From: Vandammella animalimorsus | GTDB lineage: Bacteria > Pseudomonadota > Gammaproteobacteria > Burkholderiales > Burkholderiaceae_C | DNA: 64,000 bases | Assembly (NCBI RefSeq): GCF_002285285.1 | Contig: NZ_NSJF01000003.1 | Location: 1-64,000 of the forward strand | Direction: 5' to 3' | Shown here: piece by piece, positions 1 through 64,000 of the stretch | Numbering within the stretch: the stretch's first letter is position 1 | Layout: each line of letters begins with the position of its first letter | Notes under the pieces: model-generated | What the model was told of the DNA's origin: nothing | Seen by the model: only the letters and a program-made list of their open reading frames with translations | Database searches by the model: none | Made by a program: the position numbers and the translations under genes

Positions 1-238
1 TTCGAGGAAACTTCGCATTGTAGCAGAAATTTTGAGTCAGTCAACTAACCTCAAACCATCTGCCACCGCAACCACCCAACAGAGCAGCTGCAATCAAGCG
101 AAGGCGTGACTATAACATAAGTTTTTCAACGCACGCAAGTGGTCTGATGTTTTGCAAGAAAAGCTCTGTGCCCAACACCGCAAAGCACATTGCAAGATAG
201 GGGTGTATTCCCTACGGGCTTTCTCTCTTAGTCCTCGC
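1..238. other. window edge, no gene recognised
   Basis: No coding region with a credible start, family match or ribosome-binding site was seen here. The stretch looks more AT-rich than most of the window and lies downstream of the minus-strand sulfurtransferase. It may hold the promoter of a gene beyond the left edge, but nothing specific can be named. Confidence 0.4.
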
Positions 239-1123
239 TCAGTGCGGCCCCGTGGCTACAGGCCTACTGGGATCGCTGGCCCATTCACTCCAGCTTCCGG
301 CGTACAGGCTGCTGCCTGTCAGGCCGGCAACTTCCATTGCCAACATGTTGACGGCGGCTGACACTCCACTGCCGCACTGATGCACCAGATGCGTGGCTGG
401 TCGCCCTTGGAGCAGCGCTTCGAATTCACGTTTCAGTTGTAGCGCTGGCTTGAACTTGCCGTCAGGCAGAAGGTTCTGCATAAATGGGCGATTCATCGCA
501 CCTGGGATGTGTCCGGCCACCGGGTCCAACGGCTCGACTTCACCCCGAAAACGCTCTTCTGCGCGAGCATCAAGAAGAATTTGATCGTCTCGATCCAATG
601 CTTGCAGAACTTGATCGGCAGAGCGCAACATGTCTGGCTGCAGGCTCGGCTCGAATGGTTCAGCTTCTGCTGATTTCTGCGCTTTTGCTAAATCGCTACC
701 TGAGTCTGAAAGCGGGAGGCCTGCAGCCTGCCATGCGGCCAGCCCGCCATCCAGCACCCGCACGTTGCGGCAGCCAACCCAGCGCAGCATCCACCACAGC
801 CTCGCTGCCATCATTGCTACGCCCTGATCGTACGCCACCACCAGACTTTCATTGCTGACCCCAATGCGTGTCAACGTGGCAGCAAAGTGCTGTGGCGATG
901 GCAGGGGATGCCGGCCATTGCTGCCAGTCAATGGGGCAGACAAGTCGGTATCCAGTGACAGATATATGGCGCCTGGCAGGTGCTCTCGCTGGTAGGCTTC
1001 ATGGCCCCACTCGGGTTGGGCCAGGTCAAACCGGCAATCAATCAGCACAAGGCGGCTTGGGGGCTGGGTCTTGGCCAACAGCGCGCTCAGCTCTGAAACA
1101 TCGATGAGGTGGCTTTGCGACAT
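239..1123 (-). CDS. sseA: 3-mercaptopyruvate sulfurtransferase-like protein
   Basis: This 294-residue protein has two rhodanese domains, the usual layout for thiosulfate and 3-mercaptopyruvate sulfurtransferases, which move sulfane sulfur onto thiol or cyanide acceptors through a cysteine persulfide. The N-terminal, inactive domain spans roughly residues 5-135 and the catalytic domain 165-285. The active-site loop reads CGSGVSA with the nucleophile at Cys250. CG(S/A)GV(T/S)A is typical of mercaptopyruvate sulfurtransferases, whereas classical rhodaneses carry CRKGVT. The length is normal for the family and no signal peptide is visible, so it should be cytoplasmic. It is divergent from the ECF sigma factor gene across about 230 bp. 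Family is sure; substrate preference is inferred from the loop. Confidence 0.88.
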   Translation of the reverse strand: MSQSHLIDVSELSALLAKTQPPSRLVLIDCRFDLAQPEWGHEAYQREHLPGAIYLSLDTDLSAPLTGSNGRHPLPSPQHFAATLTRIGVSNESLVVAYDQGVAMMAARLWWMLRWVGCRNVRVLDGGLAAWQAAGLPLSDSGSDLAKAQKSAEAEPFEPSLQPDMLRSADQVLQALDRDDQILLDARAEERFRGEVEPLDPVAGHIPGAMNRPFMQNLLPDGKFKPALQLKREFEALLQGRPATHLVHQCGSGVSAAVNMLAMEVAGLTGSSLYAGSWSEWASDPSRPVATGPH

Positions 1124-1354
1124 GAAAATTCCTACAAGTCATCACTTGAACAAAGCGTATTGTGCGCGACGCCCATCCAGCAAAGCCTCTTCGGTTGCTG
1201 CTGCGGGCTGTCCTGCTGCGACGCGCGCCCACATTGCCGCAAAGCAAAGCACATACACTGAAGAATTCGAGTTTGAGCTGCGCTGACAGCCACCCACTCA
1301 ACGCCAGCGCCCTCCTCCGCAAGCTCCGATCCGCTCACCAACCACCTTTTGCAC

Positions 1355-2005
1355 ATGCATGCTTTTCATCAAGATTCGGACGAGGCCTTGATGCTGGCTT
1401 ACGCAGCAGGCGATTCAAAAAGTTTCGACACCTTGTACAGCCGCCACGAAGCAGGCATGCTGCGTTTCATTACTCGCACATTAGGCAAGGCGCAAGAAGC
1501 GCATGTGGAAGAGGTCTTTCAAGAAACTTGGCTACGCATCATCAATGGGCGTAACAGCTTTCGTCCACAAGGGGCCCAGTGGCGCACTTGGGCATTTGCC
1601 ATCGCACACCACACGGCCATGGATCACATGCGCCACATGAAGCGCCAGCCTGCCGCAGAGGCTTCGCTTCAAGTGCTGGGGGAAGCAAACTCCGAAGCCA
1701 ACGCACCTGAAATTTGTGCGCTGTCGATTCATCCCCATACAGCGCACCCCCCTAGCTCAATCTCTACTGAAGAGCAGGTTTTCTGGCGTGCCGCAGGCCA
1801 GCAACTGTTGCGCTGTCTTGAAGAGTTGCCCGTCGAGCAGCGTGCCGCCTTCTTGCTCAAGCATGAAGAAGACTGCTCCCTTCAAGAGCTTGCCGCCCAC
1901 CTTGGGATAGGCTTCGAGACGCTGCGCAGCCGCTTGCGCTACAGCCTGCAAAAGCTTCGCCAATGCATGGGCAGTTATTTGAACGCCTTTCAAAGCCAGC
2001 CATGA
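1355..2005 (+). CDS. ECF-type RNA polymerase sigma factor
   Basis: This 216-residue protein looks like a group 4 (ECF) sigma-70 factor. Region 2, which melts and binds the -10 element, covers about residues 10-85 and includes a FQETWLRI-like segment. Region 4, the helix-turn-helix that reads the -35 element, covers about 150-205 with the segments LPVEQRAAFLL, SLQELAAHL and LRSRLRYSLQKL. The linker is Ser/Pro-rich and rather long. A TTG codon six bases upstream is also in frame, but the ATG is preferred. The next gene, 66 bp downstream on the same strand, encodes a single-pass membrane protein that could be its anti-sigma factor. Its signal and regulon cannot be read from the sequence. Confidence 0.85.
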   Translation: MHAFHQDSDEALMLAYAAGDSKSFDTLYSRHEAGMLRFITRTLGKAQEAHVEEVFQETWLRIINGRNSFRPQGAQWRTWAFAIAHHTAMDHMRHMKRQPAAEASLQVLGEANSEANAPEICALSIHPHTAHPPSSISTEEQVFWRAAGQQLLRCLEELPVEQRAAFLLKHEEDCSLQELAAHLGIGFETLRSRLRYSLQKLRQCMGSYLNAFQSQP

Positions 2006-2071
2006 GAGTCAAAGCCGCCAATATCGCTTGGGGGCCAAGGGCCTGCTCAGAGCCCCTGTGGAGGAAATCGC

Positions 2072-3076
2072 ATGACTGAATCCCCCCCTCCAAGCCCCGC
2101 CGCTGCTAGCCAAGCCGATATGCTTTCGGAACAAGGGGTTCATGACGCCAGGCTTCAAGCCTTCTGGAAACAGGCTCTTGCATCAGCCCCGGCGACGGGC
2201 CTCTCGCCCGAGCGCCTCGCGGCCTTGCGCCAGCGCGTCCTGGCCGATGCCGCGCATGCATTGACAGCACCTGGGCCTGTTCAGCCCGCAGTTCTCCCAC
2301 CATCGGCATGGCTGCGGCTGCGCCACACCTTACAGAAGCTGATGCAGCCTCAATGGACTGCTAGCCTGGCCTCCGTATGCATAGCCTGTCTGATACTGGT
2401 GATTTGGCATGGTCGCTGGCCGGAAGCCGCTTTGGAGGACAGCCGCCTTGCGCACCAGGCGCCACCGGCCAACAGCGCGCCCGCGCCTGTGCAGACGACC
2501 GACCAGCGCAGCGCAGCACGCGAACCCCAAATACCTCCACAGCCTGAGCCTCTGCCAGCCCCTGCCCACGCCCCTAGCGCACCTGCATCAACAGCGGCCA
2601 CGCAATCCGAAGACGCCATGCAGGCACAACCGGCACAGACCGAAGCCATTATGGCTGACGCCATCACAGCCAACACACAGCCGCATCGGCAGCGCGACGC
2701 TTTCAGCGCACCGATGGAAACTGCGGCATTGGCTCAACCGCTGGCACAAGCAACGCATTGGCGCTGGGCTGGCGCCAATGGACAAGACCAGGCTGCAACC
2801 ACAACACTTTCAGAAACCGCGCGCGCTGCCTTGCAGCAGATCCTGCTCATCACACAGCCGCTCGCCGCCCCTGCCTCTGCGCCGGAACAAGCCCAGCGCA
2901 TGTTGCTGCTGCATGAACAGCAGGTGCTGCTCCAGCTTTGGATCGCTCCTGGGCACATCCAATGGCAGCAGGCCGCTGGCGATGGGCTGATCTGGCTGGC
3001 CCAGCCCAGTGCCCATGCCTACAATCAGCTCATGCGTGCCTTAGCCACCGATGCCTCGCAGCCAAAGTCACAGTAA
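2072..3076 (+). CDS. single-pass membrane protein, probable anti-sigma partner
   Basis: This 334-residue protein has a cytoplasmic-looking N-terminal stretch of about 90 residues, one hydrophobic segment near residues 92-112 (WTASLASVCIACLILVIW), and a long Ala/Pro/Gln-rich region of low complexity. A more ordered C-terminal part follows from about residue 240. The start is supported by a GGAGGAAA ribosome-binding site just upstream. It follows the ECF sigma factor with a short gap in the same direction, so an anti-sigma or signal-relay role is a reasonable inference. I see no zinc-binding HxxxCxxC motif and recognise no named family. The hypothesis rests on topology and neighbourhood only. 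Confidence 0.6.
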   Translation: MTESPPPSPAAASQADMLSEQGVHDARLQAFWKQALASAPATGLSPERLAALRQRVLADAAHALTAPGPVQPAVLPPSAWLRLRHTLQKLMQPQWTASLASVCIACLILVIWHGRWPEAALEDSRLAHQAPPANSAPAPVQTTDQRSAAREPQIPPQPEPLPAPAHAPSAPASTAATQSEDAMQAQPAQTEAIMADAITANTQPHRQRDAFSAPMETAALAQPLAQATHWRWAGANGQDQAATTTLSETARAALQQILLITQPLAAPASAPEQAQRMLLLHEQQVLLQLWIAPGHIQWQQAAGDGLIWLAQPSAHAYNQLMRALATDASQPKSQ

Positions 3077-3336
3077 TAGCCTGCCCTCAAACTCGCCGCC
3101 AATAGCGCTCGCCCCAGGTCAAGACGGACTGCAAACGACAAGGCGCAGTCAAGATCCCGTGCCATTGGCCGCGCTCTGCAACGCCGCAGACTTTCGATCC
3201 TGGGGATAAGTAGCGGCGTGAGAATCTCAGGCAAGAGACCATGAACGCGCCGACCTGCTGAAACACCTTCTTGGCTGGATGTGAAGTTTTGCCCGTCTGC
3301 AGGATGGCAAACTTTTTGGCCGCCCAAAGCACCATC

Positions 3337-3888
3337 ATGACCATCGAGCAAAGCGACTCCCCCGACGCACCGTCTGCCGATACCCGCCCAACGCCAGCCA
3401 GCCCTGACAAGGCTTGCGCTACCCAAGTCGGCATGGACGAAACGACAACGCAGCCACCGAACACCAGCCAGCTCGACACCCCACCGGCCTCAAAGCCCTT
3501 GCGCCCACTGGCGCCAATCGCGCGGGCGTTGCTGTATTTGCTGGCCATGTGCTCGCTGCTGCTGGGCATCATCGGAGCATTCACGCCCGGCATGCCGACG
3601 ACGGTGTTCATCCTCATTTCGGCCTGGGCTGCAGCTCGCAGCTCGCCACGCCTGCATCAGTGGCTGCGCATGCACCGCATGTTCGGCCCCATGCTGCGCA
3701 ACTGGGAGGACGGCGGCTACGTGCATCGCCGCGCCAAACGCGCTGCCAGCCTGACCATGCTGGCCAGTGCGCTGCTGATGCTGCTTGTGGGCGTGCCCAC
3801 GGGCGTATTCTGGATTGCCTCAGCCTGCATGGCTGCAGTGGCTGCATGGCTGTGGCTGCGTCCAGAGCCCCCCGAAAACCGCGAATGA
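3337..3888 (+). CDS. YbaN/DUF454 family inner-membrane protein
   Basis: The C-terminal 120 residues match the YbaN (DUF454) family: a small membrane protein with the conserved GIIGAFTPGMPTTVFIL segment, then a basic HQWLRMHRMFGPML stretch and two further hydrophobic helices near the end. The first 60 residues are a polar Thr/Pro/Asp-rich extension not typical of the family core. The ATG at this position was chosen over an upstream in-frame start because the extra residues look like untranslated sequence. The molecular role of DUF454 proteins is not established. The gene sits alone between the sigma/anti-sigma pair and a decayed insertion sequence. Confidence 0.8.
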   Translation: MTIEQSDSPDAPSADTRPTPASPDKACATQVGMDETTTQPPNTSQLDTPPASKPLRPLAPIARALLYLLAMCSLLLGIIGAFTPGMPTTVFILISAWAAARSSPRLHQWLRMHRMFGPMLRNWEDGGYVHRRAKRAASLTMLASALLMLLVGVPTGVFWIASACMAAVAAWLWLRPEPPENRE

Positions 3889-3959
3889 TGGTCGTACAGG
3901 CCAGCGGCGGCACCATCAGGAGCTAAACGCCCCAAGCCCTGGCACGCCATTGCAGCGCG

Positions 3960-4918
3960 CTAACTGTAGTTTCTCAACACATTGTTCCCGTCAAAGCCCA
4001 GGCGAGTAGCGGGAGGTTTGTGCGCAGTAGCTGAGTGAGGGCGATAGAAGTTGTAATGATGCATCCAAGGTGCCAGCTCCTTGGCGCGATGCTCTGAAGT
4101 GGGATAGCGATAAGCGCAGGCCCCCTCGCGCAGCAAGGTCTGGATGAAGCGCTCGGCCTTGCCATTGGTTCTGGGCGTGTAAGGCCGGGTTCGCAGGTGC
4201 TTGATCTTCAGCCTTTGCAGCAGCTTGGCAAAGCGCCTGGATTTGTAGGCCGAGCCGTTGTCAGTCATCACCCGTTGAACCTTGACACCCAGCGCCTTGT
4301 AGTAGCGCAGTGCCGCCAGCAGGTGCTGACAGGCGCTTTTGGCCGTCTGATCGGGCAACACAAGACTGAACCCCACGCGCGAATGGTCATCGATGGCCAC
4401 GTGCAGCGCCTGCCAGCCGGCGCCGGATGTGTAGCCGGTTCGATCGCCTGTCACCCGATGGCCGGGTTGATCAAAACGTGCGAACTTTTTGGTATCCAGG
4501 TACAGCAGCTGGCCTGCTGACGGGCGCTCGTAGCGCCGCACGGGCGGCGCTTCTTGCAGCGGTGGCAGACGCGCCACACCAGCGTGCTGGCAGGCTCGTG
4601 CCACGGAGCTGCGAGAGGCGAGAGATATGCCCACCCGCTGGGCGATCTGCGCGTAATTCAAGCGCTGGGTGCGCCGCAAGGCCACGGCGCACTCGATCTT
4701 GTTCGGATCGCTGCGCAGAGGGCTGCGCCTGGGTCTTGAGCTGCGGTCAAGCAAGCCGCAAGTGCCTTCGCGTTATGAAAGCGGCGCTGCCACTTGCGGG
4801 CGGTACGGGTGCTGATGCCGGCGGCCTGGGCTGCCGGCTTCAAGCCGATCAAGGCAATTTGAGCAATCAAATGGGCTCGCCCTTTGGGCGTCAATGAGGC
4901 ATTCTTATGGGTGTTCAT
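3960..4918 (-). pseudogene. IS481-family transposase, frameshifted
   Basis: The N-terminal part starts at MNTHKNASLTPKGR (4918) with a helix-turn-helix (AAQAAGISTRTARKWQRRF). The rest, in another frame, resumes with GLLDRSSRPRRSP and continues through the rve integrase core to NNVLRNYS. The DDE residues are visible as LDTKK, MTDNGSAY and KAERFIQT. Joining the halves needs a shift near 4769-4773: relative to the expected FHN-EGT-CGLLDRSS, there are two extra bases (or one missing). IS481 transposases are normally a single frame of about 320-350 residues, and no slippery heptamer was seen, so inactivation is more likely than programmed frameshifting. Confidence 0.8.
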
Positions 4919-4998
4919 CTGGGGATCTCTGAAGTTGATGTGGCTTGAGAACCCCATCTTGCTTCACCTCGGGTGAACAACCTATTGGGAAACGACAG
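3964..4998. mobile_element. IS481-family insertion sequence, decayed
   Basis: An element of about 1 kb carries a minus-strand IS481-type transposase, broken by a frameshift. Candidate terminal inverted repeats agree at 15 of 20 positions: the left end reads TGTAGTTTCTCAACACATTG from 3965, and the right end, read inward on the minus strand, TGTCGTTTCCCAATAGGTTG from 4997. A matching C extends each end by one base. No convincing target-site duplication was found. The transposase stop codon (3960-3962) falls just outside the left repeat as drawn, so the true edge may be a few bases further out. It sits about 45 bp downstream of the Bug-protein gene. Confidence 0.75.
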
Positions 4999-5041
4999 CA
5001 CAGACTGAGCTTTGCAGAATACGATGTATTGGGAACTGCAC

Positions 5042-6013
5042 TTAATTCACAGAAGCACCGGACTGCTTGACCGCTTGGCTCCACTGCTGAATTTCACTGG
5101 CGACGAAGGCATCCATTTCCTTTGGAGATGTCGGCACAGCCTCCGCACCTCGCTCTTCGATAAATCGACGTAGCTTTGCAGTGTTCAAGGCTTCAACAGC
5201 AGCTTGATTGAGCTTCTCAATGACTAACGTTGGGGTCGCCTTAGGGGCCATCAACCCTAACCACCCCACAGCCTCAAACCCTTGCAACTCAGGGATGCCA
5301 GACTCGGCAATAGTGGGCACTTGCGGCAATTGCGCTGAGCGCTTCAGCGATGTCACACCCAAAGGGATGGCCTTGCCAGCCTGGACATTGGCCAAAGCCG
5401 CGGTGACCGAATCCACCATCAGTGGCACTTGACCACTCAAAAAGTCGGACTGGGCAGGCCCACTTCCTTTATAGGGAATGTGCTCAATTTGGATTTTGGT
5501 GCGTGCTTTGATCATTTCAGCACTTAAGTGCTGCGTGCCGCCAATGCCCGCACTGGCGTAATTGAGCTTGCCTGGCTCGGCACGTGCCTTCCCTAAAAGA
5601 TCCTGCATGGATGCAATCTGCGCGTCTGGATGGGCCAAAAAAATCAGAGGCACCTTGGCGATCATGGTGATGCCTGCCAGGTCTTTGGTGGGATCGAAGC
5701 CGACGTTTTTATAGAGCGTCTGATTGACAGCCATGGCACTGCCGGCCACCAACAGCGTGTAGCCATCAGCCGGGCTACGAACCACCAGTTCTGAACCAAT
5801 ATTGCTGCCAGCACCCGCTTTGTTTTCCACTACGAATGCTTGCCCGAGACGCTTGGACATCTCTTCAGCCAAGGCCCGAGCAAAGATGTCTGTGGCTTGG
5901 CCAGGAGGAAATGGCACAACCAATCTGACTGGACGGCTCGGATAGTCGGCCCGAGCCGGGGACGAGACTGCGAAGAAACAAGCCAAAACAGCGACAAAAA
6001 TGCTTGGTTTCAT
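5042..6013 (-). CDS. Bug/TctC-family periplasmic solute-binding protein
   Basis: This 323-residue protein is a tripartite tricarboxylate transporter substrate-binding receptor (Bug family), a group greatly expanded in Comamonadaceae and relatives. A signal peptide ([22 protein letters not shown]) is followed by the family hallmarks [33 protein letters not shown] and [10 protein letters not shown]. The ATG at 6013 was preferred over an upstream in-frame start because it gives a clean signal peptide. No TctA/TctB membrane partners are adjacent, which is common for orphan Bug receptors. The ligand, typically a carboxylate, cannot be inferred. The gene looks less GC-rich than its right-hand neighbours and lies beside the insertion sequence. 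Confidence 0.92.
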
Positions 6014-6208
6014 GGATTTCCTGCAATGACAAACAAACAATAGTAAGGGCAGCCCAAGCTACCCATGCTTTGCGCAAGCCACGGAAGCTGGTGCCTAAGA
6101 ACACCGAAAGCGCTAACAATTTCGCCTTGGACTCCTCCTCCCCGATACCCCCTGTTGCAGCAATAGAAGATCACTGAGACCCCGAGAAAAGGCACTCCTC
6201 TAGCAATA

Positions 6209-6580
6209 TCAATGCGCGTGCTCTTCAGCCTCCTGCTTGCAGTTGATGCACAGCGTCGATTCGGGCCGTGCCAGCAGACGCTGCTCGGAGATGGACTGAC
6301 CGCATTGCGCGCACTGGCCGTATTCGCCGGCATCGATGCGTGCCAGCGCACGGCCGATGGAGGCGTGCTCGGCCTGATCGCGCGCCAGCTCAGCCTGGCG
6401 CACTTCCTTGGCCTCCAGGCGCTGGGCAGCATCGCCTGGCTCCTCGGGGCTGTTTTGCGCGTCCTGCTCAATTTCTGCGCGAGCGGCGCTGATTTCACGT
6501 TCGAGCTCCTCCTGGCGCTGCAGCAGCTTGGCCTTGATGGCCTGCCAGCGCTGGGAGTCTTGGGGGGCGGGATGTGTCAT
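6209..6580 (-). CDS. DksA/TraR-family zinc-finger protein
   Basis: This 123-residue protein has a long charged coiled coil (about residues 8-85) followed by a C4 zinc finger with Cys90, Cys93, Cys111 and Cys114 (CAQCG ... CINCK). That is the layout of the DksA/TraR proteins, which enter the RNA polymerase secondary channel and modulate initiation. The ATG at 6580 has an AAGGA ribosome-binding site about seven bases upstream; a TTG two codons earlier is less likely. The N-terminal coil is shorter than in true DksA (about 150 residues), so a paralogue such as the YbiI/TraR-like group fits better. Its promoters of action are unknown. Confidence 0.85.
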   Translation of the reverse strand: MTHPAPQDSQRWQAIKAKLLQRQEELEREISAARAEIEQDAQNSPEEPGDAAQRLEAKEVRQAELARDQAEHASIGRALARIDAGEYGQCAQCGQSISEQRLLARPESTLCINCKQEAEEHAH

Positions 6581-6843
6581 GTTCAATTCCTTTTTGATGG
6601 GTCAAAACCAATGGCGCGGATGATGCATGAAACCGCGCGGCGCTGGGCAATGTCCTACGAATGGCATCGGATGCCGTAGGGCCGCCGCCTCGGCGGTACG
6701 CACTTTGCATGGCCTGCCCCATTGCAGACGGCGTGCCCGCACCAAGACACCGAACAGGCTCTAAGATGCAGGGCATCGCACAATCAGCTGCCTGCGGCTG
6801 ACGCTGCGGTCTTTTTTTCATCCCCGCCCTCACGGAGTCATAC

Positions 6844-7332
6844 ATGAGCCAAAAACCCGTCGTTCAAGACATCGGCCCTCAACCCAACGCCTTCGATCTT
6901 GAAAACGCCACCAAGGACAACAGCAACTACCGCACCGTCGTCTGGAGCGGCAAGTACCTGCAGGTCACGCTGATGTCCATCGAGCCAGGCCAGTCCATCG
7001 GCCTGGAGGCCCACCCCGATACCGACCAGTTCCTGCGCCTGGATGCCGGCCAGGGCAAGTGCAAGATGGGCCCGTCCAAGGACAACCTGAATTTCGAGCA
7101 GGACGTGGAAGACGGCTGGTGCATTCTCGTGCCCGCTGGCATGTGGCACGACGTCATCAACACTGGCGACAGCCCGATGCGCCTGTATGCCATCTACGCG
7201 CCGGTGCACCACGCCGCTGGCAAAGTCCACGCCACTTTCGAAGAGTCCGAACACGATGAGGACAGCGGCAATGACGAGCCGCCCAGCTGGTCGGTGCAAC
7301 CGCCCAGCACTCAGGCGGACAAGCACGCCTGA
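6844..7332 (+). CDS. cupin-domain protein
   Basis: This 162-residue protein is a single-domain cupin. Motif 1 lies around GLEAHPDTDQFLRLDAGQG and motif 2 around LVPAGMWHDVINTGD; the His and Glu/Gln residues there could form a metal site. The last 40 residues are acidic and Pro/Ser-rich, probably disordered. A GGAG sequence precedes the ATG. Small cupins of this type in proteobacteria are annotated generally as metal-binding or sugar-isomerase-like, and no substrate can be assigned. A hairpin followed by a T run about 50 bp after the stop suggests that the gene is monocistronic. Confidence 0.8.
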   Translation: MSQKPVVQDIGPQPNAFDLENATKDNSNYRTVVWSGKYLQVTLMSIEPGQSIGLEAHPDTDQFLRLDAGQGKCKMGPSKDNLNFEQDVEDGWCILVPAGMWHDVINTGDSPMRLYAIYAPVHHAAGKVHATFEESEHDEDSGNDEPPSWSVQPPSTQADKHA

Positions 7333-7380
7333 TTCTTGATCCTTGGCACAGCACTTGTGCCCGCCAAGCCGCCCATGGTC

Positions 7381-7400
7381 GCCGCCATGTGGCGGCTTTT
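7381..7400 (+). terminator. probable intrinsic terminator after cupin gene
   Basis: GCCGCC and GGCGGC form a six-pair stem around a four-base loop, followed directly by TTTT. It lies about 50 bp downstream of the cupin stop codon in the same direction and upstream of fdxA. Confidence 0.55.
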
Positions 7401-7530
7401 GCATCACACGCTCTACACCCGCCAGGCGCCGAGCCCATCCTCATGCCAGTGACTTTGCGGCGGCGATAGAATCGCGCCCCTGAAAATCCCCACGAACTTT
7501 GCTTTTTTGCTTTTTCCTGCGGCCAGCGCC

Positions 7531-7860
7531 ATGACCCACGTCGTCACCGAAAACTGTATCAAGTGCAAGTACACCGATTGCGTGGATGTGTGCCCGGTCG
7601 ACTGCTTCAAGGAAGGCCCGAACTTTCTGATCATCGACCCTGAAGAGTGCATCGACTGCGCCGTGTGCGTGCCCGAATGCCCGGCAGAAGCCATCTTCGC
7701 CGAAGAAGACGTGCCAGCCGATCAGCAGGAGTTCATCCAGATCAACGCCGAGCTGTGCGCCAGCGAGAACTACAAGACCATCACCAAGCGCAAGGCCGCC
7801 TTGGAGGACGCTGACGAATGGAACGGCCAGAGCGACAAGCTGCAATACCTGGTGCGCTGA
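7531..7860 (+). CDS. fdxA: 7Fe ferredoxin FdxA
   Basis: This 109-residue protein is a bacterial seven-iron ferredoxin with one 3Fe-4S and one 4Fe-4S cluster. The N-terminal cysteines (positions 9, 12, 17, 21 and 25) lie in CIKCKYTDC and VCPVDC; the second set (40, 43, 46, 50) lies in [12 protein letters not shown]. The start MTHVVTENC is the standard one for the family, and an upstream in-frame start was rejected. It carries low-potential electrons in the cytoplasm. The next gene, a ferredoxin-NADP reductase-like flavoprotein, overlaps its last 43 bp, suggesting that the two are made together as an electron-transfer pair. Confidence 0.95.
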
Positions 7861-8981
7861 GGCCCGCGCCGCCGCCGGCCGCCCCAGATGATGGCCAGCC
7901 GGTGTGCGATGCCGTGGTCGTCGGCGCTGGGCCAGCCGGCCTGTACCAACTGTTCCAACTGGGCCTGCAAGGGCTGCGCTGCCATGCCGTTGAGGCCCTG
8001 CCCCAGCCTGGCGGCCAGTGCGCCCAGCTCTACCCGCAAAAGCCCATTTACGACATTCCGGCGCTGCAACAAGTCAGCGGCACGGAGCTGAGCGAGCGCC
8101 TATGGCAGCAGCTCTCGCCCTTTGCCATCGACTGGCATTGGGGGCAAACCGTCACCGCCATCGAGCCGCATGCGCCCCCCACTGCAGACAGCAGCGCGCC
8201 GCTGTGGTGCGTGCGTACCGACGCTGGCGAGCAGATCCTCACCCGTGCCGTTGTGTTGGCCTTGGGGGTAGGCGCCTTCGCGCCCCGCAGCCTGCGCCTG
8301 GAAGGGCTGGAAGCCCTGCTGGCCCAAGGAGAGCAGGTGTTTTTGCAAACCCGTGATGGCTCTGCCACCGTGGCAGGCCGGCATGTGGTGCTGCATGGCG
8401 GCGGCGAGGATGCCGTGCGCAAAGCCTTGCAGCTGGCTGCCCTGCCAGCTGCGCAGGCCCCCAGCCGCCTGACGCTGCTGCACCGGCGTGACGTGTTCAC
8501 TGCCGAGGCCGACGAGTTACAGCAGTTGCGAGCGCTGCAGGCGCAAGGCTGCATCCACATCGCCACTGGCCAGCTGCAGGCATTGACGCTGACCGAAGCC
8601 CCCGGCGCGGCCCCCAGGCTGCAAGCCCTGCAGCTGCTCAATGCACAGGGCCAACGCGAAGAGCTGGCCTTGGATGTTTTGTTGCTCTACCAAGGCATTG
8701 CACCCAAGCTGGGGGCAGCGCTGGAGTGGGACGTAGGCTGGGATGCCAAGCACATCCGCGTCGATCCAGCCACGATGCGCAGCTGCCGCGCCGGCATTTA
8801 CGCCATTGGCGACATCGCCAGCTACCCCGGCAAGCGCAAACTCATCGCCTGCAGCTTTCACGAGGCCACGCTGGCGGCTTTTGCCATTGCCGAACAGCAC
8901 CACCAGCAGGCCTTGCCCACGCCCTACACCACCACCAGCAAGCAGTTGCTGGCCCGCCTGGGGCGGCTGGATGCGGCATAG
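7818..8981 (+). CDS. ferredoxin-NADP reductase, thioredoxin-reductase-like
   Basis: This 387-residue flavoprotein resembles the thioredoxin-reductase-like ferredoxin-NADP(+) reductases (YumC type). The FAD-binding Rossmann motif is [16 protein letters not shown] near residues 34-49. An [15 protein letters not shown] segment follows, then a second dinucleotide fold ([15 protein letters not shown]), and the C-terminal FAD contact [18 protein letters not shown]. There is no CxxC redox pair as in true thioredoxin reductases, which supports ferredoxin as the partner. Its start lies inside the 3' end of fdxA in a different frame, so translational coupling is likely. The first 25 residues are a Pro-rich extension and the true start could be slightly later. 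Confidence 0.85.
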
Positions 8982-9095
8982 CGCGCGATTGCACCAACGA
9001 AGGAGCCGCGCACGCTGTGCGCCAAGGGCGCGCAAGGCACGGGGCACGGCGGCGCCAACGGCTGGGGCTTGAAGCAGGATTTCGAGGCCAGGCGC

Positions 9096-9335
9096 TTACT
9101 TCTGCGACGGCTGTGCTGCTGGCCCAGGGGGCTCGGGCGAGTCGGGTAAATCGGGCGTCTGCAGCGCCTGGCGGTAAGCGCCCAGGATGTCGTCCAACGC
9201 CGCATCGTTGCGCGCGAAATCCCGGCAGTGGCGACACACCAGCCGATGCAAAGCGGCTTGCGCCCGCTCGCTGGCCGGGGCATCTTCGCCCAGCTGGCCC
9301 GAGGTGAGCTTGAAGATGTACTGCGCGCATTTCAT
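9096..9335 (-). CDS. zinc-finger anti-sigma factor
   Basis: This 79-residue protein carries the HxxxCxxC signature of zinc-binding anti-sigma domains (zf-HC2): His30, Cys34 and Cys37 in HRLVCRHCRDF. The tail after residue 60 is Pro-rich and disordered. There is no transmembrane segment, so it would be a soluble, possibly redox- or metal-responsive anti-sigma factor. Its ATG overlaps the stop of the preceding sigma gene by four bases (ATGA), implying translational coupling and an equimolar pair. Together with that sigma factor it closes the bufferin-type operon. That it controls the operon is inferred from position. Confidence 0.8.
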   Translation of the reverse strand: MKCAQYIFKLTSGQLGEDAPASERAQAALHRLVCRHCRDFARNDAALDDILGAYRQALQTPDLPDSPEPPGPAAQPSQK

Positions 9336-9940
9336 GGCTGGCGTCCCTCTTGTGGTTGCTCGAACCAGTGCTGGCTCAGGCACAGCTGCAATTGCTTGCG
9401 AGCACGGCTCATACACTGCCAGTAATCGCTCTTGCTCAGCCCCAGGGTGTCGCACACCTCGGCGGCATCGCATTCGAGCAGCTCTTTCATGCTGAACACG
9501 CGGGCAATCTTGGGCGGCAGGCGGTGCACGCAGGCATCGACCACGGCCAGAAATTGCTGATTTTGCAGCTGGCCCTCTGGGCTGCTCCACAGAGCCGGCG
9601 CTACACCATCGTGCCAATGGTCGCGCGCATCGAACAGCGCCTGGTCCAAATCGTCTTCCTCGAAAGCATCCTGATAGGCCACCTCGGGCCGATACTTGGC
9701 GCGCAGGCGGTCGGTAATCTTGTGTTTGAGGATGCCAAACAGATAATGCCGCGCGTCACCTTGCGTGAGTGTGGCGGGCTTCGCGCCCAGCAGGGCGAGC
9801 AAGGCGTCCTGCACCGCGTCCTCGGCTTCTTCAGGCGGCTGCAGATGCAGCAGCGCAAAGCGCAGCATGGGCTGGCGCCAAGTCTGCGCCAGGGCCTGCA
9901 CGTCCAGCGCCGCAGGGTTTAAAGGGGAAGGAGCAGTCAT
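9332..9940 (-). CDS. ECF RNA polymerase sigma factor of the bufferin operon
   Basis: This 202-residue protein is a group 4 sigma factor. Region 2 spans about residues 15-90 (PEEAEDAVQDALLALLG, LFGILKHKITDRLRAKYR) and region 4 about 130-195 (LPPKIARVFSMKELLECDAAEVC, LGLSKSDYWQCMSRARKQLQ). The Cys-containing helix-turn-helix resembles sigma factors found beside DUF692/DoxX genes in other proteobacteria. The start ATG is preceded by a purine-rich AAGGGGAAGGAG-like stretch when read on the minus strand. It lies 72 bp downstream of the DoxX gene on the same strand and overlaps the anti-sigma gene. Autoregulation of the whole cluster is plausible but inferred. Confidence 0.88.
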   Translation of the reverse strand: MTAPSPLNPAALDVQALAQTWRQPMLRFALLHLQPPEEAEDAVQDALLALLGAKPATLTQGDARHYLFGILKHKITDRLRAKYRPEVAYQDAFEEDDLDQALFDARDHWHDGVAPALWSSPEGQLQNQQFLAVVDACVHRLPPKIARVFSMKELLECDAAEVCDTLGLSKSDYWQCMSRARKQLQLCLSQHWFEQPQEGRQP

Positions 9941-10012
9941 AGGGCGGGCATGATAGTCGGCGCGGTCAACACCCTACTGCGCGGCCACTCAACACTACCT
10001 GAGCTGCACCGA

Positions 10013-10555
10013 CTATGCGCTGCGGCAATGGCGGCGCAGCAGCAGCCGATCCAGCGCCCAGCGCCCGCCGCCCTGGGTGAGCACGGCAAACAGCATCAGG
10101 CCCAGCATCAGCGGCACCTTGAAGCCCTGGCCCGCGTCGGTGTCGATCTGGTTCCAGCCGGCCCAGCCCAAGTCGAAATGCACGGTGTACACGGCCACCC
10201 AGGTGATGTAGAGCAGGCCCAGCGCGGCCAGGCGGCTACCCAGGCCCAGCGCCAGGGCCGCGCCCAGCAGCAGCTCGCCCCATCCGGCGGCCAGCCAGTT
10301 GAAGTCGGCGCTCAGCAGGCTGTTGGGAAAGGGGAAGTCCAGCCCGGCAAACCATTCGGGCGCGCCGCCGCTGCCTTGCAGCTTGGTCAGGCCGGCGCGG
10401 ATGAATTCCTGCCCGGCCCACAGGCGCAGGCCCAGCAGGCCGGCGTCTTGCAGCAGGCAGCGCAGGCCGCCGAGCACGGCGCAGCCTTGGCAGGCCAAGG
10501 TATTACTGGCTGGCGCGGGCGAGAAAGTCGGTGAATGCATCGTTGAGGTCTTCAT
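10013..10555 (-). CDS. DoxX-family membrane protein of bufferin cluster
   Basis: This 180-residue protein belongs to the DoxX family: four hydrophobic segments with the conserved RLWAGQEFIRAGLTKLQG motif in the first half, followed by a WGELLLGAALALGLGSRLAALGL helix pair. DoxX proteins recur in DUF692/DUF2063 gene clusters, where they are thought to serve a membrane redox step. The gene overlaps the end of the HvfC-like gene by about 50 bp if the first ATG is used; a second ATG five codons later is also possible. The N terminus before the first helix contains two close Cys residues (LACQGCAVL) that could be functional. Confidence 0.85.
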   Translation of the reverse strand: MKTSTMHSPTFSPAPASNTLACQGCAVLGGLRCLLQDAGLLGLRLWAGQEFIRAGLTKLQGSGGAPEWFAGLDFPFPNSLLSADFNWLAAGWGELLLGAALALGLGSRLAALGLLYITWVAVYTVHFDLGWAGWNQIDTDAGQGFKVPLMLGLMLFAVLTQGGGRWALDRLLLRRHCRSA

Positions 10556-10835
10556 AGAAATTCGATTGCCATTGCGAGTCACGCACGAAGGCTTCGATCA
10601 GGGTGCGCCAGTCTTGCTCGCCCAATTGCGCGCGCAGCGCGGGGTGGTGGGCTTCGATCATCTGGCTGGCGCCCAGGTACACGAGGTAGCGGTACACGCG
10701 CAGGCCCGCTTCGGTGTAGCCGGGCGGCACGGTGTCCGTGCGGCCGCGCACGTAGTCGTAGAAGGCGGCGGTGCTGGCTTCGGTCTGGTTTTGTTGGGCC
10801 TGGGGCGGCAGCGGCAGGGTGGCGGCGGCGTTCAT
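10503..10835 (-). CDS. short HvfC-like (DUF2063) partner protein
   Basis: This 110-residue protein resembles the N-terminal DUF2063 domain of HvfC/BufC-type proteins: a GLRVYRYLVYLGASQMIE segment, then HPALRAQLGEQDWRTLIEAFV. HvfC proteins partner DUF692 enzymes and bind the precursor leader. Typical members run to about 250 residues with a second C-terminal domain that is missing here, so this is a minimal, one-domain version. Its ATG overlaps the stop of the DUF692 gene by four bases, which argues for a stoichiometric complex. Function is inferred from the family and gene order. Confidence 0.75.
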   Translation of the reverse strand: MNAAATLPLPPQAQQNQTEASTAAFYDYVRGRTDTVPPGYTEAGLRVYRYLVYLGASQMIEAHHPALRAQLGEQDWRTLIEAFVRDSQWQSNFYEDLNDAFTDFLARASQ

Positions 10836-11713
10836 GCCAGCTCCTTGGTGCGGCGGCGGGCAGGGGTGTTGCGAGCCGTGCCAGGCGCAGCGGCGGGGGC
10901 AGAAACCACAGGGGCCACAGGGGCCACAGGGGCCGCCGGCAGCGGCTGGCGCAGGCTGGCCAGTTCGCGGTTGAGCGTGGCGGCGTCAGGAATATCGTTG
11001 TCCCACTCCAGCAGGATGGGCAGGCCGTGGGCGGCGTGCAGCGCGCGCGCCTTGCGCGCGGTGTGCGGCTCCACGGGCTGGCTGTGGGTGTCCACATGCA
11101 TGCCAAAGCGTTCGTCGAACTCGTGCCCGGCCACGTGCATGTAGCTCACGCGCGAGAGATCCACCTGCGCCACGTAGGCATCCAGGTCGGGGCCGCCGTG
11201 GTTCTTGCGGTTGACGTCGATGTTGTTCAGATCGAGCAGGATGCGGCAGTCGGCGCGGCGCACCACTTCCATCAGAAATTCCGGCTCGCTCATCTCGCCC
11301 ACGTTGGTGTACCAACTGCTGTTTTCGATGGCCATGCGCTGGCCCAGCAGGTCTTGCACGCGGCTGATGCGCTCGGCCACGCGCCTCGCCTCGCCCAGCG
11401 TGAAGGGGATGGGAAACAGGTCGTAGAGCTGGTGCGCGTCGCCGCTGGCGGCCAGGTGGTCGGAATAGCGGTCGGTGCCCAGCTCAGCCAGCAGGTCGCG
11501 CACGCCACGCACGAAGTCGGCAGAAATCTCCGAAGTGCCGCCCAGATTGAGCGACACGCCATGCAAAAACACGGGCCGGCCCAGCGCCAGCAATTGGTGC
11601 AGCGGCTCGCGCGAGCGGCGCAGCCAGTTCTCCGGCGCCACTTCAAAGAAGTCAGCGTCCAAGGCGGCGATGTCCCAATCGCGCATTTCGCGCCGGTAGC
11701 CCAGTCCAATCAT
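10832..11713 (-). CDS. DUF692 MNIO enzyme, bufferin maturase
   Basis: This 293-residue protein is a DUF692 family member, the multinuclear non-heme iron oxidases (MNIO) that modify cysteines of peptide substrates. Characteristic segments in order are FFEVAPENW, FLHGVSLNLGG, YSDHLA, IENSSWYTNVGEM, LLDLNNIDVN and MHVAGHEFDERFG; their His, Glu, Asp and Asn residues build the iron site. In bufferin clusters this enzyme oxidises cysteines of the secreted precursor to thiooxazoles that bind copper. The ATG at 11713 begins MIGLGYR, the standard start; a longer frame reading into the precursor gene was rejected. The last 40 residues are a Pro/Ala-rich tail containing short tandem repeats. Confidence 0.9.
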   Translation of the reverse strand: MIGLGYRREMRDWDIAALDADFFEVAPENWLRRSREPLHQLLALGRPVFLHGVSLNLGGTSEISADFVRGVRDLLAELGTDRYSDHLAASGDAHQLYDLFPIPFTLGEARRVAERISRVQDLLGQRMAIENSSWYTNVGEMSEPEFLMEVVRRADCRILLDLNNIDVNRKNHGGPDLDAYVAQVDLSRVSYMHVAGHEFDERFGMHVDTHSQPVEPHTARKARALHAAHGLPILLEWDNDIPDAATLNRELASLRQPLPAAPVAPVAPVVSAPAAAPGTARNTPARRRTKELA

Positions 11714-11762
11714 GGTGATTCCTGCCTGTGTGACTTGCGTGCGTGGTGATGCGATGCGGCGA

Positions 11763-12047
11763 TTACTTCTTGGAGCAGGCCGCTTCTTTCTTGGAGCAAG
11801 CAGCTTCCTTTTTCGAGCAAGCCGCTTCCTTGCCTTCCTTCTTGGAGCAAGCTGCTTCTTTCTTGGAGCAGGCTGCTTCCTTGCCCTCTTCCTTCTTCGC
11901 GCAGGCTGCATCCTTGGCGGGGGCCGAGCTTTCCTTCTTGCCGCAGGTGCCAGCGCCGCACTTTTGCTCGGCAGCCTGGGCGGTGGCAAAGGTCGAGGCA
12001 GCAATCAGCGAAGCGGCCAGGGCAGCGATGTTTTTCAGTTGGCTCAT
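11763..12047 (-). CDS. bufferin-type Cys/Lys-repeat precursor peptide
   Basis: This 94-residue protein has a signal peptide (about residues 1-25, cut near AQA-AEQ) and a low-complexity mature part with eight cysteines at 30, 35, 49, 60, 67, 77, 84 and 91. The last five sit in near-identical AACSKK units, separated by E or EGKE. Small secreted Cys-repeat proteins directly upstream of DUF692, DUF2063 and DoxX genes are bufferin/HvfA-type precursors; after cysteine oxidation they are proposed to sequester copper in the periplasm. A GGGAGAAC ribosome-binding site precedes the ATG. It is the first gene of a six-gene minus-strand cluster. The modification is inferred from the family. Confidence 0.8.
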   Translation of the reverse strand: MSQLKNIAALAASLIAASTFATAQAAEQKCGAGTCGKKESSAPAKDAACAKKEEGKEAACSKKEAACSKKEGKEAACSKKEAACSKKEAACSKK

Positions 12048-12073
12048 GGGGTTCTCCCGATCAAAAAAAGTTG

Positions 12074-12099
12074 AAAAAACATGCGGCAAACACGCCGCA
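12074..12099 (-). promoter_or_regulatory. terminator-like hairpin in bufferin leader
   Basis: Read on the minus strand, TGCGGC, a six-base loop and GCCGCA form a stem that is followed within two bases by TTTTTT. It lies 26 bp upstream of the precursor start codon. There is too little room for a promoter between it and the ribosome-binding site, so it either terminates the upstream HD gene or acts as an attenuator in the bufferin mRNA leader. Confidence 0.45.
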
Positions 12100-12165
12100 C
12101 ACCTGCCATGTCGGGCCAGGCGAAAAAACCTGACACGGGCGACGAAAAAAATTTCAAATTTTTTG

Positions 12166-12219
12166 GGAGCCTGTTCAAAGTCGCGGCGCAAGTGGGCAAC
12201 AAGCGGTTTGGGGTGGGGC
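12166..12219 (+). repeat. R1 repeat, truncated copy (left half only)
   Basis: The sequence starts GGAGCCTGTTCAAAGTC and continues through a GTGGGCAACAAGCGGTTTGG-like segment, matching the left half of the R1 elements at 23608 and 43423. The inner hairpin and the right terminal repeat are missing. It lies between the bufferin leader and the end of the HD gene. Confidence 0.7.
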
Positions 12220-12245
12220 CGTGATCGAGCCCATGGCCGGGGCTG

Positions 12246-12953
12246 TTACCCGGCCTCGGCCCCATCCAACTCGGCCAAGGACTGGGCCAGATTGGCACGG
12301 GCGCGCCCCTCCAGCCGTGCGTGGAACCAGGGCGTGCCATAAATGGCCGCGCGCTGGGCGAAGCCTTGCAGCACGGCACGGCGGCCCTGGCGGTACTGCG
12401 CCTCGGGCACCCAGCCGTATTCCTGCCGCACCTGCCGTTGGTACTGCGCAAAGCGCGCCGGCGCAGCGCCGAGGATGGCCAGGTCAATGTCCACCACCAG
12501 CTGCGCATCGCCTGGCGCGGGCTGCGCGGTGTGGCAGGTGGCCATGATCAGCGCCTGAACTTGCTCGGCCATCGCCGCCGGAGAGCCCGCCGCCTGCAAG
12601 GCCTGCATTGCCCATTGCGCACTGCGCAGCTCGTTGTCTTTGGCCTGGGGGTCGTACACCGCGTCGTGAAACCACAGGGCCAGCGCCACCAGCGTCGGGC
12701 GGTCTGCCAGGTGTTGCACCTGCTGCCAGTGCCACAGGCATTCATGCAAGTGCTGCAAACCGTGGTAGTGGCGCTGCGGCTGGCCATAGGCGGCCAGCAA
12801 CTGAGGCAGCAAGTCGGCCTCGGGCTGCAAACCCAGCCCCGCCCAGCTTTGCTGCCAAAGGGCTTGCCACGGCGCAGGCCCAGTCTGCTGTAGCCATAGC
12901 TCTTGGCCTGGGGGGATGGATGTCGATGGGGATAGCATGCTGCGCTCTCTCAT
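12246..12953 (-). CDS. HD-type metal-dependent hydrolase-like protein
   Basis: This protein of about 235 residues is mostly helical and carries an HD-like pattern: HYHGLQHLHECL, then ALALWFHDAVYDP with the central His-Asp pair, and NELRSAQWA followed by an MATCHT helix. Such proteins are annotated as predicted HD-superfamily hydrolases and, by chance naming, as NMDA-receptor subunit-like proteins. A nucleotide or phosphate substrate is possible but unproven. Two starts are possible, MRERSMLSP at 12953 and MLSPSTS at 12938; a much longer frame reading to 13325 was rejected as it runs into the porin promoter region. It lies upstream of the bufferin cluster on the same strand but is separated from it by about 200 bp. 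Confidence 0.75.
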   Translation of the reverse strand: MRERSMLSPSTSIPPGQELWLQQTGPAPWQALWQQSWAGLGLQPEADLLPQLLAAYGQPQRHYHGLQHLHECLWHWQQVQHLADRPTLVALALWFHDAVYDPQAKDNELRSAQWAMQALQAAGSPAAMAEQVQALIMATCHTAQPAPGDAQLVVDIDLAILGAAPARFAQYQRQVRQEYGWVPEAQYRQGRRAVLQGFAQRAAIYGTPWFHARLEGRARANLAQSLAELDGAEAG

Positions 12954-13284
12954 CAAAACTGTGCGTGAAGGCTGTGCATGGGAAGTCGCCTGGGCGTCAC
13001 ATCCCGCGCCTGACGGCACCGTGAATTGGGGAAAACCAGAGGCGTCCAATATCGGCATTGGCAGCCGATCTCGCCCACAATAACTGCCGCTTGGCGCAGC
13101 CGTTGTACCACCACCAGCGGCGCGCCGCACACCAGTGCAGCTTGCCCAGCCCTGCTGCCAGCGGTCCACGGGGGTGATGTGCTGCCCCCTGGGCCGCTGA
13201 ATGTTTCGACCACCATCGCGGTGGCCGGCCCATGCGCACCGCCTGCGCAGCGCCAGGCCGCCCCAGCCCCTAAGGAGACACCCC
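12954..13284. other. divergent intergenic region, HD gene / porin
   Basis: About 330 bp separate the minus-strand HD gene from the plus-strand porin gene. The region must contain promoters for both. I found no credible gene, no strong consensus promoter and no conserved RNA element in it. A TAAGGAGA ribosome-binding site lies just before the porin ATG. Confidence 0.5.
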
Positions 13285-14484
13285 ATGAGCACTTCTCGCC
13301 GCCCGCGCCACGCTCTGCGCATCACCGCCCTGGCCGCCGGCCTGCTGGGCCTTGGCAGCCTGCTGCCGGCCCATGCCCAATCGAGCGTGCAGCTCTACGG
13401 CATCATCGATGCCGCCGTGCGCTACACCACCAACGAAGGCCCGGCTGGCGATCACAAGCAATCGCAGACCAAGATGATCGGCGGCGGCATGTCGCAAAGC
13501 CGCCTGGGCATCAACGTCACCGAACAGCTGGGCGATGGCTTCAAAGTGCTGGCCAATCTGGAGCAGCGCATTGACAGCACCAGCGGCAACATTGTCGGCG
13601 CAGGCTACCAGCAGGCCTGGGTCGGCCTGCAGCACAAGCGCTTTGGCCGCCTGACAGCCGGGCGCCAGTACAACGCCCTGTTCGATCTGTACACCAGCAC
13701 TTTTGCCTCCTATCCATACTCGCCCTACATGGAGGCCTTCAAGCCCGAGATTGGCATGTCGCTGGGCGCGCGCAACAATGAGCTGCTCAAATACCTGGCC
13801 GAGTTCGGCAAGGTGCGCGTGAGCCTTCAGGCCACGCTCGACGGCGAAGGCAGCACCAGCGTGCCCGGCGTGCCCGGCACCTACTCCACCGGCGGCAAAT
13901 CGCGCGGCGGCTACGTGCGCTATGCCGATGGCGGCCTGGCCATCGGTGCTGGCTACATGGAGCGCAGCTTCGGCAGCAGTGGCAAGAAGATCAAGGCCTA
14001 TGCCGTGGGCGGCTCCTACCGCACCGGCCCCTGGTATCTGAATGCAGCTTACGCGCAGAACAAGCACAACCTCGACGGCCAGGCCAACTGCGGCGCCAAC
14101 ATCCAGTGCAACGTCGACTACGCCACGCTCAGCTCGCTGTGGACTGGCACCAGCAACGGCGGCTTCAGCGGCCCGGCCTTCACCGTGGCCAACAAGCGCC
14201 AGATGATCACTGCCGGCGTGGGCTATCAGATCACGCCGCAGCTGAATTGGGGCACGCACTACTGGTATGCCAAGCAGTCCGGGCGCAGTGCAGTGGCCGA
14301 CGGCACGGCACACTTTCTCTCCACCGTGCTGGACTACGCCTTCTCCAAGCGCACCGACGCCTACATCGGGCTCGATCACATCAAGATCAGCAGCGATCAC
14401 GCCTCGCTCACCGACAGCCGCGGCGCCGTCAATGGCGCCAAGAGCCGCACCGGCTTGACCGTCGGCATCCGCCATCGCTTCTAA
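13285..14484 (+). CDS. outer-membrane porin (porin_4 / Omp32 type)
   Basis: This 399-residue protein is a Gram-negative general porin of the Comamonadaceae/Burkholderiales kind. It has a signal peptide ending SLLPAHA-Q near residue 31, followed by SSVQLYGIIDAAVRYTTN, the standard first beta strand. Further hallmarks are QSRLGINVTEQLGDGFKVL, the AWVGLQHKRFGRLTAGRQY segment, and a C-terminal strand ending in GIRHRF with the terminal Phe needed for BamA-assisted insertion. It should form a 16-strand trimeric barrel for small anions and nutrients. The ATG follows a TAAGGAGA ribosome-binding site. A strong intrinsic terminator ends the gene, so it is probably monocistronic. Confidence 0.95.
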   Translation: MSTSRRPRHALRITALAAGLLGLGSLLPAHAQSSVQLYGIIDAAVRYTTNEGPAGDHKQSQTKMIGGGMSQSRLGINVTEQLGDGFKVLANLEQRIDSTSGNIVGAGYQQAWVGLQHKRFGRLTAGRQYNALFDLYTSTFASYPYSPYMEAFKPEIGMSLGARNNELLKYLAEFGKVRVSLQATLDGEGSTSVPGVPGTYSTGGKSRGGYVRYADGGLAIGAGYMERSFGSSGKKIKAYAVGGSYRTGPWYLNAAYAQNKHNLDGQANCGANIQCNVDYATLSSLWTGTSNGGFSGPAFTVANKRQMITAGVGYQITPQLNWGTHYWYAKQSGRSAVADGTAHFLSTVLDYAFSKRTDAYIGLDHIKISSDHASLTDSRGAVNGAKSRTGLTVGIRHRF

Positions 14485-14512
14485 GGCAGGGCCCAACACG
14501 GCCGTGCACCAC

Positions 14513-14536
14513 AGGGCGCCAGCTGGCGCCCTTTTT
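14513..14536 (+). terminator. intrinsic terminator of the porin gene
   Basis: AGGGCGCC, AGCT and GGCGCCCT form a perfect palindrome followed by a run of T residues, about 30 bp after the porin stop codon. This is a textbook Rho-independent terminator. Confidence 0.9.
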
Positions 14537-14645
14537 CATGTTCACGCTGAACCCGCAAGAGCAGCCTCGCCGTCTGTGCCTGCGAATTGGGGCAGGTTAC
14601 AGCCCACCACCCGCCCCAACCCACAGCATTCGCGCCAAGCCCAAT

Positions 14646-14666
14646 TAATACTCAAATTGAGTATTA
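14646..14666. promoter_or_regulatory. 21-bp perfect palindrome, candidate operator
   Basis: TAATACTCAA-A-TTGAGTATTA is a perfect inverted repeat with a single central base, in an otherwise GC-rich region. It lies 47 bp upstream of the PTS_EIIC_2 gene start, where an operator or promoter would be expected. The size and symmetry suit a dimeric winged-helix regulator, but no regulator gene is adjacent. Confidence 0.6.
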
Positions 14667-14713
14667 CAATCTCGCAAATTTTCCACCCACTGCCCTGCAC
14701 ACAGCACCTGGCC

Positions 14714-15733
14714 ATGTCACTCAAGTCCTTTCTCCAGTCCCGCAACATCGAGTTCTCGCTGCGCCGCTATGGCATCGAGGCGCTCAACTACATGACCCTG
14801 GGCCTGTTCGGCTCGCTGATCATCGGGCTGATCCTCAAGACCGTGGGCGGCTGGACAGGCCAGCCCTGGCTGATCGAGGCCGGCACCATGGCCCAGCAAA
14901 GCATGGGCGCGGCCATTGGCGTGGCTGTGGCCTATGGGCTGCAAGGCCCGCCCATCGTCGTCTTTGCCAGCGCCGCCATCGGCGCATTGGGGGCCAAGCT
15001 CGGCGGGCCGGTGGGCTGCTTCGTGGCCGTGGCTGCCGCCACCGAGGCCAGCAAACTGGTGAGCAAGACCACCCCCATCGACATCATCGTCACCCCGGCC
15101 ACAGCGCTGGCTGTGGGCTTTCTGACGGCCAAGGGCCTGGCCCCCTTCATCGGCAACGTGCTGGAGGTCACCGGCAACACCATCCAGTGGGCCATGACGC
15201 TGCAACCCCTGCTGATGAGCATCATCCTGGCCGTGGTCATGGGCATGATCCTCACAGGCCCCACCTCCAGCGCCGCGCTGGCCATCTCGCTGAACCTCGG
15301 CGGCCTGGCAGGCGGCGCAGCCACAGTCGGCTGCGCTGCGCAAATGATCGGTTTTGCCGCCATGAGCTACCGCGAAAACGGCGTCTCCGGCCTGCTCAGC
15401 CAGGGCCTGGGCACCAGCATGCTGCAACTGCCCAACATCGTGCGCAACCCGCGCATCTGGATCCCGCCCATCCTCAGCGCCGCCATCCTCGGGCCTGTGG
15501 CCACGCTGGGCTTTGGCATGCAGAACATCCCCACCGGCTCAGGCATGGGCACCAGCGGTTTCGTCGGCCAGGTCGGCACCCTGGCCGCCATGGGCGAGAG
15601 CGGTCAAGTCTGGCTGTCCATCGCCTTGCTGCACTTCATCCTGCCGGCCGCTCTGGCCCTGCTGTTTGCCAGCGTGCTGCGCCGCTGGGGCTGGATTCGC
15701 CCGGGCGATCTGAAGATCGATCCGCGGATGTAA
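14714..15733 (+). CDS. PTS_EIIC_2-type membrane transporter
   Basis: This 339-residue protein is highly hydrophobic with about nine or ten membrane segments and matches the PTS_EIIC_2 group, an EIIC-like family that often stands without IIA or IIB domains. Conserved stretches include TLGLFGSLIIGLILKTVGGW, the Gly-rich GGPVGCFVAVAAATE, and GMGTSGFVGQVGTL near the C terminus. No phosphotransfer histidine or cysteine domain and no EI/HPr gene is adjacent, so sugar phosphotransfer cannot be assumed; the substrate is unknown. A 21-bp palindrome upstream suggests regulated expression. Confidence 0.8.
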   Translation: MSLKSFLQSRNIEFSLRRYGIEALNYMTLGLFGSLIIGLILKTVGGWTGQPWLIEAGTMAQQSMGAAIGVAVAYGLQGPPIVVFASAAIGALGAKLGGPVGCFVAVAAATEASKLVSKTTPIDIIVTPATALAVGFLTAKGLAPFIGNVLEVTGNTIQWAMTLQPLLMSIILAVVMGMILTGPTSSAALAISLNLGGLAGGAATVGCAAQMIGFAAMSYRENGVSGLLSQGLGTSMLQLPNIVRNPRIWIPPILSAAILGPVATLGFGMQNIPTGSGMGTSGFVGQVGTLAAMGESGQVWLSIALLHFILPAALALLFASVLRRWGWIRPGDLKIDPRM

Positions 15734-15762
15734 AAAGCTGCGCAAGGCCGCCGATGGCTGGC

Positions 15763-16359
15763 TCACTGCCCCTGCGCATCCAGCCACTGCACCGCCCCCT
15801 GCGTGGCATCGGCAATGGCTTGGCGCAGATCCTGGGCCTGGTTTTCCTGCACCTGGGCGGTGATGGTGACGCGCTCGCCGTGCGCCACTTCCAACTGCTG
15901 CACGCCGTGCTGGGCTAGCAGGTGGCGCAACAGGCCTTCCTGTGGGTAGTGCACACTGAAAGCCAGTGTGGCCAGGGCTTGCAGCGGTACGCGCTCGGCC
16001 TGCAGCAGGGCCTGGGCCACGGCATCGGTGTAGGCGCGCACCAGGCCGCCAGCGCCCAGCTTGACGCCGCCAAAGTAGCGCACCACGGTGGCCAGCACGC
16101 CTTCGAGCTGCTGGTGGCGCAGCACTTCCAGCATGGGGCGGCCGGCCGTGCCGCTGGGCTCGCCATCATCCACCGCCGCAGATTGCCCGCCGGCCATCAG
16201 CGCCCAACAAACGTGGCGCGCGCCAGGATGCTGCTGCCACAGCTGCGCCACGATGCTCTGCGCCTGGGCGCGGTCGGCCACGGGCTGCACGCAGCCAATG
16301 AAGCGGCTTTTCTTGATCAAAAGTTCGCTGTGTACGGAATGTTTGAGCGTCTGGCGCAT
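15763..16359 (-). CDS. yigZ: YigZ/IMPACT-family protein
   Basis: This 198-residue protein belongs to the YigZ (UPF0029/IMPACT) family. The diagnostic segments are SRFIGCVQPVADRAQAQ, DDGEPSGTAGRPML and VRYFGGVKLGAGGLVRAY in the N-terminal domain, and a small ferredoxin-like DUF1949 domain after about residue 130. Eukaryotic IMPACT modulates GCN2; the bacterial role is unclear, possibly ribosome-linked. The start MRQTLKHS at 16359 was preferred to an in-frame upstream ATG because it gives the family length. It is convergent with the PTS_EIIC_2 gene and divergent from cobT. Confidence 0.88.
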   Translation of the reverse strand: MRQTLKHSVHSELLIKKSRFIGCVQPVADRAQAQSIVAQLWQQHPGARHVCWALMAGGQSAAVDDGEPSGTAGRPMLEVLRHQQLEGVLATVVRYFGGVKLGAGGLVRAYTDAVAQALLQAERVPLQALATLAFSVHYPQEGLLRHLLAQHGVQQLEVAHGERVTITAQVQENQAQDLRQAIADATQGAVQWLDAQGQ

Positions 16360-16483
16360 GCAGAAGATCGGCACTTGCGCCCTGGCACGGCATGAGCGCA
16401 TTGAAAAGAAATTTTGCAATTAGGATAGCGCACCTGGCCTTGCCCAGGCCCGTGTTGGCCCTGGGCCCTTCCATTGGACCACC

Positions 16484-17551
16484 ATGCATTCTTCCACCCC
16501 TTCCGATTTGACCGCCTGCGTTGCAGCCATTGCCGATTTGCACGATGCGCAGCTGGCCAGCCAGCTGCAAACGGTGCTGGACAACAAGACCAAGCCGCTG
16601 GGCTCGCTGGGCCGGTTGGAGGCCCTGGCCCACCAGATCGGCATGCTGCAAGGCAGCACCACGCCCGTGCTGCGCCAGCCCCATGCGCTGATCTTCGCTG
16701 GCGATCACGGCCTGGCGCAGCAGGGCGTCTCGGCCTTCCCGCAGGAGGTCACCTGGCAGATGGTGGCCAATATGCTCAGCGGCGGCGCGGCCATCAGCGT
16801 GCTCACGCGCCAGCATGGCATCGCGCTGAAGCTGGTGGACTGTGGCGTGGCCCGGCTGTTGCCGCCCCACCCGGATCTGCTCGATTACAAGGTAGCGCCC
16901 GGCACAGCCGATGCCAGCGAGCACCCAGCCATGAGCGCCGAGCAATGCCAGGCAGCCATCGCCGCCGGGCGGCGCGCCGTGCAGGCCGTGCCTGGCAATG
17001 CCATCCTGTTGGGCGAGATGGGCATTGGCAACACCTCGTCTGCCGCCCTGCTGCTGGCGCGGCTGAGCGGCCAACCCATCGAGGCCTGCGCCGGCGCAGG
17101 CAGCGGCGTGCATGGCGCTGCCATGGCGCACAAGCTCAACGTGCTGCAGCGCACGCTGCAACGCCATGCCGATGCCCAAAGCCCCTTGCAGGCGCTCAGC
17201 GCCCTGGGCGGGCTGGAGATTGCCGGCATGGTCGGCGCCGTATTGCAAGCCGCGCAGGAGCAGCGCCTGATCGTGGTGGACGGCTTCGTCACCAGCGCCG
17301 CCGTGCTGGTGGCGGCGCGGCTGGCGCCGCACGTGTTGCAGCGCTGTGTGTTCTCGCACCGCTCGCATGAGCAAGGCCATCGCCTGATGCTCGAAGAACT
17401 GGGGGCCACCCCCTTGCTGCAGCTGGACATGCGCCTGGGCGAGGGCTCGGGCGCGGCGTTGGCCTGGCCGCTGCTGGAGTCGGCCTGCCGCATCCTGCGC
17501 GACATGGCCAGCTTCGATTCGGCACAGGTCTCGGGCCAGCTGCCGGGCTGA
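16484..17551 (+). CDS. cobT: nicotinate-nucleotide-DMB phosphoribosyltransferase
   Basis: CobT joins nicotinate mononucleotide and 5,6-dimethylbenzimidazole to give alpha-ribazole phosphate for the lower ligand of cobalamin. The 355-residue protein has the family length and motifs: LDNKTKPLGSLGRLE near residue 30, FAGDHGLAQQGVSAFPQEVT near 70-90, LGEMGIGNTSSAA near 175 and SHRSHEQGH near 295. It is the first gene of a cobT-cobS-cobC run with a 16-bp gap to cobS. No cobalamin riboswitch was recognised upstream. Only the late nucleotide-loop steps are encoded here, so corrinoid synthesis or salvage genes must lie elsewhere. Confidence 0.95.
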   Translation: MHSSTPSDLTACVAAIADLHDAQLASQLQTVLDNKTKPLGSLGRLEALAHQIGMLQGSTTPVLRQPHALIFAGDHGLAQQGVSAFPQEVTWQMVANMLSGGAAISVLTRQHGIALKLVDCGVARLLPPHPDLLDYKVAPGTADASEHPAMSAEQCQAAIAAGRRAVQAVPGNAILLGEMGIGNTSSAALLLARLSGQPIEACAGAGSGVHGAAMAHKLNVLQRTLQRHADAQSPLQALSALGGLEIAGMVGAVLQAAQEQRLIVVDGFVTSAAVLVAARLAPHVLQRCVFSHRSHEQGHRLMLEELGATPLLQLDMRLGEGSGAALAWPLLESACRILRDMASFDSAQVSGQLPG

Positions 17552-17567
17552 GTCCAAGCAGCGCCAC

Positions 17568-18500
17568 ATGCCACATCAGCCACACCAGCCCCGCGCGCAG
17601 CCCAGCGACCACGTCCGGCAGCCCCTATGGCAAGGGCTGCGCCACTTCCTGCTGGCGTTGCAGTATTTCACGCGCATTCCGGTCACAGGCGCGCTGGCGC
17701 GCTGGGTTGGCTATCACCCACAGATGCTGCGCCATGCGCTGGGCCACCTGCCTGGCATCGGCCTGCTCATCGGCTTGTTGAGCGCCGCCGCCATGCTGCT
17801 GGCGCTGACCCTGCTGCCCAGCATGCAACAGGCCCCGGCGCTGGCCTGGGTGGCCGCGCTGCTCTCCACCGTGGCCAGCCTGTGGCTGACCGGGGCCTTC
17901 CATGAGGACGGCCTGGCCGACCTGGCCGATGGCCTGGGCGGCGGCAGCGACCGCGAGCGCATCCTGCTCATCATGAAGGACTCGCGCATTGGCTCCTTTG
18001 CCGCCGTCACGCTGATCGTGGCGCTGCTGCTGAAAACCGCGCTGCTGGCCGCATTGCTGCAACTGGGCCCTGCGCTGCTGGCCGCCAGCGCCCTGCCCGC
18101 CGCGCACGTGTGCTCGCGGCTGATGCCCCTGCTGCTCACAGCCTGGCTGCCGCACGTGGGCGACAGCGCGCAATCCAAATCCAAGCCCATTGCCACGGGC
18201 CTGCAGACCAGCGCGCTGCGCACGGCGCTGCTCTGGCTGGCTGTGAGCGCCCTGGCCGTGGGCGCGCTGCTGCGCAGCGGGCCTGTGGCCGCGCCGGCCA
18301 GCGCCTGGCTGTGGGCGGGCCTGGGCGCCTTGATCTGCGGCGGTCTGGTCGGCTGGCGCTTGCGCGTGCGCCTGGGCGGTTTTACCGGCGATGGCCTGGG
18401 CGCCGCCCAGCAAGTGGGCGAGTTGGGCTTTTACCTGGCGCTGCTGATGGCCCTGGCCCCGCACAGCGCAGCCCTTGCGGCCAGCGCCGCCAGCGCATGA
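17568..18500 (+). CDS. cobS: adenosylcobinamide-GDP ribazoletransferase
   Basis: CobS is the inner-membrane cobalamin synthase that condenses adenosylcobinamide-GDP with alpha-ribazole (phosphate). The 310-residue protein shows LALQYFTRIPV near residue 30, the metal-binding GAFHEDGLADLADGLGGG near 110-125, IMKDSRIGSFAAVTL near 140 and HVCSRLMPLLL near 185, with about six hydrophobic helices. The first 20 residues are an unusual His/Gln/Pro-rich extension. Its stop codon overlaps the cobC start (ATGA), indicating coupling. Confidence 0.95.
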   Translation: MPHQPHQPRAQPSDHVRQPLWQGLRHFLLALQYFTRIPVTGALARWVGYHPQMLRHALGHLPGIGLLIGLLSAAAMLLALTLLPSMQQAPALAWVAALLSTVASLWLTGAFHEDGLADLADGLGGGSDRERILLIMKDSRIGSFAAVTLIVALLLKTALLAALLQLGPALLAASALPAAHVCSRLMPLLLTAWLPHVGDSAQSKSKPIATGLQTSALRTALLWLAVSALAVGALLRSGPVAAPASAWLWAGLGALICGGLVGWRLRVRLGGFTGDGLGAAQQVGELGFYLALLMALAPHSAALAASAASA

Positions 18501-19111
18501 GTGCCAGCGCGCCACTGCCGCCCGCGCCGCTGTGGCTGGCGCGCCACCCTCGCGTGCAACTGCCCGAGCCCCTGTGCTATGGCGCCAGCGAGGTGCCCTT
18601 GGAGCCGGCGCACCTGGCGCAATCGGCCCTGGCGCTGGCGGCGTTGCTGCCCACAGGCTGCCAGCTGCTGACCTCCGAGCGCCAGCGCACCCAGGCCCTG
18701 GCGCAGGCCTTGTGCGTACTGCGCCCCGACCTGCCCGCCTGGCAGGTCGAGCCACTGCTCAATGAAATGGATTTCGGCTGCTGGGAACAACAGCCCTGGC
18801 GCAGCATCCCCCGCGCCGCCATTGACGCCTGGACACAGGACTTCGCGCAGCACCGCTTCGGCGGCAGGGAGTGCGTGGCCGACGTGCTGGCGCGAGCCCA
18901 GGCGCTGCGCCTGCGCTGGGCCCAAACGCCTTCGCCCACGGCGCAACTGTGGATCACCCATGCTGGGCTGTTCAATGCCTGGGCCTATCTGCAGCGCGCC
19001 GGCGTGCCCTGTACGCCTCAAGCGCCCATCCCCATGCCCCAGGCCGCGCAATGGCCGGCCACGCGCATCGGCTTTGGCCAGTGGTTGCAGGCCCAGGCAC
19101 TGGGCTGGTAG
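18497..19111 (+). CDS. cobC: alpha-ribazole phosphatase-like histidine phosphatase
   Basis: This 204-residue protein is a histidine-phosphatase-superfamily member. The phospho-accepting His17 lies in LARHPRV (RHP in place of the common RHG), the acid residue in NEMDFGCWEQQPW, and the second histidine in WITHAGLFNAW near residue 157. In a cobT-cobS operon it should be CobC, removing phosphate from alpha-ribazole phosphate or cobalamin phosphate. The start ATG overlaps the cobS stop by four bases. Assignment rests on family plus position. Confidence 0.87.
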   Translation: MSASAPLPPAPLWLARHPRVQLPEPLCYGASEVPLEPAHLAQSALALAALLPTGCQLLTSERQRTQALAQALCVLRPDLPAWQVEPLLNEMDFGCWEQQPWRSIPRAAIDAWTQDFAQHRFGGRECVADVLARAQALRLRWAQTPSPTAQLWITHAGLFNAWAYLQRAGVPCTPQAPIPMPQAAQWPATRIGFGQWLQAQALGW

Positions 19112-19172
19112 CGTCCGCTTGTCACGTCGGGGGGGGGGCACGTCGGGGAACAGCGTAAAAAGCACAGGCAAA

Positions 19173-19200
19173 AGAAAAGGCGCGATCTGCATCGCGCCTT
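19173..19200 (-). terminator. intrinsic terminator of the tRNA-Asn operon
   Basis: AAGGCGCGAT, a four-base loop and ATCGCGCCTT form a perfect ten-pair stem. On the minus strand it is followed by TTCTTTT, placing a terminator about 40 bp after the second tRNA-Asn. In the plus direction the tract after the stem is poor in T, so it mainly serves the tRNAs. Confidence 0.8.
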
Positions 19201-19240
19201 GTTCTGTGCCTGCGGGCATGGCCTGTTGGCCTGTCTCATT

Positions 19241-19316
19241 TGGCTCCCCGACCTGGGCTCGAACCAGGGACCTGCGGATTAACAGTCCGTCGCTCTACCG
19301 ACTGAGCTATCGGGGA
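19241..19316 (-). tRNA. tRNA-Asn (GTT), second of tandem pair
   Basis: Read on the minus strand, the 76-nt gene begins TCCCCGATAGCTCAGTCGGT and ends in an encoded CCA. The acceptor stem pairs TCCCCGA with TCGGGGA, and the T arm contains the GTTCGAG loop. The anticodon loop CTGTTAA gives anticodon GTT, which reads asparagine codons. The sequence is identical to the copy at 19386-19461. Confidence 0.95.
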
Positions 19317-19385
19317 AAACTGGTGCGCAGCTGCCGCTGCCTACTGTTGTGCGCCAACGGGCACGCCAACTGCGCTTGGAATCGG

Positions 19386-19461
19386 TGGCTCCCCGACCTG
19401 GGCTCGAACCAGGGACCTGCGGATTAACAGTCCGTCGCTCTACCGACTGAGCTATCGGGGA
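19386..19461 (-). tRNA. tRNA-Asn (GTT), first of tandem pair
   Basis: This is an identical 76-nt tRNA-Asn gene with anticodon GTT and an encoded CCA, transcribed on the minus strand and separated from the next copy by a 69-bp spacer. A perfect TATAAT -10 element lies just upstream, and a strong terminator follows the second copy, so the two form a small operon. Confidence 0.95.
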
Positions 19462-19472
19462 ATAAGCGCGAG

Positions 19473-19501
19473 ATTATATAGCGAAAAAACCGCACCAAAA
19501 A
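19473..19501 (-). promoter_or_regulatory. tRNA-Asn operon promoter
   Basis: On the minus strand a consensus TATAAT (19473-19478) lies about 11 bp upstream of the first tRNA-Asn. A weak TTTTTG hexamer sits 17 bp further upstream as a possible -35 element within a T-rich tract. Confidence 0.65.
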
Positions 19502-19636
19502 AACGTCGTGCAGTCCAAAGCCGCAAGTCTGCGGGTTCATCTCTATCGACAAGCCCGCCCAGCGGCCCGAAAGTGCCCGCCAGCACTGCCCGGCGCGCCC
19601 GGCCCGCTGGTGGCAGGCCCACGCAGAGGATTTGGC

Positions 19637-21628
19637 ATGACAGAGTCTCCCCCCGCCACAGATGCGGCCGCTGGCCAGCGCGCCGTGGCCCAGAACGTGC
19701 AGGCGCTGGCGGCGTTCCTGCAGCAGCACGCGCCTTTTGACGCCATGGAGCCAGCCCATGTGTTGCATTTGCTGCAGCACAGCGCGCTGGTTTTTTTCGC
19801 TGCGGGCCAGCAAATCCTGGGCCCCGAGGCGCCGCGCGTGGCGCATTGGTACATCGTGCGCCAGGGCCACGTGGTCGGCCAGCGCGCTGAGCTGGCGCAG
19901 CCGGTGCAGCAGCAGGAGCCCGACACCCCGGTGCAGCTGTTGCCCGGCGACGCCTTTCCGTTTGCCGCCATTCTGGGCGAGCGCCCCACGCGCCGCCGCT
20001 ATACCGCCGCCGAGGACAGCTTCTGCCTACAGCTGCCGGTGGCGCAGTTCGTGCAATTGCTGGAGATCTCGCCCGTGTTCCGGCAGTTTGCGCTGCGCGG
20101 CGTCAGCGGGCTGCTGGCGCGCGTGGGCCAGCACATGCAGCTGGGCGCACTGCAAACCCTGCACGAGGCCGATGCGCTCAACACCCCGCTGCGCAGCCTG
20201 GCCACGCGCGCGCCGCTGACCTGCAGCCCAGCCACCAGCGTGCGCGAAGCCGTCGGCCTGATGCACGGCCAGCGCACCAGCAGTATTGCCATCACCGATG
20301 CCGATCTGCACCTGCAGGGCATCTTCACGTTGCGCGACCTGCGCGCGCTGGTCATCGCCCCGCACGCCGACCTGGATGCGCCCATCGGCCAGGTCATGAC
20401 CGCCGCGCCCATGTCCCTGCACCCGGACGACAGCGCTTTTGACGCCACCATGCTGATGGCGCGCCACCACTTCGGCCACCTGTGCCTGGTCGAAGACGGC
20501 GTGCTGCGCGGCGTGATCTCCGAGCGCGACCTGTTCGCGCTGCAGCGCGTCGATCTGGTGCACCTGGCGCGCGCCATTCGCAGCGCCGCCTCGGTGGCCG
20601 ATCTGGCCACGCTGCGCGCCGACATCGGCCGCCTGGTGGCCAACATGCTGGCGCATGGGGCCAGCGCGGAGCAGGTGCTGCGCATCGTCACCCAGCTCAA
20701 CGACCACAGCGTTGAGCGCGTGATCGAGCTGATGCTGGCCGAGCATGGCGACCCTGGCTTGCCCTTTGCCTGGCTGGCCTTTGGCAGCGAGGCGCGCGGC
20801 GAGCAAACCCTGCTGAGCGACCAGGACAACGGCCTGCTGTTCCTGGCCGACGAGCCGGCCCAGGCGCAACAGGCTCAGGCCCGGCTGCTGCCGCTGGCCA
20901 AGGCCATCAACCAGACGCTGGACGCCTGCGGCCTGCACTGGTGCCCGGGCGAGATCATGGCCAGCAACCCGGCGCTGTGCCTGGCCGACTTCCAGTGGCG
21001 CGACTTTTTCGACCGCATGCTGCTGCAGGCCCAGCCGCAGGACGTGCTCAACGCCACCATCTTCTTTGACATGCGGCTGGCCTGGGCCTCGCCCAGCGCC
21101 CATGCGCGGCTGGAGCAGGCCGTGCAGCAGCTGCGCGCCTACAGCCTGGAGCGCTTCCAGCAGGAAAGCGCTTTCCAGCGCCTCATGGCCAGCTTCGCGC
21201 TGCAGCGCACGCCGCCGGCCATCGGCGGCGCGCAGGGCCTCAAGCACCGCCTGATCCAAGCCCTGGGCGCGGCCCAGGGCGGCGCCACGCTGGACATCAA
21301 AAAGCAGGCCCTGGCCATCTGCGTCGATGCCGTGCGCATCCTGGCGCTGGCCCAGGGCTGCAGCGCAGCCTCCACCGTACAGCGGCTGCGCTGGCTGGGC
21401 GAGCGCGGCCATTTGCGCCCAGAGCGCGTCAAGACCTATGAGGACGCCTTCAACTTCCTGCAGCAGCTGCGCCTGCGCCACCACCAGCGCCAGCAGCAAC
21501 AAGGCCAGCCGCTGGACAACCTGATCGCGCTGCAGCAGTGCAATACGCTGGAGCTGCGCGTGCTGCGCGCCGCGCTGGCCGAGGCCGCCCGCCTGCAGGA
21601 CGCGCTGCGCCTGAACTACCGCCTATGA
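19637..21628 (+). CDS. cNMP-binding/CBS/DUF294 nucleotidyltransferase-like protein
   Basis: This 663-residue protein has four parts: a cyclic-nucleotide-binding-like domain (about 25-155), two CBS motifs (about 185-305: SIAITDADLHLQGIFTLRDL and GHLCLVEDGVLRGVISERDL), and a GlnD-like DUF294 nucleotidyltransferase domain. The last has the motif FGSEARGEQTLLSDQDNG, with Gly383-Ser384 and Asp395/Asp397 positioned for metal binding. A DUF294 C-terminal helical domain follows. The family is common in proteobacteria as a predicted signal-transduction protein; substrate and effector are unknown. An AGAGGA ribosome-binding site supports this ATG. Its stop overlaps the start of the DnaQ-like exonuclease gene. 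Confidence 0.88.
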   Translation: MTESPPATDAAAGQRAVAQNVQALAAFLQQHAPFDAMEPAHVLHLLQHSALVFFAAGQQILGPEAPRVAHWYIVRQGHVVGQRAELAQPVQQQEPDTPVQLLPGDAFPFAAILGERPTRRRYTAAEDSFCLQLPVAQFVQLLEISPVFRQFALRGVSGLLARVGQHMQLGALQTLHEADALNTPLRSLATRAPLTCSPATSVREAVGLMHGQRTSSIAITDADLHLQGIFTLRDLRALVIAPHADLDAPIGQVMTAAPMSLHPDDSAFDATMLMARHHFGHLCLVEDGVLRGVISERDLFALQRVDLVHLARAIRSAASVADLATLRADIGRLVANMLAHGASAEQVLRIVTQLNDHSVERVIELMLAEHGDPGLPFAWLAFGSEARGEQTLLSDQDNGLLFLADEPAQAQQAQARLLPLAKAINQTLDACGLHWCPGEIMASNPALCLADFQWRDFFDRMLLQAQPQDVLNATIFFDMRLAWASPSAHARLEQAVQQLRAYSLERFQQESAFQRLMASFALQRTPPAIGGAQGLKHRLIQALGAAQGGATLDIKKQALAICVDAVRILALAQGCSAASTVQRLRWLGERGHLRPERVKTYEDAFNFLQQLRLRHHQRQQQQGQPLDNLIALQQCNTLELRVLRAALAEAARLQDALRLNYRL

Positions 21629-22461
21629 GCTCTTCCATGTGGCAAACCCTGCGCCAATGGCTGGGCGCGCGCCAGGCCGCCCCGCTGCCCCCTCTGCTAC
21701 CGCCGCAGCGCCATGAACTGCAGCAGCGCCTGGCCCAGCTGCAGCCCTTCGCCCAACCCGGCGCGCAGCCGCTGGCCACGCAGGCGCTGGTGGTGTTCGA
21801 TCTGGAAACCACCGGGCTGGACCGCCAGCGCGACAGCGTGCTGTCCATCGGCGCGGTGCGCATCCAAGCCTGCGGCGCCCAGCCCGGCATCGCCCTGGGC
21901 CGCAGCTTTGCGCGCGTGCTCAAGGTGCCGGTGCCCATCAGCCCGCTGGGCCAACTGTTTCACGGCCTGACCCAGGGCGACCTGAGCCAGGGCCAGGACC
22001 CGCGCCTGGCCCTGCTGGAGCTGCTCGAATGGGGCCAGGACGCGCTGTGGCTGGCCTGGCACGCCTGGTTCGACCAGGCCATGCTGCACCGCGCCGCGCA
22101 GCAATGGCTGGGCGAGCACGCACCCAGCAGCCGCACCGGCAAGCTGCTGCTGCCCCTGCCTGGCGTGTGCGATCTGGCGCAACTGTTGCCAGCCCTGCTC
22201 GGCCCCTGCCCAACGGCGCTGCAAGCCGATATGCCGGACAAGGCACCCGTCATCTCCGGCGATCACGACCTGGACGCCTGGCTGCAAGCCCTGGGCCTGG
22301 CGCACAGCGCCCGCCACGACGCCGTGGCCGACGCCATGGCCACAGCCGAGCTGGCCCTGATCGCCCTGGCCCATGCCCAGGCCCAAGGGCTGCAGACCTG
22401 GGGCCAGCTGGCCAGCCTGGCCTCGCAACGCGAACGCGAGCAACAGCAGCCAGGGTTTTGA
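21625..22461 (+). CDS. DnaQ-like 3'-5' exonuclease
   Basis: This 278-residue protein is a DEDDh exonuclease. ExoI motif [15 protein letters not shown] holds Asp59 and Glu61; ExoII lies around [12 protein letters not shown], and ExoIII is [13 protein letters not shown]. It resembles the stand-alone polymerase III epsilon-like exonucleases encoded beside DUF294/CBS proteins in many proteobacteria, a conserved pair of unknown purpose. The start ATG overlaps the upstream stop by four bases, so the two are translationally coupled. It is not the replicative DnaQ itself, since that normally neighbours rnhA. Confidence 0.85.
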
Positions 22462-22572
22462 GCACCCGTTCGTACGCTTGCCCCGCTGGCGCCCCGCGCA
22501 GCTTGCGCCTGGCTGCATCGCCCTGCCCTGCCTTGCCTTCTGGGCGCGCTACCATAGCCGCCGCCCGCGCCC

Positions 22573-22612
22573 TGAGCGCCTGTTCAAAGTGAGCCTGTTC
22601 AAAGCGCCACTG
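22573..22612 (+). repeat. R1 end fragments
   Basis: GCCTGTTCAAAG occurs twice in tandem here, matching the outer end of the R1 element. No further R1 sequence follows. It lies in the gap between the exonuclease gene and hemC. Confidence 0.45.
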
Positions 22613-22657
22613 CAACGCACGGCACGGGCTTTCGATGGCCACGCACTCACTCCCCTC

Positions 22658-23608
22658 ATGAACGCTTCCACCCGCCCCCCCGCCGCCTGCGTCATTGCCA
22701 CGCGCGAAAGCCGCCTGGCACTCTGGCAGGCCCAACATATCCAGCAACGCCTGCAGGCCCAGGGGCTGCAGGCCACGCTGCTGGGCATGACCACCCGCGG
22801 CGATCAGATCCTCGACCGCAGCCTGAGCAAGGTCGGCGGCAAAGGCCTGTTCGTCAAGGAGCTGGAAGCCGCGCTGGCCGATGGCCGCGCGCACCTGGCC
22901 GTGCACTCGCTCAAAGATGTGCCCATGGAGCTGCCCGCAGGCTTCGCACTGGCCTGCGTGCCCGAGCGCGGCAATCCGCACGATGCCTTCGTCTCCAACC
23001 ACTACGCGCGGCTGGAAGACCTGCCCGAAGGCGCCGTGGTCGGCACCTCTAGCCTGCGCCGCCAGGTGCTGCTGCAGCACCTGCGCCCGGATCTGCGCAT
23101 CGAGCCGCTGCGCGGCAACCTGGACACGCGTCTGCGCAAGCTCGACGAAGGCCAGTTCAGCGCCATCGTCCTGGCCGCCGCCGGGCTGGAACGCCTGCAA
23201 CTGGCCAGGCGCATCCGCATGCAGTTCACGCCCGAACAAATGCTGCCCGCCGCAGGCCAGGGCGCGCTGGGCATCGAAGTGCTGGCCGCCCAGCCGCACA
23301 CGCCCCAGGCCCAGCAGCTGCAGACCGCCTTGCAAGCCTTGTCGCACCTGCCCACTTGGCTGGCCACTGCCGCCGAGCGCGCCGTCAGCCGCGCCCTGGG
23401 CGGCAGCTGCTCCGTACCGCTGGCGGCCCATGCTGTTTGGGCCGAGGCGCCAGACACGCTGTGGCTGCGCGCGGCCTGGGGCGACCCACAAGGCCAGCGC
23501 CCCCTGGTGCAGGTGCAGGCCAGCGCAGCCATTGCCACGCTGGCCCAGGCCCAGGCGCTGGGCGAGCAGGTGGCGCAGCTGCTGCGCCAGGCCGGGGCCC
23601 AGGTTTAA
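22658..23608 (+). CDS. hemC: hydroxymethylbilane synthase
   Basis: HemC (porphobilinogen deaminase) polymerises four porphobilinogens into hydroxymethylbilane for haem, sirohaem and cobalamin synthesis. The 316-residue protein has [14 protein letters not shown] near residue 15, the catalytic Asp87 in [19 protein letters not shown] and [14 protein letters not shown], and Cys251 in [12 protein letters not shown], which carries the dipyrromethane cofactor. The start MNASTRPP was chosen as the first ATG giving normal family length. An R1 repeat begins at its stop codon and may act as its terminator. Confidence 0.96.
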
Positions 23609-23770
23609 GAGCCTGTTCAAAATCTCGGCGCGAGTGGGCAAGAAGCGGTTTGGGGTGGGCTGCAAGGCGCAAAACGCAGCCATAGCTGGGGCTATGGCGA
23701 GGCTTTGCAACGCAGCAGAGCGCCAAAATCCGCTCTCTTGACCGCCGTGCAAAGATTTTGAACAGGCTCT
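23608..23770 (+). repeat. R1 palindromic repeat, complete copy A
   Basis: This 163-bp element has perfect 18-bp terminal inverted repeats, AGAGCCTGTTCAAAATCT and its complement. An inner hairpin GCCATAGC ... GCTATGGC lies in the middle, and the flanks also pair loosely, so the whole unit can fold into one long hairpin. It begins at the last base of the hemC stop codon. No coding potential was seen. Confidence 0.9.
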
Positions 23771-23830
23771 CAGAACCTGCCTCTCAACTGCTGCGGGATT
23801 GACCGGAGGCCCGGGCGGCAGCGCCGGCGG

Positions 23831-23836
23831 TATGAT
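23831..23836 (+). promoter_or_regulatory. candidate -10 box of thiC leader
   Basis: TATGAT lies about nine bases before the TPP aptamer, matching the -10 consensus at five of six positions. No clear -35 element is found at the usual spacing. Confidence 0.4.
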
Positions 23837-23844
23837 GCGCGCCG

Positions 23845-23960
23845 CACTCCGGGGTGCGCGCCTTGGGTGTCGGCTCTGAACACCGGCTCCAAAGGCGCGC
23901 TGAGATGGCCCAGCGCCAAACCCGTCAACTTGATCCGGTTAGTACCGGCGTAAGGATGAG
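23845..23960 (+). ncRNA. TPP (THI-box) riboswitch
   Basis: The leader of thiC contains the conserved parts of the thiamine pyrophosphate aptamer in order: CTCCGGGGTGCGC, then CTGAGATGGC, and finally ACCCGTCAACTTGATCCGG with GTACCGGCGTAAGGA. The variable P3 arm lies between the first two. Binding of TPP would lower thiC expression. Between aptamer and ATG, CCAGGCCC and GGGCCTGG (about 23990-24020) can pair and may form part of the expression platform; no T run follows, so control of translation is more likely than termination. Confidence 0.93.
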
Positions 23961-24073
23961 CTGGCGGCCGCCAATGCGGCCCATGCAGCCCAGGCCCTTG
24001 GAACACAGCTTCCTGGGCCTGGCGACCGCAGTGGGCCGGGCCTCCGGGGTGAAAAAGCGACTTTCCCCCCTGA

Positions 24074-25975
<1,902 letters not shown>

Positions 25976-26025
25976 GCGGGTCTTGGTCGGGCCTTGATCG
26001 AACCTACTGACAAAGCCGCACCCGC

Positions 26026-26277
26026 ATGGTCATCCTCGCCACCACCCGCCAGGGCTTTGAATCGCTGCGCGCCCTGATCGACACCGGAGCGCATCCGGTG
26101 TGGGTTGGCGCCAGCGTGCTCACGGCAGGCGAAATCCAAGCCTGGCGCGCGCAGGGGCTGGATTTGACCGTCTTCGGCCACGACATCGACCCGCGCCACC
26201 CAGGCCAGCTGGCCGCCGCGCTGGACACCGTGGCCGAGCACTACCCTGGCGAAGTGGTCTGGGTCGATGCCCGGTGA
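26026..26277 (+). CDS. small hypothetical protein downstream of thiC
   Basis: This 83-residue protein starts 50 bp after thiC on the same strand. Its composition looks like a folded, soluble alpha/beta protein (MVILATTRQGFESLRALI, then EVVWVDAR at the end). I do not recognise the family. The codon use resembles that of its neighbours, so it is probably real. It may be co-transcribed with thiC and hence under TPP control, which is the only hint to function. Confidence 0.55.
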   Translation: MVILATTRQGFESLRALIDTGAHPVWVGASVLTAGEIQAWRAQGLDLTVFGHDIDPRHPGQLAAALDTVAEHYPGEVVWVDAR

Positions 26278-26677
26278 ATGCAAGCGCCCATCACGCAACA
26301 AGTCAGAACAGCTTAGCTTGCCAAGGCGAAACCTTGCCTCTGCACACGGCGTGCCGCCCAGAGCCGTGCAGGCAAGGTCAGTGCCGTGGCGTCAGAGCCT
26401 GTTCAAAGTCTCGGCGCGAGCGGGCAAAAAGTGGTTTGGGATGGGCTGCAAGGCGCAAAACACAGCCATAAAACACAGCCATAAAACGCAGCCATAGCTG
26501 GGGCTATGGCGAGGCTTTGCGGGCGCAGCAGACCGCCCAAATCCACTTTCTTGCCAGCCGTGCAGAGACTTTGAACAGGCTCTCAGAGTAATCCCCAGGG
26601 GATGTGCGCACTGCCGGCGCTGATAATGGGCGCTTCCGGCTGGACGCCGCTTTTTTTGATTTTTGAGGGAGTGATTG
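26278..26677. other. intergenic region with hairpin and R1 copy
   Basis: This 400-bp gap has no gene. It contains an imperfect inverted repeat around 26332-26378 (CCTTGCCT ... AGGCAAGG), which could end the thiC transcript although no T run follows. A complete R1 element is at 26394-26583. The last 90 bp should hold the promoter and ribosome-binding site (GAGGGAG) of the lipoprotein gene. Confidence 0.6.
26394..26583 (+). repeat. R1 palindromic repeat, complete copy B (expanded)
   Basis: This 190-bp copy has perfect 18-bp terminal inverted repeats reading AGAGCCTGTTCAAAGTCT. Compared with copy A, one base differs in each arm and the changes are complementary, so pairing is kept. The extra length comes from an internal tandem expansion of an ACACAGCCATAAA unit ahead of the inner GCCATAGC hairpin. 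Confidence 0.9.
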
Positions 26678-28663
26678 ATGAATACAGCTCCTGTTGCACC
26701 ATTGGGCGAGACCCAGGCAAGCCAACCATCCACCCGACAGGCTTCCTGGCACGCCAGCCACCGGCGCTTGCATGCCTTGGCGGCGCTGTTCGCCTCTGCG
26801 GCGATGACGGCTTGTGGCGGCGGCGGAGGCGATGAGCAAACGCCAGCGCCCACTCCCGCCCCAGCGCCTGCTCCAACCCCGGCGCCAGTCCCCACTCCAG
26901 GGCCGACGCCAACACCTGCCCCAGCGCCTACGCCTGCTCCTGCGCCAACCCCTGCCCCGACACCAGCGCCCACTCCGGCGCCAGCGCCGACGCCACCTGC
27001 ACCGGCTCCAGCTCCAACGCCGGCTCCAGCTCCAACGCCCGCACCAGCACCAGCACCAGCACCAGCACCAGCACCAGCACCAGCACCAGCACCAGCACCA
27101 GCACCAACGCCCGCTCCGGCACCAACGCCTGCGGCCAACCCATGGCGCGCCAGCCAGATGTATGCCCCGGGCGAGGTCCTGGGCGATAACCTGCGGGCGC
27201 GCCCCGTGCGGCCTGGCGGGATCGGCGTGGCGGTGGACAACGACAACAACGCCCTGATGCTGGCAGTCAAGCCGCTGCCGCTGCGCGGCCAGACGCCCGT
27301 TGCAGGCGAGGCGCAATCGGCCATCCACATCGTGCGCGGCAAGGTGGATGCAACAGGCCAGGTCAGCTGGGACCCTTCTCAAATCCTGGGCAGCAGCACC
27401 CTGCCCACGCACGAAGTGCACATTCACGAGCGCGCCGCCTATACCCGCGTGGCCATGTCGCCCGCCAATGGCCATGCCGCCGTGGCCTGGGCCAGCAGCG
27501 ATGTGTGCAGCGCCACGGCCTACGACAAGGCGCCCAACCGGTGCTACTACCTGTACCTGTCGCAATACGACCCCGCCACCAGCACCTGGAGCGCGCCGCA
27601 GGTGGTGACCGACCTGCCGCTCAAGGCCGATATCCGGGCCGCCTACTTGACCGACCCCGTGCAGCTGCGCGTGGACAACGCCGGCAACGTGGCCATCATG
27701 CACACCTACTGGATGCAGCGCCGCGGCACCCCGCCCCTGATTGACCCCACCGTGGCGCACACCGCCGTGAGCTGGCGCCTGGCCAGCGCCCCCGTCTGGC
27801 GGCGCCACATCTTTGCCGAGCACAGCAGAGAGACCTTCAACGTGCGCGCCAGCTTTGACCTGGACAACAACGGCAACATGGTCTGGGCCGGCACCGTGCC
27901 GCGCGACAGCAAGCACAGTCAGGTCGTAGTGGCGCGCGGCACGCTCAGCGCAGGCTTTGGAGTGGCGCAGCGCATCGATACGGCGGGCCCCTCCGCCAGC
28001 GCCCTGCTGGGCCGCGTGCGCGTGCACCGCGGCCTGGCGGCGGTGGACTGGGCGCAGTCCGTCTCGGACGGCCCGGTGTACCGCTTCGACCGCCACCTGG
28101 CCGTCTCCCCCGCCGCTGGCCAGCCCTGGCAGGCCAGTCAGGTCCGGCAGCAAATCCATGGCAAAACCGACTCCGACATCCGCAGCAGCTTCCACCGCGA
28201 CGCCCTCTACCTGCTGGGCATCACCAACGCGGGCGAAGTGCTGGCCTACGACTTCATTCGCTACGCCCTGGAGCCCAGCCAGACCTGCGGCGTGTACGTG
28301 CGCACACCCGACGGCGCCATCAACCGCAAGGATCTGCCACAGCCGCTGTGCAGCGCCACGCGGCTGTCCAGCCTCGACCGCCGCACCATCAACCGACGCG
28401 GCGACGTGCTGTACCTGAGGGAAGATGGTTTGTGGCGCCACTACACCGCGGCCACCCACAGCCTCGTCAGCAGCGGCGACCGGGCGCTGACCGGCAGCCA
28501 CAACCTGCTGGGCCCCACGCTGGTGTATGACGTGCAGGCCGCGCTGAACAACAACGGCGGCGCAGCCGCCATCTACTGGACGAACTACAGCGAGCTGCCC
28601 ACCGACGCCAATGGCCAGGGCACGGAAAACGGCCAGCGCAACCTTTGGGGCTTCATCCGCTGA
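26678..28663 (+). CDS. Pro/Ala-repeat lipoprotein of unknown function
   Basis: This 661-residue protein has a long basic N-region, a hydrophobic stretch and a lipobox-like end (FASAAMTAC, Cys46), followed by GGGGGD. This resembles the surface lipoproteins with CGGGG starts common in Burkholderiales. Residues about 54-150 are almost pure Pro/Ala/Thr (PAPTPAPAP), a rigid linker coded partly by a CACCAG-type hexanucleotide repeat. The rest is a globular domain with recurring [10 protein letters not shown] / [10 protein letters not shown] motifs, suggesting a beta-propeller. No enzyme family is recognised. A TTG codon directly before the ATG is also possible. Confidence 0.75.
27040..27112 (+). 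repeat. hexanucleotide (CACCAG)n tandem repeat
   Basis: About ten near-perfect copies of a six-base unit, CCAGCA in phase, encode alternating Ala-Pro in the lipoprotein linker. Because the unit is six bases, slippage would change linker length without breaking the frame. Less regular (CCNGCN) repeats extend on both sides, from about 26850 to 27130. Confidence 0.85.
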
Positions 28664-28725
28664 GAATCTCGGCGCCGAGCCTCCTCTTTAGGCGGCAGGG
28701 GTAAGACCGAAGAAGTGAGAACGCC

Positions 28726-29220
28726 ATGAACGTCCTGGGCACGCTGCGTCAGCGATGGCACTGGCTGCCGAGTCAGGCGCGTCGATTCGTCATGGTGATC
28801 TTCGTGTGTGGCATGGTCACTACCGTCGGCTACAGCGTCTTTCCACTGGGCACTGGTTGTACGGGATGCGCGTTGATACCCGCTGATGAAGGGGGGCGGC
28901 GTGGTCTGACCTGGCCTTATATCGGCGGTGGCGTGCTGCTGATGTGGATTGCCCTTGCCGTGCTGTGGGGGTGGGCCTGCTTGCGCTGGGCCGTGCTGTT
29001 TTGGTATCCCGTGATTTTTGGGCTGGCCTATCAAAACGGCGTATGGCGAGGCGCGTGGTCAAGCCGGCCCGTGGATTGGATGATGTTGGCGTTCATCAGC
29101 ATCATCCTCTTCGCCGTGGTGTTCAAGCCCGTTCGAGATTTCCCAGATACACCTGACTCATCCACGCACGCCCGGCGAAGAAACAAACCTGCAAGCGACA
29201 GCGATAGCGCCGAACCGTAA
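28726..29220 (+). CDS. small membrane protein of unknown function
   Basis: This 164-residue protein has about four hydrophobic segments (near residues 20-40, 65-88, 88-103 and 117-133) and a polar, basic C-terminal tail. The loop after the first helix holds a TGCTGCALIP motif with two close cysteines that could bind metal or form a disulfide. I do not recognise a family. It is convergent with the Kazal-type lipoprotein gene, whose stop lies about 15 bp away. Confidence 0.6.
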   Translation: MNVLGTLRQRWHWLPSQARRFVMVIFVCGMVTTVGYSVFPLGTGCTGCALIPADEGGRRGLTWPYIGGGVLLMWIALAVLWGWACLRWAVLFWYPVIFGLAYQNGVWRGAWSSRPVDWMMLAFISIILFAVVFKPVRDFPDTPDSSTHARRRNKPASDSDSAEP

Positions 29221-29236
29221 ACATCTGCGGTGCCGA

Positions 29237-29683
29237 TTACCCCCGAACGCAGCGATCCAGCTTGGCCAGCAAGGCAGCAGGCTCCCATCCGTATCCACAA
29301 TACCCCGCCCCCCGGCACAGAAAGCCTGAACAGGATGGCATGGCTCTCCTTGGCGCTGCGGCGCTCACTGGCGCTGCAGCCCCTGGGCCGCAGGGGCCTG
29401 GCTCTATGGCCAGGACGCGGCCTTGCGGCACGCAGACCCAGCAGGCATTGCTGTAGGTCTGCCGGTAACGGCGCCCGTTGTGTTCGATGCTGGCGCAAAC
29501 GGGGGCGTACTGCTCGGTGCAGGCGTGTGCGCAAGGCCCCTGGATGGGGTGCTGCGGCGATGCGGGCGACGCCACTACCACCGCAGCACCAGCAGCCGGG
29601 GGCGAAGCGCCCGGCCCTGGGCTGCTGCAGGCGGCCATGGCCAAGCCAAGGGCCAGCAAACAGGGATGCCATGAACGAAACAT
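29237..29683 (-). CDS. Kazal-type domain lipoprotein
   Basis: This 148-residue protein has a lipoprotein signal (LALGLAMAAC-SS, Cys at about 19), an Ala/Pro linker, and a Kazal-like domain at about residues 50-100 with the pattern CTEQYAPVCASIE, then YSNACWVC and ending EPGPC. Kazal domains are best known as serine-protease inhibitors and are uncommon in bacteria. A second Cys-rich stretch (CSGFLCRGAGYCGYG) lies near the C terminus. A GGAGCAGC ribosome-binding site supports the start. A DegQ-like serine protease gene lies about 260 bp away on the other strand. Inhibition of any protease is unproven. Confidence 0.75.
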   Translation of the reverse strand: MFRSWHPCLLALGLAMAACSSPGPGASPPAAGAAVVVASPASPQHPIQGPCAHACTEQYAPVCASIEHNGRRYRQTYSNACWVCVPQGRVLAIEPGPCGPGAAAPVSAAAPRRAMPSCSGFLCRGAGYCGYGWEPAALLAKLDRCVRG

Positions 29684-29699
29684 GCGCTGCTCCTTTCTC

Positions 29700-29824
29700 A
29701 GAGCCTGTTCAAAATCTCGGCGTGAGTGGGCAAGAAGCGGTTTGGGATGGGCTGCAAGGCGCAAAACGCAGCAGGCCGCCCGATCCTGAGGATGAGCGCG
29801 GCGCGTAGATTTTGAGGACAGGGC
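29700..29824 (+). repeat. R1 palindromic repeat, degenerate copy C
   Basis: The left end AGAGCCTGTTCAAAATCT is intact and is followed by the conserved GTGGGCAAGAAGCGGTTTGG segment. The inner GCCATAGC hairpin is absent, and the right end has changed to AGATTTTGAGGACAGGGCC. A further ACCTGTTCAAAA fragment follows at 29828. The element lies upstream of the lipoprotein start, between two divergent genes. Confidence 0.8.
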
Positions 29825-29945
29825 CAGAACCTGTTCAAAACCCACCGGGGGCTTTGCCTGCCACGACCCGGCAGCGCAGCGGATCGCGCTATGCTGCGGC
29901 CTGTTTTCAAGCCCGCCCCACAGGCATTGCATCCATCATTCCCCC

Positions 29946-31121
29946 ATGCGTCGCTATTGGCTTTTCTTCTCGCAAACCGTCACGGTCATGCTGGCCGGTT
30001 ATTTCATCGTTGCCACGCTCAGGCCGCAATGGCTGGCCGATGCGCCGGCCACTGCGCCAGCAGCCGTTCAGGGCACGCGGGTTCCACCCGCGCCCAGCGG
30101 AGCATTGGGGCAGGCGCCTGCCCCTAGCCCAGCCCCAACGGGCAGCCTGCGCCAGGCGGCCGAGCGCGCTGCGCCTTCGGTGGTCAGCATCGACACCCGC
30201 ACCACGGTGCGCCATCCCTACGCCAACGATCCGTTCTTCCGGTACTTTTTCGGCGAGGTGCCCAATAGTTCGCGCAGCGGGTTGGGCAGCGGCGTGATCG
30301 TCAGCGCCGATGGCCATTTGCTCACCAACCACCATGTGGTCGAGGGGGCAGACACGATTTCCGTCACGCTGCACGATGGCCGCGAGTTCAGCGCCAAGGT
30401 CATCGGCAGCGACCCCGACTCCGACCTGGCAGTGCTCAAAATCCAGGCCAGCGGCCTGCCCGCCATCCGCATGGGCGATGTCAACGCCATGGCCATTGGC
30501 GACACGGTGCTGGCCATTGGCAATCCGTTCGGTGTGGGGCAGACCGTCACCAGCGGCATCATCAGCGCCCTGGGCCGCAACCACCTGGGGCTCAACATCT
30601 TCGAAAACTTCATTCAGACCGATGCGGCCATCAACCCCGGTAACTCCGGCGGGGCGCTGGTCAACACTGCTGGCGAGCTGGTGGGCATCAACACGGTGAT
30701 CTTCTCCAAGTCGGGCGGCAATATGGGCATTGGCTTTGCCATCCCGACCGATTCGGCGCAGTTCGTGCTCGACAGCGTGCTGCGCAACGGGCGCGTGGTG
30801 CGCGGCTGGCTGGGCCTGGTCTCTGACCCGCTGACGCCGGAGCTGGCCCAGGCCACGGGCGCGCGCAGCACCAGTGGCGTCATCGTCACGGGCGTGCTGC
30901 AGCACAGCCCTGCGGCACAAGCGGGCATCCGCCCAGGCGATGTCATCACCGCCGTGGGCGATCAGCCGGTACACGGCGTGCCGCAGCTGCTGGCCAGCGT
31001 GGCCATGCTCCAGCCCCAGGTGCCCACGCACCTCACGGTGGAGCGCGGCGGACAATCGCAGCGCATCAGCGTCACCCCCAGCGAGCGCCCGGCCACCACC
31101 GGCCGGCAGCGCCGCCGCTGA
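29946..31121 (+). CDS. DegQ/DegS-like periplasmic serine protease
   Basis: This 391-residue protein is an S1C (HtrA-type) protease with a single N-terminal membrane anchor (about residues 8-24), a Pro/Ala linker and one PDZ domain (about 285-385). The catalytic triad is visible: His130 in LTNHHVVEG, Asp160 in DSDLAVLK and Ser234 in NPGNSGGALV. One PDZ plus an anchor resembles DegS more than DegP/DegQ. The position next to the tatC-tatB-tatA-HIT block is conserved in Comamonadaceae and relatives. It should act in periplasmic quality control or envelope stress signalling. Confidence 0.92.
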   Translation: MRRYWLFFSQTVTVMLAGYFIVATLRPQWLADAPATAPAAVQGTRVPPAPSGALGQAPAPSPAPTGSLRQAAERAAPSVVSIDTRTTVRHPYANDPFFRYFFGEVPNSSRSGLGSGVIVSADGHLLTNHHVVEGADTISVTLHDGREFSAKVIGSDPDSDLAVLKIQASGLPAIRMGDVNAMAIGDTVLAIGNPFGVGQTVTSGIISALGRNHLGLNIFENFIQTDAAINPGNSGGALVNTAGELVGINTVIFSKSGGNMGIGFAIPTDSAQFVLDSVLRNGRVVRGWLGLVSDPLTPELAQATGARSTSGVIVTGVLQHSPAAQAGIRPGDVITAVGDQPVHGVPQLLASVAMLQPQVPTHLTVERGGQSQRISVTPSERPATTGRQRRR

Positions 31122-31170
31122 ACGCGGCTCAAACGCACGGCGCGCGCATCAATGGGGCGGGCCGGCTGAC

Positions 31171-31947
31171 TCAGCCCTGCTCGCCCGGATCCGCACTGGG
31201 CCTCACGAACCAGCGCGATGCCCAGATACCAACCTCATACAGCAGGCACATGGGCACGGCCAAGGTGATCTGCGACAGCACATCCGGCGGCGTGACGATG
31301 GCGGCGATCACGAAGGCCAATACCGCGAAATAGCCCCGGAAAGAGCGCAGCTTGGCCACGGTCACCAGCTCAAAACGCACCAGCAGCAAAACGACGATGG
31401 GCACCTGAAAGGCCAGCGCAAAGGCAATGTAGAGCGAGAGAATGACGCTGACGTAGGAGGCCACGTCGGGCGTGGCGGCCACACTTTCGGGCGAGAAGCG
31501 CTGAATGAAGCCAAACATTTTGTCCAGCACGAACAGCTGCACGAAGGCAATGCCCACGTAGGCCAGAACACTGCCCATCAAGATCAGCGGCAGTGCAAAA
31601 CGCTTTTCATGGCTATAAAGGCCAGGAGCCACGAACGCCCAGGCCTGATAGACCAGCCAGGGCAGGGTCACCAGCACCGCCGTCATGAACAGCACCTTCA
31701 GCGGCACCAGAAACGGGGTCAGCACCCCAACGGCAATGAGCTTGGCATCGGGCGGCATGTGTGCCCGAATGGGCATGGCAATCAAGTCGATCAGCGCGCT
31801 GGGGCCGGGCCAGGCCATCAGCACGGCAATGGCGCCCGCCAAGCCCAGGATGCAGTAGATCAGGCGGTTGCGCAGCTCCATCAAGTGCTGGACAAAGGGC
31901 TGCTCGGTGCCTGCGAGTTCGTCGTGGTCGTGGGATGGGGAAGCCAT
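31171..31947 (-). CDS. tatC: Sec-independent translocase subunit TatC
   Basis: TatC is the polytopic receptor of the twin-arginine export system and recognises the RR signal peptides of folded substrates. The 258-residue protein has six hydrophobic helices and the invariant segments FVQHLMELRNRLIY near the N terminus and SPESVAATPDVASYV in the first periplasmic region. It is the last gene of a minus-strand HIT-tatA-tatB-tatC run, 70 bp after tatB, and convergent with the DegQ-like protease gene. Confidence 0.96.
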   Translation of the reverse strand: MASPSHDHDELAGTEQPFVQHLMELRNRLIYCILGLAGAIAVLMAWPGPSALIDLIAMPIRAHMPPDAKLIAVGVLTPFLVPLKVLFMTAVLVTLPWLVYQAWAFVAPGLYSHEKRFALPLILMGSVLAYVGIAFVQLFVLDKMFGFIQRFSPESVAATPDVASYVSVILSLYIAFALAFQVPIVVLLLVRFELVTVAKLRSFRGYFAVLAFVIAAIVTPPDVLSQITLAVPMCLLYEVGIWASRWFVRPSADPGEQG

Positions 31948-32017
31948 GGGGGAAGAGACGCCGCCGCCGCATGGCCATGGCGCATGGCCTGCGGGCGGCT
32001 CTATCGGTCAGGGGAAA

Positions 32018-32596
32018 CTAGGGCCTGTGCACACTATGGGAGGATTTGCCGCCACCGGCCTGACCCGCCGAGCCGGCATGGCCGCGCGCGGCGCTGGAGC
32101 GCAGGCGGCGGCGCACCTGCTGGCGCGCCTTGTACCACTGCGGCACGGCCTGGCGGCGCAAGCGCCAGTTCTTGCGCGCCACAGGCACCGACACGGGCGC
32201 TACGGCCGTGACAAAGGCGCGTTTGCTGGCATCCTCCAGCCCATCGTCGGGCGCTGGCATGGCGGCATCGCTCTGCTGCATCGAGCCCTCCTCCCAGGAT
32301 TGCAGATCGTGCAAGTCCTGCGAGATGGTGTCGACTTCTTTCTGGAAGTCGCTGGCGTGCGTACGCACCGAGTGCTCCAGATCGCGTGCAGCCTCTTCGA
32401 CACTGGTTTTGACCTTGCGCAGCTCATCAAGCTCCATGGCCTGATTGACCTCGCGCTTGACCTCGTTGACGTAGCGCTGCGCCTTGCCCAGCAAGGCGCC
32501 CACTGTACGAGCCACGCGCGGCAGGCGCTCAGGCCCGATCACGATCAGCGCGACCACGCCGATCATCACCATTTTGGAAATACCCAGATCAAACAT
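32018..32596 (-). CDS. tatB: Sec-independent translocase subunit TatB
   Basis: TatB pairs with TatC to bind signal peptides. The 192-residue protein has the N-terminal membrane helix [19 protein letters not shown], with the family's Glu and Gly-Pro hinge, followed by an amphipathic helix and a long charged tail. The tail ends in a basic segment after about residue 150, longer than average but usual for betaproteobacteria. The gene lies between tatA and tatC on the minus strand. Confidence 0.94.
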
Positions 32597-32691
32597 GCAG
32601 TGCCGTCATGGTCGCCGCAACAGCACACTGCACAACGCCCTTGGGCTTCAAGGCCCATGGCGCGCGCATGGCCATGCGGCAGGCCGGTGCT

Positions 32692-32943
32692 TCAGCTTTT
32701 TTCCTTGGCCGAGACCTCGATGGTCTCGCGGGCCACCGGGTGCTGGCTCTGGTCCTTCACCTGCTGGGCGCCTGCGACCGTGCCATTGGCGGGCGCATCC
32801 TGCCCGCCCTCACGCATGCCTTCCTTGAAGCCCTTGACGGCCCCACCCAGGTCACTGCCGATATTGCGCAGCTTCTTGGTGCCAAACACCAGCACTACCA
32901 CCAGCAACACCACCAGCCAATGCCAAATGGAAAAACTGCCCAT
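32692..32943 (-). CDS. tatA: Sec-independent translocase subunit TatA
   Basis: TatA forms the pore-making oligomer of the Tat system. The 83-residue protein shows the standard [20 protein letters not shown] helix, then the [19 protein letters not shown] hinge and amphipathic helix, and a polar tail. The internal ATG at 32943 was chosen because TatA proteins begin with MG(S/I)xSIWH; five residues upstream in frame look spurious. It is followed by tatB and tatC. Confidence 0.96.
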
Positions 32944-33171
32944 GTCGTTTCCTTTCATTCATGAGGTTCATGCGTACACGGCGGGGGCGCTGCTGCGCCT
33001 GCCACCGCTGTGCCAGGCCACTGCTTTGCCCTCACCACGGCACAGCCGGCCATTGTATGCCGCCATGCCAGGACCATTGCCGCCACGGGGCATGGCGTCG
33101 CCATGTGGCTGCGTGTGTGCACGCTTCAGGGAAGATCGCAGCCGCTGCGCAAAGCTGCGCCCTGCAGGCTC

Positions 33172-33552
33172 TTACTTGCGCCAGGGGCGCGGCCCGCCCA
33201 TGACGTGCACGTGCAAGTGGTGCACCTCTTGCCCGCCTTCCTCGCCGGTGTTGATGACCACGCGAAAGCCCCCTTGGGGGTAAGGATTGCAGCCGCGCTG
33301 CAAGGCCAGCTCTGGCGCCTTGGCCAGTATTTTGCCCAGCAGCGGGGCATCAGCCGGGCTGGCGTGGGCCAGCGATGGCAGGTGGCGCTTGGGGATGATG
33401 AGAAAGTGCACCGGCGCAGCCGGGTTGATGTCGTCGAAGGCGACGAGGTCTTCGTCCTCGTACAGCTTCTTCGCAGGGATTTGCCCGGCCGCGATCTTGC
33501 AGAAGATGCAGTCCGGCGCGTGGCTCTGGTGGGCATCGGGGGAGGAAGTCAT
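33172..33552 (-). CDS. hinT: HIT-family nucleotide-binding protein
   Basis: This 126-residue protein is a HinT-like purine nucleoside phosphoramidase of the histidine-triad family. The signatures are CIFCKIAAGQIPAKKLYEDE at the N terminus, the central INPAAPVHFLIIPKRH, and the catalytic HLHVHVMGG near residues 109-117. The ATG at 33552 was chosen over a GTG two codons upstream. Its place ahead of tatA-tatB-tatC is conserved in beta- and gammaproteobacteria, usually after hisE, which is not present here. Confidence 0.93.
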   Translation of the reverse strand: MTSSPDAHQSHAPDCIFCKIAAGQIPAKKLYEDEDLVAFDDINPAAPVHFLIIPKRHLPSLAHASPADAPLLGKILAKAPELALQRGCNPYPQGGFRVVINTGEEGGQEVHHLHVHVMGGPRPWRK

Positions 33553-33601
33553 GGGCACGGTTCTGATGGAGTGATGAGTAACCTAGAGCGCTAGAGCGTG
33601 T

Positions 33602-34645
33602 TCACAAAGTGGCGCGCACGCCAACATCGGCATAGTGCGTTTGCAGCCACTGCTGAGCGGCCGTTCGGCCCAGGGAGAACAAGTCTTGCAGAAAGCGGAT
33701 GTCGGCACGCAGCTTGCTATCACTGCCAAAGGGCTCGAGCAGCGAGCCGCCATCAATGCGGTGCATGCGCATGGCCTTGTAGCGGCCAGGCTCAAGTCGG
33801 CCTTCTTCCAGCAAGCGTCGCACAAACTCAATGGCGCGCAGCTCAGCCAGCAGGCTGGCATTGAAGGTAACCTCGTTAACGCGCTCTTGAATCTCAGTCA
33901 TGGTGCGCGGCACGGCGTTGGTTTCGATGGGGTTGATTTGCACCAGCAGCACGTCGTCGGCCTGGGCATGGTAGATCAGCGGGTAAATGGCCGGGTTGCC
34001 CGAGTAGCCGCCATCCCAGTAATGCTCACCATCGATTTCCACGGCGTTGAACAACTGCGGCAAACAGGCCGAGGCCATCAACGCATCCAGGCTGACTTGC
34101 TCGCCTTCGAATACCTTGCTACGCCCCGTGCGCACATTGGTTGCGCCAATGAACAACTGTGGCACCAGGCCTTGGCCTTGATGACGCTGAATGGCCTCGA
34201 AATCAATCAGCCGGCGCAGCAGCGTACGCAGCGGATTGATGTCCATTGGGTTGGTCTGCGCTGGCGAGAGGGGTGACACCATCAACGGCTTGAGCCAGGG
34301 CATCCACTGCGCGGCCATGCTCGACGGCGAGGCATTGAGAAATACCCCCATCGTGCCCACGGCTTCCCAGAAAGTGCGCAGCGTCTGACGCGCCAGCTCG
34401 CAGCCGCGCGCATGGGCCTCGCGGGCATCGGTCAGGCCCAGCTCGGCGGCCTGGGCAAAGCCTGCGGCCAGCACAGTGGCATTCATGGCCCCGGCGCTGG
34501 TGCCGCTGATACCGTCGAAGCGGCAATTGCCCGCTTCCAGCAGCGCATCGAGCACGCCCCAGGTAAAAGCCCCGTGCGAGCCTCCGCCCTGCAAGGCCAG
34601 GTTGAACACTTTGATGGATCGGTCTTTTTTGGGCACAGGCGTCAT
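33602..34645 (-). CDS. patatin-like phospholipase
   Basis: This 347-residue protein is a patatin-family acyl hydrolase. The oxyanion-hole motif is LALQGGGSHGAFTWG near residue 20, the nucleophile Ser50 lies in GISGTSAGAMNA, and the catalytic Asp212 in HYWDGGYSGNP, giving the Ser-Asp dyad. No signal peptide is visible. Bacterial relatives hydrolyse phospholipids or lipids in membrane turnover, and sometimes are secreted effectors; nothing here indicates secretion. It is 31 bp upstream of the next minus-strand membrane-protein gene's end, so the two may share a transcript. Confidence 0.9.
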   Translation of the reverse strand: MTPVPKKDRSIKVFNLALQGGGSHGAFTWGVLDALLEAGNCRFDGISGTSAGAMNATVLAAGFAQAAELGLTDAREAHARGCELARQTLRTFWEAVGTMGVFLNASPSSMAAQWMPWLKPLMVSPLSPAQTNPMDINPLRTLLRRLIDFEAIQRHQGQGLVPQLFIGATNVRTGRSKVFEGEQVSLDALMASACLPQLFNAVEIDGEHYWDGGYSGNPAIYPLIYHAQADDVLLVQINPIETNAVPRTMTEIQERVNEVTFNASLLAELRAIEFVRRLLEEGRLEPGRYKAMRMHRIDGGSLLEPFGSDSKLRADIRFLQDLFSLGRTAAQQWLQTHYADVGVRATL

Positions 34646-34676
34646 GGCGCAGCGTCCGTGAAAAATTAGCCTGCAC

Positions 34677-35090
34677 TCAGGCAGTGGTAATGGCCCGGTT
34701 CTGGTTCATGGCCACCATGCCGCGCACGATGCGCACCAAAAACCACAGCGAGACGAAGAACCACGCCACCAGGCCCGGGATGTAGAGCAGCAGGAACAGC
34801 GGCCAAGTCAGCACATACCAGAACAGCGACCAGCCCACGCTGCGGATGCGCCACTCGAAGTGGCTTTGCTGCCAGCTGCCCCTGGCATCCGGGCTCTTGA
34901 CCACATCCAGAATCAGCGCCAGCAGCAGCAACAGCAGGCTGGGCTGCAGCCCCGGCAGCACGGCGCAAATGGCCACCACCAGGTGCATGCCATAGCTGAT
35001 CCAGCCCAACAGCTTGAGATCACTGAGCTCCTTGGCGTCCAGCTGGCGCGCCTGCACCTCGATCACTTCATTGTCATTGGCGTTCTGCAT
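34677..35090 (-). CDS. small membrane protein (DUF4870-like)
   Basis: This 137-residue protein has a polar N terminus followed by three or four hydrophobic helices: LGWISYGMHLVVAICAVLPG, LLLLLLALILDVV and a C-terminal pair ending FVSLWFLVRIVRGM. The pattern resembles the Tic20-like DUF4870 proteins. Function unknown. It may be co-transcribed with the patatin-like gene downstream and is divergent from ribBX. Confidence 0.65.
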   Translation of the reverse strand: MQNANDNEVIEVQARQLDAKELSDLKLLGWISYGMHLVVAICAVLPGLQPSLLLLLLALILDVVKSPDARGSWQQSHFEWRIRSVGWSLFWYVLTWPLFLLLYIPGLVAWFFVSLWFLVRIVRGMVAMNQNRAITTA

Positions 35091-35323
35091 GCCCGGCTCC
35101 TGAAAACAAAACGCAAGGCGCTCTCTACGCCTCGCGGCTGGCTATTGTGCCGCATCCCAGCCGCCGCGCCTGCTGCCGATACAATCGGGGGCTTTTTTCC
35201 GCCCTCCCTGGGCAAGGCCTGCACAATTGCAGCAGCCAAAGCGTGCGCTGCGGCTTGTGCAAGCCTTGCCTTAGCCGCAGCGCCCCTGCGCAGCGGCGCC
35301 AGCCAGCCAGCCGTTCTTTTGCC

Positions 35324-36445
35324 ATGCCCAGTGCCGCCCCTGCCCCCATTTCCCCCATCGAGGACATCATCGCCGACATCCGCGCCGGCAAGATGGTGGT
35401 GCTGATCGACGAGGAAGACCGCGAAAACGAAGGCGACCTGGTGCTGGCCGCCGAGCACGTCAGCGCTGAGGCCATCAACTTCATGGCCCGCCATGCGCGC
35501 GGCCTGGTGTGCCTGACGCTCACGCGCGAGCGCTGCGCACTGCTGAACCTGCCGCCCATGGCCAAGCGCAATGGCACGCAGTTCGACACTGCCTTCACCG
35601 TCTCGATCGAGGCGGCCGAGGGCGTGACCACCGGCATCTCCGCTGCCGACCGCGCCCGCACCATCGCCGTGGCCGTGGCACCCAATGCCCAGGCCAGTGA
35701 TCTGGTGCAACCCGGCCACATCTTCCCGGTGCAAGCCGTTGACGGCGGCGTGCTGGTGCGCGCTGGCCACACCGAGGCAGGTTGTGATCTGGCGCGGCTG
35801 GCCGGCTTGATGCCCGCCAGCGTGATCTGCGAAATCATGAAGGACGACGGCACCATGGCGCGCCTGCCCGACCTGCAAGTCTTTGCCGCCGAGCACGGAC
35901 TGAAGATCGGCACCATCGCGGACCTGATCCAATACCGCAGCAGCAACGAATCGCTGATCGAGCGTGTCAGCTCGCGACCGCTGGTGACGCACTGGGGCGA
36001 ATTCACCGTCCACGCCTACCAAGACCGGCTGGATCGCGCGCTGCACCTGGCGCTGGTCAAGGGCAGCTGGGATGAGCAGGAGGAAATCGCCGTGCGCGTG
36101 CACGAGCCGCTGTCCGTGCTGGATGTGCTCGACGCCCAGCGCGGCCTGCACTCCTGGAGCCTGGACGCCAGCCTGCGCTACATCCAGGCGCAGGGCAAGG
36201 GCGCGATGGTGCTGCTCAACTGTGGCGAAAGCGGCGCGCAGCTGCTCGATCAGCTCGAGGGCCGCGCCCAACCCAGCCATGCCCCGGCGCGCGGCCGCAT
36301 GGACTTGCGCACCTACGGCATCGGCGCGCAAATCCTGCGCCACCTGGGCGTGGGCCGCATGCGCCTGATGGGCCAGCCACGGCGCCTGCCCAGCATCGCC
36401 GCAGGCTACAAACTCGAAATCACCGGATTCATCAACAAGGACTGA
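35324..36445 (+). CDS. ribBX: DHBP synthase with degenerate GTP cyclohydrolase II domain
   Basis: The N-terminal 205 residues are RibB (3,4-dihydroxy-2-butanone-4-phosphate synthase), which supplies the four-carbon unit of riboflavin: VLIDEEDRENEGDL holds the acidic metal ligands, and FMARHARGLVCL and RAGHTEAGCDLARLAG follow. The second half aligns with GTP cyclohydrolase II but lacks the zinc-binding cysteines; where active enzymes have a CxxxxxxxxxxCxC cluster, this one reads AVRVHEPLSVLDVLDAQRG. This fits the RibBX variant known from Proteobacteria, in which the RibA half is inactive, so another RibA must exist. No FMN riboswitch is visible upstream. ribH and nusB follow closely. Confidence 0.92.
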   Translation: MPSAAPAPISPIEDIIADIRAGKMVVLIDEEDRENEGDLVLAAEHVSAEAINFMARHARGLVCLTLTRERCALLNLPPMAKRNGTQFDTAFTVSIEAAEGVTTGISAADRARTIAVAVAPNAQASDLVQPGHIFPVQAVDGGVLVRAGHTEAGCDLARLAGLMPASVICEIMKDDGTMARLPDLQVFAAEHGLKIGTIADLIQYRSSNESLIERVSSRPLVTHWGEFTVHAYQDRLDRALHLALVKGSWDEQEEIAVRVHEPLSVLDVLDAQRGLHSWSLDASLRYIQAQGKGAMVLLNCGESGAQLLDQLEGRAQPSHAPARGRMDLRTYGIGAQILRHLGVGRMRLMGQPRRLPSIAAGYKLEITGFINKD

Positions 36446-36448
36446 CCC

Positions 36449-36931
36449 ATGCTCGGTGCCAACAAAGGCCAAGGCGCTGCCCCATTGCTCGACGGCAGCC
36501 AACTGCGCATTGCCATCGTGCAGGCGCGCTTCAACGAAGACATTACCCAGGCGCTGTTCGACGCCGCCCATGCCGAGCTGCTCGCGCTGGGCGTGGCGGC
36601 TGAGGACATCACGCACCTGCGCGTGCCAGGCGCGCTGGAAGTGCCGGTGGCGCTGCAAGCCCTGGCCGAGACAGATGGCTACGACGCCATGATCGCGCTG
36701 GGCTGCATCATCCGCGGCGAAACCTACCATTTCGAGCTCGTGGCCAATGAATCGGGCGCCGGCGTCACGCGCGTGGGCCTGGATTACGGCATCCCCATCG
36801 CCAACGCCATCCTGACCGTGGAGAACATGGCCCAGGCCGTGGCGCGGCAAACGGAAAAAGGCGTGGATGCCGCACGCACCGCCGTCGAAATGGCCAACCT
36901 GATCGGCCTGGTCGCCATGGGGGACGAATGA
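36449..36931 (+). CDS. ribH: 6,7-dimethyl-8-ribityllumazine synthase
   Basis: Lumazine synthase condenses the RibB product with the ribityl-aminouracil intermediate, the penultimate step of riboflavin synthesis. The 160-residue protein has the usual segments [29 protein letters not shown] and [16 protein letters not shown], with the catalytic His in the last. The gene starts three bases after ribBX, and its stop overlaps the nusB ATG by four bases. Confidence 0.96.
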
Positions 36932-37398
36932 ACCCCTCCGCCCAGCCCCCCACCCCCAGCAGCAAGAAAAGCGCCCGTAGCCGCGCGCGCGAATTCGCAC
37001 TGCAGGCCCTGTACCAGCGCCTGGTGGGCAAGAACGAAGCGCGCGACATCGACCAGTTCACACGCGGCCTCAGCGGTTTTCACAAAGCCGACTCGGCGCT
37101 GTACGACGCCCTGCTCTACGGCTGCACCGAGCAGGCCGCGGCGCTGGACGCCACCATCACCCCAGTGCTGGATCGCCCACTGAGCGAGCTATCGCCCATT
37201 GAGCACGCCATCATGTGGATGGGCGTTTACGAATTCCGGCACGCGCCGGACGTGCCCTGGAAAGTTGTCATCAACGAATATGTCGAGCTGGCCAAGGCCT
37301 TTGGCGGCACCGACGGGCATAAATACGTCAACGCCGTGCTGCACGCGCTGGCCGCCCAGCTGCGCCCGTTGGAGCTGGGCCAGCAGCCCAATCGCTGA
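36928..37398 (+). CDS. nusB: transcription antitermination factor NusB
   Basis: NusB binds boxA RNA with NusE (ribosomal protein S10) and supports rRNA antitermination. The 156-residue protein shows [14 protein letters not shown] at the start and the C-terminal [25 protein letters not shown], both family signatures. The ribH-nusB coupling by an ATGA overlap is the common arrangement in proteobacteria. Confidence 0.96.
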
Positions 37399-37499
37399 GG
37401 GCTTGCCCCTCCAACCCCGAAATGGGCTGAAAAAGCAACGGCCTGCGGAGATTGTGAACAAGCTCCCCCCAAAGCGCAGTCCGCCGCCAGCCGCGCCCC

Positions 37500-38408
37500 A
37501 TGCCACACACTCCCCCGCCACCCGATGCCCGGCCTGCTTGGTTTTCGCGCCAGGAGCTGGCGCTGATCCTCATCACCATGGTCTGGGGCACGACCTTCGT
37601 CGTCGTGCATGCGGCCATGCGCCACAGTGGGCCGATGTTCTTCGTCGGCCTGCGCTTCGTCACCGCCGCGCTGCTGGGCGCTCTGGTCTTCTGGCGCGCC
37701 ATGCGCGGCCTGACGCGCCAAGAGCTGCTCGCTGGCAGCGCCATCGGTAGCAGCATCTTCATCGGCTACGGCCTGCAAACCTATGGCCTGCAAACCATCA
37801 GCAGCAGCCAATCGGCCTTCATCACTGCCATGTACGTGCCACTGGTGCCGCTGCTGCAATGGCTGGTGCTGCGCCGCCCGCCCCACGCCATGAGCCTGCT
37901 GGGCGTGGCCTTTGCCTTCACAGGTTTGGTGCTGCTGGCCGGGCCTGAGGCCGGCCTGGGCCTGCAAATGGAAGTGGGCGAGTGGGCCACCCTGGTGGGC
38001 GCGCTGGGCATTGCGGGCGAAGTCATCCTGATTGGCTTTTTTGCTGGCAAGGTGGACGTGCGGCGCGTGACCGTAGTGCAGCTGCTGGTAGCAGGGCTGC
38101 TTGCCTGGCTGGCCATGCCTTTGGCGGGCGAGGCCGTGCCGGCCTTCTCCTGGGTCTGGCTGCTGGCGGCCGTGGGCATGGCCTGCTCCAGCATCGTCAT
38201 CCAGCTGGTCATGAACTGGGCGCAAAAAACCGTCTCGCCCACTCGCGCCACGCTGATTTACGCCGGCGAGCCCGTCTGGGGCGGCGTGGCCGGCCGCATC
38301 GCTGGTGACCGCCTGCCGCCGCTGGCCATTGCCGGCGCGGTGCTGATCGTCATCGGCGTGCTCGTCAGCGAATGGCGCCCGCGCCGGCGGCGGCCGCAGA
38401 ACGTGTGA
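37500..38408 (+). CDS. DMT-superfamily (EamA) transporter
   Basis: This 302-residue inner-membrane protein has ten hydrophobic helices in two EamA repeats, starting LALILITMVWGTTFVVVHAAM and MFFVGLRFVTAALLGAL. The second half has EPVWGGVAGRIAGDRLPP, typical of the drug/metabolite exporters. The C terminus is short and very basic. Substrates are usually metabolites or amino acids; none can be named here. It stands alone about 100 bp after nusB. Confidence 0.88.
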   Translation: MPHTPPPPDARPAWFSRQELALILITMVWGTTFVVVHAAMRHSGPMFFVGLRFVTAALLGALVFWRAMRGLTRQELLAGSAIGSSIFIGYGLQTYGLQTISSSQSAFITAMYVPLVPLLQWLVLRRPPHAMSLLGVAFAFTGLVLLAGPEAGLGLQMEVGEWATLVGALGIAGEVILIGFFAGKVDVRRVTVVQLLVAGLLAWLAMPLAGEAVPAFSWVWLLAAVGMACSSIVIQLVMNWAQKTVSPTRATLIYAGEPVWGGVAGRIAGDRLPPLAIAGAVLIVIGVLVSEWRPRRRRPQNV

Positions 38409-38461
38409 TGCCCCTTGCGCTCTCGCCAGGGGTGTAAGTGCATCACCCGCTCTAGGGGGGC

Positions 38462-38612
38462 GTTGAGATTGGGTTTGCAAAGCGGCTTTTCGAGGCAAAA
38501 GCCGCAGATGCAAGGAAAAAATGCTTGCAAGACCTGAACACCTTGCAAGCGTTTTCAACACGGCAGTTGCGGTTTTTTGACCGGAAGCACCGCTGCAACC
38601 GCCAGTCTCAAT
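38462..38612 (+). repeat. R2 palindromic repeat, copy 1
   Basis: This element of about 150 bp begins GTTGAGATTG and ends in the near-complement CAGTCTCAAT. Its body (GGCTTTTCGAGGCAAAAGCC, then AACACCTTGCAAGCGTTTTC) matches the reverse complement of the copy at 52439-52592 over nearly the whole length. No coding potential was seen. Confidence 0.85.
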
Positions 38613-38806
38613 GCTCCTCCCCCCCCGCTGGGCGCAAAAGCAACAGCCGCCCGGCCTCTCCCGGCCCCTCAGCGCCAGCGGCCCTTGCCCTAGTCCCGCA
38701 GGGCTTGGCACAATGCGCGCCTTCTTGGCCCCCGCACCCCCTTCCATCCACAAGAGCTGCCCCCATGCTCTGTTCATCCTTTCACTGACTTGTGCGCTCC
38801 ACACCG

Positions 38807-38879
38807 CCCTGGCTGGATGCGCACTGCCGCACCCAGCCAGGGGAAAACCCTGGCCGGCCTGCCAGGGTTTTGATTTTTT
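38807..38879 (+). promoter_or_regulatory. attenuator-like tandem hairpins
   Basis: Hairpin 1 pairs CCCTGGCTGG (38807-38816) with CCAGCCAGGG (38833-38842), with a further TGCG/CGCA stem in the loop. Hairpin 2 pairs AAAACCCTGG (38844-38853) with CCAGGGTTTT (38862-38871) and is followed by ATTTTTT, making a strong intrinsic terminator. The second arm of hairpin 1 can also pair with the first arm of hairpin 2 (one mismatch), so the structures exclude each other as in an attenuator. The ribosome-binding site of the next ORF starts at the end of the T run. Confidence 0.65.
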
Positions 38880-38889
38880 GGAGCAGCAC

Positions 38890-39123
38890 ATGCGTGCCAA
38901 ACCCACTGCGGGCGCCGCCCGCGCCCGAACATCCCGCCCGCCACAGCGCCCCCTGCCTGCAGCCAGCCTGCCGGTGCGCAACCCCTACGCCCGGGCGCTG
39001 GCCGCCAAGGCCAGCACAGGCGCTGGCGGCAAGCACATGCGCAGCCAGGGCGCACAGCGCCGGGCCGAGCGCATGGCCTTGCAGCACAGCCTGCGCACGC
39101 GCGACTGGGCCAGCGCCGAGTGA
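38890..39123 (+). CDS. small basic protein ahead of AAA/M41 protease
   Basis: This 77-residue protein is rich in Arg, Ala and Pro (RAARARTSRPPQRPLP-like N terminus) with a more ordered C-terminal half, AQRRAERMALQHSLRTRDW. It has a GGAGC ribosome-binding site directly after a terminator hairpin. No family is recognised. It lies 70 bp upstream of the protease gene on the same strand, so the two probably share a transcript that must pass the terminator. Its basic nature suggests nucleic acid or acidic partner binding, which is a guess. Confidence 0.5.
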   Translation: MRAKPTAGAARARTSRPPQRPLPAASLPVRNPYARALAAKASTGAGGKHMRSQGAQRRAERMALQHSLRTRDWASAE

Positions 39124-39193
39124 CGGCCTCGCCCCAAAGACCAGACTTCCCCGGCCAGGTGGCGACAGCCCGCTGGCCTGCCCCTTCACGCCC

Positions 39194-41242
39194 ATGACAT
39201 CGCAGACCCAACCACCCAAAGGCAAAGACACAGGCAGCGCGGCTGAGCCACCCGCGCCACCGACCAAGCACCCCGCCAGCGCGGCGCGGCCAGGCACAGC
39301 GCCCCTGCCCGCCGCAAGCGGCGCCGAACACCAGCAGCTGATGCAGCGCCTGATGGCGCGCAGCCACGCATTGCACCAGGTCGCCCAGCAGCTCAAGCAG
39401 GAGCTGTTCGGCATTGACGCCATCATCGACCGCGTGATCGACACCATCCGCGCCTGGTACGTCATGCCCGAGTTGATCCAGCGCCCGGTGATCGTCTGCC
39501 TGTGGGGGTTGACCGGCACCGGCAAAACCCAGCTCACGCGCTCGCTGGCGCGCAAGCTGGGCTTTTACGATCGCTTCGTGGAGGTGCAGATGGACGGCTT
39601 CTCCCACGGCACCAGCAGCTGGCATGGCGCAGGCAGCATCTCGCGCATTTTGGAGAGTTCGGGCATCGACGAGGGCGAGCCGGGCATTCTGGTGCTGGAC
39701 GAATTCCAGCGCTACCGCACCCTCAACGAGCAGCGCCAGGAAGTCGAAGTGCAGCGCTACCAGGATGTCTGGGCCTTGCTCTCGGACGGGCGCCTGCCGC
39801 CCTCGGTCTCCTTCCTGGGAGAGCTGGAATCGACCCTGGCCGAAGCGCGTTACGACGAGCAGCAACGCAGCCCTGGCGAGCGCCGCGCTCTGACCAAGAA
39901 GCCGCTGCGCGTGAGCGCCTACGAGGCCCAGTCACTCAAGCGTGCGCTCAAACTCAAGGAGCCGCTGCTGGAGATCATGGCCTGGTCGCCCGAGCGCGTT
40001 GAGCAGGAGCTGGCGCGCGTGCGCGGCAGCGAACAAAGCTGGGAGACGGACTACAGCCGCCTGCTGATCTTCGTCTGCGGCAACCTGGACGAGATGTACG
40101 AATCGCTGGCGCGGCGCGTGGAGGACTGCGACACCGACGCCGACGTGTTTCACAGCCACAGCCTGCGACTCTCGCTCATCGACGTCAAACGCGCCCTGGC
40201 GCAGCGCTTCAAGCCCGAGCAGGTCGCGCGCCTGGGCAATCAGCACCTGATCTACCCCTCGCTCAACCGCGCCGCCTACACGCGCATCATCGACGAGCAC
40301 TGCGCACAGTACACAGAGCAAATGCAGCACAGCACCGGGCTGCGCTTTGTGATCACGCCTGAAGTGCGCCGCGAGATTTACGCCAATGGCGTCTTCCCCG
40401 CTCAGGGCACGCGGCCGCTGTTCTCCACCCTGCATGCCGTGCTGGGCACACCGCTGGTCAATGCCGCCGTCTGGGCCCTTGGTCTGGGTGCGCCAGCGGG
40501 CAGCACCGTCGAAGTGCGCCTGGGCGCAGACGGCCAGAGCCTGTGCGCACACGCGCTGGGCCAGCAACTGCACTGCCCCGTGGCCTTCGAAGTGCGCACG
40601 CTGCGCCAGCGCACGCTGACCGACTTTCGCGCCCTGCTGGCCGTGCATGAGGCCGGTCATGGCCTGGTGCATGCGCTGCTGTTTGGCAGCGCGCCGCAGG
40701 AAATCCGCATCAACGTCGCCAGCTTTGAGGGCGGCTACGCCATGTTCAGCGACCTGCAATCGTGGTCGCGCAGCAACTGGCTTGATCGCATCGCTGTTTG
40801 CCTGGCCGGGCGCGCAGCTGAAATCGTGGTCTTCGGCGCCGATGCCTGCTCCAGCGGCGCTGAGCAAGACATCCAGCACGCCACCGAATACGCCAGCCGC
40901 TTCGTGCGATTCCTCGGCTACGGCGAGCGCCTGGCGCGCACCGACGTGACCAGCGAAACGAACGAGCACCTCAACACCGACGTGCAACCCAGCAACCTGG
41001 CCATTGAAGCCATCCTGCAGGCGCAGATGGAGCGCAGCACGGCGCTCATCGCCGCGCACAGCCAGCAACTGCTGGCCCTGGTGGATGAGCTCATGCGCCA
41101 CGGCGAGCTTGGCCGCCAACGACTGGCCGAACTGCTGGGCGTGCCCATGGCGCCACAGGACCCGATGGTGCTGACCGACTACGCCCAGCGACTGCAAACC
41201 TTTGCCCAGCGCGACCTGGCGCACGACACGCCCAACTCTTGA
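39194..41242 (+). CDS. Clp-type AAA+ ATPase fused to M41 zinc peptidase
   Basis: This 682-residue protein joins a Clp/HslU-like AAA+ domain to an FtsH-type M41 peptidase. Walker A is GLTGTGKT (105-112), Walker B GILVLDEF (164-171), sensor 1 near FVCGNLDE (293-300) and a sensor-2-like GTRPL near 405. The peptidase has HEAGH (485-489) and the third zinc ligand Asp559 in SSGAEQDIQHAT, as in FtsH. No transmembrane helices precede the ATPase, unlike FtsH, so it should be soluble. The start follows a low-complexity region and is the first ATG with credible context; a much longer upstream frame was rejected. Probably an ATP-dependent protease; substrates unknown. Confidence 0.82.
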   Translation: MTSQTQPPKGKDTGSAAEPPAPPTKHPASAARPGTAPLPAASGAEHQQLMQRLMARSHALHQVAQQLKQELFGIDAIIDRVIDTIRAWYVMPELIQRPVIVCLWGLTGTGKTQLTRSLARKLGFYDRFVEVQMDGFSHGTSSWHGAGSISRILESSGIDEGEPGILVLDEFQRYRTLNEQRQEVEVQRYQDVWALLSDGRLPPSVSFLGELESTLAEARYDEQQRSPGERRALTKKPLRVSAYEAQSLKRALKLKEPLLEIMAWSPERVEQELARVRGSEQSWETDYSRLLIFVCGNLDEMYESLARRVEDCDTDADVFHSHSLRLSLIDVKRALAQRFKPEQVARLGNQHLIYPSLNRAAYTRIIDEHCAQYTEQMQHSTGLRFVITPEVRREIYANGVFPAQGTRPLFSTLHAVLGTPLVNAAVWALGLGAPAGSTVEVRLGADGQSLCAHALGQQLHCPVAFEVRTLRQRTLTDFRALLAVHEAGHGLVHALLFGSAPQEIRINVASFEGGYAMFSDLQSWSRSNWLDRIAVCLAGRAAEIVVFGADACSSGAEQDIQHATEYASRFVRFLGYGERLARTDVTSETNEHLNTDVQPSNLAIEAILQAQMERSTALIAAHSQQLLALVDELMRHGELGRQRLAELLGVPMAPQDPMVLTDYAQRLQTFAQRDLAHDTPNS

Positions 41243-41452
41243 GGCGGCACAGGCAAGGCCTGCGCACACCACCGCGCCGTGCTCCCCTGTGTCGGACTCA
41301 GGCAGACCCTCCATGGCGGCGCAGCAACAGCGCCAGGCTGCCAGATCGGGCGCAAACCCAGGCTGGCCTTATGATGCGCCTCGCAGTCATCCCAGCCTCT
41401 GGCGCCTGCGCCAAGGCTGCAATACAAGGCAAGAGCCCAAGGAGTGAGGAAC

Positions 41453-43423
41453 ATGGTCAGCACTTTCGTGCCACCGCCAATCGCGGCCGTCGACGCCGAG
41501 CAGCACGCCCTGCTGGAGCGCAAGCTGCACGCCGTCGAGGCCCTGTGCGCCCAGGCGCCGCAGAACGCCGAGCTGCACTGGCAACGCGCCTGCCTGCTGG
41601 AGCAGCTGGGCCGACTCGATGCACTGCGCGACGCGCTGCAGGCCACGCTCAAGCACCGGCCCGACCATGTGCAGGCAGCGCTGCTGCAAGTGCGCGTTGG
41701 TCAGCGCGGCGACCGGCTGGACATCGACGCCAGCGCCTTGGACCCCACCGAGGCCGCAGCCCTGCAAGAGCGCCAGCAAGAGCTCGACCGCCACGTGGCG
41801 CGCCGCAACGAGGCGCTGCTGCGCCGCCTGCGCGCACTGGAGCCCGACAACACCGACGTGCTGGCGCTGCTGGCCCAAACCCTGACGCAGCAGCCCTCGC
41901 CGCCAGCGGAAAAACTGCGCGAGGCCCAGCTGCTGCTCGACCGCGCCATTGACCTCGCGCCTGAGCGCATCGACCTGCTCAAACAGCGCGCGCACCGCCT
42001 GCGCCAGCAGGCCTTGCTCGATCCGGCACAGGCCGCGCAACTGCCGCCCGAGCAAGTGGTGCGCACCTCGCACGGGCACTACTATGAGCGCGCCGGCCTG
42101 GAGCACGCCTGCGCCGACTGGCAGCGCTGCCTGGCGCTGAGCGCGCAGCCCAGCATCACCACCCGCGTGGGCATGTGCCTGCACGAGCTGGGCCATTTCG
42201 AGCAAGCCGTGGCCACTTACGACCGCGTACTGGCCCGGATGGACCCCCGCCACCCTGGCTACACCCACGTGCAAAGGCTGCGCCGCCGCTCACAAGAAGG
42301 CGGCTGCGGCGGCAGCAGCGAGACCTGCTCTTGCGAGGGCATGAGCACGGCGCTGGCCGATAGCCTGGACGAAGGGCCTCACAGCCAGGCTCAACAAGCC
42401 CAGCCCGCCCCGGTGGCCGCCCAGGCCAACGCCGCCCAGGCTGAGCTGACGCAGGACGCCAATGCAGCGCACCATGCCAGTACAGCCGACGCGGCCAGTG
42501 CGACCAGCGCCCCGGCGCAGCCCCAGCCAGACGCCCCCACGCCCCAGCAAGCAATCGTGCAGCATGTCCAACTGCCCACGGAAAAGGAAAAAAAGCGCCG
42601 CGGCAGCCGCAAACGCAGCGAAGCTGCGCCCGCCAACCAAAGCGCGGCCAGCACCGAGGCCGGCGATGCCCGCACGCAGCAGGCCATCTCCATCGCCCAG
42701 CTGTTCCTCAACGAGGCCTACAAGGACGCCTCCGGCCTGCGCGCCGTACAGCCCGGCGACTATCCGGCCGGGCAGCGCCGCCTCATCGACAAGATTGGCG
42801 CGGCCCTGAGCGCCACAGGCCTGCGCCACCTGGCCGATGCCGAAGCCAGCGGCCTGTCCAAGCTGCTCGGCCAGCCCACCTTGGTACGCATCTACACCGA
42901 TGCGCGCGGTGAAACCGGCGTGGCCGCCTTCGTCATCAGGCCCCAATGGCCGGGCCTGCTGGGCTTTGCACTGCGGGCCTTGCGCGGGCAATGGAAAGCC
43001 CAGGCCATGCTCAGTTGTGAAACCCTGCTCGAATCGGGCAGCCTCATCATCACGCAGTGGGACAGCCCTTCGCCCTTCCAGTACGAGCCGCCGGTCTATC
43101 TGGAACGCCTGCCCGCCCGCACCCCAGTGCACAAAGTGCTGCAGCGCCACCAGCAAAAGATTGCCGCACACATGCTGATGCACCCGGAAGACGCCATCGT
43201 TTGCGCCCAGGATCTGGCAGCCATCGAGGCCCGTTGGCATCGCAGCCAGCACATCCGCCGCGCCCAGCGCAAGGCCGTGGGCTACGCCACGCAGGCTGAG
43301 CTCAAGCAGCTACTGGGCCCCAAGCATTACTTGTCCATGGCCGCCAGCGTGCGCCTGCAACTGCAGCGCCTGGCGCGCGATTACGAGGCCGGCTGGGACA
43401 GTGCACCGCAGACCCAGCTGTAA
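41453..43423 (+). CDS. TPR protein linked to AAA/M41 protease
   Basis: This 656-residue protein has an N-terminal helical region with TPR-like repeats (about 15-290), including MCLHELGHFEQAVATYDRVL. A short Cys-rich motif CGGSSETCSC lies near residue 285, followed by an Ala/Gln-rich linker of about 100 residues and a conserved-looking C-terminal domain (about 405-650) of no recognised family. A GGAGTGAGGA ribosome-binding site precedes the ATG; a GTG three codons upstream is possible. It follows the AAA/M41 gene by 210 bp on the same strand, suggesting an adaptor or substrate-delivery role, which is inference. An R1 repeat begins at its stop codon. Confidence 0.7.
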   Translation: MVSTFVPPPIAAVDAEQHALLERKLHAVEALCAQAPQNAELHWQRACLLEQLGRLDALRDALQATLKHRPDHVQAALLQVRVGQRGDRLDIDASALDPTEAAALQERQQELDRHVARRNEALLRRLRALEPDNTDVLALLAQTLTQQPSPPAEKLREAQLLLDRAIDLAPERIDLLKQRAHRLRQQALLDPAQAAQLPPEQVVRTSHGHYYERAGLEHACADWQRCLALSAQPSITTRVGMCLHELGHFEQAVATYDRVLARMDPRHPGYTHVQRLRRRSQEGGCGGSSETCSCEGMSTALADSLDEGPHSQAQQAQPAPVAAQANAAQAELTQDANAAHHASTADAASATSAPAQPQPDAPTPQQAIVQHVQLPTEKEKKRRGSRKRSEAAPANQSAASTEAGDARTQQAISIAQLFLNEAYKDASGLRAVQPGDYPAGQRRLIDKIGAALSATGLRHLADAEASGLSKLLGQPTLVRIYTDARGETGVAAFVIRPQWPGLLGFALRALRGQWKAQAMLSCETLLESGSLIITQWDSPSPFQYEPPVYLERLPARTPVHKVLQRHQQKIAAHMLMHPEDAIVCAQDLAAIEARWHRSQHIRRAQRKAVGYATQAELKQLLGPKHYLSMAASVRLQLQRLARDYEAGWDSAPQTQL

Positions 43424-43588
43424 AAGCCTGTTCAAAATCTCGGCGCGAGTGGGCAAGAAGCGGTTTGGGGTGGGCTGCAAGGCGCAAAACGCAGCCATAG
43501 CTGCTGGGGCTATGGCGAAGCTTTGCAACGCAGCAGAGCGCCCAAATCCGCGCTCTTGACCGCCGTGCAAAGATTTTGAACAGGCTCT
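43423..43588 (+). repeat. R1 palindromic repeat, complete copy D
   Basis: This 166-bp copy has near-perfect 18-bp terminal inverted repeats (one mismatch at the left end), the GTGGGCAAGAAGCGGTTTGG segment and the inner GCCATAGC / GCTATGGC hairpin with a slightly longer loop. It starts at the last base of the TPR gene's TAA stop codon. Confidence 0.9.
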
Positions 43589-43767
43589 AAGAAGAGCCCC
43601 TGCCCTTGCAGGCCCAATCCAGGCTTTGGGAAGACGGCGCACATTGCTGCACCATGGAGAGCATCCACAGCGCGAGGGTGCGGAAACTGCACCACAATGG
43701 CGGCCCACTGATTTGTTAGAGCGCATGACAACCCCTGGCGCCGCCATCACCTGCTGTTCGTAGCCCC
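43589..43767. other. argA upstream region
   Basis: Together with R1 copy D this makes a gap of more than 300 bp. It should contain the argA promoter. I saw no ARG-box palindrome, gene or RNA element that can be defended. Confidence 0.4.
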
Positions 43768-45114
43768 ATGTCCAACGTCTTCAACTTCACCTTTGTTCCC
43801 TGGTTCCGCTCGGTCGCGCCTTACATCCACAAGTTCCGGCACCAGACCTTCGTCGTCGGCATCTGCGGCGAGGCCATCGCCGCAGGCAAGCTGCAGAACC
43901 TGGTGCAGGATCTGGCGCTGGTGCACAGCATGGGGGTGAAGATCGTGCTGGTGCATGGTTTTCGCCCGCAGGTCAACGAGCAGCTGCTGGCCAAGGGCCA
44001 CCAGCCGCAGTACTACAAGGGCCATCGCATCACCGATCCGGTGACGCTGGACTGCGCGCAGGAGGCCGCCGGGCAGCTGCGCTTTGAGATCGAAGCCTGC
44101 TTCAGCCAAGGCCTGCCCAATACCCCGATGGCCGGCTCCAAGGTGCGCGTGATCTCGGGCAACTTCATCACTGCGCGGCCCATGGGCATCCTCGACGGGG
44201 TGGATTTCCAGCACACTGGCAAGGTGCGCAAGGTCGACGCCGACGGCATCCGCCACGCGCTGGAGATGGACTCCATCGTGCTGCTCTCGCCGTTTGGCTC
44301 CTCGCCCACGGGCGAGGCCTTCAACCTGGGCATGGAGGAGGTGGCCAGCTCCATCGCCATTGCGCTCAAGGCCGACAAGCTGCTGTACGTCTGCGAGCTG
44401 CCAGGCATCCGCCAGCAGCCCGACCAGCCGCCTGCCGAGGACAACCCCATCGTCACCGAAATGACGCTGGCCGATGCGCGCGCGCTGCTGCAGCGCTCGC
44501 CACAGGCCGAGCAGCCCACGGATACGGGCTTTTACCTCAGCTACTGCATCAAGGCCTGCGAAGGCGGCGTGGAACGCAGCCACATCATCCCTTATGCGGT
44601 CGATGGCTCGATGCTGTTGGAAATCTACGTGCACGACGGCATTGGCACCATGGTGGTGGACGAGCGCCTGGAGGAAGTGCGCCAGGCCACAGCCGACGAC
44701 GTGGCCGGCATCCTGCAGCTGATCGAACCATTCGAGAACGACGGCACGCTGGTCAAGCGCAGCCGCACCGACATCGAGCGCGACATCAACAACTACACCA
44801 TCGTCGAGCACGACGGCGTGATCTTCGGCTGCGCGGCGCTCTACCCTTACCCCGAGGAGCGCACCGGCGAAATGGCCTCGGTCACCGTCTCACCGCACGC
44901 CCAGGGCCAGGGCGATGGCGAGAAGCTGCTCAAGCGCATCGAGCAGCGCGCCCGTGCGCAAGGCCTCAAAAGCATCTTTGTGCTGACCACGCGCACCATG
45001 CACTGGTTCATCAAGCGCGGCTTCGAGACCGTGGATCCGGACTGGCTGCCGCAGGCGCGCAAGGAAAAGTACAACTGGAGTCGCAAAAGCCGCGTGCTGG
45101 TCAAGCATTTGTGA
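43768..45114 (+). CDS. argA: amino-acid N-acetyltransferase
   Basis: N-acetylglutamate synthase makes N-acetylglutamate from glutamate and acetyl-CoA, the first step of arginine synthesis. The 448-residue protein has the classical two-domain form: an amino-acid-kinase-like domain (about 20-285, with VLVHGFRPQVNEQL and VRVISGNFITARPMG) that binds arginine for feedback, and a GNAT domain (about 300-440, with GEMASVTVSPHAQGQGDGEK and FVLTTRTMHWF). No acetylglutamate kinase gene is adjacent. The ATG fits the family start MSNVFNFTFVPWFRS. Confidence 0.95.
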   Translation: MSNVFNFTFVPWFRSVAPYIHKFRHQTFVVGICGEAIAAGKLQNLVQDLALVHSMGVKIVLVHGFRPQVNEQLLAKGHQPQYYKGHRITDPVTLDCAQEAAGQLRFEIEACFSQGLPNTPMAGSKVRVISGNFITARPMGILDGVDFQHTGKVRKVDADGIRHALEMDSIVLLSPFGSSPTGEAFNLGMEEVASSIAIALKADKLLYVCELPGIRQQPDQPPAEDNPIVTEMTLADARALLQRSPQAEQPTDTGFYLSYCIKACEGGVERSHIIPYAVDGSMLLEIYVHDGIGTMVVDERLEEVRQATADDVAGILQLIEPFENDGTLVKRSRTDIERDINNYTIVEHDGVIFGCAALYPYPEERTGEMASVTVSPHAQGQGDGEKLLKRIEQRARAQGLKSIFVLTTRTMHWFIKRGFETVDPDWLPQARKEKYNWSRKSRVLVKHL

Positions 45115-45198
45115 TGCGGCAAGCGGCGCGGAGAACAAGCCGCCGCTGCGCCTGCGGGCCGCAGACATTCGGCCTTGGGCTGTACGCAGGCACCCCCG

Positions 45199-46278
45199 TC
45201 AGGACGCTGGCTGGGGCTGGCGGGCGTGGTAATCCTTGATGGCCTGTGCCACCTGCGGCACAAGCGCCGGACCCTGGTAGATCAAACCGCTGTAGATCTG
45301 CACCAAGTCGGCTCCGGCCTTGACTTTTTCCAGGGCGTCCTCGGCGTCCATGATGCCGCCCACGCCGATGATGGGCACCTGCGGGCCCAGCGCCTGGCGC
45401 AGCTGGCCAATCACCGCCGTGCTGGCCTGGCGCACCGGCGCGCCGCTGACGCCGCCGACCTCACTGCCGTGGGTGAAGGCTTGCACCTCGTCGTGGTTGA
45501 CGGTGGTGTTGGTGGCGATCAACCCATCGACCTGGTGGCGCTGCACGATGGCGGCGATCAGGGCCACCTGCTCCTCGCTCAAATCCGGCGCGATCTTCAG
45601 GAACATCGGCTTGTGCGGCTGCGATTGCTTGAGCTGCTCGCGCCGCTCGGTCAGCGCGTGCAGCAGCGCATCGAGCGAGGCGTTGGACTGCAGATCGCGC
45701 AGATTCTTGGTGTTGGGCGAGCTGATGTTGATGGTGACGTAGTCCGCATGGGGGTAAACCGCCTCCAGACAGGCCAGGTAATCATCGGCCGCACGCTCAA
45801 TCGGCGTGGCCGCGTTCTTGCCGATGTTCAGCCCCAGGCGCAGCGCCGGCTGGCCTTCAGGTTGCACCTGGCGACGCACCACCGAGCGCTGCACGTTGCG
45901 CAGAAACGCCTCCAGCCCCTGGTTGTTGAAGCCCATGCGATTGATGATGGCGCCGGCTTCGCGCACGCGGAACATGCGCGGCTTGGAATTGCCCTTTTGC
46001 CCCAGCGGCGTGACGGTGCCGACCTCGACAAAGCCAAAGCCCATGGCCGCCAGGCCATCGATGCAGCGGGCATTCTTGTCCAGCCCGGCCGCCAGCCCCA
46101 CTCGATTGGGGAACTCCAGGCCGGCAACAGTGACCGGGTCAAGCACGGTCTTCTGGGCATATAAGCGCCGCAGCAGCGGGCGCGACTGGGTTTTCTTGAT
46201 CCAGTCCAGGGCAAAGTCATGGGCCTTTTCTGCATCCAGCGCAAACAGAAAAGGCCGAATCAGCGGGTACAAATCCAT
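45199..46278 (-). CDS. pyrD: class 2 dihydroorotate dehydrogenase (quinone)
   Basis: PyrD oxidises dihydroorotate to orotate with FMN and passes electrons to quinone at the inner membrane. The 359-residue protein begins with the membrane-associating helices of class 2 enzymes ([20 protein letters not shown]). It has [10 protein letters not shown], the [10 protein letters not shown] loop, the catalytic-Ser segment [10 protein letters not shown] (184-193) and the FMN phosphate site [10 protein letters not shown]. The start at 46278 was chosen because a longer frame extends antisense through rpiA. It is divergent from rpiA. Confidence 0.96.
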
Positions 46279-46434
46279 GCCGGCGAGTGTAAATGAAGGC
46301 AGGGCCCACTTTGCCGCTGGGCTCGTACAGGACATCCCCAGGAAAAGGCCGCAAGGCGGCCTGCGAAAAGTAATAATGCGCCCCCGCGCACGGCCGGGCA
46401 GGCTGGCGCTTTTTGCAGCAAACCCGCACACCCC

Positions 46435-47112
46435 ATGGATCAAGACACCCTCAAGGCCCGCGTGGCCCAGGCCGCGCTGGATTACGTGCCCGCGCACGGC
46501 ATCCTCGGCGTCGGCACCGGCTCGACCGTCAACCACTTCATTGCTGCGCTGGCGCAGGCAGCCATCCCCTTGCGGGGCGCAGTCTCCAGCTCCGAGGCCA
46601 GCACCGCGCTGCTGCGCCAGGCGGGCATCCCCGTGCTCGAAGCCAGCGCCGTCGAGCGCCTGCAGTGCTACATCGACGGCGCCGACGAGATCGACCCGCA
46701 AGGCTGCATGATCAAGGGCGGCGGCGCGGCGCTCACGCGCGAGAAAATCGTCGCCGACCTGGCCGAGCGCTTCATCTGCATTGCTGATGCCAGCAAGCAA
46801 GTGCCGGTGCTGGGGCGCTTTCCGCTGCCGGTCGAAGTCGTGCCCATGGCCAGCGCCCAGCTGGCGCGCCGCTTTACCCCACTGGGCGGCCAGGCCAGCC
46901 TGCGCCTGCGCGCGGACGGCCAGCCGCTGGTGACCGACAACGGCATGCACATCCTGGACGTGCGCGGCCTGCAAATCCACCAGCCACTGGCGCTGGAGCA
47001 GGAAATCTCGGCCTGGCCGGGCGTGGTCACCGTCGGCATCTTCGCGCGCCACAAGGCCAGCATTTGCCTGCTGGGCAGCGCCGACGGCGTGCAGACGCTG
47101 CGCTTTGACTAG
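46435..47112 (+). CDS. rpiA: ribose-5-phosphate isomerase A
   Basis: RpiA interconverts ribose 5-phosphate and ribulose 5-phosphate in the pentose phosphate pathway. The 225-residue protein has the family motifs [13 protein letters not shown] near residue 25, [12 protein letters not shown] near 80, and [15 protein letters not shown] near 95, containing the catalytic Asp, Glu and Lys. A TAATAAT -10-like sequence lies about 60 bp upstream (46371-46377). It is divergent from pyrD. Confidence 0.95.
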
Positions 47113-47234
47113 AGCGTGTTATGCACGACAAGGCCCATGGCCGCACCCGTGCGAAAATCCCCCCTTTTTTGCGTGGCAGGCTTGGCCAGCCCGCCTGCCC
47201 GCGCCGTCTTTTTGAATGAGAGAGAGCAAGCACC

Positions 47235-48339
47235 ATGGAAGCAGAACGCATCAACCAAATCAAAGCCAGCCTGGAAGACCTGAGCGCGCGCACCCAGGAC
47301 TTACGGAGGTATCTTTGACTTCGATGCCAAGTTCGAACGCCTGAGGACGGTCAATGCCGGCCTGGAAGACCCGGCCGTCTGGAACGATCCGAAGAAAGCC
47401 CAGGAACTGGGCAAAGAAAAAAAGCTGCTCGACGGCGTAGTGCTCACGCTCGAGCGCCTGACGCAGGAGCTGAGCGACAACAGCGAGCTGTTCGACATGG
47501 CCCGCGAGGAAGGCGATGACGCCAGCCTGGAGGCCATCGAGGCGCTGGTCGAGGCGCTGCGCCCGGATGTGGAGGAGCTGGAGTTCCGCCGCATGTTCAG
47601 CCAGGAGGCCGACCCGCTGAACTGCTTCATCGACATCCAGGCCGGCGCCGGCGGCACCGAGGCCTGCGACTGGGCCAGCATGCTGCTGCGCCAGTACCTC
47701 AAGTACGCCGAACGCAAGGGCTTCAAGACCAGCATGGAAGACGAAACCCCAGGCGACGTGGCCGGCATCAAGGGCGCGACCATCAAGGTCGAGGGCGAAT
47801 ACGCCTACGGCCTGCTGCGCACCGAAAGCGGCGTGCACCGACTGGTGCGCAAGTCGCCGTTCGACTCCTCGGGCGGGCGCCACACCAGCTTTGCCTCGAT
47901 CTTCGTCTACCCGGAAATCGACGACTCCATCGAGATCGAGATCAACCCGGCCGACGTGCGCGTGGACACCTACCGCGCCAGCGGCGCCGGTGGCCAGCAC
48001 ATCAACAAGACCGACTCGGCCGTGCGCCTGACGCACATCCCCACCGGCATCGTCGTGCAATCTCAGGACAGCCGCAGCCAGCACAGCAACCGCGACATGG
48101 CCTGGCAGCGCCTGCGCTCCAAGCTCTACGACTTCGAGATGCGCAAGCGCCTGGAAGACCAGCAAAAGCTCGAAGACAGCAAGACCGACGTGGGCTGGGG
48201 ACACCAGATCCGCAGCTACGTGCTGGACAACAGCCGCATCAAGGACCTGCGCACCGGCGTGGAAATCTCCAACACGCAAAAAGTGCTGGACGGCGACCTG
48301 GACGCCTTCATCGAGGCCTCGCTCAAGCAAGGCGTGTAA
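47235..48339 (+). CDS. prfB: peptide chain release factor 2, programmed +1 frameshift
   Basis: RF2 releases peptides at UGA and UAA codons. The gene begins [20 protein letters not shown] and meets an in-frame TGA at 47316-47318. The sequence CGGAGGTATCTTTGAC there is the classic prfB site: an internal Shine-Dalgarno-like GGAGG and a CTT slip codon before TGA C. Skipping T47316 moves reading to the +1 frame and continues to 48339, giving about 367 residues. The SPF anticodon-like tripeptide ([10 protein letters not shown]) and the GGQ catalytic motif (SGAGGQHIN) identify RF2. lysS, which often follows prfB, is not next. Confidence 0.96.
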
Positions 48340-48469
48340 AGCGCCGGCCGTGCGGGCATCCTGCCCCGGCTGCGCCCCATCTTTTCGGTTGTGTTTTTGG
48401 GGCGTTTTGGGGCATTTCCTGAGTGCGCGCACTCCGGAAGACGGCTGAACAGACCATAAAATCAAGCCC

Positions 48470-49063
48470 ATGTCTTCCCCTTCTGCCATGGATTTGACCG
48501 GCCACTTCCTCATCGCCATGCCTGGCCTTGAGGATGAGCTGTTCGGCGGCAGCGTGGTGTATGTCTGTGAGCACAACGACAAGGGTGCGCTGGGGTTGAT
48601 CGTCAACAAGACCACGGACATCAGCGTGCGCCACCTGTTCTCGCGGCTGGAACTGGCGCTGCCGCGCGATGACCTGGCCGACATGCCGGTGTTGCTCGGC
48701 GGCCCGCTGCACCAGGATCGCGGTTTCGTGCTGCACGATGCCGACCCCGGCGCCGATGGGCAGGATGCCTGGCCTTATGCCTCCACCCTGCCGGTAGGCG
48801 ACGGCTTGGCCATGACCTCCTCGCGCGATGTGATGGACGCGCTGAGCCAGGGCGGCGGCCCGCGCAAGGCGCTGCTGGCGTTGGGCTGCGCCTCGTGGGA
48901 CGAGGGCCAACTCGAAAGCGAGCTGGCCGCCAATGCCTGGCTGACCGTCAAAGCCGATCAGCAACTGCTGTTCGAGCTCGCGCCGCAGCAGCGCTATGCC
49001 AGGGCCTTCGAGCTGCTGGGCATCGACCCGCAGCGCATCGTGCCGATGGTGGGCCATGCCTGA
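48470..49063 (+). CDS. yqgE: YqgE/AlgH family protein
   Basis: This 197-residue protein belongs to the UPF0301 (YqgE/AlgH) family. It starts with DLTGHFLIAMPGLEDELFGG, followed by VVYVCEHNDKGALGLIVNK and LLGGPLHQDRGFVLH, all signatures of the family. AlgH was linked to alginate regulation in Pseudomonas, but the biochemical role is unresolved. It heads a yqgE-ruvX-pyrR-pyrB-pyrC' series conserved in many beta- and gammaproteobacteria. Confidence 0.93.
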   Translation: MSSPSAMDLTGHFLIAMPGLEDELFGGSVVYVCEHNDKGALGLIVNKTTDISVRHLFSRLELALPRDDLADMPVLLGGPLHQDRGFVLHDADPGADGQDAWPYASTLPVGDGLAMTSSRDVMDALSQGGGPRKALLALGCASWDEGQLESELAANAWLTVKADQQLLFELAPQQRYARAFELLGIDPQRIVPMVGHA

Positions 49064-49140
49064 GAGCTTGCCCACAGCCTCCACAGAATCCTGGTTGCGC
49101 CGCGCACTGGCACCGACATTGGCATTGAGCTGACCTACCC

Positions 49141-49575
49141 ATGGAATCGTTGCCGCCCAATTACCCCGCCCCGGCCGGCCAGGCCGCGCTGCAAACCTTT
49201 CTGGCCTTTGATTACGGCACCCAGCGCACTGGCGTGGCCGTGGGCACACGCCTGTTGGGCACGGCCCGGCCGCTGACGGCGCTGCAGGCGCAAGGCAAGG
49301 CTGTCTTTGCGCTGGTCGAGCCGCTGCTGGCCCAGTGGCAACCCGATGCGCTGGTCGTTGGCCTGCCTTTTCACCCCGATGGCGCGCCCCATGCCAACAC
49401 CGAGTTGGCGCGCCGCTTCATGCGCGGGCTGCACGGGCGCTTTGGCCTGCCGGTGTTCGGCGTCGATGAGCGCTACAGCACCACCGAGGCGCTGTCGCAG
49501 GGCGCCGATCAGGCCCATGTCGACGCCGTATCTGCCGCTATCATCCTGACCCAATTTCTGAGGAACCTGGAATGA
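49141..49575 (+). CDS. yqgF: YqgF/RuvX, putative pre-16S rRNA nuclease
   Basis: This 144-residue protein is the RNase H-like YqgF (RuvX) family, assigned to processing of the 16S rRNA 5' end and earlier to Holliday-junction resolution. The catalytic Asp24 is in LAFDYGTQRTGVAVG, the central Glu-type residue near LVVGLPFHPDGAPH, and the last acidic site in FGVDERYSTTEA. Its stop overlaps the pyrR start by four bases. Confidence 0.93.
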   Translation: MESLPPNYPAPAGQAALQTFLAFDYGTQRTGVAVGTRLLGTARPLTALQAQGKAVFALVEPLLAQWQPDALVVGLPFHPDGAPHANTELARRFMRGLHGRFGLPVFGVDERYSTTEALSQGADQAHVDAVSAAIILTQFLRNLE

Positions 49576-50105
49576 ACCACACCGCATCGCCAGGGCTGCT
49601 GGCCCTGGATGCCGAAAGCCTGTATGCCGATCTGCGCCAAGGTGTTCGGGCGCTGCTGGAGCCGCAGACGCGGCTGGCGGGCATCACCTCCGGCGGCGTC
49701 TGGCTGCTCGAGCGCCTGATCGACGATTTGCAACTGCGTCAGGGCCTGAACACCTTGTCTTCAGCACTGCATCGCGATGACTTCGCCCAGCGCGGCATGG
49801 CCAGCGCTGCGGCCAGCGCCCAGACTGCGCTGGATTTTGACGTCAACGGCGCAGACATTCTGGTGCTCGACGACGTGCTCTACACCGGCCGCACCATCCG
49901 CGCCGTGCTCAATGAGCTGTTCGACTATGGCCGCCCGGCGCGCGTGCGCCTGGCGGTGTTGGTCGATCGCGGCGGGCGCCAACTGCCCATCGAGGCCACC
50001 TACGCCGCCGCGCGCCTGTCGCTGCCGGCCAGTCAGAAGCTGGCGCTGGCGCGTCAGGATGTGCAAGGCCGGCAGCGCCTGCACTTTGCGATTGAGGAGG
50101 TCTGA
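49572..50105 (+). CDS. pyrR: PyrR-like phosphoribosyltransferase
   Basis: This 177-residue protein has the type I phosphoribosyltransferase fold with the PRPP loop [20 protein letters not shown] near residues 97-116, and resembles PyrR, the pyr attenuation protein and uracil phosphoribosyltransferase. In Gram-negative bacteria PyrR-like proteins sit ahead of pyrB but RNA-binding regulation is less certain. It is coupled to the upstream gene by an ATGA overlap and lies four bases before pyrB. Confidence 0.9.
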
Positions 50106-50109
50106 GGCC

Positions 50110-51072
50110 ATGCGCGCGTCCCGCAACCCGCAACTGAACCAGCACGGCGAGCTGATCCACCTGCTCTCCACCGAGGGCCTGCCGCGCGAGATCATCACGC
50201 ACATCCTCGACACGGCCAGCAACTTCGTCTCCGTCAGCGACCGCGAAGTCAAAAAAGTGCCGCTGCTGCGCGGCAAAAGCGTCTTCAACCTGTTCTTCGA
50301 GAACAGCACGCGCACGCGCACCACGTTCGACATTGCCGCCAAGCGGCTTTCGGCCGACGTGTTCACGCTGGACATCGGCCGCTCCTCCACCGCCAAGGGC
50401 GAGACCCTGCTGGACACGATCGCCAACCTCTCGGCCATGGCCGCGGACATCTTCGTCGTGCGCCACAGCGAATCGGGCGCGCCCTACCTCATCGCCCAGC
50501 ACGTGGCGCCGCACGTGCACGTGGTCAACGCCGGCGATGGCCGCCATGCCCACCCTACGCAGGGTCTGCTGGACATGTACACCATCCGCCACTACAAAAA
50601 GGATTTCAGCCAACTGTCGGTGGCCATCGTGGGCGACGTGCTGCACTCGCGCGTGGCGCGCTCGGACATCCACGCACTGACCACGCTGGGCTGCCCGGAC
50701 GTGCGCGTGGTCGGCCCGCGCACCCTGGTGCCCGAGCACTTCTCGGCCATGGGCGCGCGCGTCTTCCACCGCCTCGAAGACGGCATTCGCGATGCCGACG
50801 TGGTCATCATGCTGCGCCTGCAAAACGAGCGCATGAGCGGCGCGCTGCTGCCCAGCAGCCAAGAGTATTTCAAGAACTTCGGCCTGACGCCGGCCAAGCT
50901 GCGCTTGGCCAAGCCCGACGCCATCGTCATGCACCCCGGCCCCATCAACCGTGGCGTGGAGATCGACTCCGACGTTGCCGATGGCGCGCACAGCGTGATC
51001 CTGCCGCAGGTGAGCTTTGGCATCGCCGTGCGCATGGCCGTCATGTCCATCGTCGCCGGCAACGAAGCCTGA
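50110..51072 (+). CDS. pyrB: aspartate carbamoyltransferase catalytic chain
   Basis: PyrB makes carbamoyl-aspartate from aspartate and carbamoyl phosphate. The 320-residue protein has the carbamoyl-phosphate site [18 protein letters not shown] near residue 60, [12 protein letters not shown] near 137-148, and the aspartate-domain segment [14 protein letters not shown] near 280. A pyrC-like gene follows 31 bp downstream, and no pyrI regulatory chain is present. The pair resembles the class A aspartate transcarbamoylase of pseudomonads, built from PyrB and an inactive dihydroorotase. Confidence 0.95.
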
Positions 51073-51103
51073 TCCACCCCTTCAGACCCTTGTCATTGCA
51101 CGC

Positions 51104-52435
51104 ATGAAAACACTCATCCAAGGCGGCCGCCTGCTGGATCCGGCCAGCGGGCTGGATGTCGCCGGCGACATCGCCATTGCCTCCGGGCGCATCGTCGCCA
51201 TCGGCCAGGTGCCGGCCGAGTTCCAGCCCGAGCGCCGCATCGACGCCAGCGGCCTGTGGGTGCTGCCCGGGCTGGTCGATCTGTGCGCGCGCATGCGCGA
51301 GCCCGGCTTCGAGCACGCCGGCATGCTCGAATCGGAAATGCACGCTGCTGTGGCTGGCGGCGTGAGCAGCCTGGTCTGCCCGCCCGACACCGACCCGGTG
51401 CTGGACGAATCCGGCCTGGTCGAAATGCTCAAGCTGCGCGCGGGCAACCTGCGCCAGGCGCGGCTGTTCCCGCTGGGCGCGCTCACGCGCGGCCTGCACG
51501 GCGAGGTGCTGACCGAAATGTCGCACCTGACCCAGGCCGGCTGCGTGGGCTTCGGCCAGGCCGAGGCGCCGCTGAAAAACAACCTGGTGCTGCAGCGCGC
51601 GCTGCAGTACGCCGCCACCTTCGGCTACACCGTCTGGCTGCGCCCGCAAGATGCGGCACTGGGTGGCGGCGTGGCCGCCAGCGGCCCGCTGGCGCAGCGC
51701 ATGGGCCTGTCGGGCGTGCCCGTGGCCGCCGAGACCATTGCCCTGCACACTCTGTTCGAGCTGCTGCGCAGCACCCCCTGCCGCGTGCACCTGTGCCGCC
51801 TCAGCAGCGCCCAGGGCGTGGCACTGGTGCGCCAGGCCAAGGCCGAAGGCCTGCCCGTGAGCTGCGACATCAGCATCAACTCCCTGCTGCTGACCGATGC
51901 CGACATCGGCTTCTTCGACAGCAATGCGCGCTTGCAGCCGCCGCTGCGCCAGCAGCGCGACCGCGAGGCGCTGGCCCAGGCGCTGGCCGATGGCACCATC
52001 GACGCGCTGGTCTCCGACCACACGCCCGTGGCCGATGACGCCAAGGAAATGCCCTTTGCCGAAGCCGAGCCCGGCGCCACCGGCCTGGAGCTGCTGCTGC
52101 CGCTGACCCAGCACTGGGCCCAGCAGCAAGGCGTGCCCCTGCTGACGGCGCTCTCGCGCGTGAGCAGCGCCAGCGCCCAGGTGCTGGGCGATGCGCTGGG
52201 CACATTGCAGGCCAGCGTTGGCAAGCTGGTGGTCGGCGGCGTGGCCGACCTCTGCCTGTACGATCCGCAAGCGCCCTGGCGCGTCACGCCCCAGGCGCTG
52301 CACAGCCAGGGCAAACACACGCCTTTTCTTGGCGAGACTCTGCCCGGCCAGGTGCGCTGCACCATCGTGGCCGGCGACATTGCCTTCGAGCGCCGCGCAG
52401 CCAGCGCCGCATCGCCCCTGGCCCAATCAAGCTAG
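51104..52435 (+). CDS. pyrC': inactive dihydroorotase-like subunit PyrC'
   Basis: This 443-residue protein has the dihydroorotase fold but lacks the metal-binding HxH: where active enzymes read PGLIDxHxHLREPG, this has LPGLVDLCARMREPGFE. The DHAPH-type site near residue 305 is SDHTPVADD, with the following His also lost. This fits PyrC', the non-catalytic partner that holds PyrB in a dodecameric aspartate transcarbamoylase in pseudomonads and relatives. A separate active dihydroorotase gene must exist elsewhere. The start MKTLIQGGRLLDP is the standard one. An R2 repeat starts right after the stop codon. Confidence 0.9.
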   Translation: MKTLIQGGRLLDPASGLDVAGDIAIASGRIVAIGQVPAEFQPERRIDASGLWVLPGLVDLCARMREPGFEHAGMLESEMHAAVAGGVSSLVCPPDTDPVLDESGLVEMLKLRAGNLRQARLFPLGALTRGLHGEVLTEMSHLTQAGCVGFGQAEAPLKNNLVLQRALQYAATFGYTVWLRPQDAALGGGVAASGPLAQRMGLSGVPVAAETIALHTLFELLRSTPCRVHLCRLSSAQGVALVRQAKAEGLPVSCDISINSLLLTDADIGFFDSNARLQPPLRQQRDREALAQALADGTIDALVSDHTPVADDAKEMPFAEAEPGATGLELLLPLTQHWAQQQGVPLLTALSRVSSASAQVLGDALGTLQASVGKLVVGGVADLCLYDPQAPWRVTPQALHSQGKHTPFLGETLPGQVRCTIVAGDIAFERRAASAASPLAQSS

Positions 52436-52438
52436 GGC

Positions 52439-52592
52439 TTGTTGAGATTGAGCATTGCGGCGGTGTTTTCGGTCAACAATCCACAGCTGCAGCGTTGAAA
52501 ACGCTGGCAAGGTGTTCAACCTTGCGCACGTTTTCGCCTTGCATCTGCGGCTTTTGCCTCGAAAAACCGCTTCGCAAACCCAATCTCAACAA
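52439..52592 (-). repeat. R2 palindromic repeat, copy 2
   Basis: This 154-bp element has perfect 12-bp terminal inverted repeats, TTGTTGAGATTG and CAATCTCAACAA. Its reverse complement matches copy 1 at 38462-38612 across the body, including the GGCAAAAGCCGCAGATGCAA segment. It starts three bases after the pyrC' stop codon and ends about 40 bp before the YIP1 gene. Confidence 0.85.
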
Positions 52593-52635
52593 CCCCCAGC
52601 CCCGCACAAAACTCCAGCGCCCAGCCCACGCCCCG

Positions 52636-53337
52636 ATGTCCCAGACCTCCCCTGCCCCAATTTTCAGCCTGCAACGCATGGCGCAACTGGCTCTGTACGT
52701 CATCGTGCGTCCGGCCGAGTATTTCCGCACCATGCCGCGCCAAGGTCCGCTGGCCGAGCCCATGCTGTTCGTGATGGTGATGGCCATTGCCGCAGCGCTG
52801 CTGGCCTCGCTGCCCCTGCTGTTGCTGCACGGTCAGGCGCCTGCCTTGCTGGACATTCTGGTGCTCACGCCAGGGCTGAGCCTGGGGGCCGTGTTCATCG
52901 CTTCGGCCATCGTCATGCTGCTGTGGAAAGCCCTGGGCTCGCCGCACGGCTACCAGGTGGCCTTTCGCTGCGTGGCCGCCACCATGGCGCTGGCCCCGGT
53001 GACGGCGCTGCTGGCCTTTGTTCCTTACGTGGGCGCAGTGCTCAACATCGCCTGGACCATGTACCTGTGGACCATCGCCAGCGTCGAAGTGCATGGCATC
53101 TCCCAGCGCAAGGCCGCCGTGGCCTTTACGCTGCTGGGCCTGCTGATGGCCGGCGGCATCTGGCAAATGCAAAGCATGCAGGCCCAGATACTGGCCGAGC
53201 GGCTGGAGCCGCTGGGCATCACGCTGGAGCAGTTCGAGGCCATGAGCCTGCAGGAGCAAAACCGCGTGCTGCAGCAAATCCTGCAGGTCCCGCCGGGCGG
53301 CGCAGGCGGAGCAACCAGCGGCCCTGCGGCGCAATAA
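52636..53337 (+). CDS. YIP1-family inner-membrane protein
   Basis: This 233-residue protein has about five hydrophobic helices between residues 30 and 175 and a charged C-terminal tail. The start MSQTSPAPIFSLQRMAQLAL is followed by VRPAEYFRTMPRQGPLAEPM, the segment seen before the first helix in bacterial YIP1 proteins. The family has no settled bacterial function. It is separated from pyrC' by an R2 repeat and is convergent with the D-threonine aldolase-like gene. Confidence 0.8.
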   Translation: MSQTSPAPIFSLQRMAQLALYVIVRPAEYFRTMPRQGPLAEPMLFVMVMAIAAALLASLPLLLLHGQAPALLDILVLTPGLSLGAVFIASAIVMLLWKALGSPHGYQVAFRCVAATMALAPVTALLAFVPYVGAVLNIAWTMYLWTIASVEVHGISQRKAAVAFTLLGLLMAGGIWQMQSMQAQILAERLEPLGITLEQFEAMSLQEQNRVLQQILQVPPGGAGGATSGPAAQ

Positions 53338-53415
53338 GCCGCCTGGCCTGGCCCGGCTTGGCCTGGGCGTTGCGGCGCTGCCTGCCGCAGGCGGCCGCAA
53401 CAACTGCAGCGGCCT

Positions 53416-54630
53416 CTACCACAGCGCGCCGCGCGCATCGATGGGGATGATCTCCTGCACCACGCCGTGCTCCAGCCCGCCCCGAATGCCGACGAAGGCA
53501 TCGTGCAGATTCACGGTCGGATCGCAATGGCCGGGCACCAGCCACAGCGTTTGCCCCAACGCCGGCACCGGGGCGTGCAGCGCGCCGTGCAGCACGCGCG
53601 GCGCCACGATGCCGTGTTCATCGCCGCCATTGCGGAACTCATACAACGGCGGCAGGCCCTGGTTCCAGACCATGGGCAGGCCCGAGTCAATGGCATGGCT
53701 TTTGTGGCCGGCATCGACCACGGCGTGCGCGGCGCAGCTGGAAAGCACCTGGGTCTTGATGAACAAAGCATGCTCGAAGTGCGTCGGCCCTGGCAGCGCG
53801 GACTGCGGCACCGGCTGCACGCGCGCGTAGTGCGCATCCATGCACAGGAAGGAGCCGGGCTGCAGCTCGGTGTACAAGCCGCTGGCGGCCTCCAGCGCAA
53901 AAGTGCCCGTGCCTGCGCCAGTCACCGCCAAATCGGTAAAGCCAGCCGCGTGCAACTGCTCCAAGGTTTGGCGCACCAGCGCATAGGCGGCCTGCATGGC
54001 AGCGGCGCGCTGGCTGCCATCCTCGATGTGCTGGGCGCCGCCGTGGTAGGCGTGCAGCCCTGCCAGGCGCAGCTGGCGCTGGCGGACGATGTTCTGCGCC
54101 AGCGCCACCGCCGGCGCGCCCGGCGCCACGCCAGCGCGGTGCTGGCCGATGTCAATCTCAATGAACACCTCCACGGCCTGCGGCACGCCTGCGCCCTGCA
54201 GCGCCTGGGCCAGCGCGGCCACGCCCTGGGCCCTGTCCACAGCCAGGGCCAGCCGCCCGCCCTGCTGCTGCAAATGGCGCGCCAAGGCCGCCACACGCTG
54301 CAGCTTTTGCGGCGCCAGCACCTGATTGCTGATGTAGATGTCGCGCACTCCGCCAGCGGCCAGGGCCTGTGCCTCAGCCACCTTTTGCACACAGCAGCCG
54401 CTGGCGCCAGCGGCCACCAGGCGCTGGGCGATGCGCGCGCTTTTGTGCAGCTTGGCATGGGGCCGCCATTGCACGCCATGGGCGGCGGCAAACTCGGCCA
54501 TGCGCTGGATGTTGCGCTCCATCGCGTCCAGATCCAGCACCAGCGTGGGCGTATCCAGCTCGGTCAGCGGCATGCCTGGCGCCACGCCGACGGCACCATC
54601 GAAGCCCTGTTCATGCATGCTTGTTGTCAT
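53416..54630 (-). CDS. D-threonine aldolase-like PLP enzyme (DSD1 family)
   Basis: This 404-residue protein is a fold-type III PLP enzyme of the D-threonine aldolase / D-serine dehydratase-like group. Lys60 in RPHAKLHKS is the cofactor lysine, and VPGHCDPTVNLHD near the C terminus provides the His and Cys metal ligands of the family. The N-terminal alanine-racemase-like barrel (about 25-270) carries GLHAYHGGAQH, and the C-terminal beta domain follows. It would cleave or dehydrate D-3-hydroxy amino acids. The ATG at 54630 gives the family length; a frame of 1001 residues continuing antisense through trkA was rejected. Confidence 0.88.
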   Translation of the reverse strand: MTTSMHEQGFDGAVGVAPGMPLTELDTPTLVLDLDAMERNIQRMAEFAAAHGVQWRPHAKLHKSARIAQRLVAAGASGCCVQKVAEAQALAAGGVRDIYISNQVLAPQKLQRVAALARHLQQQGGRLALAVDRAQGVAALAQALQGAGVPQAVEVFIEIDIGQHRAGVAPGAPAVALAQNIVRQRQLRLAGLHAYHGGAQHIEDGSQRAAAMQAAYALVRQTLEQLHAAGFTDLAVTGAGTGTFALEAASGLYTELQPGSFLCMDAHYARVQPVPQSALPGPTHFEHALFIKTQVLSSCAAHAVVDAGHKSHAIDSGLPMVWNQGLPPLYEFRNGGDEHGIVAPRVLHGALHAPVPALGQTLWLVPGHCDPTVNLHDAFVGIRGGLEHGVVQEIIPIDARGALW

Positions 54631-54768
54631 CCGTCTTCCTCGATCTTTTGCCTGGCATCCCTCTTGCAGCAAAGCAGCGCACGCGCTGGCAAACAGTATG
54701 ATGCCGCCCAATGCCACCAGCAACGCGCCGGGCGCCTGAGGCAATGCCCAGCGCCCGCGATTATTGCC

Positions 54769-56343
54769 ATGAAAATCATCATTCTCGGCGCAGGCAGAAT
54801 CGGCCAGGCCGTGGCCGACAGCCTGGTGCTCGAACGCAACGACATCACCGTCATCGATACCAACCGCGCCTTGCTGCAGGAGCTGGAGTCGCGCTACGAC
54901 TTGCGCGGCGTGGTGGGTGACGGCATCGACCCCTCGGTGCTGGCCGAGGCCGGCGCCGACGACACCGACCTGCTCATCGCCTGCGCCTCGGCCGACGAGA
55001 CCAACCTGGCCTGCTGCAAGATCGCGCACATGGTGTTTCGCATTCCGGTGCGCATTGCCCGCGTGCGCTCCAACGCCTGGGCCGAGGGCTCGGCCGTGCT
55101 GGGGCCGGAGGGTTTTGCCGTGGACCAGTGCCTGCGACCGGAGGATTCGCTCACCCGCTATCTGAGCAAGCTGGTGGAGTTCCCACAGGCCATGCAGGTG
55201 CGCGAGTTCGCTGGCGGGCGGGCTGTGCTCACCGCTGCGCGCGCGCGCGCAGCGGCGCCCATGTGCAGCCGCACCATCGCCGAGATCCGCGCACTGCACC
55301 CGGAAGTGCCCATGCGCGTGGTGGCCATCTACCGGCGTTTTGCCGATCAGCCCGACCGTTTCGTGCCCAGCGAGGGCAACACCCGCATCGAGCCCGACGA
55401 CGAGGTGTTCGTGCTGACCACGCGCGAGCGCGCAGCCGAGGTGCTGACGCTGCTGACCAAGCCCGTCGAGGCGCCCACGGCCACCGTGCGCCGCATCATG
55501 ATCGTCGATGGCGGCGTGGTGGCGCAAAAGCTGGCCCTGCAGCTGACGCAGCAGCGCAAGGGCTACTACCGCATCAAGGTCGTCGAAAGCCAGCGCGAGG
55601 CCAGCATGGAGCTCTCGGCCAAGCTGCCCGAAGACGTGCTGGTGTTCCACGCCGAGGCCACCGATGAGGACTTTCTCGACCAAGAGAACATCGAAGAGGT
55701 CGATCTGCTGCTGGCGCTGTCGGACGACGACGAGCGCAACATCATGACCAGCCTGCTGGCCAAGCGCATGGGCGCCAAGCGCGTGTTGGCGCTGATCAAC
55801 CAGCGCAGCTATGCCGACCTGATGCACGGCACGCAGATCGACATTGCCCTGACGCCGGCGCAGGCCATGCTCGGCGATTTGCTGACCTACGTGCGCCACG
55901 GCGACGTGCAGGCCGTGCACAGCCTGCGCCGTGGCGTGGCCGAAGCGCTGGAGATCGTCGCGCGCGGCGACAAGAAGACCTCCCAGGTCGTGGGCCGCAC
56001 CGTGGGCGAGCTGCGCCTGCCGCGCGACGTGCACATCGGCCTGATCGTGCGCGGCCTGGAGCCGCCTGTGCTGGCCCAGCGCAGCCCTGCCGCGCCGCAG
56101 CCAGAGGCCGAGCGCGACGCGTTCGCGCGCGCAGCGCCCGAGCACGAGGCTGCCGCCATGCAGGCTGACGCCGCCGCCGAGCCGCCCGAGCCCCAAGCGC
56201 TGGCCCCGCGCCTGCCCGAGGTGATCTTCCCGCACCGCGACACGGTGATCGAATCGGGCGACCACTTCGTTTTCTTCCTGCCGCACAAGCGGCTGGTGCG
56301 CGAAGTGGAAAAAGCCTTCAGCGTCAAACCCACCTTCTTCTGA
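54769..56343 (+). CDS. trkA: Trk potassium uptake regulator TrkA
   Basis: TrkA is the cytoplasmic NAD(H)-binding gating subunit of the Trk potassium channel. The 524-residue protein has two RCK_N/RCK_C halves: the first starts MKIIILGAGRIGQAVADSL and the second IMIVDGGVVAQKLALQL near residue 243. A variable Ala/Pro/Glu-rich insertion of about 45 residues interrupts the last RCK_C domain, between VLAQRSPAAPQPEAE and LPEVIFPHRD. TrkH follows 89 bp downstream. A longer upstream frame antisense to the aldolase gene was rejected. Confidence 0.93.
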   Translation: MKIIILGAGRIGQAVADSLVLERNDITVIDTNRALLQELESRYDLRGVVGDGIDPSVLAEAGADDTDLLIACASADETNLACCKIAHMVFRIPVRIARVRSNAWAEGSAVLGPEGFAVDQCLRPEDSLTRYLSKLVEFPQAMQVREFAGGRAVLTAARARAAAPMCSRTIAEIRALHPEVPMRVVAIYRRFADQPDRFVPSEGNTRIEPDDEVFVLTTRERAAEVLTLLTKPVEAPTATVRRIMIVDGGVVAQKLALQLTQQRKGYYRIKVVESQREASMELSAKLPEDVLVFHAEATDEDFLDQENIEEVDLLLALSDDDERNIMTSLLAKRMGAKRVLALINQRSYADLMHGTQIDIALTPAQAMLGDLLTYVRHGDVQAVHSLRRGVAEALEIVARGDKKTSQVVGRTVGELRLPRDVHIGLIVRGLEPPVLAQRSPAAPQPEAERDAFARAAPEHEAAAMQADAAAEPPEPQALAPRLPEVIFPHRDTVIESGDHFVFFLPHKRLVREVEKAFSVKPTFF

Positions 56344-56432
56344 CCCCTCCCTCGCATGACTGCCCACACAATGCGCGCCATGCGCTGGCCTGCGCCGCAG
56401 CGCCCGGCCACCGATGAGCAAGCCTTTTTGTC

Positions 56433-57899
56433 ATGAGCGACTACCTGCCCGTACTGCGTGTGCTGTGTGGCCTGCTGCTGCTGTTTTCGGCCTGTCTGGC
56501 CGTGCCGCTGGCCGCCTCGTTGCTGATGCACGAACCCCTGTGGCTGGACTACGCCCTGCCCGCGCTGGTTGGCATGGTGCTGGGCGCCGTGGGCTTTTAC
56601 CGCCTGCGCCGCTGCCGCCAGGAGCTGCAGCCGCGCGATGGCGTGCTGCTGGTGGGCGCCGTCTGGGGCCTGCTGCCGCTGCTGGGCAGCGTGCCCATCT
56701 GGCTGGTCACGCGCCAGGTTGGCCAGCCGCTGAGCTTTGCCCAGGCCTACTTCGAGGCCGTCTCCGGCCTGACCACCACCGGCGCCACCGTGCTGGCCGG
56801 GCTGGAGTATCTGCCGCTGTCGCTCAACATCTGGCGCTGCTTCATGCAGTGGCTGGGCGGCATGGGCATTCTGATTCTGGCCGTGGCCGTGCTGCCCATG
56901 CTGGGCGTGGGCGGCAGCCAGGTGTTCAAGTCCGAAGTGGCCGGCCCGCTCAAGGACACCAAGCTCACGCCGCGCATCACGCAAACGGCCAAGGGGCTGT
57001 GGTCGGTCTATCTGGGCTTGTCGGTGCTGTGCTTTTGCGCCTACTGGGCCGGCGGCATGCCGCCAGTGGATGCGCTGCTGCACTGCTTCACCACCGTCAG
57101 CCTGGGCGGCCTGTCTTCATACGACAACAGCTTCGGGCACTTCAACTCGCCCGTGCTGGAGGGCATCGCCATTGCCATCATGCTGGTGGCCAGCTGCAAC
57201 TTCGCGCTGTACTTCGTGGCCCTGCGCCGCCGCAGCCTGACTGGCTTTTGGCGCGAGGCCGAAGTGCGCGCCACATTGGCCACGCTGCTCATCGGCGGGC
57301 TGGTCATCAGCCTGTTCCTGTGGTCGCGCAACGTCTATGAGCTCGGCGACGCCGTGCGCTTTGGCATGTTCAACACCATCTCGCTGGCGACCACCACCGG
57401 CTATGCCACCACGGACTACCTGCGCTGGCCCGCCTTTGCGCCGCTGGCCATGCTGCTGCTGTCCTCGGTGGCCTCCAGCGCCGGCTCCACCGGCGGCGGC
57501 ATCAAGATGATCCGCGCGCTGATCCTGGTGCAGCAAGCCAGGCGCGAGCTCACCCGCCTGGTGCATCCGCGCGTGGTCAACCCGGTACGCCTGGGCCAAA
57601 GCCCGGTGGACAACAAGATCATCTTCTCCGTGCTGGCCTTCATCCTGTTCTACATCATGGCCATTCTGGTGCTCAGCCTGGCGCTGGTCATCACCGACAT
57701 GGATCTGGTGACGGCCTTCTCGGCCGTGCTGGCCAGCATCAACTGCGCCGGCCCGGCGCTGGGCAGCGTCGGCCCGGCCTCCAACTTCGGCGGCTTGAGC
57801 GACTTCCAGCTCTGCGTCTGCAGCCTGGGCATGCTGCTGGGCCGACTGGAGATCCTCAGCCTGATGGTGCTGCTGCTGCCCTCGTTCTGGCGCCGTTGA
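56433..57899 (+). CDS. trkH: Trk potassium channel subunit TrkH
   Basis: TrkH is the membrane pore of the potassium uptake system. The 488-residue protein has four repeated pore loops, seen as YFEAVSGLTTTGATVL near residue 108, FTTVSLGGLSSYDNSFG near 220, ISLATTTGYATTDY near 315 and the degenerate NCAGPALGSVGPASNFG near 435. The SGLTTTGAT selectivity-filter segment is characteristic. Gene order trkA-trkH suggests one transcript; the ATG lies 89 bp after trkA. Confidence 0.95.
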   Translation: MSDYLPVLRVLCGLLLLFSACLAVPLAASLLMHEPLWLDYALPALVGMVLGAVGFYRLRRCRQELQPRDGVLLVGAVWGLLPLLGSVPIWLVTRQVGQPLSFAQAYFEAVSGLTTTGATVLAGLEYLPLSLNIWRCFMQWLGGMGILILAVAVLPMLGVGGSQVFKSEVAGPLKDTKLTPRITQTAKGLWSVYLGLSVLCFCAYWAGGMPPVDALLHCFTTVSLGGLSSYDNSFGHFNSPVLEGIAIAIMLVASCNFALYFVALRRRSLTGFWREAEVRATLATLLIGGLVISLFLWSRNVYELGDAVRFGMFNTISLATTTGYATTDYLRWPAFAPLAMLLLSSVASSAGSTGGGIKMIRALILVQQARRELTRLVHPRVVNPVRLGQSPVDNKIIFSVLAFILFYIMAILVLSLALVITDMDLVTAFSAVLASINCAGPALGSVGPASNFGGLSDFQLCVCSLGMLLGRLEILSLMVLLLPSFWRR

Positions 57900-58000
57900 T
57901 CGCCGGCCCAGGGCCTGCCTGCTCAGCCTCACCCACGCGCCGAGGTTGCATAAGTGACTGGAGCGGCCAGGCCCACGCGGTAGGATGCGCGGCATTTTTT

Positions 58001-58046
58001 GGGGCCTGTTCACGCTCTGTGCTTGAGGATTTTTGAGGACAGCCCC
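58001..58046 (+). repeat. R1-related short hairpin
   Basis: GGGGCCTGTTCA is followed about 20 bp later by TGAGGACAGCCCC, so the ends can pair. The right end resembles that of R1 copy C (TTTGAGGACAGGGCC). It looks like a shrunken R1 derivative. It lies between trkH and the acyl-CoA dehydrogenase gene, with T-rich sequence just before it. Confidence 0.45.
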
Positions 58047-58107
58047 TTCAAGAAGCGCTACGGCCAAGCCGCAGCGATTGCCGCATCCCCTACGCAATTT
58101 GCACATC

Positions 58108-59952
<1,845 letters not shown>

Positions 59953-60010
59953 GCCCGCCAAAGATCACCCCGAGATCACCCCAAAAGATCACTCCCGAGG
60001 AGACCCCGAC

Positions 60011-60805
60011 ATGACCCGCACCATCCAACAACTGTTCGACCTCAGCGGCAAGACCGCGCTCGTCACCGGCGGCTCGCGCGGCCTGGGCCTGCAAATGGCC
60101 CAGGCGCTGGGCGAGGCTGGCGCCAAGGTGCTGATCAGCTCGCGCAAAGCCGCCGACCTGGAGGAAGCCGCCGCCGCGCTGCGCGCCCAGGGCATCGATG
60201 CGCAGTGGCTGGCCGCCGATGCCTCCAACCCCGAAGACCTGGGCCGCCTGGCCGCCCACGCCCAGCAGCAGCTGGGCCAGGTGGACATCCTGGTCAACAA
60301 CGCCGGCGCCACCTGGGGCGCACCCGCGCAGGAGCACCCGCTCGAAGCCTGGGACAAGGTCATGAACCTGAACGTGCGCGGCTACTTCCTGCTCAGCCAG
60401 CTCATCGCGCGCCAGAGCATGATCGCGCGGCGCAGCGGCAGCATCATCAATGTTGCCTCCATCGCCGGCCTGGGCGGCAACCCGGCGCAGATGACCACCA
60501 TTGCCTACAACACCTCCAAGGGCGCGGTCATCAACTTCACGCGCGCGCTGGCCACCGAATGGGGCGCGCTGGGCATTCGCGTCAACGCCATCTGCCCTGG
60601 CTTCTTCCCCAGCAAGATGACGGCCGGCACGCTCAAGGCCATGGGCGGAGCCGATGCCGTGGCCCGCCACGCGCCGCTGCAGCGCCTGGGCGATGACGAA
60701 GACCTCAAGGGCATCACGCTGCTGTTTGCCTCCGACGCGGGCAAGCACATCACCGGCCAGCTGATGGCCGTGGACGGCGGCGTCAGCGCGCAGATCGGCG
60801 CTTGA
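60011..60805 (+). CDS. short-chain dehydrogenase/reductase
   Basis: This 264-residue SDR has the NAD(P)-binding VTGGSRGLGLQMAQAL near residue 20, NNAGATWG near 98, a catalytic Ser in NVASIAGLGG and Tyr/Lys in AYNTSKGAVI near 155-165. The C-terminal LMAVDGGVSAQIGA is standard. It could serve as a 3-hydroxyacyl-CoA dehydrogenase or similar alcohol dehydrogenase in the acyl-CoA cluster, but the substrate is not determined. It begins about 58 bp after the acyl-CoA dehydrogenase, with a GAGGAGAC ribosome-binding site. Confidence 0.92.
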   Translation: MTRTIQQLFDLSGKTALVTGGSRGLGLQMAQALGEAGAKVLISSRKAADLEEAAAALRAQGIDAQWLAADASNPEDLGRLAAHAQQQLGQVDILVNNAGATWGAPAQEHPLEAWDKVMNLNVRGYFLLSQLIARQSMIARRSGSIINVASIAGLGGNPAQMTTIAYNTSKGAVINFTRALATEWGALGIRVNAICPGFFPSKMTAGTLKAMGGADAVARHAPLQRLGDDEDLKGITLLFASDAGKHITGQLMAVDGGVSAQIGA

Positions 60806-60831
60806 GAGCCACACACGCAAAAGGCCATCCC

Positions 60832-61347
60832 ATGAGCACCACATACGACCTGGCCCACGCCAGCCCCGCCCAGCAAGGCCAAGCCCAGAAGGCGCTGGAC
60901 AACCTGGGCTTTACCGTGCCCTTCATCGAGCACCTGGGCATCGAGTTTCTCAGCTACGGCGAAGGCGCCTCGCACCTGCGCATTGCGCCGCTGCCCGAGC
61001 ACATGAACGCCTACGGCATGGCGCACGGCGGCGTGGTCATGACGCTGCTGGACGTGACCATGGCCTTTGCCGCGCTGGAGCCCGATCGCCCCGGCCTGGG
61101 CGCCATCACGGTGGAGATGAAAAGCACCTTTTTGCGCCCCTCCACCGGCGTGCTCACGGCGCGCGGCCGGTTGATCCATCGCACCCGCACGCTGGTGTTC
61201 CTGGAGGCCACCGTCTTCAACGGCGATGGCCAGCCCAGCGCCCAGGCCAGCGGCACCTTCGTGCTCAAGGAGCGCCCTGCCACCGAACCGAGCCCACACG
61301 CTGGCGACGCAGACCGCGCCAGCAATCCCAGTGCCACCAGCGGCTGA
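60832..61347 (+). CDS. PaaI-type hotdog thioesterase
   Basis: This 171-residue protein is a hotdog-fold thioesterase. The family motif NAYGMAHGGVVMTLLDVTMA contains the catalytic Gly/Asp region near residues 60-80, and VEMKSTFLRPSTGVL follows. It would hydrolyse an acyl-CoA released by neighbouring enzymes. The start lies 26 bp after the upstream SDR stop, so the genes are probably co-transcribed. The last 25 residues are Pro/Ser-rich and disordered. Confidence 0.9.
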   Translation: MSTTYDLAHASPAQQGQAQKALDNLGFTVPFIEHLGIEFLSYGEGASHLRIAPLPEHMNAYGMAHGGVVMTLLDVTMAFAALEPDRPGLGAITVEMKSTFLRPSTGVLTARGRLIHRTRTLVFLEATVFNGDGQPSAQASGTFVLKERPATEPSPHAGDADRASNPSATSG

Positions 61348-61405
61348 AGCCGTGCGGCGCTGCCTTTTCTGATTCCCTCATTCCATACCGCAAGGAGACC
61401 CCGCC

Positions 61406-62425
61406 ATGCCAAGCAACCGTCAAATTCTGCTGGACAACCGCCCCCAGGGCGAGGCCACGGCCAGCAACTTCAAGCTGGTGACCAGCCAAACCCCTGAGCT
61501 GCAAGACGGCCAGGTGCTGGTGCGCCACCACTACCTGAGCCTGGATCCATACATGCGCGGGCGCATGAACGACTCCAAAAGCTACGCGGCCTCGCAGCCG
61601 CTGGGCGAGGTGATGATCGGCGGCACCGTCGGCGAGATCGTGCAAAGCCGCAGCGACAAGTACGCCGAGGGCGATCTGGTCGTGGGCATGGGCGGCTGGC
61701 AGGAGTACAGCGTCGTCGATGCCAGCCAGAGCGGCATGCTGCGCAAGGTGCCGGCCGGGCCGGTGCCGCTGTCCGCTTACCTGGGCGCAGTGGGCATGCC
61801 CGGCGTGACGGCCTACTACGGCCTGGTGCACATCATCGACCCCAAGCCTGGCCAGACCGTGACCGTCACCGCCGCCTCCGGCGCCGTGGGCAGCGCCTAC
61901 GCCGCGCTGGCCAAGGCGCGCGGCTGCCGTGTCGTGGGCATTGCCGGCGGGCCCGACAAATGCCGCTATGCCGAGCAGGAACTGGGCTTTGACGTCTGCA
62001 TCGACTACCGCGCCCACAACCAGGACGTGCGCTCGCTGGCCAAGGCCCTCAAGGACGCCTGCCCCGACGGCATCGACGGCCACTTCGAAAACGTCGGCGG
62101 CTGGATCCTCGACGCCGTGATGCTGCGCACCAACGCCTTCGCGCGCATTGCGCTGTGCGGCATGATCGCCGGCTACGATGGCCAGCCACTGCCCATGCTC
62201 AACCCCGCGCTGATCCTGGTCAACCGCATGCGCGTCGAAGGCTTCATCGTCAGCGAGCACATGCACGTCTGGCCCGCCGCCCTCAAGGAGCTTGGCGAGC
62301 TGGTGGCCAGCGGCAAACTGCGCCCGCGCGAATCCATCGCCCAAGGCATCGAGGCCGCCCCGGAAGCCTTCCTGGGCATGCTGCGCGGCAAGAACTTCGG
62401 CAAGCAGCTGGTCAAGCTGATCTGA
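61406..62425 (+). CDS. NADP-dependent zinc-less MDR oxidoreductase
   Basis: This 339-residue protein is a medium-chain reductase of the leukotriene B4 dehydrogenase / curcumin-reductase group. SLDPYMRGRMND near residue 45 is diagnostic, and VTVTAASGAVGSAYAALAK near 150 is the NADP-binding loop. There are no zinc-site cysteines, in keeping with the family. It reduces activated double bonds such as enoyl or alkenal substrates. A GCAAGGAGAC ribosome-binding site supports the start. Confidence 0.92.
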   Translation: MPSNRQILLDNRPQGEATASNFKLVTSQTPELQDGQVLVRHHYLSLDPYMRGRMNDSKSYAASQPLGEVMIGGTVGEIVQSRSDKYAEGDLVVGMGGWQEYSVVDASQSGMLRKVPAGPVPLSAYLGAVGMPGVTAYYGLVHIIDPKPGQTVTVTAASGAVGSAYAALAKARGCRVVGIAGGPDKCRYAEQELGFDVCIDYRAHNQDVRSLAKALKDACPDGIDGHFENVGGWILDAVMLRTNAFARIALCGMIAGYDGQPLPMLNPALILVNRMRVEGFIVSEHMHVWPAALKELGELVASGKLRPRESIAQGIEAAPEAFLGMLRGKNFGKQLVKLI

Positions 62426-62468
62426 GCGCGCTCCCCAAGCCGCTACGCACGTAAAAAGGAGGACCGCC

Positions 62469-63383
62469 ATGATCCGCGACTTCGATGGCAAGACCGCCGT
62501 GCTCACCGGCGCAGGCTCGGGTTTCGGGCTGGAATGCGCGCGCATTGCCGCCGCGCGCGGCATGCACCTGGTGCTGGTGGACGTGCAGCAGGACGCGCTG
62601 GCGCGCGCCGCCGCCGAGCTGCAACCGCAGCTGGCCGCGCGCGGCCGCCAACTGCTGGCCCAGCGCGTGGACGTCAGCGACGCCACCGCCATGCAGGCCC
62701 TGGCCCAGCAGGTGCAGCAGGCGCTGGGCGCGCCGCACTTCGTGTTCAACAACGCCGGCGTCTCCGCCGCCGGCCTGGTGTGGGAGAACACGCCCCAGGA
62801 ATGGGCCTGGGTCATGGGCGTGAACCTGATGGGCGTGGTGCACGGCGTACACAGCTTCACCCCCATGATGCTGCAGGCCGCACGCCAGGATCCAGCCTGG
62901 CGGGGCCACATCGTCAACACCGCCAGCATGGCTGGCCTGCTCACGCCGCCCAACATGGGGCTGTACAACGTCAGCAAGCACGCCGTCGTGGCCCTGACCG
63001 AAACGCTCTACCAGGACCTGCGCCTGGTCACCGAGCAAATCGGCGCCAGCGTGCTGTGCCCCTACTTCGTGCCCACCGGCATCGCCGACAGTGGCCGCAA
63101 CCGCCCACAGGCGCTGGCCGGGCAAGCGCTGACTGCCAGCCAGCGCGTGGGCGAAGCCATGGGCAAAAAGGCCGTGCAATCGGGCAAGGTCAGCGCCGCC
63201 GACGTGGCGCAGATGGTGTTCGAGGCCATCGCCCAGGATCGCTTCTACATCTACAGCCATCCCCAGGCCCTGGGCCCGGTGCAGACCCGGCTCGAAGACA
63301 TCATGCAGCAGCGCAATCCCAGCGACCCCTTTGCCCACAAGCCTGAAGTGGGCGAGCAGCTGCGCCAGCAGCTGCGGCAGTGA
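62469..63383 (+). CDS. short-chain dehydrogenase/reductase
   Basis: This 304-residue SDR shows LTGAGSGFGLECARIA near residue 12, NNAGVSAAGLVWE near 95, and the catalytic NTASMAGLL serine with YNVSKHAVV Tyr-Lys near 173-180. It is longer than classical SDRs because of a C-terminal extension ending in a Gln-rich tail. It resembles the SDRs annotated as acetoin reductase-like or generic NAD(P)-dependent reductases. It follows the MDR gene by 43 bp with an AAGGAGG ribosome-binding site, so belongs to the same operon. An R1 fragment starts at its stop codon. Confidence 0.9.
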   Translation: MIRDFDGKTAVLTGAGSGFGLECARIAAARGMHLVLVDVQQDALARAAAELQPQLAARGRQLLAQRVDVSDATAMQALAQQVQQALGAPHFVFNNAGVSAAGLVWENTPQEWAWVMGVNLMGVVHGVHSFTPMMLQAARQDPAWRGHIVNTASMAGLLTPPNMGLYNVSKHAVVALTETLYQDLRLVTEQIGASVLCPYFVPTGIADSGRNRPQALAGQALTASQRVGEAMGKKAVQSGKVSAADVAQMVFEAIAQDRFYIYSHPQALGPVQTRLEDIMQQRNPSDPFAHKPEVGEQLRQQLRQ

Positions 63384-63415
63384 AAGCCTGCTCCAATCTC
63401 GGCGCAAGCGGGCCT
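63383..63415 (+). repeat. R1 left-end fragment
   Basis: AAAGCCTGCTCCAATCTCGG and the following GCGCAAGCGGGC match the left 30 bases of R1 with a few changes. It begins at the last base of the SDR stop codon, like copies A and D, but no right half is present. Confidence 0.6.
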
Positions 63416-63486
63416 GAAAGCCTGTGCCCACGGCTGCCGCCCACCGGGCGGCAGCGCCGCTACCTCACGCCCACACGAGACACGCC

Positions 63487-64000
63487 ATGCCTGCCTTCGC
63501 CCTCACGCCCGCCACCGCTGCCCTGCTGACCATCCCGCCGCTGCTGTGGGCCGGCAATGCCGTGGCCGGGCGCATGCTGGCGCCGCTGGTGCCGCCCATC
63601 ACGCTGAACCTGCTGCGCTGGGTGCTGGTGGCGCTGCTGCTGTTGCCGCTGGGCTGGCGGCTGTGGTCATTGCGACATCAGGCGCTGGCCAGCCTGCGGC
63701 CGCTGTTGCTGATGGGGCTGCTGGGCATTGGCTGCTACAACGCCTTGCAGTACATGGCGCTGCGCAGCTCCAGCCCCATCAACATCACGCTGGTGGCCGC
63801 CAGCTCGCCCATCTGGATGATGCTGGTGGGCGCGCTGTTCTTTGCCGAGCGCCCCAGCTGGCGCCAGGGCCTGGCCACGTTGTTCTCGCTGGCGGGCGTG
63901 CTGCTGGTGCTCACGCGCGGCAGCTGGCAGCAGCTGGCGGCGCTGTCGCTGGTGCCCGGCGATTTGCTGATGCTGCTGGCCGCGCTGTGCTGGGCGGGCT
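63487..64000 (+). CDS. DMT-superfamily (EamA) transporter, truncated by window end
   Basis: The visible 171 codons encode a hydrophobic protein starting MPAFALTPATAALLTIPPLLW, with the first EamA repeat (PPITLNLLRWVLVALLLLPL, then MALRSSSPINITLVAASSP) and part of the next helices. It is cut by the right edge of the window. The family exports or imports small metabolites. The gene follows the lipid-related cluster by about 100 bp and may or may not belong to it. Confidence 0.85.
   Translation, partial: MPAFALTPATAALLTIPPLLWAGNAVAGRMLAPLVPPITLNLLRWVLVALLLLPLGWRLWSLRHQALASLRPLLLMGLLGIGCYNALQYMALRSSSPINITLVAASSPIWMMLVGALFFAERPSWRQGLATLFSLAGVLLVLTRGSWQQLAALSLVPGDLLMLLAALCWAG

Follow-up and report, generated by a model that had tools for sequence, protein, structure and literature searches.

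The occurrence of an FtsH-type M41 zinc peptidase behind a Clp-like AAA+ domain in one chain raises the question of which kind of protease is encoded at this locus of Vandammella animalimorsus, and which neighbouring gene belongs to it. To our knowledge, each peptidase of the known ATP-dependent proteases has its own kind of motor (ClpP the Clp ATPases, M41 the FtsH-type AAA). None of the papers listed in the literature searches describes a bacterial or phage protein that combines M41 with a Clp-type AAA, which does not prove that there is none. From the analysis of the window, the whole 64,000-nt stretch of contig NZ_NSJF01000003.1, it is likely that the gene encodes a single-chain, soluble, ATP-dependent zinc protease, which forms part of a two-gene unit in Burkholderiales and belongs to a family common to huge phages. 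The features of the locus are compiled in Table 1.

Table 1. Features of the chimera locus (positions in the window)
Feature	Position	Strand	Basis or remark
Small basic protein gene (77 aa, pI about 12, RNP..ARAL....AGGKHMRSQGAQRRAE)	38890..39123	+	conserved operon neighbour
AAA+ (Hsp100/Clp-D2 type)-M41 zinc peptidase chimera gene	39194..41242	+	Pfam, motif alignment, hhalign
AAA+ module, small C-terminal domain included	39329..40528	+	residues 46-445; AlphaFold2, VIA-align
Walker A GLTGTGKT	39506..39529	+	motif alignment
Walker B LVLDE	39689..39703	+	motif alignment
Family-specific insert, mostly helical, Walker B helix to sensor 1	39791..40048	+	spacing, model
Sensor-1 Asn N297	40082..40084	+	118/118 rows; role by analogy
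Candidate arginine finger R346 (FKPEQVARLGN)	40229..40231	+	118/118 rows; role by analogy
Sensor-2 Arg R407 (GTRPL)	40412..40414	+	118/118 rows
M41 peptidase domain	40631..41143	+	residues 480-650; Pfam PF01434, hhalign
HEAGH zinc/catalytic motif	40646..40660	+	alignment
Third zinc ligand Asp D559	40868..40870	+	118/118 rows; ligand role from FtsH alignment
TPR protein gene, ATG 41453 (or GTG 41444)	41453..43423	+	outside conserved system; genus-only neighbour

The gene product (682 aa from the ATG, about 76 kDa, pI 6.0) contains all motifs named in the preliminary description, namely Walker A, Walker B, GTRPL, HEAGH and a downstream Asp. The domain search proposed there returned, from the N- to the C-terminus, AAA (7e-7), ClpB_D2-small (4e-5) and Peptidase_M41 (1e-18), each above its Pfam cut-off. 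The key residues of the ATPase and zinc sites are invariant in the 118 aligned family rows, including both His and the Glu of HExxH, while the Gly of this motif is kept in 116; for the aromatic pore-loop residue, conservation is not clear across all phage members of the family alignment. A 19-residue hydropathy scan revealed no FtsH-like membrane helix in the window protein, with a maximum of 1.54 compared to 2.25–3.21 in three true FtsH proteins; nine of the 118 chimera rows exceed 1.6 (highest value 1.89). The description as a soluble AAA+/M41 chimera is thus borne out by Pfam, motifs and hydropathy. Between the Walker B Glu and the sensor-1 Asn, 127 residues are found in the window protein and 123 to 222 across the family, compared to about 41 in the D2 domains of E. 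coli ClpA and ClpB and 64 in ClpX, and AlphaFold2 models the insert located here as helices. The dN/dS ratio of the protease gene is 0.13 for one pair (window and L004).

The motor domain resembles Clp ATPases rather than FtsH, in agreement with the Clp-like assignment made previously. The sensor-2 GxRP was present in 118 of 118 chimera rows and the FtsH-type SRH in none, which is the reverse of the pattern in three FtsH proteins checked, all with an SRH-like motif. With hhalign, the AAA part aligned along its length with the D2 domains of ClpB (E 5e-10, 282 columns) and ClpA (2e-7, 262 columns), whereas the alignment with E. coli FtsH (8e-6, 97 columns) comprised the Walker A-B region only; Lon gave a better E-value than ClpA, but over 120 columns. 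For the M41 part, FtsH M41 was the only one of eight references that aligned (E. coli FtsH, E 3e-20). An AlphaFold2 model of the AAA part (62 rows) reached a pLDDT of 92.7 and a pTM of 0.90, and the 50 PDB entries listed for it by VIA-align were all Clp/Hsp100 proteins (Z 19.9–21.9); FtsH was not among these 50, which alone does not exclude it. The best structure matches of the whole-chain model (pLDDT 68) were FtsH chains, which have the AAA-M41 order in common with the chimera. In the AAA tree, the chimera family and FtsH formed separate groups, each fully supported, so that the AAA domain was not placed within FtsH as the preliminary description had considered, although a tree joining the two as neighbours was not rejected (AU p 0.096). 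The position of the family beside the ClpA/B D2 domains had a support of only 69.

The conserved neighbour of the chimera gene is the small basic gene upstream and not the TPR gene downstream. Relatives of the small gene were found upstream of the protease gene at 71 of the best 80 loci listed, and at 70 of these 71 an in-frame protease start codon, the nearest possible and not a proven one, lies −11 to +30 nt from the small-gene stop. The protease was found in 16 genomes, the small gene in 16 and both in 15; in all 15 genomes matching both strongly, the two genes are located on the same contig and strand less than 1 kb apart. The small gene was not found at six uncut protease loci among the best 80 listed, nor near the protease copies on huge-phage contigs, while in L121 and L122 a divergent copy immediately preceding the protease gene was detected by tblastn. 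Relatives also occur in genomes or at places that lack the protease (G147, G113, G132 and one contig of G122). A dN/dS ratio of 0.57 (77 codons) indicates little constraint. The small protein gave no match below 0.01 in Pfam, PHROG or NCBIfam and none in PADLOC (wider relatives in L207 and L209 were compared with PHROGs only); phage records contained no match, and none was confirmed in IMG/VR. A resemblance to the ribosome-rescue factor ArfA was considered, but no ArfA match was seen. Neither the upstream gene nor the phage relatives appear in the preliminary description.

At least 80 related chimera loci were found in GTDB species genomes, searched with patterns of the window protein, and 51 of the 54 viral-contig loci among the IMG/VR matches listed carry the chimera (17 of the 51 contigs being larger than 200 kb); with these numbers, the family is far beyond chance. 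Terminase and T4-type Gp23 capsid genes were both identified on the same seven of 20 tested viral contigs, and the other 13 had matches to neither. Profile searches of 300 genomes of the order, 369 of the class and 398 of the phylum, with few candidates scored per genome, detected two further genomes, both from the same additional family, besides the window's own and G122, both of which an earlier search had found. Plasmids (72,556 records) contained no match at 1e-10. In isolated phages (50,697 records), tblastn with the window protein gave no match at 1e-5; 32 and 26 records were matched with P0001 and P0002, respectively, at 1e-3, one each with L123, L163 and L138 at 1e-8, and none with L154 at this threshold. 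In no record did a match extend over 80% of the query, and the matches listed fall in the C-terminal, M41-bearing part. One matched record has a bacterial-looking ftsJ-ftsH-folP neighbourhood. Among the PHROG matches listed, none covers both domains. Membership in a known defence system was rejected, PADLOC giving only weak, partial matches to the AAA region of the protease (best 2e-5).

The Burkholderiales clade, which includes the prophage-like L121, branches among viral sequences in the family tree. A second lineage of bacteria, with the gene located between hisF and hisE, is separate from this clade. A single clade of bacterial rows was rejected (p 1e-4 with L121 included, 3e-6 with L121 outside). 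Based on these results, the chimera has probably crossed between phages and bacteria on at least two occasions. Since the family is common to huge phages, we infer that bacteria may have acquired their copies by capture of phage proteases.

The domain architecture, the integrity of the active-site residues, the linkage of the two genes, the occurrence in phages and the topology of the tree can be read directly from the sequences. Judged from these, the protein most likely assembles into a hexamer and performs ATP-dependent proteolysis. An AAA+ ring of the Hsp100/Clp-D2 type would grip, unfold and thread substrates, which would directly enter the attached M41 peptidase ring, so that the enzyme would work like FtsH, but with a different motor and without a membrane anchor. 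In Burkholderiales, the protease would be produced from a two-gene unit, probably translationally coupled, with the gene of the small basic protein first. This strongly basic protein most likely delivers substrates to the protease as an adaptor, regulates it or is itself degraded by it.

An FtsH without its membrane helices, in which the AAA domain has merely diverged, would have the same AAA-M41 order, and both the whole-chain structure matches and the joining AAA tree are compatible with it. Nevertheless, such an origin is highly improbable in view of the complete lack of SRH and the invariant sensor-2 GxRP, the ClpB_D2-small match above cut-off, the similarity of the AAA model to Clp/Hsp100 and an NCBIfam FtsH (TIGR01241) score of 57.5 bits against a cut-off of 600. 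The ClpA and ClpB family scores are also below their cut-offs (37.8 vs 993 and 32.9 vs 1232 bits, respectively). The preliminary description proposed the downstream TPR protein as an adaptor of the protease. The next gene does encode a TPR protein (TPR matches, TPR_14 above the Pfam cut-off), it follows on the same strand after a gap of 210 nt with no terminator-like site listed in between, and both genes are present in each of the two genomes searched from the genus of the window. However, these two, the window's own and one more, are the only ones among 150 family genomes to encode it. The neighbourhood survey suggested for the TPR gene found it next to the protease only at L003 and L004, the closest two of the best 80 loci, while argA is downstream of the protease in 30 of the 80 listed loci and directly next in 22 (own gene calling). 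In the window and L004, the TPR gene is located between protease and argA. It was rejected as the partner for this restriction to the window's genus, and a protease-adaptor system of these two proteins is very unlikely.

It is unlikely as well that the protein acts as a chaperone/unfoldase or in phage morphogenesis and that its peptidase domain is vestigial or merely regulatory. Such a role would fit the clamp-loader gene adjoining the protease gene in L123, and according to PMC7824862, AAA+ chaperones presumably take part in the virion assembly of jumbo phages; on the other hand, all 118 rows retain HExxH and the Asp of the third ligand. A bacterial origin of the chimera with later capture by huge phages has a somewhat better, still small chance. 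The family tree is unrooted, calculated by a quick method and has long branches, and the bacterial searches covered one phylum. Against this, most of the diversity sampled is covered by viral rows, the bacterial rows fall into two separate groups with their union rejected, and in the AAA tree, which also contains Clp and FtsH rows, the deepest rows of the family are viral, albeit at a weak fork.

With M41 on a Clp-type motor, the family looks like a little-noticed kind of protease common to viruses and bacteria. It represents a natural soluble M41 machine, which should be purified more easily than FtsH, and would provide huge phages with a self-contained protease. If the chimera serves phages in take-over, host factors important during infection would become apparent from its substrates. 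More tentatively, the protease class might have evolved in huge phages for the degradation of host proteins such as defence or transcription factors and been captured by bacteria at least twice. In Burkholderiales, it would then have been tamed by the small basic protein as a steering or restraining partner, perhaps with a turn from phage take-over to housekeeping or anti-phage functions; this scenario is conceivable rather than probable.

Among phage proteins, the FtsH of the jumbo phage MIJ3/PA5oct is likewise an M41 protease encoded by a huge phage (PMC6892783). By its sequence, it is a true FtsH distinct from the chimera, with strongly hydrophobic N-terminal stretches, an SRH-like motif and classical AAA grouping with FtsH; its M41 part alone aligns with the chimera family. 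Jumbo phages furthermore carry ClpP, ClpS, ClpA, ClpX and MoxR-vWA/metallopeptidase pairs (PMC7824862), which are phage-encoded peptidases, adaptors or AAA+ chaperones like the chimera, but separate proteins with other peptidase types; neither "FtsH" nor "M41" occurs in the main text of this source. In PMC7139368, an M41-named KOG match is mentioned for an AAA+ protein of a phage. FtsH, m-AAA and i-AAA proteases (M41, TIGR01241) share with the chimera the M41 domain C-terminal to AAA+ in one chain and HExxH plus Asp, whereas the chimera is devoid of membrane helices and contains an extra insert, and its AAA is of the Clp/Hsp100 type, with sensor 2 and a D2-small domain, where these proteases have the classical AAA with SRH. 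The D2 modules of ClpA, ClpC and ClpB as well as ClpX have the AAA+ module fold, the sensor-2 Arg and the D2-small domain in common with it, while the chimera has a single AAA+ module, and its peptidase is a fused M41 zinc enzyme rather than a separate ClpP. As in AAA+ proteases in general, the motifs of an ATPase are combined in it with the active site of a peptidase.

The protease gene codes for 682 amino acids and belongs to a genome of 3.08 Mb (13 contigs). Its product carries the Pfam domains AAA, ClpB_D2-small and Peptidase_M41 in this order, each above its cut-off. In a profile alignment of the protease family with eight reference proteins, family residues 50-440 aligned lengthwise with D2 of E. 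coli ClpB (5e-10) and ClpA (2e-7) and over 120 columns with Lon (8e-8); the alignment with FtsH and ClpX was confined to the surroundings of the Walker motifs. Residues 465-660 matched solely the three FtsH among the references. GxRP is present in all 118 aligned family rows and the SRH motif in none of them, the reverse of three true FtsH. These rows comprise the window, 77 further chromosomal, two second-lineage (bacterial, apart from the Burkholderiales type) and 38 viral sequences, with 22 of 62 newly extracted frames excluded. An AlphaFold2 model of the AAA part alone (62 rows) was confident (pLDDT 92.7, pTM 0.90), and all 50 PDB entries among the VIA-align matches listed were Clp/Hsp100 kin (Z 19.9-21.9), including Skd3, ClpC, ClpA, ClpB, Hsp104, ClpX and the PTEX motor.

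Coordinates of the features discussed
Feature	Location	Strand
Terminator-like hairpin with T run, just 5' of the small gene	38844-38871	
Small basic gene (77 aa)	38890-39123	+
AAA+/M41 protease gene	39194-41242	+
TPR gene	41453-43423	+
Protease match broken into two overlapping frames	G146:C22:21492-23397	
Run of small ORFs on a phage contig	L119:166-4532	
RtcB-like frame in two pieces	L120:7034-9165	

That the protease might simply be an FtsH is favored by the whole-chain model, which is weaker (pLDDT 68) and finds its best whole-chain structure matches in FtsH, because the order AAA-M41 is common to both. The preliminary description would have abandoned its chimera if the AAA domain fell within FtsH. 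The AAA tree splits the family from six FtsH, each group with full support, and places the family beside ClpA/B D2 with a support of only 69; a union of family and FtsH was not rejected (p 0.096). The M41 tree likewise keeps 20 family rows apart from 14 FtsH. The one further M41 protein of the genome groups as ordinary FtsH in both trees. A hydropathy check revealed no FtsH-like membrane helices in the protease, as had been proposed, and domains, alignments and motif counts agree with the proposed Clp-like AAA+ followed by an FtsH-type M41. The protein is classed here among the AAA+ proteases, as a combination of FtsH and Clp that is neither of the two.

Lysine and threonine of Walker A, aspartate and glutamate of Walker B, N297, R346, R407, both histidines and the glutamate of HExxH, and Asp 559 are invariant in 118/118 rows; the roles of N297 and R346 are assigned by analogy. 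HExGH is replaced by HEAAH and HEASH in the viral copies L125 and L130, with the zinc ligands retained. The closest named relative among the loci listed (L004, Vandammella animalimorsus) shares 92% identity at the protease locus, from which the window's genus is taken to be Vandammella; dN/dS is 0.13 for this single pair. From Walker B to sensor 1 the protease encoded in the window spans 127 residues (ClpA/B D2 approx. 41, ClpX 64), and this helical insert could provide substrate or adaptor contacts.

A gene for a protein of 73-83 aa with a pI of about 12 (14 examples) recurs directly upstream of the protease. By tblastn it was found in 72 of the 80 chromosomal loci listed, 71 of which have a called protease gene. 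In 70 of these 71, an in-frame protease start codon lies -11 to +30 nt from the small-gene stop, an optimistic measure using the nearest possible start; the distance to the ATG is 70 nt in the window, and L013 is the exception with approx. 0.8 kb. The small gene was not found by tblastn in eight loci: L022, L036, L045, L066, L067, L076 and, where the extracted sequence starts too close to the protease, L003 and L037. In the 150 family genomes searched, a full-length protease occurs in 16, in one of them divided between two frames, and strong matches to the small gene (E at most 1.5e-20) likewise occur in 16; the two coincide in 15 genomes, where they share contig and strand and lie within 1 kb of each other. 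Genome G141 has two full-length proteases (contigs C64 and C59). G122 has the protease without a strong small-gene match, and G147 (L206) has kept the small gene with no protease match found beside it. Weaker, solitary relatives of the small protein occur in G113, in G132 and at another site of G122. Because of these solitary relatives, the small protein is a member of a wider family, which came to be linked to the protease in Burkholderiales. The TPR gene, whose product was previously suggested as an adaptor, is not a conserved neighbour: it was detected in 2/150 genomes, both of the window's genus, and beside the protease solely in L003 and L004 among the 80 loci.

Scanning IMG/VR with a family profile gave 54 loci; L173 and L174 (other AAA proteins) and L171 (AAA part without M41) were discarded. 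The remaining 51, several from near-duplicate contigs, include one broken (L151) and one cut copy (L152); 17 lie on contigs above 200 kb (maximum 548 kb). Terminase_6N matched 7 of 20 contigs tested, and T4-type Gp23 capsid, a model firing in 0/14 control genomes, matched the same seven. A broader PHROG added 6 of the 13 remaining contigs and fires in 11/14 control genomes too; on three contigs checked, its matches coincide with terminase frames. No consistent flanking gene was found among 38 viral loci. In L123 the neighbour of the protease gene encodes a clamp loader, a DNA helicase is encoded a few kb off, and the L134 contig carries thymidylate synthase. The small contigs L121 and L122 encode a Burkholderiales-type protease and a divergent small gene, along with a major head protein (L121) or a tail fibre (L122). 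On the 296-kb contig L119, many small ORFs (approx. 65-120 aa), their C-termini sharing an FKL-type motif by eye, are perhaps a tandem paralogue array. By eye, the RtcB-like pieces of L120 flank a 263-aa frame that is possibly an intein or a homing endonuclease. In the phage-labelled record CAKLQH020000021.1 the genes run ftsJ-ftsH-folP, an arrangement that looks bacterial and probably stems from contamination by host DNA.

In the family tree (38 viral, 16 Burkholderiales-type and two second-lineage rows), the Burkholderiales rows and L121 form one group (support 100), nested with eight more viral rows in a group of 25 (support 99). The second lineage, whose gene sits between hisF and hisE, is placed elsewhere, and a single bacterial clade was rejected with L121 outside (p 3e-6) or inside (p 1e-4). 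Since the tree is unrooted, made by a quick method and has long branches, the direction of transfer was inferred from where diversity lies.

The protease would most likely operate in the manner of FtsH, though in the cytosol, with the motor ring threading a protein through its pore and on to the M41 ring. Phage copies could target host factors or intermediates of phage assembly; in Burkholderiales, the small basic partner may deliver substrates or restrain the protease. A jumbo-phage overview names ClpP, ClpS, SprT, ArdC, ClpA, ClpX and MoxR systems, and its main text does not contain the words FtsH or M41 (PMC7824862). An FtsH is reported from jumbo phage MIJ3 (PMC6892783); its hydrophobic stretches, AAA domain and SRH-like motif mark it as a true FtsH, unlike the family described here.
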